DNA of 64,000 bases. Origin: Rhodamnia argentea. Lineage: Eukaryota > Streptophyta > Magnoliopsida > Myrtales > Myrtaceae. The notes beneath the pieces were generated by a model. The model was not told the origin of the DNA. It did not search any database and saw only the letters and a list, made by a program, of their open reading frames with translations. The position numbers and the translations under genes were made by a program. Positions 1 through 64,000 of the stretch are shown here, piece by piece. Every line of letters starts with the position of its first letter. Position 1 is the first letter of the stretch. The DNA is taken from contig NC_063150.1 in the NCBI RefSeq assembly GCF_020921035.1, forward strand, positions 4,030,001-4,094,000, read 5' to 3'.

Positions 1-242
1 TACTTAGGAATCTGTGTATGTAAGTGCTTAGTGACAAATGAAGGACGGGACAGGAATGGAGGGATGGAGGTCGCACCGTAGCAGTTTCTGGAAGTTAGTA
101 GCTTTTGAAGTAAACCTGATTCATTCGCTCAATCTTTCACAACTGATGAGATTATCAGTCACTCCATATTGATCATTAGCCCAAGAGGTGCTCCTTTTCC
201 ACGATGAAAGATCCAACTTTACTTGTATCATAAACCATGCAG

Positions 243-3200
243 GTTAGGTGCTACCCCTGTGATGGAGTTAATGATTGCTGCGGGAAAAGCAGTTCCTAAG
301 CTGCAGCTTGAACATGGATTGGCTGTTGATAGAGTTTATACGGGATCTTTTATGACTTCTCTTGACATGGCAGGTTGGTGTTTGGGTACTGTGGCAAGAA
401 GTTTCTTCTCAGCTATGCACAATTTATTATCGTCTCCTTTTATCAGGTTTCTCCATTACGATCATGAAATCTGATGAATCAATTCTGCAACATCTGGATG
501 CTGCCACTAAGGCTCCTTATTGGCCTGTTGCTGTTGATGGTAAGTATTGATATCAGAACTATCTTGAATGTTCTGTTACACTGTTTAAATTGTTTGGCTG
601 ATATATTTGGTTGATGGTCTATATGCTGCAATGGCTGGATAAATCCATGCCGGTTTTTGCATGTGTATTCCATAGTTTCAAGTGAAGCATCTGAAATCAT
701 ATCAATTACTTACTTTTACTTGCAGGTAATCGCCCTCCTGCAAAAATTCCTATCGCAATGCCATTGTCTCGTTCGACAAAGAGTGATGAGGTGTGTGCAA
801 AGCAAAATTTTCTGCATGCTTTTGTATGAGAGACACAGAGAAATTTCTAAGTAAATTGTCTATTTAAGTCAGGAAAATTTTCATGACTTATGTCCATGCA
901 TGAAGTACTTTCATTACTGGGGTTAAATATTGAAAGTCTAGGAGAGCTAAAATATGGGCCATTGGGCCTTCCCGACTTTAGATCCTTAGTCGGCATGCTC
1001 CAATTCTTGGAAACTTGAACTTGCCTGTAGATAATGCTGGATAAATGTCTAGACCAGTTTCTCCTTGCTTTTACAGATATAACTGAGGACTGAGGTTAGC
1101 TGGCTTAATCTTTAAATAAGATCCTGTTAATGAAGAAAATACAGAAGATGACTGCCACAAATATGGGCTTTTACAATTTACAGTTCCTCATAGCTTTATT
1201 GGGATCGCAAAGAGATACATTGGTCCATGGAATTGGTAGAATATATTATCATATAAAAGAAAGCTTAAACAAAAGCAAATAAGGAACCTTGGAATCAAAC
1301 TGGAGAGACTATAATAATAGGTGGATGCAGTGGCCTACAAAGATTATCTAGCTCCTTGTCCTATTTGATTGATTGTGCTTATTTATTAAGTCATATGAGC
1401 AGTTCAAATCCCGAATCCATGACATTTAAGGCTATAGAACATAGTCATTTGCTGTGCTGCTTTGAACTTACACTGATTTTTGTTGCGTGTGACTTGGTTA
1501 GCATAGCATTTTAACCTGACTTTATGTGATTGATTAATTTTTGTAGTCATTATGTCGGCCACTAAATTTAACTCAGCAAGGCTTTCTTCTTGAAATGGCT
1601 GTGGAATCAGCATCAAATGCAATTATTGGGTTGACCGACAGTTTGAATGAATGGGATGCCAGAGTTGGCGATGGTGACTGTGGATCAACTGTGAGTTCCT
1701 TTCCTACTCTCCATTTGTTGCTTCATTCTTCCTCATATGGTTCACATATGTTATTCATCCTCTATAGATGTATAAAGGCGCAACAGCTGTCCTGGATGAT
1801 ATGAAAAAGCAGTGAGTCTTCTCTATTATTCTATGGTCTAGCTTACTGCATAATTTTGATACTGTAATTTGAGGAGACGTTGTCAAGGAAATAAATTGAC
1901 CTGTTTGTTGTTGTTGCTGCCAAAGCTAGTATTGCTCATATGATAAGGTAACCTCGTGATGGTCATCTTATGTTGGACAGGTTCTTGCTGTCGGCTATAT
2001 CTTAAACTCATTTCCCCCCGTCCTAGAGGGTTCCAAACCCACCCCTTTATATTGCAGTTGTATGTTGACATTGACTTAGGAAGGTTTTCTTGTAAATGTC
2101 ATCTTTCTCCATTTGCCGCCTTGATTCCTGGTGCTATATGAAGAATTCATCTTTTACCCACAACAGAGTTTTTAATTTGGGTTACATTTGTTCTGTGTGA
2201 CACATCTCTGCTGTTTCTGTTCCTTTTCTTTCTCCATTGATTTATGAAGATCCAATATACACCTCCTTTCTTTTATAATCACCAATATTTCTGCAATGGT
2301 TAGATTATCTACCTCACCTTTTCATTTTTTTTCGTTTATTAGAAAAATTCCATCTCTAAATTGTACTTTGATCGGTTTCTTCTCTGATTAAGTGCAGCTG
2401 TTTGCAAAGATCTGTGCGTTGTTTTTTTTCTTGCTATTGTCTTTCTCAAAACTGTATTGATTTTTTCCTGATTTGATATGTTAATTCTCTTTGGCAGTTT
2501 TCCTCTAAATGATGCTGCAGAAACGATAAGCGAAATCGGTTCATCAATCAGGAGAGTCATGGGGGGTACCAGTGGGATAATGTACTAATTAAAATTTTTT
2601 TTTCTTTGTTGTCTTTGGTTTCTTCTTCTCAGTCACACATGTTTACCCTCTCTCTGTTTTTCTTCTTTTAAATTGGGCAGATATGTCATAATGTGCAAGG
2701 CAGCATCTGCACACTTGAAAGCAAACAGCCAAGCGGATATTACAGCGAAACAATGTGAGATGACGCGCTTATGCCATATTATTCGATTGTGATGGCATCA
2801 TCACTGAGCAAGTCTTTTGTTGTACAGGGGCCGAAGCACTTGAAGCCGCCATCACTGCAGTCAGTAGATACGGTGGTGCTAGTGCTGGTTATCGCACGCT
2901 ATTAGATGCCCTTATCCCGGCATTGGAAGTTCTCAAAGAGGTACTTATCATCTTTTACAGTTGGAGGTGGTTGCGTGGCTTGAAATGTGATATCAACATG
3001 TTTATCTTATCAGAGGTTAGACGCTGGGGATGACCCTGTCACGGCTTTTGTGCTCTCATCAGAAGCAGCAGTGGCTGGAGCCGAGTCAACGAAGCACATG
3101 CAGGCTCAGGTGACCTTCTATGAATGATGCATGTAGAACCTCCTTATTTCATCCGAATTTGAAGCAAAGAACGAACTCATAAACAGATATGTGAAGTAAG

Positions 3201-3625
3201 GATTTTCCTAGTGCAAATGCTTTTCATGCAAAAGGTAAAAAGAGACAGGATTGTGGTAATCTCAACAATGTGACATCCCTCCCAGTCCTTGTTCATTTCC
3301 AGTTAATTGTTAAAAATCGAGTTCTGCAACTTAGAAGTCGGAAAAGGAACTCGACTTTCCCATCCGTCAGAATCGAAGTTAACTAAAGAGTAAATCTAAG
3401 TACCAAGATCAATCTAACAAGAAGCCTACTAAGAGATTACTTCTTCTTGCTTGTGATACAATACACATACAGAACATCATGCGTGCAAATTGTTTGCAGG
3501 CTGGTCGTTCAAGCTATGTCTCTGAAGATATCCTCTCGTCTGTCCCAGACCCCGGGGCCATGGCCGCAGCTTCCTGGTACAGAGCAGCGGCCTTAGCTGT
3601 TGAGGACAACTATAAAGTCTCGTGA
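243..3625 (+). CDS. Dihydroxyacetone kinase (DAK/triokinase family), 3' part of gene
   Basis: Cytosolic kinase that phosphorylates dihydroxyacetone (and often glyceraldehyde) with ATP. Ten exons lie in the window: 243-373, 447-539, 726-790, 1577-1690, 1768-1811, 2498-2581, 2681-2754, 2828-2940, 3014-3109 and 3500-3625 (TGA 3623-3625). All phases agree and give about 312 C-terminal residues. The first three exons end the DhaK domain (LGATPVMELMIAAG; LQLEHGLAVDRVYTGSF; APYWPVAVDG). The rest encode the DhaL ATP-binding domain, with its nucleotide motif VGDGDCGST, MGGTSGI, and the GASAGYRTLLDALIPAL stretch, ending in DNYKVS. The N-terminal DhaK part, including the substrate-binding His, lies left of the window; bases 1-242 read as intron. 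The donor after exon 6 (GTACTA) is weak but required by the reading frame. The family call is very secure; exact exon edges are inferred. Confidence 0.93.
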
Positions 3626-7695
<4,070 letters not shown>

Positions 7696-9244
7696 TTGTG
7701 GGTACTGCACTGCTAAAGGGAGACAAGAGTCATTTACAAACGATTGGTAGTTTTATAAAACTGGAGTTTTTCTCCCCTTTCGTCGCGTGGTTTTTGGAAA
7801 CCTTGAGCACATACATCCGGCTTTGTTCACTGTTATGTTTATCTGCGATATCTTTGCAGCGTTATTCTTATCTGATCGTTGTAGTCATTTCTTGTCTGGT
7901 TTTGAAACTGCTTTTCATTTCTGAAAGTGGAGAAAACGAGCTTATTGCATCAAAGAGATGATGGAATGTGAAAATGGGGCTTGGGGCCGTGCGGACACGG
8001 GAGGAAATAATCAAAGATGAAAACAGACTGTTATCATAGGTCAATTATGCTTCTTTTGTGAGGAAGAACAATTAAACCGGTAATACTTCTTGAGGGAACC
8101 TCAATACCAGTTCAATAACCATGCCCAGGCGACTCTTTTGCGTAAATTTCCATGCCAGCCTGCTTTTTTCCACTCGCGGCTTGTTTCATGTCATAGATGT
8201 ACTTGATCCGGAAATTTTGTTGTTTGGGAGCTTTTGAATACTTGGTGGGAGTATTATTAAACGCAGGCATAGAGTAGAAAACCCAAGCGTGGCCTCACCC
8301 AGAACTTAAATTAAAGGGAGCAAAATCTGGATAGGTAATGGATGGATCGGATCAGGGCACGGTGGTTCATACCAATTAACTTTTTAGATTCCAGTTTCAT
8401 CCACCTTTCGGTTTTGGGTGAGAATTACGCCAAGAGGCGTCAGCGATGCTCTTGTTGATTGATCCAACGCTATCCAGAGTCATGTATGGTCATGGCGTGT
8501 GCAACTTGTCTCATGGGGTTCATCCTTGCGATCATCGTGAGCGAGAACTAAATGTCAAGGCTCACGACGAACTAAATGTCGAGGCTTTTTTCTGGTATCG
8601 GTTAAACCCTACAGGTCGTACGAACTAGTTGGTCTGATTTTCGGAAGTAGCCCGCTCGACATCTCATCTTGTCTTCGGTATTTCTATGGATGTCTACACG
8701 CATGTACAGCATGCATCCTGATATGCTTGAATCTTGATCTCTTTGAGCTTTTGTCTTTTTTCTCGTCTTCTTATAGGCGCTCTTTGGAAGAGAGAGAATG
8801 TCAACATGGATATGAGTGCGTGATGAGAAAGAGGTGAAAGCTAGCAAGAGAAACTGTGATAAACTCTTATCAAGTTAAATAGTTCTAAAAGCATAAATCT
8901 CTACACTGTATATATTCATGTTCTTGGAGCCAGATTATGGCAACAGGGACCGCATAAATAGTACACACCAATAAATCTGATAATGATGGCACATGGATAT
9001 TTCAAATTTTTCCTTGTCTTTCCCCCTTCAGTCACCCTGTTTCTCGCACTGTTAGTTTGACCTAAACAAGCATTTCCTTCACTTATTCTGGAGCCGGCAC
9101 TGTTAGAAATTTAATTTCTTTGCATTTTTAAGACAGGAAATTCTTAGAAAATTGCAACATCAGAAGAAATAAGAAGAAGAAGAAGAACTTCTGAGGTCGG
9201 AAATTGTCTTCGATGAATCAAACCCTGTAAGAAATCACAATGTC

Positions 9245-9250
<6 letters not shown>

Positions 9251-9285
<35 letters not shown>
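9251..9285. repeat. (CT)n microsatellite
   Basis: Uninterrupted CT dinucleotide run of about 17 units, 40 bp before the CA run. Open reading frames through it (poly Leu-Ser or Arg-Glu) are repeat artefacts. Confidence 0.95.
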
Positions 9286-9288
<3 letters not shown>

Positions 9289-9322
9289 TCTTCATATCAT
9301 TGGCACAATTTGTCATGCTTGC

Positions 9323-9325
<3 letters not shown>

Positions 9326-9401
<76 letters not shown>
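9326..9401. repeat. (CA)n microsatellite, about 38 units
   Basis: A 76-bp pure CA/TG run followed by ATATATG. Long, perfect dinucleotide tracts of this size are normally highly variable in length between individuals. Confidence 0.97.
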
Positions 9402-9406
<5 letters not shown>

Positions 9407-9633
9407 GAACAGCAATTGCAGATGTGAAGTTATAGCAGCAAAACTATAGTGGGATTAAAGACCATGTGAGATTTCCATAATCTTCTCCTCAAGAACAATG
9501 CAGAGAAAACAAAATTCAAAACCAACAAAACAAGAACGAAAAATGAACCCCCAGAAAAAAAAAATAATTAAAGCTAACTGCTAGAAATTTGATACTCGCT
9601 TCTCTCTCTGTCTCTCTCTCTCTCTCTTCTGTA

Positions 9634-10209
9634 CTACTGAGTGGTGAGGGAGGAGGCATTGCCTGTGGAAGCAGAGGTGGAGTTGGAGGAGGAGTTCTTG
9701 TGGTTGTGCATCCACACCTTGAACACCTGCCTGCTCACCCCCAAGCTCCTGCAAAACCTCTCGATCTCATCCTCCTCATCCTTCCTCTGCATCTTCCACC
9801 CCAGCTTCTCCGCGAACGCCATCATCTTCTCCTTCTGCTCCGCCGTGAACTTCGTCCTGAACCTCTTCCTCCCCCCTCCGCCTCCGCCGCCGCCGCTCTC
9901 CGGCGAATCCGCCGCCATGTTCAGCTGCCTCCCCCGCCCGTACTCCACGAGCTCCCCACCGGCCAACTCGGCGGCGTCCCGGCCGCCCGACCGGCACACC
10001 ATCAGCCCCCCGCCGCCGGCGTGGGCGGCAGCGTAGGTCACCTTCCGGTGGAAGTTGCGGTGGCAGCCGCACGCCGCGCAGTGGAGGCTGCCCGGGGAGG
10101 CGTCGTCCGATGTGAACTCGCCGCACCCGTCGGTCGCGTAGCTCCCCAAGCTGGCTGCATGGTTTCTCAAGCACTCTCTATATGCCTCATTCCTATTATC
10201 TCCTTCCAT
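9634..10209 (-). CDS. Zinc-finger homeodomain (ZF-HD/ZHD) transcription factor, 191 aa
   Basis: Plant-specific nuclear DNA-binding protein that dimerises through its zinc finger. It is a single exon, as is typical of ZHD genes. Residues about 10-56 form the ZF dimerisation domain (YRECLRNHAASLGSYATDGC, then the HCAACGCHRNFHRK end). Residues about 114-172 form the divergent homeodomain (RKRFRTKFTAEQKEKMMAFA ... RQVFKVWMHNHKN). Between them is an Ala/Gly-rich linker with a run of eight Gly (106-113). The C-terminal tail is Ser/Thr/Asn-rich. At 191 aa it is one of the shorter full ZHDs. The start is the first Met and lies directly behind a GA-rich leader (CT on +, 10212-10255). I do not assign an Arabidopsis orthologue number. 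Confidence 0.96.
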   Translation of the reverse strand: MEGDNRNEAYRECLRNHAASLGSYATDGCGEFTSDDASPGSLHCAACGCHRNFHRKVTYAAAHAGGGGLMVCRSGGRDAAELAGGELVEYGRGRQLNMAADSPESGGGGGGGGRKRFRTKFTAEQKEKMMAFAEKLGWKMQRKDEEDEIERFCRSLGVSRQVFKVWMHNHKNSSSNSTSASTGNASSLTTQ

Positions 10210-10229
10210 TCTTCCTCTCTTTCTCTCTC

Positions 10230-10255
10230 TTCTCTCTCTCTCTCTCTCTCTCTCT
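10230..10255. repeat. CT/GA repeat in the ZHD 5' leader
   Basis: On the gene strand this reads as GA repeats beginning about 20 bp upstream of the ZHD ATG, within a longer pyrimidine-rich tract (10203-10258). GAGA tracts are known binding sites of BBR/BPC proteins; regulation here is inference. Confidence 0.85.
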
Positions 10256-10467
10256 ATTTTGCTGTGGTGGTGGTTGGTTTGGATATGTATTTTCGAGGAG
10301 TGGAATTATATACGGTGCCCATGCTGGGTGTTACTTGTATGTCATGTTCTTTATATATAAAAAAAATGTTTTCTAGGGTTTCTTAGCTTCTTCTTGCTCG
10401 CTCTTAGCTCATTCTGGATTCTAGCTGAGATGAATGTGAGTTGTGGAGCACTATGTTTGCTATGCAG

Positions 10468-10495
10468 CTCTCTCTCTCTCTCTCTCTCTCTCTCT
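10468..10495. repeat. Second CT/GA repeat upstream of ZHD
   Basis: A 28-bp dinucleotide run about 260 bp upstream of the ZHD start, followed by a TATG/TG-rich stretch (10508-10534). Confidence 0.9.
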
Positions 10496-12349
10496 ATGTT
10501 AGAGAGAATATGTGTGTATGTATGTATGTGTGTGTAACATCTTCTAATGAGCAATCATGGGTTTCTGCTATCTTTTTAGCATATGCTGTCTTAACGATCC
10601 AAAAAAGAAATTTGCACGTCGTTTCCCCGCACCCAAAATGGAGCAGAATATTTAGATTTTGGATCCATGTGATGATGACGACGACGACGAACTGTGTAGC
10701 CCATGAAATTCAGTTTTCTGCCTTTTTTTATTCTAAATTTTCCCGTGTCCTTATCGCTATGGAATTTTGGACCTTGGTTAATCATCAACCTACACAACTT
10801 TGAATGGCATGACGAGCGCCGCAAAGATAAATCCCCCGAGGCGTGCACGATATCGACCTAACCTCTCCCATCAGCGAACATAAAATTTGGCTAAGAAGAA
10901 CATAAAATTTTATATAATTATTGGCATACGATGACTTAGTATGAGCTCCCAGCAAGGTCAGGATTAGGGTTGTATTTGGCTGTGCGGGCTTTGACTGGGG
11001 TGACGTGGCACACTTGAGTCCACTCGAGAAATATTCCAAAGTTTCATTTTATTGCTTTTAATGAGGTTTTGTGCATGATAAATATTGAAGGTACGGAAAT
11101 GGAGAAGGGCTTAAGCATTAGTTGTCCTTGTCGATATTGAGGGAAAGAAGGGAAGACACGAATGTCTTGGTTCAAGGAACTCGGCCATCATAATTGGAGA
11201 TAAGGGACAAACTTTAGGGTTTTAGTTATTGGTTACATCCCCTTAAAAGACTAGGGCAAAATAAGCTGCACCATACCTTGCCGACATAGTGGAGGGACAT
11301 TCAATAGTCAATGCCACCTCTCTCTCTCTCTCTCTCTAACATAGTTTGAATTCCATTATTAGGATGTCCACCTATCAGCTTGAAAAAGAATCATTTCGCC
11401 AAATAATTGTCGTGCGTTTGGAGCTAGTTTTGTAATCGGAACCTTCCGGATGTCAATTATCCGACGGTAAAAGTGTGATTATTTTTTACGTACTGGCAGA
11501 ATTTGTGAATTTATCGCAGTGTGAACAACAGTTAGCGAAATTTTAACCCAAAAAAAAGCAGAAAAAGAAGAAGAAAACAACGGTTAGCGAGTTCGCTTGA
11601 TTTTGTACTAACGGCGTTCTTTGCTTTCGATTTTTTTGTTTCTTTTTCCCCATTTCTTCTAATCTACCACAAATAGATTTTTCGACAATTTATGAAGAAA
11701 ATGGTATCTCGCATCAAGCAAGTGCGCCTTATACACCAGTACATAATGGATTAGCGGAATGGAAGAATCGAATTTTGGTGTATGTGTGGATTTTATATCT
11801 TATCATATGCTAATTAGAAATATAGATGACTAAACACGGCGTCAAAATGATTTATCGATTTTTTTCTCGGGATTTGATATTATTCTCTTCGAGTTATGAA
11901 CGTCACGGAAGTCTAGTCCTCTCTTGTGCTCTCTGGCCTATAAATCTCAACAGCGGTAACGAATCACAGCATTCGCACATGCCACTCTGTGCATGACTGC
12001 ACGTAAAATGCAGCATCTGCATGCAGCGACAGCACCATTTCTTCCCGATCAGTCTGATGCATCGACAAAACTTGTCAGTACTCATTCACGAGATAGAAAA
12101 AATTAAATTCGTGGTCGTCATTTTTTTTTTAATCTTCTCTGTTGTCGTCATAGGCTCTCCTAGATTTCAAGAAGGATGATAAATATCGACTTTGACTTGC
12201 GGTCGGAAAAAAGAAGAAGAAAAAACAACCCCATGGATGTACGAGAAACCATGGAAAGTATAGCAAACCCTAATCCTGCGAAAGATGCATAAGAATTAAA
12301 TGTCTAATAGTAAGGCTGTGAGAATTATGCCGCGCACTCACAACATTTG
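10496..12349. other. Intergenic, ZHD upstream region
   Basis: Probable ZHD promoter followed by anonymous AT-rich sequence. It contains a short CT run (11318-11337) and a copia integrase scrap (11694-11777, listed separately). No intact gene seen. Confidence 0.6.
11694..11777 (+). pseudogene. Ty1/copia integrase fragment (relic)
   Basis: One frame reads EENGISHQASAPYTPVHNGL and continues AEWKNRIL. This matches the well-known integrase block of plant copia polyproteins (ENGI-H-SAPYTPQ-NG-AE-KNR). Immediately upstream, FDN-like residues appear in a different frame, so an indel separates them, and the sequence loses similarity after the block. Only about 28 residues survive, so this is a dead fragment of a plant retrotransposon. 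Confidence 0.8.
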
Positions 12350-13031
12350 ACAAACGGAAAAAAAGTTATCGAACAAGTTCAAAATTTTTTAACAAATTAC
12401 CAATTCAGTCTTAAACTTTTTGACAAACCGTCAATTCAACTCGGTTTGGTTCATTCGGCTAATTTTGATTGGAAATCCCCGACAAGAATGCTAGTCATCC
12501 TATATGGAGCCGGCGTTGCATGGACACTTTTTATAAGTTATTATTATTGTTTTTCTCTTATTTTATCTTTGTTGCCAGCGACTTGCGCTAGTCGGGCGAG
12601 GCTCCACCTTGCTAGCGGCTAGGCTGGCGAGGTCGAACCTCATGGCCTTCGACCTTGCGCCCTCTAGCGAGGACCGGTGAGGGTCGACCCTTACTCGCTA
12701 AATCCGGCGAGGGCGAGCTAGCCCAACCGCAGGTAAGGTCTTCCTTGCTCAACGACGACAAGGTCGAGCCTTGATAGCACAACCTCACTCATTGACGGCG
12801 AGGGCCGCCGGAAATCTCGTCGGCCACAATGAAAAAACATAAAATAAAAAGAAAAAAAGAGAATTTTTTTATAAAATTCTAAAAAAAAATCCACATTGGC
12901 TATTTTGGAAAAAATTGGTCATTTGAATTGAATTAGCAAATTATCGAAAATTTTATGACTAAATTGGCCAAATTAAAAGGTTTAGCATTGAATTGACACT
13001 ATTGCAACATCTTTTAGACTTTTTTTTTTGG
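12350..13031. mobile_element. Foldback MITE, family A (copy 1)
   Basis: The left arm carries CAATTCAGTCTTAAACTTTT and the right arm the inverted equivalents (ACTAAATTGGCCAAATTAAA; AAGGTTTAGCATTGAATTGA). The arms flank a GC-rich core (12590-12810) built from GGCGAGG/CTAGCGAG words. There are no coding features. Edges are approximate, and no target duplication was resolved. Confidence 0.7.
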
Positions 13032-13067
13032 GTGAACGGTTTTGGGGTCGATCCGGGTCCCACCTCA

Positions 13068-13565
13068 AACCTAGAACCTACCCATTGAAATCGGTTCTCC
13101 AACTTTTGAAACTTGGAATCTACCATACATACCCTACAACCTGGAACCTACCCAGTCGGAGGTTCTAGGGTCGGTTCCAGAGTCTATTTGGGTTCCACCT
13201 GTAATCACAATTAAACAATTACCGTGAATCGTTACCTCTAGTAATGATTATTTTTTATTACAATTCACTGACCACAACTCATATTTAGACAAACAAAGAA
13301 TATGAAACATCAACAAAGTAAAAGTCTCAATCTTGGGTATCGCTAGAAATGGAAGCTCAAACTAATGATTTTGGATTACAAAGTTCTCATCGGACGCCAC
13401 GGAATCTTGCATGATCGCGAGAAGACATAGAGTAAGAAAAACACAAAAAACTTATTATTGAAATCTGGAACCTACTCGTCGGAACCGATTCCTCAATTTT
13501 TGGAACATGAAACTTACTCTATATACCCTAAAAGCCGGAGAACCATACCTTGGAGCCTGATCGGT
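13068..13565. repeat. Pair of diverged direct repeats (about 100 bp)
   Basis: Segments 13068-13165 and 13462-13565 share the order GGAACCTAC, CGGTTCTCC/CGATTCCTC, AACTTTTG, ATACCCTA and a closing CGG. They are about 395 bp apart and anonymous. They may be the ends of an old element or a diverged minisatellite. Confidence 0.5.
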
Positions 13566-16500
13566 TCTCGGTTCTATCTTGAAATCATGCGCATCTTAGT
13601 TTTTTTGGCAAGTTTCCCTTTGATAGACAAAGCCACCCATATAATCATTTCGAGATTTGTACGGTTTTGTTCACGCCCGATTCTTCATTGTTCTCCGACT
13701 TTTTCTATAGCAAACGGGTTATGTCCGAAACTTTCGACCCGACCGATGAGCTTCACATACAATCGAGTAACGACTCGTCGGCCGTAACGGCAGTTTGACA
13801 AATGGTCATATTGAGACGATACCACAAAATAAGAGACTTCGTGTATTTCTTTTTTCTTATGGTTCACTTCATATGTCGGAGCATTGTCTCTATTCAATGT
13901 CGAGTCACTGCAGACTGCGTCCACCTGCCACAGTACGTTACAAAGACTCATCACTTAAAGTGCATTAAAGGATTAGGTCATGAAAACAACCCCAAAAAAA
14001 AAAAAAAAAATACAGGAATAAAGCTGCAGTTTCTGTCTGGCACATTTCAACAGCGGAGGGCCCGAAACATAATTTTTGGCTCTTATCCTCAGTTGGAGAT
14101 GCTTGTTCCACCAAATGCCCTAATCAATAGGGTACTTATGTATCTGAAGAGATTAATTAGGAGGATGATAAAATGCGAGAATGACGGAGATAAAATTAAT
14201 TAGGGTTTTCGCGCATTGTCTGAGTAATTCCGATCATCAGTATTTGTGATTAAATTCATTGATAATTGAGATTGTTGAGATACCAATAGAGATATGAAGA
14301 TAGACCGTTTAACACATCTTTTTGTGGGGATCCTAAAGCACAAGGAGATTTTACTCGTTGGTGTCAATTAGGCGGTCTGTTGACTTTTGTGGCTCTCCAC
14401 AGTGCTTTCGAACTAATATGTTTCGTGTCACGACAATTTGAATTCGTGTCCGTTCGATGAATTATGAGTTTTTTTTTTTTTCTGATGGCCTGAATTATTA
14501 GGTGAGTGTCGTGGTAATGGAAAGTGACTAATAGCTAAGTTCATTTAACAAAAAATTGACTTGATTGGTAGAGTCACTTTAGATTGTCAAAGTACTTTAT
14601 TTTTCACATCCTTTGTGCACGCGACCCGTATATTCTCCTTTGCCATTGGATCTTAATTTTAAAAGAAAAGGATGGATTTTTTTTTTTTTGGTCCAAAAAG
14701 AAAAGGATGGATTAGGCAGGACATAAATTTGCAAGTCATTTTTCTATTATTTGTCTATGTTAAGTAGTAATTTTTTTTTTTGGCCGGATAAGTAGTAATT
14801 GAATAGCACCTGTTGACATTGAAATTTTTGAAGAAAAATTCAAATTTAACATATGGTTACAATTTGATTTGATCAAGTCTATTTAATTACTTAATTATGG
14901 AAATCCACATGAAAAAGATATAGACATGGTGTTATTTTCAGAACATGTATGTGCAATTCGAATATACTTTGGTATCTTGAAAGATACAATTTTTTACCAT
15001 ATTGCGAAATATGCGCATTCAAAGAAGATATATGAAGACAACAGCTTTTGATTCTTGAAGAGAAGAATCACCTTCTCGAAGAATTCAGAAAATGAAAAGA
15101 ACAATAAAGTCTCGACGGATTACACTCCCAAACCCGATTGTCTTTCCCAACATACATTGAACTCTGGTCGAATCAAGTATATGGTTTCTCACCACATCAA
15201 AACCATTTGTTAAGATATTGAAATGGAAACTGTTAGGCTTACTGCACAATATTTGTGTGGTCATAGACAATGTTTATTTTGAACAGTTGGTCTGAACATG
15301 ATCCTTTTTCTCTCTTTTTCCTGGGGTTCTCTTCTCTCCCTCTCATCTTCACCCAATTGTCTTCTTCAAATTCCATGGAGGGGAGAATTTAAGCTAGATT
15401 TCTCCCTCCCCTCCCTTTCTTTTCCTTAAACTGATTTAGTTTTTTATTTTCTTTTTCTTGCTTTCCTCCCAATTTGAGGAGCTTTTCTCTAGCTTCTCTC
15501 TACTGATTCAAGAAGGTTTCTATCCTAACATAGTCTAGATTTGAGGATTTTTCACTTTCTTTGAATTTCGTTGGTGTACAAGTTCAGTTTCAAAAAAGAT
15601 CAATTCATAAAGGTTTTGCTCTCACAAGTGTTAGATTTGAGCTCTTCCAATGATGTTATGGTGCTGGAGACGCCGAACCTAAGCGAACACTATGGAAAGG
15701 CAAAGCCTTAGTAATAGTTAGAGATCTCGATGTATGCTTATTGCTGATGACAGATTCGGTGATCGGCCGCCGATTTTGATGCGAAGAAGTCATAGATCTG
15801 CTCTTGGAGCACGTGACCCCTAACCTTGTTCTGATGATTCACCTTTTATGCGGAGCTTTTTTGGTTTAAAGTTGTTTGGAATTTATCTTGATTTGTGTTT
15901 GGACTGTGTTGTTCCTCTCTTGTACTTTTGCGAATATGAATGAAATGTCACTTGGACAAACAAAAAGAAAATTGACGGCATTTATTCTGTGTACTCTTAG
16001 GATGAATATTAATTTTTTTTTATCACAGTCATCAAAGCATGTAATATATATAGTTCTAGATAATACCCTTCTTTTATTATTGTCATTTTTTTTTTTTTCT
16101 CTGGAAGGAGAGAGGCAAAGGTAGTGAATGTCTGCCCCGTGAGTAGCAGCTTTATTCCAACTTCTTCTTTTCTCTTTTCCACGTCCTTTTCCAATTCAAG
16201 CCGACCACCCCCGGCCATGTCCCTCCATTCCCTCTTTCTCCCTCCATGATAAGGCTCGAATTATTTGACCCGAGAATAGTTTCTCGTGTCAGATTACGAA
16301 TTCTTTCGAATTCGTCGTTTTTCTCCCTTTTGGTTTCGTTGTTGCATTGGATTCTCACCCAAAACGTGGGCTTTTCAATCACGAACAGGGTACTCAATGT
16401 TGACACGCCTTGCATCGAAAGTCTTTCCTTCTATCTTTTTGGAGATACTGCGCATGATTTATTACGTCAAATCCCAATATAGACGGACGTTGCCGACTTC

Positions 16501-17299
16501 AATTTGGCAGCCCGACTTGATTTAATATTTCGTCTGGTTTTTGTATCCTCCTCCACCGTACTTTGGTGTTTCCGTTCTTTAAACTTCTGTGCATTGTGCT
16601 AGTGTAGACCAAATTCATGGGAATAAGGTATTAACAGTTTCATAACTTCCTTACCATGTTTATTTTTGTGCCGGAAGTTTTAGGAAACGTCTAGTTGAGT
16701 GAGGCAAGTGATTTCCCTTGTCAGAATTCTAGGGAATAATGTCATCAAAATCGTGCAGAACGGCGACTTTCTTCTAATTTTTTTTTTTTTGTGTGCCCCA
16801 ATTGATAGATTGGGGCTAAAGTTAGGTCCAATCGAAAATGCCAACCCCATATTACATCTGAGAATCATAGAATTATGGAAGCCAAAGTTTTCAACTTGCG
16901 CATCCTCTAGAACAAAACCGAATGTCATCAAGATTTCTTAGGTCATCCATTTACCAGCCTTTCATTTTACTCTAATGCTATTCGGAGGAAGCCGCTCGCC
17001 CGACAATCTGACAATACTGTCGTTATTTCTGACTTTATGATGTTACAATTAATGAGTGATTTATAAAAAACAAGCGATGAGTATATGTGGATCTATGGTC
17101 AGAAATACCTAACGATACTACCGGACTATTAGAAAATCATTCTCCCTATTCAAAAACCATCTCAATTATCCGAACAAGATTCTAGGATCAAGCACAAAAG
17201 AGTTGGGAGGATGCATAGAAGGAAGGAGGGGACTCATAGAAGGAAGGGGAGTGCTCGTGCACGCCATCTACTGCAAGCTTTTCACCACAACATGTAAGT
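13566..17299. other. Intergenic, no gene recognised
   Basis: Anonymous AT-rich sequence with many poly(T) runs. The piece 15300-15975 has a pyrimidine-rich start and an end resembling a plant LINE 3' terminus (TTGTACTTTTGCGAATATG, then an A-rich tail). I could not find reverse transcriptase coding in it, so this remains a weak suspicion. The open frames present show no family resemblance. Confidence 0.5.
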
Positions 17300-18700
17300 G
17301 TCATGTGTCGATAGATCCTTAGCTGCAGAATAGGCCGTGCGGCGCCTAGCGAGTTGATATCACCAAGTCGGCCTTCTTTCTAATGTTGTTTCCAAGAACA
17401 TGACGGCGAATAACATTCTTGTATTGGATTGTGACACACCCAACTTAGCTCATGTATTCGGACATTGGAGCAAGATATGTAGAACTCTTAAGTATGACAA
17501 CCGGTTTTGGTCTGCCTTAACCTTATCATGAGAGCAACATCGGCTCTCGACCGGTTTGTACACGGGAGACCAACCTCGCATTCAGAACTCCTTAGAGTAT
17601 ATTCTTTCTAACCTATGACTCCTAGCACAAACCATCCCGACGCCACTCTTGCGAACCGGTTGTATCTTCCCTTATGTGTCTAGCTTCACTCACAAGAGTA
17701 CGAGAGTATGGGTGAAATTAGTCCATGAAATTCTCCCCCACTCAATTATTCAACCCCTTGTTGGGGGTTGTTCTGTCGCTTCCCTATGTCACTCTAATAC
17801 CATTAACGCCGCTACCTCGAGACTTACATGAATGGCCGATGCTCGCCCAACAAAATTGGTCACTACACTCCATTGGTAGAGTCCCCCCCATCAAAGCTGG
17901 TAGCGCATTTTTAGTCGCATGTGCTCTTGAACGAGTGTGACATCCCTAGCCAATTGCATTCCCTTGGCAACACCTTCTTTCTCCTGCTAGACTTCTCTTA
18001 ATCTCGGCAGACCAATGGAGGTTTCTCCCCTTGTTGAAAACTTGGCAGTACACCCATCTTGAGAATCGCCTATTGACCAAGGAATCTTATCCCTTTTCAT
18101 TAAGCAATTTCGTTATTTCCTATATCCCTATTAGCATCCTAGAAGCTCGATGAGAGCCGCACTTTGTCCAAGCACGGTACTCCGACGATTCATTCTCCGC
18201 CCTCATAGAACCGGCTAGACCACAAGCTCTCTCTAAATCACCCACCCATTGGAGGGATTACGCTATGATACCATTTTTCATAGGCGGACGGATCCTTGGT
18301 CACGAAATAGCTTGTGCGACGCTTGGCGAGCCGAGATCACCAGGCCAACCTTCCTTATAATGTTTTTCGTAAGAACAGTTCGGCGAACAGCATACTTGTA
18401 TTAGATTGGATTGTACCATGCTCGGCTTAGCTCGTGCATCCGGTCCCTTCGAGCGAAGCATAGAAAACCCTTAAGTAGAATATTGGTTTCGGTCTGCCTT
18501 GGCCTCATCAGGGGAGCGGTATCGGCTCCCGACCAATTTGTGTACGGGAACTTTAGAGCTCCTTAGAGTATATTCCTTTTAATCTAGAAATCCTAGCTCA
18601 AATCAGTTGTATCTTCCCTTCTGTATCACTCACTTTTCACCTCGATGCCACTAGCCTCACTCACAATGGTATGAGAGTATGGGAAAAATCGGTCCTTCAC
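17300..18700 (-). mobile_element. Decayed element with two LTR-like direct repeats (non-autonomous LTR element?)
   Basis: Two diverged direct repeats of about 400 bp, 17313-17730 and 18289-18700, share blocks in the same order: GATCCTTAG/GATCCTTGG, GGCG-CGAG-ATCACCA, CTTGTATT-GATTG, GGTCTGCCTT, CTCCTTAGAGTATATTC, GTTGTATCTTCCCTT and AGAGTATGGG. Just before the right copy is GCTATGATACCA (18263-18274). This is one mismatch from the reverse complement of the initiator-tRNA-Met primer binding site, so transcription would run on the minus strand. The roughly 560-bp interior has no coding remains, as in TRIM-type or deleted elements. Confidence 0.5.
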
Positions 18701-21700
18701 ATAGAGACCCATGTTAGAATATTTAACCGGGAGAAATGCCTTGCACACTTTCCTTTAAAATCAAGCATTATCTCCACTCCAGTTCATTTTCGACTGAATC
18801 CTCTTGCACATATCTGGGCTTGCCACTCTCATAATCACAACATTGGTCTCCTAGTTACTGCTTCATGCTTAGCATAAACATCCTTAGTCCAACTCTCCTT
18901 TAAGATCTCATACAGAAATTATTGCCATTTGCTAATCTTGAACATGATTAGAAACATTAGTCTCTGCATGCAATGAACCTAGATGATCATGTGTTAATTA
19001 AATAGCTCATCATGGTCATTTACGAAGATCGAGTCGATAATAATCTACTCGTTTAGCTCAGCCACAGAGTGTTCCATCGTCAATAATGGCGCATAAAAAA
19101 AAAAAAAAACTTAACCATGTTGCAGCAATAGAAGTACAGTAGAGGACAGCATTAGAATAAAGGAAGAAGTTAACACAGCACATCCAAATCCAATGCATGT
19201 AGTGGCCTGATTAAGTAGGAATTAGCAATAGATTAATTCAATAAATTAGGGCGTCCACGAAGCTTGCAAATCTATAATCCAACATGATGCTCCCGAGATC
19301 CTCTTCAACATCGTTAGCTGCCACTGCCACTTAAAACCCAGACAAAGCTTTTAATTAAGCTTTGCCTTTTGGAGTTAACCCCATTTTTATTTTATTTTTC
19401 TTTCATTTTGCATGTGCTTCGCATTTGTTTCATGCATCTGCCCGGATGTCCACCGTTTTGGAATTGTTCTTAAAATACGACTCTCGAAAAGGTCAATTTT
19501 GTTCTTGCACAACATGAACTCCGATTAAGTGTGCGGAGAGAGAGAGAGGGGTCAATGGTCATTACAATGTTTGTTTAAGAAAACGTGCTTGGGGTTGACT
19601 TCTTCAATGGCGTCGGGAAGAGAAAGGATGCAATGAACTTTGCTGGAGCATGGACATGTCTTGGCTGTGAAATCTCCGAGTTAATCTCCATTTTCAGTGA
19701 CGATATCGGACACTACAGCTAATACGCAGACCGGATATTACGGGAAATTGCACGTTTTTTTCTTCCTTCAAACGATATTGGGCATACGAAAACCGGCTTA
19801 CGAAACCGATGTGTTAAGTGATATGTAGATCTAATTGTATGTAGGATATCACTCGGTTCGAATTCCCGCTTACTGTACCTAGAACTGATCCTCGATTTTA
19901 AGGGGCGTAGTTTCCTATTAAAAGCGATGCATTTCTTGACCACACGCGTTCCCGGACCCATCCGAGGTGCACATTGTTCGGGCGCGAGAGAGGCATCCCC
20001 CAAAAAGGTTTTCCGATCCTGTGGATCTGCAGTTCGGGTTTATTTCAACAAACAAGTTCTCCAGTTCATGCGGATTAAGGTTGTCGCTATATTGAGAGCA
20101 TGGTTCTCTCTGAAAGGAGACCTGTGTTTCTTCCTCGCTCGGACTTGCTTAAAAATCCGTCCAGCTAATACCAATCCAAACGAATATGTCATCCAAGGTC
20201 GTGATAAACCATCACTTTCTTCGACCATCGTACGCTTTGAAACCGCTTCTGATTTCGTTGATTGAACGGCTCAAGTAAGAACAGAGCATGCATTAGCGAA
20301 ACACTGCGCTTCACCCCGGTGCATCCGACAATCCAACCGATCATCGGAAAGAGTATCTTGCACTAGAAAGTACTACTAAATACCCACTGCTACTTACTCC
20401 TGCTTCACATACCATCAACCATCAAACTCATAAACATTCTTTCGCGCGATATGCTCAAACCCAGAAATCTCGAAAACCCTTTGAATCTCATCAGCGCAAC
20501 TCGGCATTCTTGCAGCTAAACATGGCTGGCTATCAAGTAGAACTGCTTTAAAACGGTATTCTCATGTGAGTATGTAATAACTTTGCCGACTCACAGTACC
20601 ACGACCATAGCATTTTTCAAGGTCACCCAGACTCCAAATCCAGTCATAATGACAATCGCTGTGACGCTGATCACTGATTACCAACTTACAGTACATGTAT
20701 ACAATACCCTACTTAAGTCAATGGCCATATGCCAATCGTTTGAGAGAAAGAGAGAGGTCGTGAATATTCACTACAGAGGATGACATGGACTAGCATTATA
20801 ACAACACTCACAAGCCATCATTTTCCTGCTCCTAAAGAGAACTACCAAACAATCAAAATTTCTTTGCTTCAATAAATTAGTTCTTAAGAGTTTACCATTG
20901 GAGAACAAAATCAGTACAAAGGACCGACTCGTTCCCAAGTATCGGTAAAGAACATGCAACCACAGATCTATACTCCCCTAAGAAAGATTCTCATGGAAAT
21001 ATGAACAGCACATCACGGGCGAATACCCACCCCTTGCCTCATGTAGAAGGCTCTATGGCTGTGTTCGTGATAGAAGAGGGGCAGTTGCTGCCATATGATA
21101 TCCACTGAACAGACGCAGATAAGATCTACTGGCTAAATTTATAAAAGAGCACGACATAAGCGCACATTATTGATTCGCTTCATAAGGTCTGGGTCATATA
21201 TTCAGAAAGCATGCAAATTTATACTCTGTAGAAGAGTAAGTTCCCCTGACATTCTCTATGGAGGAAAGATTCTAGTCAATAACATGTCCAGTCATTACGA
21301 ACCACATCCAAAACTGCCACCAGACTCAATATGTATGAAACAAGCACATCAACCCGACACGAGAACACTCCATCGTTCGACTGGATGTAATGAGGAACAA
21401 AAGAAATTGGATTGGCGGGATCGGTGGGACCATTGCCAATCCTATCCTTTCTTCGGCTTAGGATCAGGACCATGTCAAGATCCTACTTAAGATGAGAATC
21501 CTTTCTTAAGTTTCAAAATGTAGGATCATAAGAGTATGATCCAGATCAGGATCCTAACAACAATGGTTGCCACGACTGACTGTGAGGAAGTTTTATTTTG
21601 CACAGATTGACACAAGTTTGAAGAAATTGAAGTGAAGCCAACTTAATCCCAAGACCCTGTCTTGAGTTTTTGCAGCATGCTATTCACAGGAGTGAAGGAC

Positions 21701-24573
21701 AATCAGATATTAGAAGACTGTTAACTATCTTGTTTGAGAATATCGATTCCTCTTGATGAGATAATTCTTATCACCTTAACATATTTTATTTCAGACTTCA
21801 AAACATATCTTCATATAACAAAATATATCCAAAAGCAAAATCCTTCTTAGCATCCCGACCATTTGTTTAAAAGAAATAAGCTGGACCTCTTCCAAATAAG
21901 TGAAGCCTACGATCAGATCAAAACAAACCAAGGATTAGCCAATTTTACCGAGGGTTAAGCGTCTATAGACAATTACGCCGTCTAGAAAATCAAGGTCAAA
22001 ACAAGGTAATACACTGGTGAATAAACAAAAAACAGAGATGTATGTATGGACAATTGATGCAAAAGATAGTCCTCAAGCAGCTATCGAGCCCTTCAAAGAT
22101 CATCGCAATTATGTGCTCCCTCCCCAGGGAAAAATGAAAGCATCAAACTCTTCATATGCAGTACTTCCTCTGGCCTAAATCTTCCATACAACTTTCAACA
22201 GACAAAAATGAGAATAGAAACTTGAGTGCTATCAGGTGCTGCAAAAGTATACTCAATTTAAGGACACAGAGCTTGATTTGTTTGCACATATTGAACATCA
22301 AGCGGATTCTAAGTTTGGAAGGGTATACAACAATGCAATGAAAATACTATATTAGTAGGTAGAATTAGGACTGAAAGATATGTCCTTTTGTTTATTTTGT
22401 CAAACAATGAAAAATATTGTGTGAGAAACAGCATGATCCAGTGCCGAGTAGAAACCATCTTGACAAGCAAATCCAAATAAAGCCAATTTGCTCATTTCGA
22501 AACAATTTCCAAAGAGTTAACTCAGTTTTAACTTTCAAAACTATTTCTAAATATTGAATAAATTGCTAATGCAAAATTTAAACCTAGAACTGCATGATAT
22601 GATAATGAAGCCTAAAAACTAAACCATCAGAACAAAGAGACAAGGCTTGATAACCTAAGTGTTTTTATAGCATGAAGTATGTACAATAATTTACTCATTT
22701 CCCTGTTTCAGCTTCCCCGAAAAACATGCTTCACTCAGATCTAAATCTGTTACCTAGCATGACCACCCCTAGGCCTTGATACGCTACAGCCACCGAACTC
22801 TCACAATTTGCTTTCAAGTCTCTTCCCAAGACAAGTCGTCAACTGCTACAAAGAAAAGTTGCCCTTCCACATCTAGTCTCATTATCTGATTTTCATATGA
22901 TCACCAGCTTAAACCATCACGCATCAACAGAAAATGAACACGACAAGGTTCTGGAGTATCTTCACACAACTAATTTTGCCTCCATATGTAAGGTTCGAAT
23001 GGTTAAGAGGGCCAATCATGACTTTTGAAGCAAGGAAAAGCTAAAGCTAAGTCACTTACCCATAATAAACTTGAAACTCACAAGAAATGCTCAAAGCAGC
23101 CAAGAGAACATAAGAAAAACAAAGCGTCGCGTTTTTCCCGCTAACTGAGAAAAACAATGACACAAGCACAGAGTCACAGATGCACGTGCTTGAGCACACA
23201 TGTGTGCAGACTTCAATCATACATCAAACAAGATAATTTTGCAAGAAAAAAGCATTGCTGCAGTATGACTCACCAGACCCAATACTGTTGCATAGATCGA
23301 TAATATATAGAGCATAGAATCTATTAAAAGAACATTAAATTGATGAAAATCATCACAAGTACTTTTTAGAAAGTCGTCATATACTGGTCTCTTCAGCAAA
23401 ACATTACTAGCATGATGGTATACATTAGGCAACCAGAATACTGGAGACAAGAGGACGTGAAATGTTCAGGAGACATCCGACTTTAAGATGCATTGCACAT
23501 TTCAGAGTGTCATAGGAAAAAACAAACAGCTATGCAATCAACATGTGATTCTTAGGTCTTAGCAGTTAAGAAAACATGGAGCTCCACCACATGACCAGGA
23601 CACAATCTGGCAGGACAAGCATCAGCTTTTCGTGAAAAACTTGATCAAATGTGACTGTAAATATCAGATGCCCCAGACCAGTTCCATCCTAGAAAACCTC
23701 GAACATACAGTAAAATGGGGCTTTCAGCTTTTGCCCTGCAAAGCATGGCATTGTCTACTAGGGTTCTAAATCTAACAGACATTACTAAGCATGAGATAAC
23801 CACAGAAAACACAGTAGGAAGCAGGGCCAGTATGCCTTATAATCCCCCACAAAAAAAAATCAATTGGTTACAAATTCTACAGTGTTCTGTGTCCATGTCC
23901 CAAGACAATTCTAAAAAACCAGAAAGCACTAAAAACCTGACAAAGAAATGAAAGAGGACTTTCATATTTTAGTCCTGACCTGTAACTAGGTGGTGATGCA
24001 GATGATTAGATACTATCTACAGGCAAGATAAAACAGTTTTCGCAAAGTGAAAGAAACTTCAGATTGTAAGGGGAAAAAGGCCACATAAAATATAAAAAAT
24101 CAATAATGAAGAAAGGGAATCAATGTTAGAGGCTTATATATTTATTTGTGTGTTAAGTTGCCCCAACAAGTTCATCTCAGTTGTTCTCCAGTGTGGTGAG
24201 GCCATAAGGCAGAGTTGACAAGAATCACCCAGATATACCGGATAATGCAGTAAAACAAACAGAGAACCATGACAATTGTGGAGATTAATCCAAGAGATAG
24301 AGAAAAGAGGGAAAGATTTCCCTGAAATATGCTCAGTGAGGGAAGAAAACTCAACTATTCTAGTATCATGTTTAGTGAAACGAATAACATCCCTTAAAAC
24401 AATAAAAAATATCTGAGTGCTGGAAAGTAAATAATCAAAAAGCACTTGAGATCACTGAAAATATGAACTACAATCCATCACTCAGCCTCTGCCTCAGGCC
24501 ACTGGTAAATATATACATGAGAAACAAGCCAATTTTAGCTAGAGACCAAATGTGGCATCCAAAAGGGACATCT
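18701..24573. other. Intergenic, no gene recognised
   Basis: About 5.9 kb without a recognisable protein or RNA gene. The part nearest 24573 should include the BPC 3'-UTR. The part 21600-24400 is AT-rich and free of obvious repeats and could hold introns or a non-coding transcript, but nothing in the sequence shows it. A short GA run lies at 19538-19548. Confidence 0.5.
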
Positions 24574-25431
24574 CTACCTGATGGTGACAAACTTGTTAGT
24601 ACCATGTTTCGCCCAGTGAGTCCTCAAGTCAATGGGGTTAGCGAAGTTATATCCCTCGGACGCAAGTTTCTCCAACACCTTCTTAAATGCTCCTATACTC
24701 ATCTTCCTGCCTGCTATCCTTGCTCCGCGCCTTTTGGTGCTCATGGGCAAGGGATACGTTGACAAGCCGGTAGTGCAACAAGCAGATTGCCACCCACCAG
24801 AGCCCCAGCGGTAACACTGCTGAGGTGCCCCCGTACACGAGCAAACTGGAATAGGGATACACGAAATATCCATGTTGATCCCATTTATCATTAATTCCGT
24901 AGCTTTCTTGATGGTTCGTGCTCGTGGAACAGAAGGAGTAGTCTCAGCCTTGGGAACCCGAGGACCTCTCTTAGCTTTCTTGGGTTTTGGAGATTTCGGT
25001 CCCTTCGGCCCTGGCCTTTTCTTCGAGGGACCATTTTCCATAATCTCATTACCTATACCTACCTGTTCTACTTGAGTCACCCTTTCATCCTTTGATAAGT
25101 CAGGCGGCTGCACCATCTGCATATGATGAGTTGTGGACGTCTCCGGTATCATGGAATAGTTGTGGCTCCCTGATATGGCATTGAAGAACTTCTCCCTGGG
25201 GTTCATCCAAGCATCCCTCATGTAATCCATCGGGTACATTGTCTGCGACGGCCCAAGATCCCTGTGATGAAACGCACCTCCGTTGGAAGCCACCATCACA
25301 GCAGCATTCCGACTGTCGAAGAGTGGCTTCTCCGGCACAGACGACATGAGGTTAAGGCCGAGGCCTCTCATGGTCGCCGTGGGCTCATAATAACCCCAGT
25401 TTCTCATATTCAAACTATTATCGCCATCCAT
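24574..25431 (-). CDS. BASIC PENTACYSTEINE (BBR/BPC) GAGA-binding transcription factor, class I, 285 aa
   Basis: Nuclear protein that binds GA/CT-rich DNA and recruits repressive complexes at developmental genes. The start is the Met of MDGDNSLNMRNWGYYEP, because RNWGYYEP is the N-terminal signature of class I BPCs. The frame is open 13 codons further upstream, but those residues do not fit the family. Residues 137-161 are a Lys/Pro-rich nuclear localisation region (KKRPGPKGPKSPKPKKAKRG). Residues about 187-285 are the DNA-binding domain: the Cys cluster VCSCTGAPQQCYRWGSGGWQ followed by SACC, then STKRRGARIAGRKMS and the end HWAKHGTNKFVTIR. An additional Cys (191, DISCIP) precedes the usual five. 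The CDS has no intron. Confidence 0.96.
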   Translation of the reverse strand: MDGDNSLNMRNWGYYEPTATMRGLGLNLMSSVPEKPLFDSRNAAVMVASNGGAFHHRDLGPSQTMYPMDYMRDAWMNPREKFFNAISGSHNYSMIPETSTTHHMQMVQPPDLSKDERVTQVEQVGIGNEIMENGPSKKRPGPKGPKSPKPKKAKRGPRVPKAETTPSVPRARTIKKATELMINGINMDISCIPIPVCSCTGAPQQCYRWGSGGWQSACCTTGLSTYPLPMSTKRRGARIAGRKMSIGAFKKVLEKLASEGYNFANPIDLRTHWAKHGTNKFVTIR

Positions 25432-25533
25432 CAGCGCAGAGATTTCCGAACAAACTAAAGCAAAACTCAAACTTTCTTCACTTTGTTCCTCGGGATAATC
25501 AACCGAGGCATTTCAGGTCTCCTCAAAAACCCC

Positions 25534-25949
25534 CTAGACACCAAAAAAAAAAATAAAACAAGAAATATGCACGCCTAAATCAACCGATCAAAAGAGAACA
25601 CCATCCACTAAAACCAAGAAACACGCAGATGTAAAAGAAAGAATCAAACGAACAGGCAGTACAGCTGAAAAGGAAGGATTCTACAGAATACCCGGATGAA
25701 CACAGAGCCAGATGAAGGTCAGAGATCTCGAAGGACGTCAAATTCGCCGATCTTCAGATCCCTGCACGACGGACAAAGAAACGATTTTGAGCCCAGATCT
25801 CCAAACAGGGCGAGGCGACGGCTTAAACGAAGTCTCCCATCAGGTATGCTGAAAAAAAAAAGGGGCCTAAAATATAAGGAAAAATAAATTTAAAAAAAAA
25901 TGAAACAAAGAGTTCCACAATTTCAAATATTTTCAAATCGGAGACTCAC
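25534..25949 (-). other. Probable 5'-UTR intron of the BPC gene
   Basis: On the gene strand a strong donor (GTGAGT, from 25949 downwards) and a strong acceptor (long T tract then GTCTAG, ending at 25534) bracket 416 bp upstream of the ATG. A leader intron is usual in this family. The upstream leader exon would run from 25950 to roughly 26060 and contains CT-rich repeats (25996-26020). Inferred from splice motifs only. Confidence 0.6.
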
Positions 25950-26089
25950 CAAGCAGGCAGAGGGAAGAACAAAGAACAAAAGTATTCCCCCCCAAGAGCC
26001 GCTCTCGCTCTCGCTCTCTTCCTTTCCTATTTAATCTCTTCAGCTTCGATCTATCCTCTGCAATTCACGAAGAGAAGAAGGAAGACCAA

Positions 26090-27669
26090 ATGGTACGAAA
26101 AGCGGCGATGAATGTTTTGCACGCCATCTTATCTTATGTTACAGCTTGCAACAGTAATATTCGGGAAAAAAATCCTAGGAAAAGATCTATTGGGTGTCGC
26201 CTAAAACTCGTAAGAAAACATGGGACTTTAGTCCATTAATGTTTTTTATGATATTCTTGCGCGAGACCCAAGATTGACATTAACAGGGCATATGCTGTGT
26301 TTTTTTTTTTTTCAAGTTTTTTCTCTTTTGCCTTCTGAGCACCGCCTCGTTCTTGCTTTCTGTTAAAAAGGAGCCACCTTTTGTGGGTGTGTTTATAACC
26401 CAAAATCTAAAGAAGACAAACTTGGTCAAACGAGCAATAATTTCTGTTCATATTTATCGGCAACCCCCTCCTCAAGTGGCAACAGGAAAAAAAAAAAAAA
26501 AACGTGTTCTTTCATTTTTCCACCGTCCGAGGTGTGGGAGAGACAGGGGTTTGACTTAGGGGTCTCCACGAGATCTTGTAATCTTCCTTTGCATCTACTA
26601 CTGGCATAGCTCGTTGCAGTGTAGCTTTTCACCATTAATGTCTGTGGGGAGTGTTGTTTTGTGCTTTTCTGGATGTTTTGTTGCGACGGGATGAGCGAAG
26701 CTTGCCGAACGCAAGGAGCCATGGGGGCAGGCCCAGTTTTAGTAGGCAACTCAGCATCTCCTCAATCATTGTAGTTTTGCACTATTTGTGGTATAAAGTG
26801 TTGGGGGTTTGGCTTGATTGATTCTCAATCCATTTTTCTTTTGTTACCCCTCTTTTGCCAAGATTAATTTTTTGTTCAGGATATACTTGATTGATCGCTA
26901 TTGTTTAAAAGCAACTGTGAATTTGCACGTTGTTTTTCCGTTGTACCCACAATGTCCGATTTACTTTCTCGAACCTGCTCGACTCTCCTACACATTTTCT
27001 GTTTGTGCATGTGCCAAAGCGTATTAATAAAATCAAGAATTGGAGGAGACGAATTGAAATTCCTGAAAAATCGAATAGGAAGAAGATAAAAGAGACCATT
27101 AAGAACGTTTCTTTCTTGCCCGTTCGATCATTGTCGATACTAGCTAAGTTGGTTTTATTCATTCTGGATGCCCAAATGGAAAAGGCCTGATTCAAGATCG
27201 ATCGTAGTCAAAATCAAATCGAGTTATTCAAAGAATAATTGCAGAAAATAGAAGGAAAGATAATTACATCCAAAGAAATTTAAAAGGGTCATTGGGCCGG
27301 ACGGAGGATGAAGGGAGATTGTGGGCTGAGCTCAGCCAAGGCCCAGAGCTTTGTCTTTACGTGCAGCCCTGCTCGGCCTCACGTGACATAGCACGTGGCG
27401 TGGAGGTAACTGTCTGAAAGAAACGAAATATCTATGTCGGCCAAAAAATCGAATAACTCAATAAAAAGAATTCGGCCAATGTTGACTCGAGGCTTTCGTC
27501 GACCAAGACCCGTCGAGCCCTAACTCGGGGAACTTGAGGATAGGACAGAAGGACCCCGTTTGATTCAATATTCGTAAGGGGCGTTCGGGTCCCAAAATTC
27601 CTTAGCCAAATACAAATAGTATTTGATAAATTTTTTGGACAACATTAATCTCTAAAAGGTCTATAATAA
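26090..27669. other. Intergenic, BPC upstream region
   Basis: Presumed BPC promoter, then anonymous AT-rich sequence. No gene recognised. Confidence 0.5.
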
Positions 27670-28387
27670 GGGTGCGTTTGGTTCACCTTTGAAAATGAAC
27701 TTTGAGAAAATGCAAATATTTTTAGCCTAAATGGCTTTGGGAAACTACAAATGGCTTTTAATAAAACATACTTTGAAATGCAACTTTGGACTAAGTAGTG
27801 TTTGGCAAGAAAAAATTTGCAAGGTATTTTTAGCTACATATTTCTTTTTTTCAAATTTATTTATTTAAAAAAAAAACAAAACAAAACCTTTTGTCGGTTG
27901 ATGAAGGGCTCCAAGCGTCACCGGCCGTAGGCTATGGCGGCCTAGGGTCGGCCGACCCTCAACGAGGGCCTCCTAGGTTGCACGGTCTTAGGCCTCATCG
28001 CCGAGGGTCGCGTGACCCCAAAGTGGCCTTTGCCAGCCCTTACTAGCCTTCGTCGGCTCCTAGCCGGCCCCACGTGAACAGTAACTAGGGTTCCCATGAA
28101 GAAGATGAATAGTAATTAGAGTTTTAGTTTTAAAGGAGGGGTAAAAATAGATCTTCAGTAATGTTTTGAAGGTAAAATAAGGAGTGACTAATTTTTATTA
28201 ATGGGGTCTTAAGTATTATGGTAATGCTAAAAGCCCAATACTAGCCCCTACTAGTATTTTGGCTTTCAGCCTTCCAAGGCTAACATTTGGTCAATGCCCC
28301 TTGAAAAGACTTGCCAAACACCTCAGCATTTTTCCAAAGGGCTTTAAAGGCCCAAAGCCTTTTGAGAAAGTTAAACCAAGCACACCC
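27670..28387. mobile_element. Tourist-like (PIF/Harbinger-type) MITE, 718 bp
   Basis: Terminal inverted repeats: GGGTGCGTTTGGTT at the left end and AACCAAGCACACCC at the right (one internal difference when inverted). Both are bounded by the 3-bp duplication TAA (27667-27669 and 28388-28390). A G-rich TIR with a TTA/TAA target is the hallmark of PIF/Harbinger and Tourist elements. The interior has inverted subterminal words (CTTTGGGAAA; CCAAAGGGCTTT) and a GC-rich core at 27900-28075. No transposase coding is present. Confidence 0.82.
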
Positions 28388-28818
28388 TAAGTACTTTGAA
28401 ATGCTATATTTTCATAATACAAATAGATTTTTTTTCCTTCTTATGTTACCCAAGCTATACTTTCATAATTACATAAATGTCCTAAAAAACCATGGCCTTT
28501 CCGAAGAAGGCCTTAGCCACCGGCGGGCGGCCAATGAACAATAGGAGAGCGACGGCAGATTTAGCATACCTATAGTCACGTCTGCCGCCCACTAGCTACC
28601 TACCCTTAGTCGATTTTGAGCTTTTTTAATTTTAAAAAAAAGCAAAAGGGCTTTGCAATGTATGATTTTTTCAAGTACTGTTTCGACCAAAGTTTTATCG
28701 TAATGCGTTTCTATTATACGCTTTATCAAACACTGCTTGCATTTCGAAAGACCCATTTGGCACAAAGCCTTCGCATTTTTCCAAAGACATTCCCCCAAAG
28801 CCAAACCAAATGGGCCCA
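28388..28818. mobile_element. Second, partial copy related to the adjacent MITE
   Basis: Starts with TACTTTGAAATGC (also inside the first element near 27772) and ends ...CCAAAGCCAAACC, AAATGGGCCC at 28816, which parallels the right end of the neighbour (GCATTTTTCCAAAG is shared). The left TIR is missing. It probably results from insertion of one relative into or next to another. Confidence 0.55.
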
Positions 28819-31127
28819 ACATCGGATGGCCCAGATCGTTTGCATTTGCTGACCGGGCCTTCAGGAAAGAGACAAAGAAGATCATTATAGCTGAAAAGTC
28901 TACATGGGCCTCATAAAAATCACAGCTTTTTCCACTACGTAATGGGTGGAAAGTTACAGCCCAATGTGGGCTGTATTTTGCCTGTTTGGGTTCGAGGCCC
29001 TTAACCCAATAAAGACGTAAATTTTTAAACTTTTTTTTTTTTTTTGAAATTTCCGGTCAAAGTGAACAAAAAGTACTATCTCATTTTCAGAAATTAATTG
29101 CGACAAAAAGATAGTTTTAAGCCACTTTATGTGAAGCCGTCGCTCGTCGCCCTAGTCGGGAGCGGACCGGTAAATAATGGCCCGGCTTTGCTCATGTATA
29201 TTAGAGGCGTTCATTATCGAAGAAGAGTCTAATCCTCAAAACTCTTTAACAGTTGAAACAAACACAAACATTAAGATCGAGTCCAATTTTATAGTTCTTT
29301 GCAATTAGTTGCAAAATATTCAACCATAAGCCTCATCGCTCAAATGAAACATTATCATCGAAAGTATGTTGTAAAATTGTGATGAACGTAATGCAGAATT
29401 CAATGTCTCTTCCTTTACCATGTGATCCTAAACTAGAGTGAAATCGAAATTTGAATATTCCTCCGATCCAAGTCGTACCCAGTGCTTTATGCATTGTATT
29501 TGATCGGCCACTTCGACAGATCGGAACCAAGGAAAAAGCGCCTTGTCGGATGCCAAATTCAAGAGTCGATATCAAGCTTCCGATGCCATTTTCATTCCTT
29601 CGAGACGCGCAAACATTCACCCATGAAGCGAACAAGAGGCGATTGAACGGAATCCTAATAAGGATGAACGTAGGCAGATAGATTTCGCTCGATCTCCAAT
29701 ACGTTATGATTTTCGAGAAACACCAATCCAAATTGATCTCTTCCCATATATCCTTCATACTCCAAGGCATGTAGAGGTACCTAGCATCCCAAAAAGCCAA
29801 AAGGGGAAAAGGGGGCAAAAGCAATGACCAAGAGGGGCACTTTTCATGGGCAAGCTTTGGGCTGCGAGCTCTCTCTCCTAAGTATTTTTCTCGCCACTTC
29901 CATGGTAAACATGTCAAGTGGGGGTGAGATGGGACTAACGAGGAGTTCACGTCTTTGCGAGTCAAAAAAGAAAGTGAAGAACAAGCGGGAAAGGCAATAA
30001 ATGGGAGTGTGCGGAAATGGAAAAGATGCTGTTGCCACTTCTGAGCCAGCTCCTGATTCTGATGCGAGAGTGAGTTGATAGCGATGACCGGAAGTTTCTG
30101 TCGTCGCGTGCTGGCTGGCTGGCTGGCTGGCTGGCTGCCGCTGCTGGGGCTTTTTTTTTCTTTTTGAGAGACGCTTGGGTTGAGAGGGACGGGTCAGTCC
30201 TGCCACACTTTGAATACTCTCTGCCATTTCACCAGTCGGGGGCACTGAAAACTATGCAACTCTCTCTCTTGCCAAGGTGCCGCCGCAGCACAGAACTGCC
30301 GAAAAGCTGTGAAAATTTCAATTCTCTCTCTCTGAAATTTGATACCCCGTATGTCTTTTCAGCTCGGCTAATCGTAAAGGTTGCATACAAACTTCATCCG
30401 CATAGGCTTAGCTCGAGAAGGAGAGATCTTAGCTCAGTTCATCACAATCCCTCCTGAAGTTCCTTCTTTTCTTCTGTACAGATGCGGTACAGACTCGTTC
30501 CGTCGCCCGGAGCGGCGCGAGCGAGACTGATCGAGCCGCTTAGAAACCGTGCGGGGCCGTGTGTTTATCTCTCGTGGGTCCACGTTAGATTTCATTGATT
30601 GATCCTGATCCATTGGAACAGGCAAATTTCTTTGTTTCCGTGTGAATGTGGCCAAAAAAGTGTTTCGGACTGTGAACAATGTGGGTACTTGTGGAATCAT
30701 GATGGCGAGAGACGAGGGCCAGCCATGGCTCTCGTTCGTTCAGCCATCTCCACCAGATGGTCCAAAACACAAGGATCCAAAAAGCCACGGTCTCAGTCCC
30801 AAAGCAGGAAGGTGTTGACGGTTTCGTAACGAGTTTCTCAAACCCCCTTATCAAAGTTCTGGTTTCCAAGTTACCCTAACACTGTAATCTTCTTCTGGAA
30901 TACTATCTAAATAAGAACCAACTTACTCCAATATGGGTAATTATCGTTCGGTTGCGCCTTAAAGCATCGACTAAATAATGAGAAATGTTTTCCCGACAAT
31001 CTTGTCGGGAACAATACAATCTTATCCGTAGATCAACACATCATCATCGCATATTTTGCATAAATCACTCATTAATTAGGAGATCGTGTGGTCAGAAATA
31101 ACCGACAATTCAATCGGATTATCGGGT
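28819..31127. other. Intergenic with an unassigned open frame
   Basis: No recognised gene. A (CTGG)n run lies at 30111-30137, and a perfect 10+10 inverted repeat TTCCCGACAA-TC-TTGTCGGGAA at 30990-31011. The 210-codon open frame on the minus strand (29333-29965) is listed separately. Confidence 0.5.
29333..29965 (-). CDS. Unassigned 210-codon open reading frame, coding status doubtful
   Basis: Longest unexplained frame in the window outside recognised genes. It is not recognised as any family. The predicted protein is rich in Trp, Arg, Ser and Ile, has no clear signal peptide, and has patches (MKDIWEEINLDWCF) that could equally be chance. No splice-supported extension was found. Chance is a real possibility, since other frames through the same DNA are also partly open. 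Confidence 0.2.
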   Translation of the reverse strand: MTRKDVNSSLVPSHPHLTCLPWKWREKYLGERARSPKLAHEKCPSWSLLLPPFPLLAFWDARYLYMPWSMKDIWEEINLDWCFSKIITYWRSSEIYLPTFILIRIPFNRLLFASWVNVCASRRNENGIGSLISTLEFGIRQGAFSLVPICRSGRSNTMHKALGTTWIGGIFKFRFHSSLGSHGKGRDIEFCITFITILQHTFDDNVSFER

Positions 31128-31136
31128 TAGCAACTT

Positions 31137-31383
31137 TTTTTTTTTTCTTGGATAATCCAAGATCCGCCGGTCGTAATCGAGTCAACTCACCACCACCCGA
31201 AGGGCGGCGAAGACCCTTTCCGACGGCGACTATACCCGGAGGGAGGCTAGTCCCACAGCCCACCAACAAGGGCCCCCCACTTAAGTCCGAGAAACGCGTT
31301 TGGAGGGTTTTGAACCTTTGACCGGTTTACGCCTTAAGGCCAAAGAGCTCAAAGCTCACCAAACGCGCCATGCCCGTGGTGGG
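31137..31383 (-). mobile_element. SINE, minus orientation (copy 1)
   Basis: Inverted copy of the element at 42965-43216; they match over almost the whole length (e.g. CTTAAGGCCAAAGAGCTC; GGGCGGCGAAGACCCTTTCC). It has a T tract on + (the poly(A) tail) at its left end. It is flanked by TAGCAACTT (31128-31136) and TAGTAACTT (31384-31392), a target duplication with one mismatch. Read on the minus strand, GGTTCAAAACC matches the RNA polymerase III B box. Confidence 0.85.
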
Positions 31384-31690
31384 TAGTAACTTCTTTTTTT
31401 CATAATCATAGTATACGAAAATGTAAACTTACTGTCGGGGTTAACCGAATCAATTTTGTCTGCATACTCTGTTAAGATAAAGCTAAAAACGAATGCTTGA
31501 AACCCATTACTACAACTTTTATTGGAGACTAATTAACAAATTAATAGTACAAGAACACTCCATGCAAAAAATCAAATCATAACTTATACCCCCCTCAAGC
31601 ACCTAATGAAATCGAACTTAAAGAACTTATATACTCAACCAGAAATTATAAAAGACCTATATAAACCACCTTCTTTTCCTTTTTTCCCCA

Positions 31691-34289
31691 CTAGCATACT
31701 CTATTGATATCATTATCCACTTCTCCCTCTGTGATTGCAGATGACATGTAACTCAATGCCAAAGAGCTCTCGTGATCTGGAGCCAGCCTCAGCAACTCTC
31801 TTGCTTGGAGCTTTTGCTTGCAGACTTGGCATGTGATCTGCAGGATCGCCGAGTTCATCTTCTTCCTCGCGTGTTCCTTCAGCGCATGGGCTTTCTCTAG
31901 CTCTGCCTGCGCCTGCTGCCTCATCCGCTTCGCGTTGGCAAACTCCCTCTCGGCCTGCTCGATCTGCCGCCTCGCTGCCTGCCTCGCCTCGTCCGCGTAC
32001 GCCTTCTCGGCCACGGCCATCCTCAGCTGATGTGTCGATTGATCGCGACTGCCATCGCCGTTTCTTTCGCAGGCGCAATCGGCGCATGAGGAGCTCATCG
32101 AGAGCTGCAGATGGGACGGGTACTTCTCGTCTCTCTTCGAAGGATGGGGGGAAACTGTGTCAGCAGGGTTCGACGAGGTCGAGAGCTGAAGCTCGAGATT
32201 GTGCAAGTCGTCACGATGATCTGTCTTGGAGGACGGTTTGTTAGCGATGGGGTTCAAGAAGATGGGCGCGCCTTTGGCCGGCTTGGGCATTGCCAAGGCC
32301 CTCGGTGCTGGCCAAGAGGGCGTGTTGAGATTGGTGTCACTTGAAGGGCTTGGGCTCGAGGCTGTCCTAGACAGGCATGGAGGCTGCAGGTTATTATTGT
32401 GGGAGTCTGACCTTAAACGACCCATGTTGCAGGAGTCCTGGTGCTCAATGAAGCTCTCAACCCTGTTTGATCACAGAGAATCAATCAAAAGATCGTGCCA
32501 AAGGTGTTATCAGTCAAAGTGCTGTTTGGACAACAGTTCTGTGCAGTGCATGGCCAAAATGGAGCGGAAAAGAAAGAGCAAAACCTAGATTATTTAATGC
32601 TGAGCTTTTCGGAAGAACATCTTGTGGAGCCAAGAACTTTCAACAATAGTTTCCCTTTCCTTTTCCGAGTTCTTTATTAATTTGGGTGTCTTCATCAATG
32701 ACAAACAAATGTAGGGTATGACAAACAAGCCTCAGAAGATGAAGGAGAGATCATCATGCATATTATATAGTTAAATATATATAGTTTCAAAGATTAATTG
32801 TTTACTAAGATAGAGGAAGAACGTAAACTTAGGAAAATGATATTAATTATTCGCAAAGTCCAAACGAGGTGGGATGGCTAATCATTGGGAGATGTGGGAG
32901 TCCTCACAGGACGATCCCAAATGGGGAAAATCAATGCTAAACAAATCGAGGGAGAAGATAAAATATAGTGTTTGACAAAGGAATAAGGAACAGTTTTTCT
33001 TTTGGAGGATCTTGGACTAAATCGAAAAGATCTGGGGGAGACAGGTGACTTAAACCGGACATTAGAAACCGAGTACGGAACTGTTCACAAACAGTGTCCT
33101 CGGCAAATATAAGGTTTAGGTTCCATCAATCAATGCCTAAATATCCTCCGCCTGTCTGTCTTTCCAACTTTCCTTTTTCTGTTTGCAAGCTCATGCCCAT
33201 GGAAAATGTCCAGAAAAAAAAAGGAAAGTTCATTGTAAACGGATCATAAAAGTTTTGAACTTCAAAGCCATCTGAACTAGCTCTTTTAAACATACTTCTG
33301 CATTAATTTATCAATATTTGATGTCAAAAGGAAGAGACATCAAACCCTTTTGAGCTGTTCACTTTTCATGGCCTAATTATGAGAGCTTGTTTCTGTGATC
33401 AGTCCTTTAGCTAGGCAGCCTCAGAATTTGGATTAGTTTATTGCTACTTTAATTATGAGACTGAGTACTTCAAGATTTCATGAGGACACAAGTTGGCTTT
33501 CAGGAAAGATTTTGAAATTTTTTGCTCATCAGACTTCATTTGATCATGGAAGGTGAAGATCATGTGTATGAAAGCTGGATGTAGGAGAGAGTAAATGAAT
33601 TGAGATGGGGAGAAATTACTGATAATGAACCTTGAGAAAACCCTGCCACAGTCACAGGAGTGCCCTCTCGTTCCACAAGTCTTGAGATGTGCCTTGTAAT
33701 CTGATTGAACTGCGTATCCCTTGGAGCACCTCTCGCACACCCACTGCTTGTGGTTGCTGTGCTTCCGGCGGAAGTGCTTCTTGATGCCGACGAGGTCCCC
33801 AAGGGCGTGGCCCGGGTCGTGGTGCAGGCAGCTCGGCTCGGGGCAAACGAAGACCCGCTTCCGCACTGCCGGCGTCTCCCGCTTGAGGAGCTTCCACGGC
33901 ACCTTGTGCCGCCGCCGGTGCATCTGCAGGTTCTGGTCCCTCTGGAAGCCCTGGTTGCAGATCTCACACACGTACCGGTCCGACTCCAGTAGGGTTTTCG
34001 GGGACAGCGACACCACCTCCGCATCTGGATCTTCGCGATCGAATCACACCACACCAGTAATAAAAAAGAAAACGAATCAGAATTCAATCCAACCCCAGAA
34101 TCATGCTTAACGAGCTCATCATGGAAACATCAGAAAACATATGTAATTCGATGTACCTGGAGTACCAGCAGGTCTTCTTTTCCTCTTGTTGGTGGCGTTG
34201 CCATTGTTCTCTAAGCAATCACGGAATGGATCAGGAGGAGGAGGGAATGATGATGGGGGACTAGAAATGATGGTGTTGTTTCCTATCAT
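31691..34289 (-). CDS. IDD15: INDETERMINATE DOMAIN C2H2 transcription factor, SGR5/IDD15 type (434 aa)
   Basis: Nuclear zinc-finger protein; the Arabidopsis relative SGR5/IDD15 acts in shoot gravitropism and starch/amyloplast responses of the endodermis. Exons (minus): 34157-34289, 33631-34030, 31691-32462; phases agree and give 434 aa. NLS KRKRR at 35-39. ID domain about 63-190: C2H2 finger (CEIC...HRRRH), second finger after [16 protein letters not shown]2HC finger (CERC...HLKTC) and fourth finger ([20 protein letters not shown]). The C-terminal half has the SGR5-like [14 protein letters not shown] motif and a long coiled coil (about 325-400: [20 protein letters not shown]...). It ends [17 protein letters not shown]. 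Intron 2 is 1168 bp and intron 1 is 126 bp. A 47-bp CT/GA tract lies about 94 bp upstream of the ATG. Subfamily placement rests on the C-terminal motifs. Confidence 0.9.
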
Positions 34290-34377
34290 GGGGTTCGAGA
34301 GAGCTTCTTCTCCTCGATCTCTTTAGGGAGATTTTATGGCTGTGGTGTACAGTACAAGGCTCCAGAACCAAAGCAAA

Positions 34378-34382
<5 letters not shown>

Positions 34383-34429
<47 letters not shown>
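34383..34429. repeat. (CT)n tract in the IDD 5' leader/promoter
   Basis: Pure CT on +, GA on the gene strand, 94 bp upstream of the IDD start. A second CTCCTT-type repeat lies at 34610-34640. Confidence 0.95.
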
Positions 34430-34433
<4 letters not shown>

Positions 34434-36112
34434 CTTTTGAGAGAGAAACTAAGCTAAGCTAGGCGCATGATGCGAGAGGAAGAGGGGGAAAAAAGCTAAT
34501 TTCTCTCTTTCGGTTATGGAAGCAGCTTTCTCTTTTTGAGCTTTAGACAGCTTTCAGGCTTTTCAAAATGATCTCCTTTTCTTTTTTCTTTTGCTCTCTC
34601 TTGGGCTGCTCTTCTCCTTCTCCTTCTCCTTCTCCTTCATCAGGTATGGTTGTGGAGTCTCTTTAAAAGCTCCTCCTCTTTAGAGATAGAGAGATAGAGA
34701 GAGAGTGAGGGAGGGTGAGAGACCCAATCAAATTGATGGGAGAGAAATGATCCCACCACCAGAAAAAAGAGATGGGTCCACACAGAATGGAGAAGAAAAG
34801 AAAGCAAAAAAAAAAAAAAAAAAAAAAAGAAGACGTCCTCAGAAGAAAACAAACAGACAAAACATTACATACGCACAAACACAAAAACCAGGAAAATACA
34901 TTAGAAAACAGGTCAAATCATACACAGTGAGCTCTCTTGCGTGGACAAATACAGAGCAAACTGTGAACAATACACGTACCCTTCTTCCTTCTCTCTAAAA
35001 ATTTTGTCATTCTCTCTCTTATCTCACATGCCTTCGATCTTCTGATGTCTTTCCGGGGGATGGGTGATGGGCACGAAAGGCTCGCGGGAAAGGACATAAT
35101 TGCCCCCTTTTGTCACTACATGTGGAAGCCTCTTACTTTTGTTCCTTTTTTTTTTTTTTCTCTTTGGTTTCTTATCTCTGTTGTATCATCAAAAAGTGAT
35201 TTTCAGAAAAGTCCCCACCGGATTGAATGGGATTAAGATTAAGCGCTTGCTTTGGTTTTATAATTCGAATCAAAGAATCTCTTGCAAAGCAAGAGTAATC
35301 TAGGAGGTTGCATGTGCCATTCCGTGGGTTCATAAAGTTAGTCGGAGTTGAGATGTTTAGATACCTATTATCTCTTTAATAAGGTCACTTGAAAGTCAGT
35401 GTATATAAGAAGCAGCGAGTTGGTTCAATCTACTTCGCATTCCAATAGCTTAAACTTTTGGAATAATCGATTGCTTTAAGTTGATGTTGGAATGAAAGCT
35501 CACGATTTAAGTCCTCGCACCCCCTTCTTCAAATTATGGGTTTTCTCTTCATCACGCATGATGGGCTTAAAAAAAAAAAAAAACCCACACTCATCAAATT
35601 TCTTAAGTTTAATGCCTTCCTCGTTCAATCAACATTTGGGTGATGTGAAATGTTGAGATATAAGTTGTATTGCGCATCGTACTCTCAAAACTTAATTTTT
35701 TGGAGTAAACGGTTGAGCACTCCTTAGTGCCTTCATATTATTGGGATAAAACTTCTCGCTTATCAAAAGTTTATGAACCACATTGATCTATACATCTCGC
35801 ATTCATCACTATTGATCGGAGTATCTAATTACTTGTTGAAAACAAAACTACCATATTAGCAAAGTCCAAGTATTTAACATTTATTCTGGAGAAAAGGACC
35901 AAAGGAAATCAAAAGATAAATCATAGTAAAGCTCAAAAAGCACGACCTAGAGTCTAGATTAATCACAAATTAATCATGGGTTAGAGGTGATAAATGTTTT
36001 CCATTCCCGAAGAAAAATAGTATTAGGTTCCATTGTCGTTGTATGATCGTCCTGGCCTAGAACTAATTATTGACCCATGTGTTCTATTTTTTCCGACAAA
36101 GTAAATGCGAAT
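34430..36112. other. Intergenic, IDD upstream
   Basis: IDD promoter region, then anonymous sequence. The piece 35290-35580 contains words typical of plant LTR/TRIM ends (CCAATAGCTTAAACTTTTGG), but no paired repeat was found. No gene recognised. Confidence 0.5.
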
Positions 36113-36405
36113 AATTATCCAAAAAGTCTTAAATCTATTGGACGGCCGCAAATTTAATCACGAACCTTTTAACTGCGTCAATTTAGTCTTACATCTTTTG
36201 ATAATTTTTCAATTTAGTCCTAAACCTATCGGTTGCGTTAATTTAGTCCTAAACCTTTTGAAATTTTTGCCAATTTAGTATTAGACATATTTTTTGGATA
36301 ATTGGCCAATCGGTATATATTAGGATTAAATTGGCAAGATTAAAAAATCTAGGACTAAATTAGCCGCTGTACAAAAGGTTTAAGACTTTTTGGACAATTT
36401 TCTCA
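36113..36405. mobile_element. Foldback MITE, family A (copy 2, about 290 bp)
   Basis: The ends are inverted copies: CCAAAAAGTCTTAAATCT at the left and AGGTTTAAGACTTTTTGG at the right. The arms repeat AATTTAGTCCTAAACC on the left and GGACTAAATTAG on the right. No coding. Confidence 0.8.
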
Positions 36406-36538
36406 AAGCGAAATGCACTTTACTTACATATAGTAATATAGTCAAAACTGTAGCAATAAAAGAATTAAATTTGCGTACATATTCTAATTATTTAAGCATC
36501 AAGAAATTTATAGTACGGCGGATTATGTAATTTTAGGG

Positions 36539-36828
36539 AATGTAGTTAATATTGTAACGGACAATTCAAAATTCTAATTTTGAATTAGTCCATTAATGTA
36601 GTTATATTCTATAGTTAATATTATAAAGAACTAATTTGAATTAGTCCATTAATGTAGTTATATTATGTAGTTAATATTGTAACGGATTAATTCAAAATTC
36701 AAAATATTTTGAATTAGTCTTTCTAGAAAAACTCTATAAATACAAACTATATCTTAAGAGTTAAGGATAAGCAAAACTCATTTTCAAACCTAGAATTTTT
36801 AATTGTCCGTTACAGTATTAACTACATT
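36539..36828. mobile_element. Inverted-repeat element with internal TATA motif (about 290 bp)
   Basis: The left end AATGTAGTTAATATTGTAAC continues GGACAATT. The right end is its inverse, AATTGTCCGTTACAG then TATTAACTACATT. The inverted arms are about 35-40 bp with two or three mismatches. The left part is iterated: TGTAGTTA...TTAATATT occurs three times between 36541 and 36690. A CTCTATAAATAC motif lies at about 36731. Starting TG and ending CA inside the arms, it could also be a small solo LTR. Confidence 0.6.
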
Positions 36829-37749
36829 GCTTAACATATAAGAACCGAATTCGGGAGGAAATGGAGCTGTAAAAATGGAGAAGTGAATAAAACTATCTGA
36901 TATACTCCTGTCTGTGTTTCACGCGCATAATTTCTCTATGGTCAATATGTAGGGGATATTTTAAGAAGGAAAGATAAAGAATTGTTCTTATAATCATTCC
37001 AAAGACCTAGACTTTGGATCTTTGTCCTTCCCAATTGTCGGCACAGCTCGCATGTCCAATCACTATTTTCTTATAACATTAGATAGCCAAACTTTTAGCT
37101 CGGCTACCTTCCGACCCATGCAAAATACTTTTTCCCTTTACATTAGAGAAGACTCCGTCCGCGAGGTTGCCGGCATGACCCTCAAGATTAGTCCGAGCGA
37201 GAGGTATTGAAGTTCAATAGAACTTGATATATTTGTGTCAAACGCTTAACCCCTCAGCTAATTTTTTACGGTCGGTTCGCCAATTTTTTTTTTTTAACGA
37301 TAAAATTAGCCCCTTCTCCTCAATGTTGTTAATTTTTCATCGTGCACAGCATCATTGCATGACATGTGTCAGACCTAAAGAAAAATTAAACAAAAAAAAA
37401 AGAGGTTGTACACCTGTTCCACGACCTTGAGGACTAGTGATTTTTCTGAGTCCCTCTGTACTCTCATATTGGCAGGCCCCTCATGATTTTCCTAATGTGT
37501 TTCTAGTGTTGCAAGCTTCATTTCCACCTCCTGTAACAAGCCCCACCATAAGGACCAACCATCATTTCTTGTGGTCGCACAAGAGCTAAAGATAAAAAGA
37601 AAAATAAAAAAAAATTAGAAAAAAATTCAGATGATCTCTGTCATGTTTTTAAATTGCATGGAAGGTGAGACACTTTGTTTTGCATTAGGTCGGCAGTGCA
37701 TGGCAGCAGTGTGGTGCCATTTCTCAGAGGAAAAGGAATCTCACAAAGG

Positions 37750-37792
<43 letters not shown>

Positions 37793-39527
37793 CATTAGAG
37801 ACCAGAAATAAGGGTTCATGTTTGGTGGCTGCCGGGACAGAGAAGTGGGGGCCAACCACGGGGAAAAAGCCCTAACTACTCCCCACCATCTAAACTGTGT
37901 GTTTGGGTTAATTATGATGAGAGTTAACTCGAACTAAACATAGAAAAGCAAAGAGCGACCGACGGTACATGCGGACACATCTCATTTTAAGGTATTTAAA
38001 GCTGAGGAACATGAGTACATGCACGACATTGTTTATTACCAAGTAAGCCAAGTTTTTGTATGCAAGTGTTATGAAGTTTATTAGATTTAGTTGAGGTTAA
38101 TCACTTTTATTATGTGTGTGTGTATTCACTAATAAATAGTTGGTAGCCGGCGCATGAAGATTATTGTTAGGATGTTTGTGTATTTAGAAAGCAGAATCTA
38201 AGTTTCTAATCCTTATATGGGCTATTAGGAAGCAAGGAAAATATTTCCCTTCGAAAATATTGCCAATGCCTAATAAGAAAATCATATTTCAGATAGCATA
38301 AATTACGCACATCATAAAATTGAAAGAATCATCGCTAAAACTCACAAACTTAAAAAGATAGAAAGGTAGAATTACAAAGAGTGAGACCGGCACTCTAGCT
38401 CCGAAATATTACTCAATTTTTGGAACCGCAAAACTAGGGTTACGACCCCACTTCTGCACAACCTAGCTAGGAGGGAGAGATGATTGTTTGTGTTAGAACT
38501 GAGGCTTGATGGGCCAATTTCAGTAGCTAAAAAAAAGGGTCTAGTTTAAGAGGGTATAATTAGATTCGGATCAAAGAACACTTGAGGAAGATGATTACAA
38601 AGGACATTCTCTAGGGATGTTGCATGTGTTTGAGAATCAGACTCCCATTATTCTTCGTTGCTTTCATCAACCCAATAGGAAAAAAAAAAAAAAAAACTAA
38701 TCAAAGCTCAGCAGCTTTTACTTTTTCCATATCTCATTATTATCAGTATTCTATTCACAATAAAATAAGCAATGCCACTGCACGTAGTCTCCCCTCGCAC
38801 CCTCTCTCTCTCATTGCGAGGAATTTTATTTGATAGTACTTGCTTCCAATAAGATTAAAAGCCAAAAGGTTAATTACTAAACAAATGGCAAATTTGCCTT
38901 CTAATCGATATCGAATAGCTATTGTTAAGAGGAGAGAATAATGACATGCCAAAGATTTTAGTACGGCTCGCGGCAAATTAAGAAAGATAATTAATAAAGC
39001 TTTAATTTTTTCGGGGGAGAAAAAGTGGGAGAAAGAAAAGGAACAGGACCTGCACGTGCATGTCTCGAAAGCTTGCTTAGAAGGTCTAAGATAGGGGAAA
39101 GAGGGAGTCTTTAGCAATGCATGATAAAGCTTGTCTATTAATTATACCGAGCATGCAATTAATTAACTATTTTCTAAAAAAGGGTTTATGTGTGAAGATG
39201 TGTTTTCGGCTAAATCAATCTTATTATATTGTGCTGGCTGTGGAGGGTACGATTCATCGTGTGCGACAAAGATCTCTTGGTTTCTTTTCAATCAGTCTAC
39301 CCTTCAGCCCATCTTGCCAAGGATTTATATTGCCAAGCCATATAGATTTCTAAAATTCAGATATTTCATTTTTTGCATGGTAATGCTTTCGAATATATTT
39401 GTAGATTTTATGTTTCTCCAAGTGGCGTCTCTATCTGTATGAAAGTTTGTGCCTTCACATTATATGATGAACTATTTATCACTTAAAGCGCTTGATTAGT
39501 CCAAAAACAATGGATCTGCAAGAGATA
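36829..39527. other. Intergenic, no gene recognised
   Basis: Anonymous sequence with a 38-bp GA run (37753-37790) and a TG-rich stretch at 38113-38124. The open frames here have no family resemblance. Confidence 0.5.
37753..37790. repeat. (GA)n microsatellite
   Basis: Uninterrupted GA run of about 19 units, not close to any recognised gene. Confidence 0.95.
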
Positions 39528-39529
39528 AT

Positions 39530-39875
39530 GACACATATGGTCCATGAACTTTGGGCCAATTTGCAATGAGGTTCATAAATTTTTAATTTGTTCAACGTGA
39601 TCCCTGAAATTTAGCCATAAGTATAATGTGGTCCATGAATTTTCAATTTATTCAATGTGATCATTGAACTTTTAAAACACATTCAACTTAGTCTCTGAAC
39701 TATATGAAGATATTCAATGAACATTTTCATATAATTCGGGGACTAAATTAAATATTTTTCAAAAACCCAGGAACCACAAAAAATAAATTAAAATTTCAAG
39801 GACCATGTGTACATCATATTACAATTCATGGACCACACTGCATATTAAGTTAAAATTCAGAAATCATTTGCATCA
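39530..39875. mobile_element. Foldback MITE, family B (copy 1)
   Basis: The left arm repeats GGTCCATGAACTTT and GTGGTCCATGAATTTTC. The right arm has the inverted counterparts (TTCAAGGACCATG, ACAATTCATGGACCACA). The centre pairs AACTATATGAAGAT with ATTTTCATATAATT. A second copy is at 41455-41760. No coding. Confidence 0.7.
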
Positions 39876-40732
39876 TTTCTCAATCCACAGCAAGGTATTG
39901 GGAGAATGTGTTATCGGGTAGAACAATTAGGTGCTCGTATCTCCATTTCAAGAACGATGAGTTGATTTACTTTATGTCTTTGTCGATTCCCTTGAAATGT
40001 GATAATTTTATAAGTACTTAGTAATGTCATTAATGTCATCGATACATCAATTATAATTAGAGGATAAATTATGAGTCCATCTATCAATAGTATCTCCCTT
40101 ACCAAAATATATTCGCAATATTTTTCTGAATGAATGCAGAAAGAACTGAATTTTCTTCGGATCGTCCTCGAAAGAGTACCCCAAAAAATATATTTCTGAA
40201 AATCCAAGTACCAACATGCCCTAAAAAACATGGAAGGGAAGGAGAGAGAAAGAGCATATTTTCAACAGAGCGATGATGTGATATCGACAGAAAATGAATG
40301 TTGGATTTTTGGGAAAATGGGGATATCTCTGTCTCTTCGTTTGGTAGTCTCACATACGTTCACTCCCCGCAGAGGCCGGCGGGCCCTTCCCCCACACTGT
40401 TCTCTGATGCCCTTGTCCATTCTTTAATTATTGCCTTTGTTCGCATTCCACAAACCCTAGAAGCAACCCCACGAGAAAGAAAGTAGAATATCAATTCGAC
40501 CTCATATAGATCAATGATGTCATTCACCCAATGAAATTATTGAAGTTAATGTCACGAAAAATTCAAATTAATATATTAATGATAAATCTATTCTAAATTA
40601 ATTTTTGGGATCCAAAACATCCTAAGTTGATACATTTATGATAAATCTACCTAAAACTAATTTTTTAATCACAAAAAAAATTATAAATCGGAACAGATGT
40701 AATAAATTTATTCTTGATTACTTTTTGTTAAA

Positions 40733-41015
40733 TTGGATAAATCACATGAAAAATCCTAAATTAGTATACCACAAAAAGCCTTAAACTAGTACACTCGTAA
40801 CAAACGGAGGGTAAAAACTCTAAACTAGTACACCTGTCGGCTATCACGTCTTATCTACCTCAGTATTTTAACGATAAAATTTAACGGAAACTAACGGATA
40901 ATAAATTTGTCACATGTGTATCAGTTTGAAATTTTTGTTGTTGAAAAATTAGTTTAGTATAATTTTTCACATGTGTATCGGTTTAAGATTTTTCATAGTA
41001 TTAACCCAAAAAATT
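40733..41015. mobile_element. Foldback MITE, family D
   Basis: Left words (ATGAAAAATCCTAAATTAG, AAACTAGTACACC) occur inverted at the right (GTGTATCGGTTTAAGAT, TTTTTCAT). The centre is TTTAACGGAAACTAACGG. The preceding 40540-40720 has further related words (GATAAATCTA...CTAAATTAA). Edges approximate. Confidence 0.55.
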
Positions 41016-41454
41016 AAATGGGTGCTCCTGAAAAATCAATGAAAAAAATAACGCTTCATAATGCCTGCATGTGTCAATTTTATCAACCACTGTAATCCCA
41101 TTTCACGGGGATATCGTAAAGAATTCGCAAGGCGGTGGAGATGCATGCAACTATTGAGACAGACGATGAAATGCAGCCTTTTTCTTCTTCTTTTTCCAGA
41201 ATAAAATTCCATTATGTCAGTTATGAAAAATAATGGAGATACGACCTACTCTGGTTTCGTACTTGTCTCAGAAAATTCAGAAGCATGTATCGTAGATTCG
41301 TAGCTTAGGCTGGATTAAGTATATTGTCCTGACGAACGATTGGCTGTCACTGGCTTTAAATAGATCGCAATACAATAATAACAACAGTAATAATACCGAT
41401 AATAATGGTAATATACAGTCACAGTGGCTAGATCAAAGTAAAATATTACAAAGA

Positions 41455-41760
41455 GATTTTCACATAAATAGTCCACGAATTTTTACTAAATTTGCAATGC
41501 CGTCCCTAGATTTTTAATTTGTTCGGTGTGGTCTTGAACTTTAGCTACATGTTTAATTTGGTTCCTAAACTATGTGATCCTCAATTTAAATTAATGTAAG
41601 GACAATATCGAAACTTTTTATATAGTTCATGGACTAGATTGGATATGCACAAAAGTTCATGGACTACATTAGACAAATTAAAAGGTCATGGATGACAGTG
41701 CGGATTAGGTAAATGTTTAACTACCACATTAAATAAATTAAAAAGGAAAAAATTCAGAGA
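41455..41760. mobile_element. Foldback MITE, family B (copy 2)
   Basis: Same organisation as 39530-39875: ATAGTCCACGAATTTT, GTGTGGTCTTGAACTTT on the left; AGTTCATGGACTAGATT, GTTCATGGACTACATT on the right; central AACTATGTGATC paired with TATATAGTT. Confidence 0.65.
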
Positions 41761-42948
41761 ATATTTATATCACTTCGTCGTGATTTCATGAATTCTTTCT
41801 AAGAATTTTTCATGGGAATATCAAAATGTGTCTGCCTGTGAAGGTGAGAGTTGTCTTTAGCTGTCAGCATCGTGGAGAGAGACATATGGGGTTGGGGTTG
41901 GGGAGAAGGAGGGAAGGGAAGGGAAGGGAAGAGAAAGAGGAGAGAGAGAGAGAGAATTGAGTGATGTGCTTACGACCCATATGGCCTGCATCGACACATG
42001 CATCCAACCCGGTCCCGCCATGTTTGAAACTTCTCAGCCCTAATTTTTGCAAAACGAAAACCAATTCGCGCACCCAACGAGACAAAGATAAAGCTACCCT
42101 CTTTCTCTCTCTTGGCCTTTTCTCTTGTTTTCAGAAGTTTCCTTCGTCATTTTCGTCCTTACATAGCGTTTGTATTATTGGGGGCTAATACTCGACCACT
42201 CAAGTTTGTGTCCGTTAAGACAGCCTAAGGGTTTCCGATCGCCCAATGCGCTCACCACGAGAGGGACCGAGAGAGGAAGCGTATAGTATGAAAACTCATT
42301 TGATGAGTGATGCGATGGACATAATCAATTACCTTAAGAAAGCATGTGTTCGTCGGAAGAGCGGTAGTGGTAGCCATGGCGAATCAAGTGGACCAGCAAG
42401 TGGGTAGAGAGGGAGGGACAGGAGAGAAAGAAAATGGAGGTGGTAGTTTGGTTGGTGTGCGCAAAATTTTACCAAATATGAGGAGATTTCGGTAAAGTCG
42501 AGGTAGTTTGATGGTAGGGTTTCCGGCCATCTATTCCTCCGTAACCCTAGATAATCCCAATCCTTTTCTGTATGTCTCGAAACGGTCTAATAAAACAAGT
42601 TAACTCATCCATATAGGTACGACACTATTCCCTATCTCACTGGAGCTGCTCTCCCATATATCTATTGGGGCAACCTCGCCCCATATTATTTACGGGATTC
42701 GGCGATGAGGTCTCCCACAATCTCTCTTTGCATGTTCCGTTAGCATGTTAATCTTTTTTAGGGTGACGAATAGGAATTGCAAACAAAATTACAACCCACT
42801 AACATAAATTGCTAGCTCTAACTATTCATGATTATTTCGAAAGACTTGTCAACTTTTGATTAGAACATTTTGTTACTCTGAGATTTATAAAATAAAAAGA
42901 AAACGATTTTTACTTGGTGTGTGCTTTTCCTTGTATTATTGCATGAAC
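41761..42948. other. Intergenic, no gene recognised
   Basis: Contains a GGGAA-type and GA-rich stretch (41900-41954) and anonymous sequence. No family resemblance in any open frame. Confidence 0.5.
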
Positions 42949-42964
42949 ATTCTATCTTGCATGA

Positions 42965-43216
42965 CCCACCACGGGCATGGTGCGTTTGGTGAGCTTTGAG
43001 CTCTTTGGCCTTAAGGCACAAGCTGGTCAAAGGTTCAAAACCCTCCCAACGCGTTTCTCGGACTTAAGTGGGGGGCCCTTGCTGGTGGGTTGCGGGGCTA
43101 GCCTCCCTCCAGGTATAGTCGCCGTCGGAAAGGATCTTCGCCGCCCTTCGGGTGGTGGTGAGTTGACCCGAGTACGACTGGCGGATCCTGGATTACCAAA
43201 AAAAAAAAAAAAAAAA
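42965..43216 (+). mobile_element. SINE, plus orientation (copy 2), with perfect anatomy
   Basis: About 250 bp: a head with Pol III B-box match GGTTCAAAACC (43030-43040) and an A-box-like TGGTGCGTTTGG upstream, a GC-rich body, and a poly(A) tail (43198-43216). It is flanked by ATTCTATCTTGCATGA (42949-42964) and ATTCTATCTCGCATGA (43217-43232), a 16-bp target duplication with one mismatch. The head suggests a tRNA origin. Apparent open frames through it are not genes. Confidence 0.92.
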
Positions 43217-43232
43217 ATTCTATCTCGCATGA

Positions 43233-43829
43233 TTTAAGCCTAAAAATATAGAGAACCGATAGATTATTATTCTGTATCAGTGTGAGAATTTCAATGGGAG
43301 TGAGATCTCTTGGAGCCAGCACAATATAATTCTCCTCACATATTGTCTTGTCTAAAGGGGTCCCACTTGTATTCATGATGGTTATTAACTCTTGTCTGAG
43401 CGCGGTATCATGGTTTGCTCTTGGAATTATTGCCCTTATACAGGCCATATGTACCTCAAATTGTCAACATGACAACATCTTTTCTTGTTGCCTCACCACT
43501 CCTCCCTTTCCTTGTCCTTGTATCTTTCTCGATGGGTACCAGTACACCTTATGTACAAGGACAAATACTAAGGGGGGGGATATGCCAGAAAGTTCCCAGC
43601 TTGGTTTTCGTCGAAACAATTCTTAGTTTAACCGATCCTCCAGAGCATTTTTCGTGCGGTGGGGACAAACACATGTTTGATGAAAACCCAATCGAACCAA
43701 CTCGGTACAAGTTGGGGGTGTGATGTGTTGGCCATGGCAATATAGCCATCCTCTTCTCCTTTTTCATATCATGGATCGTAAGGGATAGATCATATTGAGA
43801 ACAATTTGGCAACCAACTCTATTTGCACG
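43233..43829. other. Intergenic, no gene recognised
   Basis: Anonymous sequence between two retroposons. Open frames of 92-102 codons overlap here on +, none with recognisable motifs. Confidence 0.45.
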
Positions 43830-43844
43830 AGCTTTATTGGGTTT

Positions 43845-43980
43845 TTTTTTTTTTTTCTGATTGGAAGAAAGATTCCATTTATTAATCAGGATAATATTCG
43901 AGAGGTACATCATAAAAGGCTTTCACGCTCAACAAATCCCAAATAACTGCAAAAAAAGCGAATATATGAAGCAAATAACA
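43845..43980 (-). mobile_element. Short 5'-truncated retroposed insert with target duplication
   Basis: The 15-bp sequence AGCTTTATTGGGTTT occurs exactly at 43830-43844 and 43981-43995. Between them lies about 136 bp starting with a T tract (the poly(A) tail of a minus-strand insert). It is preceded on the minus strand by a polyadenylation-like TTAATAAATGG. This is typical of a severely 5'-truncated LINE or a retroposed transcript end; which transcript it came from is not clear. Confidence 0.85.
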
Positions 43981-43995
43981 AGCTTTATTGGGTTT

Positions 43996-46900
43996 AGAAC
44001 TTGCTTTTCTAGACATTTGAAAACATGAAAGATTCGTTTTTGTTTGGTCCATGTTACATTTACCAATCTTAGAATCTTGAGAGTAGAATTCCAATTACTA
44101 AATAATTCTTTTGTTGTGCTTTTAAATTGAACCAACGTTAGGGTTATCGACCTCACAAGAGGTTAATTAAAAAAAATTCACATAGGTGTGGATGACTTTG
44201 ATAATGTGAGTGGGGAAGCAATTGCATGATGATGTATGGGGGTCAATAAAGAGACCCACATGGGTCATGGCTAACCTCACGAGAGGTAAAGTGGGCATGG
44301 CATAAGAATAACTTCACCACTTAATGGAGATAAAGCCAAGCCACGAAGAGACAACCAACAAGATTAATCCAACAAGTTCCAATGAATTCTCTCCAAAGGT
44401 TTTGTCACTTCTTGGATGTCCCCAAAATGAAGATGCTAGCACATAACACCCTAGTTGGTCCCTTCCATTTGTTCTTGTCCCCCCCTATCTCTTGCTCGAT
44501 CTCGATCTCGATCTCGATTCCTCTTAAGCGTTTTCCAATGAGCAAAAGTGTGAATAAATGGGGGTGAAAGTACAAATACTAAACCCCGAACAAGAAGCGT
44601 GGGTTGCCTTCCTTTATTTATTTTTGCAGCTTCTTATCTTTCTCCTCCTTCTTCTCCTTCTTCTTTACATAACCTTTTTTTTCTTCCCTTTATCTTTTTG
44701 GCTCCCGAGGCGTGCACTTCTTTTCTGGGCAGAACGCCCACATTAGGCTCCATGTGCTTCCATGTCATCTCAGCAATTGGTGATGGCATGTTAATGGATT
44801 ATCTCCACGTACATGAAAGACAAAACACCAAAAAAGGTGTCTTCTATGTGCCAAATTACGCTCGTAGTATGTGGAGGTTGTATACTACTATGAAGATACG
44901 ACTTATATACCCCAATGGAGATCGATAGCTTAAATTTTCGGAGTTAATGGTTGCACACGCACCTCGAAGTTTAGAAAGGTTGTCGTACTTGTATGCACTA
45001 GATTGCATATGCATTCATCGGTTCGGCGAATGATCCTTCTAATTAGATGATTGCACTGTGTAAGATCGGTCGATTTGATACAAGTAAGGATTCAAAAATA
45101 GGTAGTATATACAAAACCCAACATGCATTGAATTTTTTTTTCGTGCACAGTCGTATTCGGCTTGCATTCATGTCCTCGTCTCGTTTGGCCTCCTCACAAA
45201 CAAAGCGCCATCAGATCACACCTTTTTTTCTTTTTTTTTTCTTTTTCATATAAAAAAAACTATAATTTTGTTGAATGTATCACTTCGTTTATAGAACATA
45301 GCTAATCCAGAGAAAGATTTTGCAGGTGTCGCCATCAGATGGCAAGAAATTCAATGCTTCCATGATCTCTTGGGTTATGAAGCAATCTAGGACAGGAAAA
45401 CAAACAAAAAGCAAACAAAAAGAAAGATGTAAGTGGTAGCATGTCACATACACACACACATGGAAAAGAATAAAGATAACAAAGGCGTAATTTTACAACC
45501 AAAAAGCTTCCGCGAATTGACATATGCTTTAACAGGAAGGATCTAAAGCAAAGAGAGAGAGCGAGAGAGAGAGGTTTCTTACATATAAGCTGTTTTTTTT
45601 TTTTTTTTGTAAGTTATGTTCGAAAGCCTTGTCTGTGAAAAAGCATAATAATGAATGAAGGAAAAAGGTACAACCCCACAAACCCTAATCATGAACAGAT
45701 GTTGGGGACCCTCTTCTTTTCGGTCGGAAGGAGAGCATCTTTCGATTCATATTCATCCCTTAACAAGAGCTTATAGTAAATTAAATTACCCCCACAAAGC
45801 TCCTTTCTTTCTTTCTTTTTAGCCATAGAGATGACTCAAGGAACAGGCCATGTGGGTGGGGGGGAGGGCTCATCTTTAAATCCAAAAAGAGAAGTTTGCC
45901 TGTGCGACTCCAGAAAAGTCAAAGCATCAAATCCAAAAGAAAGAAAGATCAAAAAAAGCCCCTCCCTTTTAAAAAGCCCACAACCCCAAAGTGCAATCAT
46001 AGCCTTCGTTTCACGTAAGCGAGTGTTAGAATTTTGGCCAGAGAAAAAAAAAAAGGTTTGGAAAAAAACATGGGGTTGGACCTACTTTTATTGTTTTGCA
46101 GACAATGAATATGTGTAACTTACCCGGGAATTCCATCTTTATGAGTGGCCTTGTGCAATTTTTCTTCTTTGGCCTTGCATGTATGTGTGTGATCGCATCT
46201 TCTTAGCTTCATGCAAATCCACAGAGATATTTGTCTCCATAGCAATCAAGGGGGTGATATTATTATAGGATTGATTGGAGTTTGATGGCGACAGCGACAC
46301 CAAAATTGGTCTTGGATTGGATGTCTTATCCATTTGCCAGGACGCATTAGCATCAACTTTGGTACATGCATGTCTATGTAAGATCAAGTGATACGTTCGT
46401 GCGTTCTGTATTCTCCCTATTGCCATTACAGCCTTTGTAAGACACGTCTAAAACGAGAATCAAATTCTGTTTGTAGAAAATCTTTCATGCGAAGAAGCAC
46501 CTTTTCTATAGTTGATTCTGATATCATCCTAAATCACATCGTTTTCTTCATCTCCGTAGTCGCTTTCTGTTTCTTAAAAAGAAGAGCATTTCATCTTCCA
46601 TTCACGGTAAATATCGACTACGTGAAAAAAGAAAGAACCATCTATAGCTACGAGGGAGATGCCTAGTTGCAAAGTTCCTTCGTGTTTAGTTTAGAATTCA
46701 AGTGGTGTCCCGATAAGCTTTCGTGCACCTTGACTAGTCCACTTCTAGGGTCTAGTGTTGGCATTGTGTAGGTTGCGGAGAACCAAATTATCAAGAAATG
46801 GACTAAAGGGTATGGGGAACAAGATCAAATATTTCTATCTACTGGAGAGATGGAGCTAAAAATTATTGTGAGGTGCATTGGTTAGATATTCATAGCATCA

Positions 46901-47558
46901 TTGGAATTTCACACTAGCTATAGCGCCATACGAACACACGACTGAAATTGTCGTTGATGTTCTTCGAGCCCAACTCACCTACCACGCGGGTTCGACACTT
47001 GGGCCTTAAGCAAAGTACGGCCTTTAGACTTCAAGAGGCAAGTGTCTATCTTACTTGCTGTCCATGCCCATGTTAAATGGGCCGATACACTTGTTAGGCA
47101 TATATATAACGCACTTAATCATCCACCCCACCATTCTTGAAGCTTTGCCTAATTAATTGATTAATAGAAGGGTTATAATATGTTGTTAGGATCGAGATCT
47201 TCTCAACGGTAGGGACATAGGGTGATCGGTTCCCGGTCCGGTCCGATTACCAAGCTGTCTAACGGAACCGGTGAATCATTAATAAGGGTGAGCAAAACAG
47301 GCTTTAATTTTAATATATTAGCTAAAATTAGTTTTCATTTAAGAAACAAAAAAATAAATCGGTGAATTATTATGTTCTTATTTAATAAGTAAAAATAACA
47401 ATAGTTCCAGTCCGGTCTCCCTTGGAACCGGGAAGCGAGCCGAAAATCAAGGGTTTCAATTTTATGGAACCAGAAACCTGATCGAACCGGTCGATTCAAT
47501 CCGAATTGGGCAGTTCCAGTTTGGTTGGTCTGTTATACTCACTCTTATTAGTGACTCC

Positions 47559-47591
<33 letters not shown>

Positions 47592-47811
47592 AAAGGGATA
47601 ATTCCATGCTATTGGTGAGTCAACGGGTTGGCAAGGACCAAGGCGATGCACGGTGGGAAGGTAATGCCATCGCGAGAGAGGTGGCGATGGTGTGGGGGGA
47701 GGAGGTGGCGCAAAACAGGCTCTCTCGACGAACAAGAAGAAAGAAAATAGGAAAAAAAAAAGATAAACGAATATAAGTGAGTAAAATATATCTCTGCCGT
47801 TCAATTCACAT
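43996..47811. other. Intergenic, no gene recognised
   Basis: Anonymous sequence, with a CTCGAT hexamer run (44494-44518), GA runs (45552-45573; 47561-47590) and a GGAACCGG-rich piece (47225-47525) that looks like a diverged repeat. The 47561-47590 GA run lies just past the CASPL stop codon. Confidence 0.5.
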
Positions 47812-49951
47812 TCATCTGAAGAAGCTACCTCTGGTGGATGAGTTGCGGTTGATGGACGAGAGTACAGAGACGATGACCATGCAGACCAACCCCAGGGCCA
47901 ACAATCCGGTGGAGATGATTCCCCAGTTGAGGAATTTGATCGACTTCGACTTGTCGTCGTCGTTAATCGGGATATCGAACGAGACGAGGACATCGAAGAA
48001 GTTGCGGACGTATTTCTTTAACTCGAAGCTGATGGCAAACCCTGCGCCGATGCCCGTGGCCAAGAGCAAGGTTATGAGCTGCACAGACATCGACAATGAG
48101 GTAAATACAACATGGGGAAAAGTACAAAAAATGTTATAAACTTATTTTATTGGTGTCAATTCAGTTTTAAACTTTTCAATTAGAGCAAATTTAGTCCTAA
48201 ACCATTTGTATTTGTGCCAATGTAGTCTATTCGGCCGGAGATTGCTAACATGGATGTCAGCCGTCTTACGTGACATAACTGTCGCTAATGTGAAAATTTT
48301 CTATAATCTTTTAATAAATTTTTCAAAGTTCTCTGTTTTTTATTTTATTTTTTCATCAATGGCGAGGGTTGCCGCCACAATGAGAAAAAGAAAAATATTA
48401 AAAAAATTAAAATATATATACGTTAACGCCGATCATGTCACGTAGGACGGTCAGCGTTTATGTAAGCGATTTCTGATCAAAATTGTCCGAATGGCTACAT
48501 TGGCACAAATGCAAAAGATTTATAACTAAATTGATCCAAGTTAAATGTTTAGGACTAGATAGTTGCCAATGCTATAAAGTTAGGATTTTTTTGGCACTTT
48601 TTTCCTAAAATTGGAGTTATGCTCACAAGATAATGGTGTGAATTAAGAAGTGGCGTTTGGTAAGCGAATCAAGAACGTACCTTATCACCGTAGAAATCGA
48701 ATTCGGGCAAGCACCCGTTGCGAAACATCCTCTTCTCGGTGCAGGCGTAGTATATTGCAAAGGGAAGCTGCACTATGATGTAAGCTGCCCCGATCACCGC
48801 GGTCGCTAGCACGTACCTAGAACATTGTTTCCGCTCCATAGTTTAGTTACCATTTTATTCCAAAAATAAATTTTTTTATTTTTATTTATGGATGAGTTTT
48901 AGAACCAAAAAATGCGTTTGATAACGACATAAAATTTCTAATTCTGGAATAGAAATTTGTTTGATAACGATTGAAAATTTCTATTTCTAGAAATTATTAT
49001 TTACTATTTAAAAATAATAGGGTGGTTGCGGCGGGTGGCGATGTTTGCGGCAACCGGTGGAGGGTGGCCGTGGGCGGTGGTTAGCGGAGGGCGATGGATG
49101 GCGGCGGTAGGGGGTGGGTGGCGGCGGCTATCGATGAGGCGGGGGGCGACGGCAAGTGGCGGTGGGTGGTGGTCGGCTATGGCTGGTGGCGGGTGATCAA
49201 GGACATGGGTTGGCGGCTGCGAAGGTTGGCAGCAGCGGCCGGCGGTGGTCTCGATTGTGTGTGGCGGAGGTCGACGGTAGGTGGCGGTGGCCGGCGATGG
49301 GCAATCAAGGGCGGTGGTTGGCGGCGGCGAAGGTCCGTGGTCGGTAGTGGTTGGCGGCGGCTAGCGAAAGTCGACGGTGGCCGATGATGGTTGAGATGGC
49401 CGGTGGAGGGTGGCGGTGGGCGGTGGCGGCCGGCAGTGAGGTGAGGGGGATGGCGGGCGGCGGCGGGTACTTGAGAAAAAGGGAGGGGTTATTATTTCTA
49501 ATTTCCGTTTCTCCGAGAAGCTAAATTTTTTGTTTTCGATTTCCCTTCCAAATCTATTTCTAGAACAAATTTTTGTTTCAGAAATAGAAAAATAGAATTA
49601 CGTTACCAAACGAGTTTTTGTTCCAAACATGTTTCGGAAATAGATTTGGAATAGAAACAGAGAAGTAGAATTGTTGTCATGTGCCCCAAGTGATCAAGAA
49701 TAAGTTTTACCATATTATCACGAACATCTCTTCGGACAATGCTGGACGTAGGGAATCCGAGAGTTCGAGGTGATAATCGGTCACCAAATAAAACTGTTTT
49801 ACCTGTAACTGTTGATATTCTTGAAGGTTGTCTTGAGGCCGTTGCTGTCCGTGAAGCGGTTGGCGACCATCAGAGCCACGGAACCGGCCAGGGCGAGCAG
49901 GCTGAAGATCCTGAACACGAGCATCGAATTCGCTACCCTTCGGTTGGCCAT
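47812..49951 (-). CDS. CASP-like protein, CASPL4D type (183 aa, four membrane segments)
   Basis: Plasma-membrane tetraspan protein of the CASP/MARVEL superfamily; CASPs scaffold Casparian strips, while CASPL4D members are poorly characterised. Exons (minus): 49803-49951, 48681-48816, 47812-48078; 552 nt, phases agree. Membrane segments: about 10-30 (MLVFRIFSLLALAGSVALM), 51-73 (YVLATAVIGAAYIIVQLPFA), 96-115 (LITLLLATGIGAGFAISFEL), 144-170 (FLNWGIISTGLLALGLVCMV). The motifs KTTFKNINSYRYVLA, QLPFAIYYACTEKR and LPEFDFYGDK support subgroup 4D. A basic Arg sits at the start of segment 1, as in CASPs; no Asp is seen in segment 3. The ATG gives the short basic N-terminus MANRRVANS. Intron 1 (986 bp) and intron 2 (602 bp) each carry a foldback repeat. 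Confidence 0.92.
48116..48605. mobile_element. Foldback MITE, family A (copy 3), in CASPL intron 2
   Basis: About 490 bp with long inverted arms (about 170 bp each). The left arm reads GGAAAAGTACAAAAAATG, GTGTCAATTCAGTTTTAAAC, GTGCCAATGTAGTC; the right arm carries their inverses (GGCTACATTGGCACAAATGC, TTTTTTGGCACTTTTTTCC). Inner arm words TTACGTGACA and TGTCACGTAGGACGG also pair. It fills most of the intron. Confidence 0.85.
48895..49650. repeat. Foldback element with GGCGGTGG minisatellite core, in CASPL intron 1
   Basis: The ends are inverted relatives: AATGCGTTTGATAACGACA plus AATTCTGGAATAGAAAT on the left, and CGTTACCAAACGAG plus TTCAGAAATAGAAAAATAG on the right. The 49020-49470 interior is an irregular GGCGGTGG/GGTGGCGG array of extreme G richness on +. 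Open frames here (Gly/Trp/Arg-rich) are repeat artefacts. Confidence 0.75.
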
Positions 49952-51629
49952 GTCTTTGCAACCCTCCCTCCGATTTTCGACTCTTTTGCAGTCTTTCCAG
50001 GCCGGTCGCGGTCACGGACGCACGGGTGCCGCATCCTCTTGTGAGCAGAGTCCTTTTATAATCAGAAGCTGCCATTTGAATCTCTCTTCTTGCCTCCTTG
50101 GTTATGTCAAAATCATTTTTGGCTGCATTAGTATTGTTCCTTAGCAGCCCTTTTCGCAGGAGACGGTAGGCCGGACGAGAATGTCCAGTTGCCCAAGCAT
50201 AGTATAAAACGGAAACTTCCTTGTTTTACGTTCATTGTTAACATTCTGCAACTAATTAATTTTTTTTCAGACTCAATGATTTAATGTAAGGTTCGACGCC
50301 GAAGGATTATAATGGTCGTAATTTTTGTCCAATGTTGCTCTGTGTATACTAGCAATAAGCCGGTCTGGATTAAATCTTGAAGATTGCTTGGCATCAACCC
50401 GGGAGGCAGCTATTGCTCTCCCGTGTCTCAGGCCGTCGAGTTTTTATAGCTCCATCCGATCGCCGGAGTGTACTCCTCATTTCGCACATGCACAGTTTTC
50501 ACTTCACGACAATCAATCATAGATCGTCATGCAAAGGGCATGACTCGAGGTTTTAGAAGAGAACATTTTTCTTAAAAGAAATTTCAGGTGAAAATGGCTA
50601 AGCAAACTTGGTTATTCTATGCAATTCCCTAATTGAACAAGTCATTACCCATATAAGTGGATTAAATTTCAAGAGTGATTGGATATGAGATCATGGAAAT
50701 GTAAATTATCATTAAATAATGAAGAGGGTACATGTACCCTTTCGTTGAAAATCGTTCGAGCTTTTTCTAAGAGTATGGTATGGGTTACTTCAGCGCCGTA
50801 GCGCCTGGTACTCGAACATTGGCTCAAGAGATTTCCTCTACCCCCTTCTTACCTTGAAAAATGTTAGCCTGATTAGTCAACATTTATATGTAAATATTTT
50901 TGAACCACGTGCAAAGATTTGAACTAAACCCACTTCGTTATGGGGACGGGATAATCCTATATATACATATATTTAGTATATATATTATATATTTATTGTG
51001 TATATATATTTCCTTATATTATGTGTATGCCATCGAGGTATTATCTTGCCAATGCTACGCGTCATCAAAGAATTTCGAAAAACCGCGCGGGGATATCAAG
51101 AAGAAGTCTCGAACGCATCTCCTGGCATTGCTTAGAACAATATGAAAGTGAGATACGGGATTGAGGCGTCACACTATGCATGTAGAATCGGTCCTCCACG
51201 ATCTTCCTTATGTCCTTTTGGATTTTGTATTTGTAGTTAGACGATGCCAGAATCTTTCCTCTTGTTCTTCTTGTGCTCTTTCCGAGCGTGAAACAAATCT
51301 GAAAGCATGATCTGAGCTTACTAACGCATTCCAAACCCTTGGGCAAAGGTTCAAATCTTTCTAGTCTCTCTTTAAGTTCTTTCGTTTCTTGTTTTTAACG
51401 TCGAGAATGCTGAGGAATGGAGTTACTAGTGAGCTAGTCGTAGCTCGATTAGCAAAGTATTCGAACTTGTCGCGATTGTGTGTGTGTGTGTGTTAACTAT
51501 GAGCTAACCGAGCCTCGGACGCTCTCATTCAATATCAAGCTTGAGTCGACTAGATCAGATTCGAATAGTAAGTTATATTGACCCGACAATTTTGTCCCTG
51601 TTCTTTTGGGAGAGGAGCATACAAAACAT
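49952..51629. other. Intergenic, CASPL upstream and anonymous DNA
   Basis: Includes the CASPL promoter. No gene recognised; an AT-rich TATATA stretch at 50958-51012 and a TG run at 51478-51492. Confidence 0.5.
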
Positions 51630-52035
51630 TGGATTAATAGCTGAAAAAGTCTCAAACTTATTATACGGATGTCAATTCAGTCCTAAACTTTTCACTTTTA
51701 TCAATTGAGTCCTAAACCTTTTGACAATTTATCAATCTAGTCGATCCGAGAAATTTTGATCGGAAATTATTGACGTGAACGTCGGCGGTTTTATATGGCA
51801 CAACCGACGTTAACGTGAATAATTTTTGTATTTTCTAATTTAAAAAAAATCTTAAATTTTTACAATCTTTATTTTATTTTTTCCCCTTTTTTACTACTAA
51901 GTCTGGCACTGGCCTTGGTCCTTGCCTGTGACCGTAGAGGGCTTCGCAGCCCTCGCCCAATGGCCGGCAAGGGTCAATTGGCCCATAAACGAAGCCTTGA
52001 TAAGTTAGTATAAGAATAGTCAATAATTTCGTAAG
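51630..52035. mobile_element. Foldback MITE, family A (copy 4, truncated), upstream of AKR gene A
   Basis: The left arm is well preserved (GTCAATTCAGTCCTAAACTT, ATTGAGTCCTAAACCTTTTG, AATTTTGATCGGAAATT, GACGTGAACGTCGG), followed by a GC-rich core (51900-51985, GGCCGGCAAGGG). The right arm is missing. It ends about 240 bp before the AKR start codon, so it forms the distal promoter of that gene. Confidence 0.75.
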
Positions 52036-52273
52036 GGTTGACCAGTTAGCGGCAAGTCAAATGACAAATATTTGACGCATGCATATACGTCAAGCCAACA
52101 AAAGGTCCATGCAGGAAAACGTCCAATTCCGGGTCAAAGACAGACTCCCTTAAATATCTCTTCACCGCTTCTCTTTTCTGGATCTCCGCCTCTTCTCGTC
52201 TACTTATATTCCCACAAAACTCATTCGCTTCACACAACACAGACGGACACCCACACCCACACGAGAAACAACA

Positions 52274-54058
52274 ATGGACGTGGTACTGAGTTCAGGACAC
52301 AGAATGCCGACAATCGGGTTTGGAACATTCGCGATCCCCCTGCCACCACCCGACGTGCTGACATCCATATTCCTCGAGGCCATCGAAGCGGGGTACCGCC
52401 ACTTCGACACGGCATCGTCCTACGGCACCGAAGAGGCGCTCGGCCGAGCTGTGGCTGATGCCCTGGACCGAGGGCTCATCGAGAGCCGCAGCCACATCTT
52501 CATCACCACCAAGCTCTGGTGCACCGACGCTCACCCGGATCTCGTTCTTCCCGCTCTCAAGAAGTCTCTCCAGTAAGTATTTGCTAATTGGCCTTATGAT
52601 CTCCTCCTACTTTTTTTTCACTTGACACTCTATGCAGTTCTCGTAACACCTATCTCGCCAAATATTTTTGAAGACCACACCAGAATTTATTTCATGGGAG
52701 CAACGAAAATCATTAGTTTTCACTTTGATTTATAATAATCTGTTGCGTGCATTAATTTTTTTTTCCAATCTTTCCTCCATGTCATTTTAGCGCTTTTGTT
52801 GGGTTTAGTCAGGTTGTGTTCATGTTGCTTTTTTCTTTTGTTTGGCACTTGGTGTATTGTTGATTATATAGGAGGCTAGGGTTAGAGTATGTGGATCTGT
52901 ATCTCATCCACTGGCCAGCGAGAGTGAAGGAGGGAACCGAGGGGTTCGATTTCAAGGGCAAAATGTTGCCATTTGACATGGAAGGGACATGGGAGGCCAT
53001 GGAAGAGTGCTCCAAGCTGGGCTTGGCCAAGTCCATTGGAGTCAGCAATTTTGGCACCAAGAAGCTCTCTCAACTCCTCATGCGTGCCACAATTCCTCCT
53101 GCTGTTAACCAGGTAAAGGAAGAATCGATCATTCTAGTTTGATCTTTGAGTCGAAAGAGGTACCAAATCAAGATTTTCTTCAAGATTTATTACTTTTTCT
53201 TTGTGGGTCAATCATGATTTAGGTGGAGATGAATCTGGCGTGGCAACAAGCGAAGGTGAGGGAGTATTGTCGCAAGAAGGGAATACATGTGAGTGCCTGG
53301 TCTCCTTTGGGAGCAAATGGAGCTGCTTGGGGTTCATTAGCGGTCATGGAAAGTCCTCTGCTTAAGGAGATTGCTGTTGTCGGAGGAAAGACTGTGGCTC
53401 AGGTGATTTGTTATTTTCAGATCTTCTTTGGGTCTTGTGTTCCTTTTTTGAAGCTAGACATAGGTAAACCCTGGTCAAAATGAATAACATCATGCTGAGA
53501 GCAAATCCCATGAGGCATCCCACGAATAGAACAAAAGTCGAATGTTTCGACATTTTCATATCGGGAGCGAAGCCTGTAATCTTGCTCATTGGTTGTTGGA
53601 AGAAGGAAATTTGGAATTGATATTCATTACATATCTTGAAGGATTACATAATATTTATAGACCCTTCAGATAACTAGAACAATTAAAACTATCTTGAAAA
53701 CAAGCAACAATAAGTAAACATAATTTCCTAGATAATAATTTCCAAGACTCCAATTCACAAGATGAGCTTGGGTTACGAAAAGTCTTTTTCATTTCCAACA
53801 TTGGTTAAATCAAAATGTATCCATATGCAGGTTGCACTGAGATGGATATATGAGCAAGGGTCGAGCTTCATTGTGAAGAGCTTCAACAAGGACAGAATGA
53901 GAGGGAACCTGCAAATTTTCGGATGGGAACTTAGCCCGGAGGATTTGGAGAGGGTGAAGCTGGAGATCCCGCAGAAAAGAGGATTTGCAGGAGAGTTCTA
54001 CATTTCTGAAGATGGGCCTTACAAGTCGGGGGATGAGCTCTGGGACGGAGATGCTTGA
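52274..54058 (+). CDS. Aldo-keto reductase, AKR4 family (gene A, 315 aa)
   Basis: NADPH-dependent carbonyl reductase of the plant AKR4 group (methylecgonone reductase, chalcone/deoxychalcone reductase and codeinone reductase relatives); the substrate cannot be read from sequence. Exons: 52274-52572, 52872-53112, 53223-53402, 53831-54058; phases agree. The catalytic tetrad is complete: Asp45 and Tyr50 ([12 protein letters not shown]), Lys80 (ITTKLWC), His113 (YLIHWPA). Other family blocks are [29 protein letters not shown], and the cofactor-binding [11 protein letters not shown] near 256-266. It ends GDELWDGDA. The start [18 protein letters not shown] is the first Met and fits the family. A TATA-like TTAAATATC lies about 125 bp upstream. 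Intron 3 (428 bp) seems to contain an LTR-like fragment. It is the first member of a four-copy cluster. Confidence 0.95.
53590..53760 (-). mobile_element. Possible copia-type LTR fragment in AKR gene A intron 3
   Basis: Read on the minus strand it has CTATAAATATTATGTAATCC followed by an AATGAATATCAATTCC segment, an arrangement common in R regions of plant copia LTRs. No paired repeat or target duplication was found, so this is tentative. Confidence 0.3.
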
Positions 54059-55860
54059 CGATCCCCCACTTCATTTTTTCACAAAACTTACAAATGTGTT
54101 TGCAATCGTCTGTGAGTCGAACAAGGTGTTTGCAACAATTTGTTTGAGAACATTACATACAGATTTCGTTTGTCAGGATGTGAATCCTCTCTGAATTTGA
54201 AATGAAATAAGACGATAACTTGTGGGGATCGTTACGCATCATTCAAATGGACATGTAAACCACCGAGGGAAAAAAATTGCAGATAAAATTTTTGTAAAAG
54301 TTATGAAAAATTTGGAAATAAACAATAATCCAAATAAGTATTTTTAAGTTACTCAAAAGGGTTGGTAACTCAACGTTATAAGGAAATTTAATTGATGAGA
54401 GAAAAGTTGTTGAGTGAAATTAATTTAGGTTAATAATCTCTAAAAGAGTTAGTTAATGTAATACTATCAAGGCAAATAAAAAGTAGTTGTTTCATAGAAA
54501 TGTTGATAAATCAAAAAATAATTAAGTTTGCATAAGTGGCTTATTAAGTCAAAATTATTTGGTAATAACATAACGAAATAAGTGCACTAGAAGTCTTAAA
54601 ACTTGTCACGAAAGACTGGCCGAGTACTACAACTTTCAAAAAATGCAATCAAAATCTAAAACTTGTCAAATTACTGTAATTAAGTCATTCGATTAACTCT
54701 GTCCACGAATTGACTAACTCCATCCATGTTAGGTCAATTCATGTCGATTCACTTTGCTGGCAAGACAATTTGTATTAAACATTGCCATGTTGGATTCGGC
54801 TACACATATTGGTGGTAGCATTGGAATGATAGTTTTTTTTTTCTATTAACAAAAGTGGAACTCAAGTGATTGGTCGAAAAATTTTGATACTGAAGTAAGC
54901 GATGTAAAAAATTATGGTACTTCTAATGCTCTTTTGCCTCTCCAACCATCTCTCTTTAGTTTGGCTATGTCTGTAGTGAAATACTTTAGTTCGTGCTCTC
55001 GATAATGGGTGAAGCTGATTTATTTCTTTATTTTATCATTACTTCAAATGTTAATGTCTTTATATGATTACGTGTTACTATACTATTAGATATGATCATG
55101 TACTTTAGTATATGTTTTTGAGCTAGATGATGACTGTGTTAATAGCTAAAATTACGATAATTATCTTAAAGAGGATTTTTTTTTTCGAGAAAAATGGGGC
55201 AATACAGGGCATCTTGAAACCTATGTGATGGGTTTTATAATAGAAAACGGACGACCTTTTTCTGCTCCTCTCTCAAAACACAAAATCGGTGGACAAATGC
55301 TCTCAGGCTACATCAAACTCTTAATCTGTGGGAATCGAAGAATGTTCTATAGCGCGACATATCTATGGAACTAACATATTTCAGATTTCAAGTCCCAAAA
55401 TGGTCGAAATAGCCTATACCATAGGATTGAGGTTTTGAAAATTTGGTTCTAATACCAATAAGGTGCGGTCCAAGGTAATGCAAATACCACAACCGCCCTG
55501 GAACCCGTGCACTCGTAAACTGTATTGATGCCAAGCTACAACTTCATAAAATTTGCGTACTCTTAAAACTACATTTTTTAAACATGTATCCAGAAACATT
55601 ATTCACTTTGACCCCACAAGATTCTTCGAATAACCATTTGACTCTAATCGATCTTAGAAAAACCAAGTTGTTTTTTCACAAGTAACAAGCCCAAGTTGAT
55701 TAAAAAAAATTCCTTTGCATTGAATAACTAAACATTGAGGTATTTGGTTCATGAAATTTGATTTTTGTGTGATTATGATCTCTAATTTCCTTTGCATTGA
55801 ATACAGTCATAAATTTTAAGACTTAAATTTCAAATGTATTACAGATTTAGTTGCCTCAAC
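54059..55860. other. Intergenic, AKR gene A 3' flank
   Basis: AT-rich, no gene recognised. Words near 55040-55120 (CTTTATATGATTACGTGTTA...GTACTTTAGTATATG) recur in diverged form near 61300-61365, suggesting duplicated flanking DNA. Confidence 0.5.
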
Positions 55861-56240
55861 GGAGCTTGCCTGGATGGCACGAGCAAAGGAGCCATCGCCC
55901 TCTTGTGTAGAGATAGCCACAGGCGCCTAGGCAACGATTTTGCTCATTCATTTAAGGCGGCATGGACAGCACAGGCGGAGGCATGAGTGCTACCGAAGCC
56001 CTAGAGTTCCTCAAGTCTCGACCTGAAGAGGATATGGAAGTAGAAACATATCACGTTGATTCGATAATCTGCCTTTCAAATACGGGGCAGGTCACTTGGG
56101 AGTTGGACGCACTTATCAGCGAAACCCACAGTCCGTTGAAGCCCTTATCGAAGCCGAAAGTGGCCCACGTAAGTAGAGAGACTAACAGAGTAGTTGATTG
56201 GGTTGTGAAAGCCCATAAAAAGAAATCGTCAACCGAGTAA
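55861..56240 (+). pseudogene. LINE-derived RNase H domain, broken
   Basis: Two frames together show the RNase H-like end of plant LINE ORF2. The first (frame of 55861) reads GACLDGTSKGAIALLCRDSH...FAHSFKAAW and stops. The second (through 56240) reads SATEALEFLKSRPEED ... VTWELDALISE ... VSRETNRVVDWVVKAHKK. A frameshift near 55980 separates them, and no reverse transcriptase part remains upstream. It is followed by a LINE-like tail (AATAAATGAATAT then T/A tracts near 56330-56352). Confidence 0.8.
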
Positions 56241-56439
56241 ATGGGTGCTCTATCGCCCTCTGGACATTGAGATTTACTTTGTTTTGAAGTTTGTGGAATG
56301 TATTCACGAACTCTATCATAATAAATGAATATATTTTTTTTTTACAAAAAAAAGTACAAATATTTTGTAACAACGCCTTTGCTTCTGACCGCACGCAAGA
56401 ATAGTGAAAAAATTTCCATGACAACGAGGGCGGCTTTAT

Positions 56440-56911
56440 AAAATCTGTCTTACATTGCACATGATCTTTATTAAAAGCCCAAGCCAACTATAATATATAA
56501 ACACGACTTTGCATTTTCTTATTCTTGATATTAATATGAAGATTCTTGATACTAACATATAAAATCTGTCTTACATTGCACATGATCTTTATCAAAAGCC
56601 CAAGTCAACTATAATATATAAACACGACTTTGCATTTTCTTATTCTTGATATTAATATGAAGATTCTTGATATTAACATATAAAATCTGTCTTACATTGC
56701 ACATGATCTTTATCAAAAGCCCAAGCCAACTATAATATATAAACACGACTTTGCATTTTCTTATTCTTGATATTAATATGAAGATTCTTGATATTAACAT
56801 ATAAAATCTGTCTTACATTGCACATGATCTATATCAAAAGCCCAAGTCAACTATAATATATAAACACGACTTTGCATTTTCTTATTCTTGATATTAATAT
56901 TAAGATTCCTT
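56440..56911. repeat. Tandem array, 121-bp unit, 3.9 copies
   Basis: AAAATCTGTCTTACATTGCA begins at 56440, 56561, 56682 and 56803, exactly 121 bp apart; copies differ at only a few bases (e.g. GATACTAAC/GATATTAAC, AGCCAAC/AGTCAAC). Each unit includes CAACTATAATATATAAACAC, a TATA-like motif. The last unit merges into single-copy sequence resembling it (AACTATAACGTATAAAAGG at 56937), which is the presumed promoter of the broken AKR psi-B. Confidence 0.93.
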
Positions 56912-56944
56912 CAAACAACCTCTCCCTTCAAGTCAACTATAACG

Positions 56945-56952
56945 TATAAAAG
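56945..56952 (+). promoter_or_regulatory. TATA box of AKR psi-B
   Basis: TATAAAAG about 155 bp upstream of the psi-B ATG. The following leader (TTCATTTTCTTCTGCTTGAT ... TTCCTTCAAACAACC, then a CT run at 57061-57085) parallels the leader of intact gene B (TTCATTTTCTTCCGCTCG ... CATTCCTTCTCATAAAACC, then a CT run). Confidence 0.6.
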
Positions 56953-57285
56953 GACTCTCCATTTTCTTGGGCTTGATTTCATTTTCTTCTGCTTGATATT
57001 AGCATTAGTGTTCCTTCAAACAACCTTTGCCTCCACATTTTCTCTCACTAGATCTCCACCCTCTCTCTCTCTCTCTCTCTCTCTCTTAGAGAACAGAATC
57101 AGCATGCACGATGTCGTAGTCTGAGAAGTAGTGCTAAGCTTGGGTGAGAGAATGCCACTGATCGGCATGGGCTGCGTAGCGAGCTCTCCGCCACCGCCGC
57201 CGGATGTGTTGGGTACCGCCACTTTGACACGACGGCATTGTACGACTCCAAGGAGGCACTCAGCTGAGCTGTGGCCGAGGCCCCG

Positions 57286-58417
57286 TGTTGAGTCTAGCAA
57301 TATCACCTAGAGAGGGGGTGAATAGGTGATATGAACGATTTTGAAACTTAATGCGGAATAAAAATAATTTCAAAACACAATCTGAATAAGATTAGTAAGA
57401 AGACGTGTGAGTAATTTAAAGCACAATAAAATGAGTTTAGGGAAGAGAAGAATACACGCAACGATTATAGTGGTTCAGCTTGTTAGGCCTACGTCCACTC
57501 TCCCATGATGACGATCGATTGGCTGGATTCCACTACAATGAATCAAAAGAGGTTACAAGAGATTATCACACTCAAATGCTCTTACAAAACCTCTCAGAAA
57601 TAATATACTTAACTCTCGAAAATAAGTATGTGAATCTGAATAATTCAAGCACTTCTGAAATTATATGTTTCGATCTTCTCTCTTGGTCACCATAAATCTT
57701 CTTTTATACTCCTTTGCTTCCAAACTAGCCGTTGGACAATCTTTCAAAGGCTTGCTCTTCGATCATGGATTGGACGTCATCAATCGTGATTGAACGAGAC
57801 CGTATCTCAGAAGATATGGTAACCGTTGGAGTAGAATCTGAACTCTTTAGATTCAATCACCTATACAACTAAATCATCGGTTTCCAAAAGTAGAGTTAAT
57901 TCAAGTAATCAATAATTCTTATTCTTGGAAGGTAATATCCAATTGTAAATATTCTCCAGATCCGATTGAAAAAGAACTTGTCAATCAAATAATACAAACT
58001 TCCATACAATATACCGCCAATATCAAAAACCCGCCAAACGTAGGTCTTCAGAATCTGTTTGAAAGATATTGCAGAATCCGAACATTATTCAGAAGCAGCC
58101 TTCAGAAGTAGAGGCTCTCCGAATCTAAACAGACTTAGGAACAGTACCTCTGAGCTTCAATAAAGTCCTTGCTGACATGTCACATAAATCTTCAAAACGA
58201 CAGGTCTTGAGAGATAGTAACATTCTCCATCTAAAGGACTTAAGAAGCAAATACATGACAACTATCACTTGAGTCTGAATGTCAATTTTGGATCAATATA
58301 AGCTTTTGTTCACATGTTCATCCTGCAATGAAAAGTTAATAAACATTATACAGATTCTTTCTGAATAAGGATAGTTTTGTCAGAATCAAAATATTCAGAA
58401 GTAGAGTTTTCTCAACA
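57286..58417. mobile_element. Solo LTR (1132 bp) inserted in exon 1 of AKR psi-B
   Basis: Begins TGTTGAGTCTAGCAAT and ends TTTTCTCAACA (TGTTGA/TCAACA termini). It is flanked by CCCCG (57281-57285) and CCTCG (58418-58422), a 5-bp target duplication with one change. Joining the flanks restores the order of AKR exon 1. There is no internal coding, so recombination between LTRs has removed the body. The CACCTAGAGAGGGGGTGAAT and TATAGTGGTTCAGC...CCTACGTCCACTC stretches resemble LTRs of the SIRE/Maximus copia group; orientation is therefore probably +. Confidence 0.88.
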
Positions 58418-58899
58418 CCTCGGACGGGGGGCTCATCGAGAGCTGCAACAATATCTTCATCACCACCAAGCTCCGGTGCACCGAGGCCCATCCCGATCTT
58501 GTTGTTCCTGCCCTCAAGAACTCTCTCGAATAAATTCATCAATTTGGCTTCTCTCCACCTCTTTTTATACCATGACATTACAGTTCTATATAAAAAGACA
58601 GATTATATATAATTTATTCATTATTGTTATATCCGCATCGAGATTTCGCGAGAAAAGATGTTTTATGCAATGGGTTAATCGCCGTTTAGGTGGAGATGAA
58701 TGTGGCATGGCAACAAAAGAAGCTGAGAGGATATTGCAAAGAGAAGGGAATACATGTGAGCAGTAAACCAAGTAAGAACGCAAAAAAGGAAAAAGAAAAG
58801 GGAAAAAAGGAAAAAAGCAAAGAAGGAAAACAGAAAAATAAATGAAAAACTCGTTAAAAATATTTGAATATAATTAAAAATTATCCAAGCTAGTGTCGG

Positions 58900-59090
58900 T
58901 CCTTCCACGAAAGGACAATCGGCATCCACGTGAGTAGTTTCCAGGAAAAATTATATGGATGGACTCAATTTGCAACACATAAAAAGGTTTAAGACTCAAT
59001 TGGTAAAAAATAAAAAAAAAATAGGATTGAATTGACAAAAGTGCACTATATTTAGGACTTTTTGGATAATTTTCCCAGAATGGATAGGCC
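58900..59090. mobile_element. Family A MITE, right-end fragment (copy 5)
   Basis: AAAGGTTTAAGACTCAATTG, GGATTGAATTGACAAAAGTG and TTTAGGACTTTTTGGATAAT match the right arm of family A. It lies in the former intron between psi-B exon 3 and 4 remains. Confidence 0.65.
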
Positions 59091-59358
59091 AGTTACCGTC
59101 CTTATTCATACATAAAAGGGCCAAAAAAAATCTTTAGTCATGATTTATTTCCAATATAGATGTTTGTATGTGTTTGCATTATGAATATTGTTTTACAATG
59201 CGTGGACAGATATATCAGTATAAAAGTTGCACTGCGATGGATCCATAGGATTGAACAAGGAGAAAACGAGTGAGGAGCTGCAAATCTCGAAGAGAAGAGG
59301 ATATTGCAGGAGAGACTTTCATTTTTGAAGACGGGCCATTCAAGTCACTATGAGCTCT

Positions 59359-61711
59359 AAATACCCTTACAAGATCTTGCATAACAACTTCATATTAAAT
59401 TCCTCGTGCGTTGCAATTATATAGGAACTGAACCTGATGTTTTCAAGAATAAGTTTGAGAATAATGTGATGTTTTGTCAAAGGATCGATCCTCTGAATTT
59501 TTTTTTTCCCTTCTTGTTGTGTTCTCTTAAGTATGTAAGTTGTATCGGATCTCAACACTTTTGGAGGTGTACTATAGACAAGACCGGGAACCTTTTTTTG
59601 CAAGCGTGCCAAGATGCTTTACATCAAAATCCTAATGTCAAAGGTTTTGTCAACAGATATTCCTGATGCACTTAGACATAATTTATAGGGTCTCGCTAGC
59701 ATGACAGCGTGATAATATATCGGTGGAATACTAGGTATAAGATCAGAAATTGGTCCTATCATGATTGCCATTCACATTACTTGTGGTTGAGATTACATCG
59801 CTATCTTGTTACCTCGTCAGCTTCTTAAATCCCTACTTTATAAAGGAGATTCAAACTTGAAAGCATTAATCACACGTGTAATGAGAATAAGTAGAACATT
59901 AAAACAAGTCTAATATACATCTTTAATTTTGCTTAACAAGAAACCTGGAGCTCTCATTAACAAATTTTCATAAAAATGGATTTCCAGCTAATCTTGGGGA
60001 CGCTAATTAGATGACCCCAATAAAAATGTTACGATTTTATGGAAGCCTTAATTGCACATAAAACGAAAAGAATTGTACAGTTAAGTCACGTTGAAAGATG
60101 CTTGAAGCCGAGGTTCGGTCACATACGTATTCAAATAACTTCCGGAACCCGACAATCTTCATCCAATGGATATTCCGAATAAGTTTTCGGTTCCACAAGT
60201 TTACTCTTTTCTTTTAACAAAAGGATATTTCAAATACCAATATTTATATACGGCGCTCATTTTAACACCAATATATTTTTTTTAATCTTGAAAAATGATT
60301 ATGTAAGTGCAAACTCAGGTGAGTTTGCCCGAATTTCTTGTCATTTGCACCAAAGTGATTTTTTTTTTCTCATAGTTGGCACTAAAGTAATTATTTTTTT
60401 GGATAACTTAAGTGCCAATTTTTTTGAAAAATGATTATTTAAGTGCCAACTCTAGTGACGTCGCCGAAATTTCTTGCTATTGGCACTAAAATGATCGTGT
60501 TTTCTTCGATTTGGCTCTAAAGTGATCGTTTTTTGGATCACTTAATTGTTAATTTTTTGAAAAATGATTATTTAAGTGCCAACTTTGATGAGGTCGTCGG
60601 AATTTCTCGACATTGGTGCTAAATTGATCGTTTTTTTTTTCGATTTGACACTTAAGTGATTCCAAAAAAAAAAATATTGGCACCAAAGTTAGCGCCGTAC
60701 ACAAATATTGGCACTTGAGGTGTCTTGTGCCCTTTTCTTTCTTTAAACTGTGTAATTGTATGAAAGGAACAAAAACATTTATAATTTACATATGACAGTC
60801 AAGCGCAACTGTGTGGTGATCTCTCTTGCGGATGGTGATAAACCGCCCACCTTTGTTCGTTCTATGTTCCAATCTGTATGAACCGAACCTCGTGTTTTTC
60901 ACTGTCACAATCTCTTCTATTACCCTCTGTGTGGGAAATGGCAAGTAGGGAGGGAGGGGAAAAAGAGAGAGAGAAAATTCAAGGTAAATTAGGTAATTGG
61001 GTCGGGTCTGGAGGCGGGTCTCAACAACGAAGTCATCGACGAACCGAGCCGGCTATATATTGACGCATGCACCTATGTCAAAATGGACAGAGAAACCGAA
61101 AAAATTTGAACGGACGGCTTTGACTTCAACGAGCCACCCCACCTGAAGGTACCAAGATTTGCGCAGTCAAAATTCAAAATATTCTAAAAGTATGTCACAT
61201 GGAATTCAAGGCCCCTTGTTGTAGAACTAGAAAAGCACATTCATGAAAAATAAAATATTTATTAGATACTATTAGATATCTATTTCTTTATTTCTAGACG
61301 TTACTATCTTTTTATGATCATGTGTCTCAGTGCAATTTAATATGATAATGTATTTTAATATACACTAAAAAAAATGGCAAATGACTTTTTATTTAATTGG
61401 GTAAGTCCGTAAATTCGAAATTTTGTCGAGTTGTATAAGTAAAAGTTAATAAGTTTGTACGAAAATCGCAAAGCAATTATGCAAGTATTGAAAAGTTGTG
61501 GGACGTTGTCTTGGCAGAAGGTGGGTCATTGTCAACATTTGCGCAGTCAAAATTCAAATTACGTGTCAAAGACGGACTTCCCAAACCCTAGAATATATTT
61601 CCACCACGTTTTAAAAATGGATGTCTATCTCTTCTCGTTTACTTGTATTCCCGCGTACATCACACGCTCACGCAACAGACACAGACACATCCCGTCGCAC
61701 GAGGGACAACG
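59359..61711. other. Intergenic between psi-B and psi-A
   Basis: No gene recognised. It holds the 133-bp repeats at 60290-60690. From about 61055 (TTGACGCATGCACCTATGTC) and 61530-61710 it carries sequence homologous to the gene A promoter and leader (compare 52072-52270: TTGACGCATGCATATACGTC; GTCAAAGACAGACTCCC). Confidence 0.55.
60290..60690. repeat. Diverged tandem repeat, unit about 133-136 bp, three copies
   Basis: GAAAAATGATTAT begins at 60290, 60426 and 60559. Each is followed by AAGTGC(C)AA, a G(A)GT-rich segment, GAATTTCTxG/GAAATTTCTTG, CATTGG and CACTAAAGTGATCG-like words. The whole block is very T-rich; the words AGTGCCAA/TTGGCACT are mutually inverted, so it can also fold back. Confidence 0.75.
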
Positions 61712-62270
61712 ATGGAAGTTGTACTGAGCTCAGGACACAGGATGCCGTTGATCGGGTTCGGGACGTTGACGATGCCTCTGCCACCGCACGACGTGTCGAC
61801 TTCCGCTTACCTGTGCGTCATCAGGCCAGGTACCGCCATTTCGACACTGCGTCCCAGTATGGCACGGACGAGCCGTTTGGCCGATCTGTTACCGAAGCTG
61901 TTAGGATACACATGTGAGTTGTGTTAGAGAAGTCATATATCAGATAATTGATGTGGTGTTGAGCTATTAATATGTTTTAGTTGGTCTACAACTCATTGGC
62001 TTAAGCTTTTGAATAAAGATGAGTTTAATTGGATATATTGACAAGCTCGGATTTGAACTTCCTATTAGTGATCTCTCCCTAGGTGAAAGTATCGGACTTT
62101 TGCTACGCATTCCCAACAAAAGCTGTGAAGCACGGCCTCATCAAGAGCCGTGACGAGATCTTCATCACCACCAAGCTCGGGTGCGGTGACGCCCATCCGG
62201 ACCTCATCGTTCCCGCCCTCAAGAACTCCCATCCGGATCTCATTGTTCCCGTCCTCAAGAACTCTCTCAA
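61712..62270 (+). pseudogene. AKR pseudogene psi-A (A-type, exon 1 only)
   Basis: The start [18 protein letters not shown] matches gene A ([18 protein letters not shown]), as does the leader. A frameshift near 61825 moves the continuation to another frame ([20 protein letters not shown]). About 200 bp of unrelated DNA (roughly 61905-62127, with LTR-like GGCTTAAGCTTTTG) interrupts exon 1. It resumes with [19 protein letters not shown] 36-bp unit (62194-62229, 62230-62265) is duplicated in tandem, doubling [12 protein letters not shown]. The exon 1 donor GT (62271) is kept but exons 2-4 are absent before gene B. Non-functional. Confidence 0.88.
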
Positions 62271-62988
62271 GTAATTAATCATACCTAGGGGGCCGACTGT
62301 TTGAAGGAAAACTGTTTTTGGGAAATTATTTTTCGACTTTCCAATTTTGGATGATAGAAAATTAATTGTTCTCGGGAAAACTTTTTTCACAAACTAAAAA
62401 CGACAAACTTAGATTGAGGACCAGACCAGTGTTGCAGCCCTTGCCTTGTGGCTAGCAAGGGTCGTCGATAGCAAATGGAAGACTCACTAAGGCTGTTTAA
62501 GTTAGATTTCTCGGATTAGCTCCCGGAAAGAGCTAGCCCAACAGAAGCAAGACCGACCTCGGAAACTCCGCATCTCCGACTTGAAAGAGTTAGTTGCCCA
62601 TCTCCCATAGTCTTGGATTCCGCTGTCCCTTTGCGCTACGACTAAGTAGGCCGGATTTCACAAAATTAAAAAGGAAAAGAAAGAAAGAAAAAATAAAAAA
62701 ATAAAAAACATATAAATTATAAATTGTCCAATTTTTTTTTTAAAAAAATAACGTGTTTATGACTCACTTAATATAATTAGATAAGTCATTTATGGCATAT
62801 TTAAATTTCATTCAAAACTCATTAAATTGTTAGGTAGCCCGTTTATGGCTAAGCTTGTTTTCAAAATTTAAGCCAATCAATTTAATACTCACACTATTAA
62901 ATACGAGTTAAAATCTGGGCTCCGTACCTATTTTGCTACGAAGAGACTTTCCATCTTTTTATGCTCGAGTTCATTTTCTTCCGCTCGT

Positions 62989-62996
62989 TATAAATA
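62989..62996 (+). promoter_or_regulatory. TATA box of AKR gene B
   Basis: TATAAATA 93 bp upstream of the gene B ATG, followed by a leader ending in a CT run (63050-63073). Position and context are right for a plant core promoter. Confidence 0.65.
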
Positions 62997-63049
62997 CGAG
63001 CATTCCTTCTCATAAAACCGTCAAAGAATCCTTCCGACATCTTACACTT

Positions 63050-63073
63050 CTCTCTCTCTCTCTCTCTCTCTCT
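63050..63073. repeat. (CT)n run in the AKR gene B leader
   Basis: Pure CT run ending 15 bp before the ATG; psi-B has the equivalent run at 57061-57085, and gene A lacks it. Confidence 0.9.
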
Positions 63074-63088
63074 GAACACAGAGCACCA

Positions 63089-64000
63089 ATGTCCAACGTC
63101 GTGGTCCCAGAAGTGGTGCTGAGCTCGGGCGCGAGAATGCCGCTGATCGGGATGGGTGGGGCGGCGACCAATCTGCCACCGCCCGACGTGCTTACATCCA
63201 TATTCCTCGATGCCATCGAAGTCGGGTACCGCCACTTCGACACAGCGGCATGCTACGGCTCCGAAGAGGCGCTCGGTCGGGCAGTTGCCGAGGCCCTGGA
63301 CCGAGGGCTTGTCAAGAGACGCGGGGACATCTTCATCACCACCAAGCTCTGGTGCGCCGACGCCCATCCGGGTCTCGTTCTTCCCGCCCTCAAGAAGTCT
63401 CTCCAGTAAATTCTTGATCATTTGCCTTCTGATCTCTTCCTGTTCATCTTGACTGCTTGGCACTATATACAGTTCTAATAACCCTAGAAGTCAGAAATTA
63501 GCTTCCAACACCATACAAGAAGTTCTTATTGAAAAGGAATAAAAAAAAAATTAGAAGAAATCTCTAAATGATCAACATGACGATAATATATGAGCATTCA
63601 CGAATTGATCCTTTAGATATTTCTTCCGATTTGTGGAAGATTCCACACTCCAACCATTCTGATTTTTTTCTTTTTGATTTGTTACTTAAATAGTTCCTCC
63701 ATTTAAAAAATTTACGCGATAAACATCAATTTTCACTTCAGATACATTATTATAAGTTGCATGCATTATTCACTTCTGATCTCTTCCTGTATATTTTTAC
63801 TGCTTGGTGTGTATTGATTTAAATAGGGGGCTCGGTTTAGAGTATGTGGATCTCTATCTAATCCACTTGCCAATAAGAGTGAAGGAAGGAACCGAAGGGT
63901 TCGATTTCAAGGGCAAAATGTTGCCCTTTGACGTGAAAGGGACATGGGAGGCCATGGAAGAGTGCTCCAAACTGGGCTTGGCCAAGTCCATTGGAGTCAG
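63089..64000 (+). CDS. Aldo-keto reductase, AKR4 family (gene B), 5' part, runs off the window
   Basis: Exon 1 63089-63405 and the start of exon 2 from 63827; exon phases equal those of gene A. The protein starts [20 protein letters not shown], with a six-residue longer N-terminus than gene A. The catalytic tetrad is visible: Asp51 and Tyr56 ([12 protein letters not shown]), Lys86 (ITTKLWC), His119 (YLIHLPI). The residue after that His is Leu, where gene A and most relatives have Trp (HWP). The exon 2 fragment reads [18 protein letters not shown] and onward, nearly identical to gene A. No disabling change is seen in the visible 164 or so residues; exons 3-4 lie outside. Function as for gene A: NADPH-dependent reductase of unknown substrate. 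Confidence 0.92.

Follow-up and report, generated by a model that had tools for sequence, protein, structure and literature searches.

An array of near-identical repeats, each with TATA-like strings, lies upstream of a broken gene in Rhodamnia argentea, and the question that it raises is whether such a structure serves regulation or is what mutation has made of a promoter. The window, the whole 64,000-nt stretch of DNA that was analysed and to which all coordinates refer, leads us to the latter answer: the array is likely a local promoter minisatellite, produced by ordinary mutation, young and unselected.

Genomic setting

Several aldo-keto reductase (AKR) genes, all on the + strand, are clustered at the right end of the window. 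Gene A (52274-54058) encodes, when its exons are joined, an intact protein of 315 amino acids that matches PF00248 with an E-value of 2.8e-53 and has codeinone reductase (7mbf; E-value 2.6e-103) as its best solved relative. Gene B starts at 63089 and extends beyond the window; its exon 1, in which PF00248 is also found, and the visible part of exon 2 are both open. Between these genes lie two AKR pseudogenes of the same orientation, psi-B (57104-59347), directly behind the array, and psi-C (from about 61712). The window also holds genes of the ZF-HD, BBR/BPC (GAGA-binding) and BIRD-IDD types, which are plant-specific, and it represents plant nuclear DNA.

Extent and internal structure of the array

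Tandem Repeats Finder places the array at positions 56437-56908, with a period of 121 bp, 3.9 copies, 98% matches and 0% indels, the top score among its 23 rows. The near-identical copies follow each other head-to-tail at a constant period, with spacings of 121, 121 and 121 nt between their starts, as in a local promoter minisatellite or tandem duplication. The 121-bp tandem array proposed in the initial annotation is thereby confirmed. Copies 1 to 4 occupy positions 56437-56557, 56558-56678, 56679-56799 and 56800-56908 of the + strand. The left edge of copy 1 is abrupt, and in a comparison at an offset of 121 nt the match does not go on to the left of 56437. The array starts about 200 nt past the end of a retroelement-like RNase H remnant (55983-56240; RVT_3, E-value 0.001, 19.4 bits, below the cut-off of 21.6). 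In copies 1-3 the last 12 nt form a patch, TTGATATTAACA (56788-56799 in copy 3), with a single base changed in copy 1. This patch is absent from copy 4, the presumed founder, which comprises 109 nt and is the only one to carry a continuation of the promoter (56909-56930) in its place. The initial annotation had the copies end in the presumed core promoter of psi-B, but the array stops at 56908, the promoter tail of copy 4 comes next, and the proximal promoter begins only after this tail, at about 56931.

Any two of the four copies differ at 1-4 bases within the 109 nt common to all (copies 1 and 2 at 2, 1 and 3 at 1, 1 and 4 at 4, 2 and 3 at 1, 2 and 4 at 2, 3 and 4 at 3). The variable sites amount to four of the 109 positions, namely unit positions 32, 36, 48 and 102, and position 116 varies too among copies 1-3. 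Position 48 alternates C, T, C, T across the copies, and at position 102 copy 4 has T, as does the proximal promoter. The unit is 73.6% A+T versus 59.7% for the window. A TATA-like motif is present in every copy, as anticipated, but each unit contains two of them rather than one: TATAAAA (position 1) and TATATAAA (position 58), both unchanged in all four copies. A search of the 64-kb window revealed no additional copy of the 121-bp unit beyond the array, and an exact 20-mer of the unit had 0 matches in IMG/VR, a test that is uninformative for a plant.

Promoter origin of the unit

The alignment of copy 3 with positions 56931-57060 reaches a score of 33.0, which none of 2000 dinucleotide shuffles equals (mean 10.0, maximum 18.0; z 13.9), and when 130-bp stretches from elsewhere in the window were compared, on both strands, the best score in 1940 comparisons was 19.4. 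With up to 3 mismatches, AGTCAACTATAAYRTATAAA occurs five times in the 64-kb window against a chance expectation of 0.01, one occurrence lying in each copy (56482, 56603, 56724 and 56845) and the fifth, at 56931, in the proximal promoter. The initial annotation had seen a resemblance between the unit and the psi-B promoter and had named AT-richness as the finding that would undo it; the resemblance holds and is not mere AT-richness, because the motif is in excess and the score lies above all 2000 shuffles. The unit can be divided into an upstream flank of 44 nt, a stretch of 65 nt that corresponds to P1 (the distal copy of the psi-B promoter) and the 12-nt patch; in copy 3 the first two pieces are found at 56679-56722 and 56723-56787. 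The adjacent promoter accounts for 65 of the 121 nt, and to this extent the amplified segment is, as judged by alignment, derived from it.

The psi-B promoter is itself present twice on the + strand, as P1 (56844-56930) and as the proximal P2 (56931-57035, both ends approximate), in which TATAAAAGG occurs at 56945 and an internal tandem of 20 bp spans 56960-56997. The two are 83.7% identical over 86 aligned positions. P1 is without a 20-nt stretch that is found in P2; the alignment of gene B runs through this stretch, and P1 has therefore probably lost it. The P2 region (56931-57060) aligns with positions 62900-63050 upstream of gene B with a score of 32.3, as high as 0 of 2000 shuffles, and positions 56938-57104 and 62930-63089 are 72.4% identical over 156 positions, a figure inflated by a common CT tract. 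The matches of P1 (score 19.6) and of the unit (16.8, over 42 nt) to the gene B promoter are weak, each being reached by 1 of 2000 shuffles, and both fall on one and the same promoter copy; neither a second copy nor an array was found upstream of gene B, which has a single promoter copy. The unit also aligns weakly with the region upstream of psi-C (13.8, reached by 27 of 2000 shuffles). Kinship of the array to the region upstream of gene A was rejected, since the score of 9.0 was matched or beaten by 1474 of 2000 shuffles.

When P2 is aligned with gene B, the TATAAATA of gene B (62989-62996, + strand, 100 nt upstream of the ATG at 63089) lies opposite TTGATATTA of psi-B, and the TATAAAAGG of psi-B lies opposite TACGAAGAG of gene B. 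The TATA box of psi-B is thus uncertain, as its counterpart in gene B faces TTGATATTA and not the site first assigned. P1 and P2 are closely alike at both TATA-related sites, implying that the psi-B lineage probably already had its arrangement when the promoter was duplicated.

State of the gene behind the array

The pseudogene psi-B, assigned to the AKR family by tblastn with gene A, carries a premature TGA at codon 7 and a net loss of 28 nt that shifts the reading frame. Its exon 1 is interrupted by a solo-LTR-like TG...CA insertion of 1132 nt (57286-58417), flanked by the 5-nt sequences CCCCG and CCTCG, which are alike at 4 of 5 positions, and the exon-1 splice donor has been changed from GT and lost. 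No tblastn match to exon 2 was detected in psi-B, and exons 3 and 4 persist only as fragments. There is no long open frame in psi-B, and a 33-residue peptide from it has no Pfam match. Judged by these lesions psi-B is a dead gene, in agreement with the initial annotation.

The second AKR pseudogene presents comparable features. Exon 1 of psi-C contains a 220-nt TG...CA solo-LTR-like insertion (61899-62118; flanks GAAGC and AAAGC, alike at 4 of 5 positions), an LTR-like insertion in exon 1 thus being common to psi-B and psi-C, and its exon-1 remnant displays a 36-bp tandem duplication (62192-62264). Upstream of psi-C lies a second array (60288-60660) with a unit of about 133 bp, 2.8 copies and 79% likeness, of which blastn found no other copies in the window. 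The presumed 5' leader of psi-B includes a CT tract on the + strand (57061-57086), and gene B has one too (63049). A BBR/BPC GAGA-binding protein gene that matches the whole Pfam profile is encoded on the - strand at 24577-25470, which puts it about 32 kb and 38 kb away from the two tracts; this is probably a coincidence.

Changes unique to psi-B were found at 9 of 83 first, 5 of 84 second and 16 of 84 third codon positions (14 of 167 for the first two together), in a tally that omits the stretch around the psi-B deletion. The corresponding counts at positions 1, 2 and 3 are 6, 2 and 15 for gene A and 4, 4 and 8 for gene B, and at 9 more sites all three sequences differ. The concentration of psi-B changes at third positions implies that part of its branch was still constrained, and psi-B would have lost constraint along part of that branch at most. 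Dating by codon position is underpowered, and it does not appear to fix the death of psi-B in time relative to the array.

Origin of the array

Sequence comparison supports a history in two steps: the promoter of the AKR paralogue psi-B was duplicated once to give P1 and P2, and a 121-bp segment comprising P1 sequence and 44 nt of upstream flank was later amplified to about four near-identical copies. Judged by divergence, the promoter duplication seems much older than the array, since P1 and P2 differ at 16.3% of aligned positions and the copies at 1-4 of 109 nt, although gene conversion could make the array appear younger than its true age. Duplication has affected this promoter at several scales, of 20 bp, about 87-105 bp and 121 bp.

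The first 121-bp duplication may have occurred when a DNA break close to an AT-rich palindrome was repaired. The near-palindrome TCTTGATATTAATATGAAGA, self-complementary at 18 of 20 positions, is located beside the unit junction at 56523-56542 and recurs at 56644, 56765 and 56886; the window contains 15 palindromes of this type, four of them in the array. The patch matches the nearby TTGATATTAATA, which belongs to the palindrome adjoining the junction, at 11 of 12 positions. A match as good was found for 0 of 358 window 12-mers of the same composition (either strand) and in 78 of 20000 permutations (+ strand). A patch copied from a nearby palindrome suggests break repair, during which these 12 nt would have been taken from TTGATATTAATA; alternatively, the patch could be a remnant of the original left flank that was replaced later. 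In plants, copied patches are often left at break-repair junctions. Natural insertions in humans and plants hinted at an origin of tandem duplications in error-prone break repair, according to PMC8355091, which cites Vaughn and Bennetzen 2014 and Schiml 2016. Unequal crossing-over or slippage would then have raised the copy number, perhaps with a step of two units, because the copies alternate at unit position 48, a weak indication from one site.

Because the gene behind it is dead, selection probably does not act on the array, whose effect may be at most stray transcription or local methylation. The unchanged TATA-like motifs would be compatible with selection too, but four variable sites in 109 give no power. 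That the array arose after the death of psi-B is not proven, part of the psi-B branch having still been under constraint.

Alternative readings of the array

Other explanations are partly compatible with each other and with the above, and the confidence placed in them need not add up to one. The array might be an active promoter with multiple starts, with a TATA-like box and a start region in every unit, from which several transcripts would arise, for example a long noncoding RNA running into psi-B. Such use is compatible with a mutational origin but unlikely. Every copy has TATAAAA and TATATAAA, which we take to be a plant-type TATA string by the plant consensus; the region 56400-57110 holds 9 of the 51 TATAWAW strings on the + strand of the window; and a GCCCA element, presumably a site II-like motif, starts 18 nt upstream of TATATAAA in all four copies. 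The window contains 57 strings of the GCCCA type, and the only one in P2 lies downstream of its TATA (56968). TATA strings travel with the duplication, however, so their count says nothing about use, the paralogous gene B has its TATAAATA at a different place, and psi-B offers no long open frame. From the literature on tandem repeats it is also possible, if rather improbable, that the array seeds RNA-directed DNA methylation in cis and maintains the silence of the region in the manner of FWA. Tandem regulatory elements introduced as plant transgenes are prone to siRNA-driven silencing (PMC11500991) and the silencing of FWA involves tandem repeats in the promoter (PMC3431836). Against this, no hairpin above chance is predicted on either strand, and psi-B, already broken, is no target of consequence. 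A fold of the two-copy stretch 56437-56678 was no better than those of shuffles (z 0.57 and -0.23 for the two strands), and Rfam gave no match for the whole window at gathering scores or for 56300-57120 at E-values up to 1; a structured RNA in the array was rejected on these grounds. It is very unlikely that the amplified core promoters form a chain of start sites with copy number as a dial, whose transcripts or methylation would set the expression of neighbouring AKR genes in cis.

An origin as a piece of a dispersed satellite or transposable element could account for the abrupt left edge, some 75-100 nt past the A/T-rich stretch that follows the RNase H remnant, and for the 44-nt upstream piece that the adjacent promoter leaves unexplained. 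We regard it as highly improbable: 65 of the 121 nt are adjacent promoter, into which copy 4 continues, the 3.9 copies lie at one place with no further copy within 64 kb, and find_repeats reported no inverted repeats flanking the array (56300-57110), only palindromes inside or between units. The initial annotation had further suggested a trans effect on gene B of small RNAs made from the array. The two loci are paralogous, the unit has its weak 42-nt alignment to the gene B promoter (score 16.8; 1 of 2000 shuffles), and outside the array the psi-B remnant has an exact run of 21 nt in common with A, B and psi-C, while 56931-57285 has a CT tract of 25 nt in common with gene B. The 21-nt run is coding remnant and the 25-nt run a simple repeat, neither of them within the array, whose longest exact matches to gene B (62850-64000) measure 9 nt (+ strand) and 8 nt (- strand). 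The idea fails for the array because no more than 9 nt of exact sequence are common to both, and its probability is close to nil. The 21-nt run, ATCTTCATCACCACCAAGCTC, lies in the coding remnant at 58422-59380; from a psi-B transcript, though not from the array, small RNAs matching A, B and psi-C might in principle arise.

Taken as a whole, the array is real and promoter-derived, stands before a dead gene and is best read as a mutational product, with nothing here that would indicate activity. It may show how a promoter minisatellite starts, through a single duplication that includes a copied patch and through subsequent growth, and it cautions that repeated TATA-like strings before a pseudogene are not to be taken as regulatory design. 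If the copy number varies between individuals, the array would be a handy marker.

Comparison with known systems

Among the papers listed, as far as titles and the starts of abstracts tell, no matching promoter or pseudogene minisatellite was noticed, which is not proof of absence in print. The R6 promoter minisatellite of apple MYB10 is similar in that a promoter segment is repeated in tandem ahead of one allele or paralogue and occurs once in the comparison sequence. R6 is described as five added copies of a 23-bp unit, bound by MYB10 itself, before a working gene (PMC5671642). By contrast, the unit here measures 121 bp and has TATA-like strings inside, and the gene behind it is dead; R6 has an intact gene whose product binds the repeat, whereas psi-B is broken and AKR proteins are an enzyme family. 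Arabidopsis FWA resembles the locus in its promoter tandem repeats around the start region and in a repeat structure that differs between lineages. The FWA repeats are located within a SINE region and work with small RNAs and methylation (PMC3431836). For the present array, the share of adjacent promoter in its unit (65 of 121 nt) speaks against a SINE or transposon location. The tandem duplications produced by break repair in plants are alike in the head-to-tail copying of a short segment and in a junction patch that resembles nearby sequence. Copied patches are typical of such duplications. What sets the psi-B array apart from these duplications is that the segment was further amplified to nearly four copies, following an older duplication of the same promoter.
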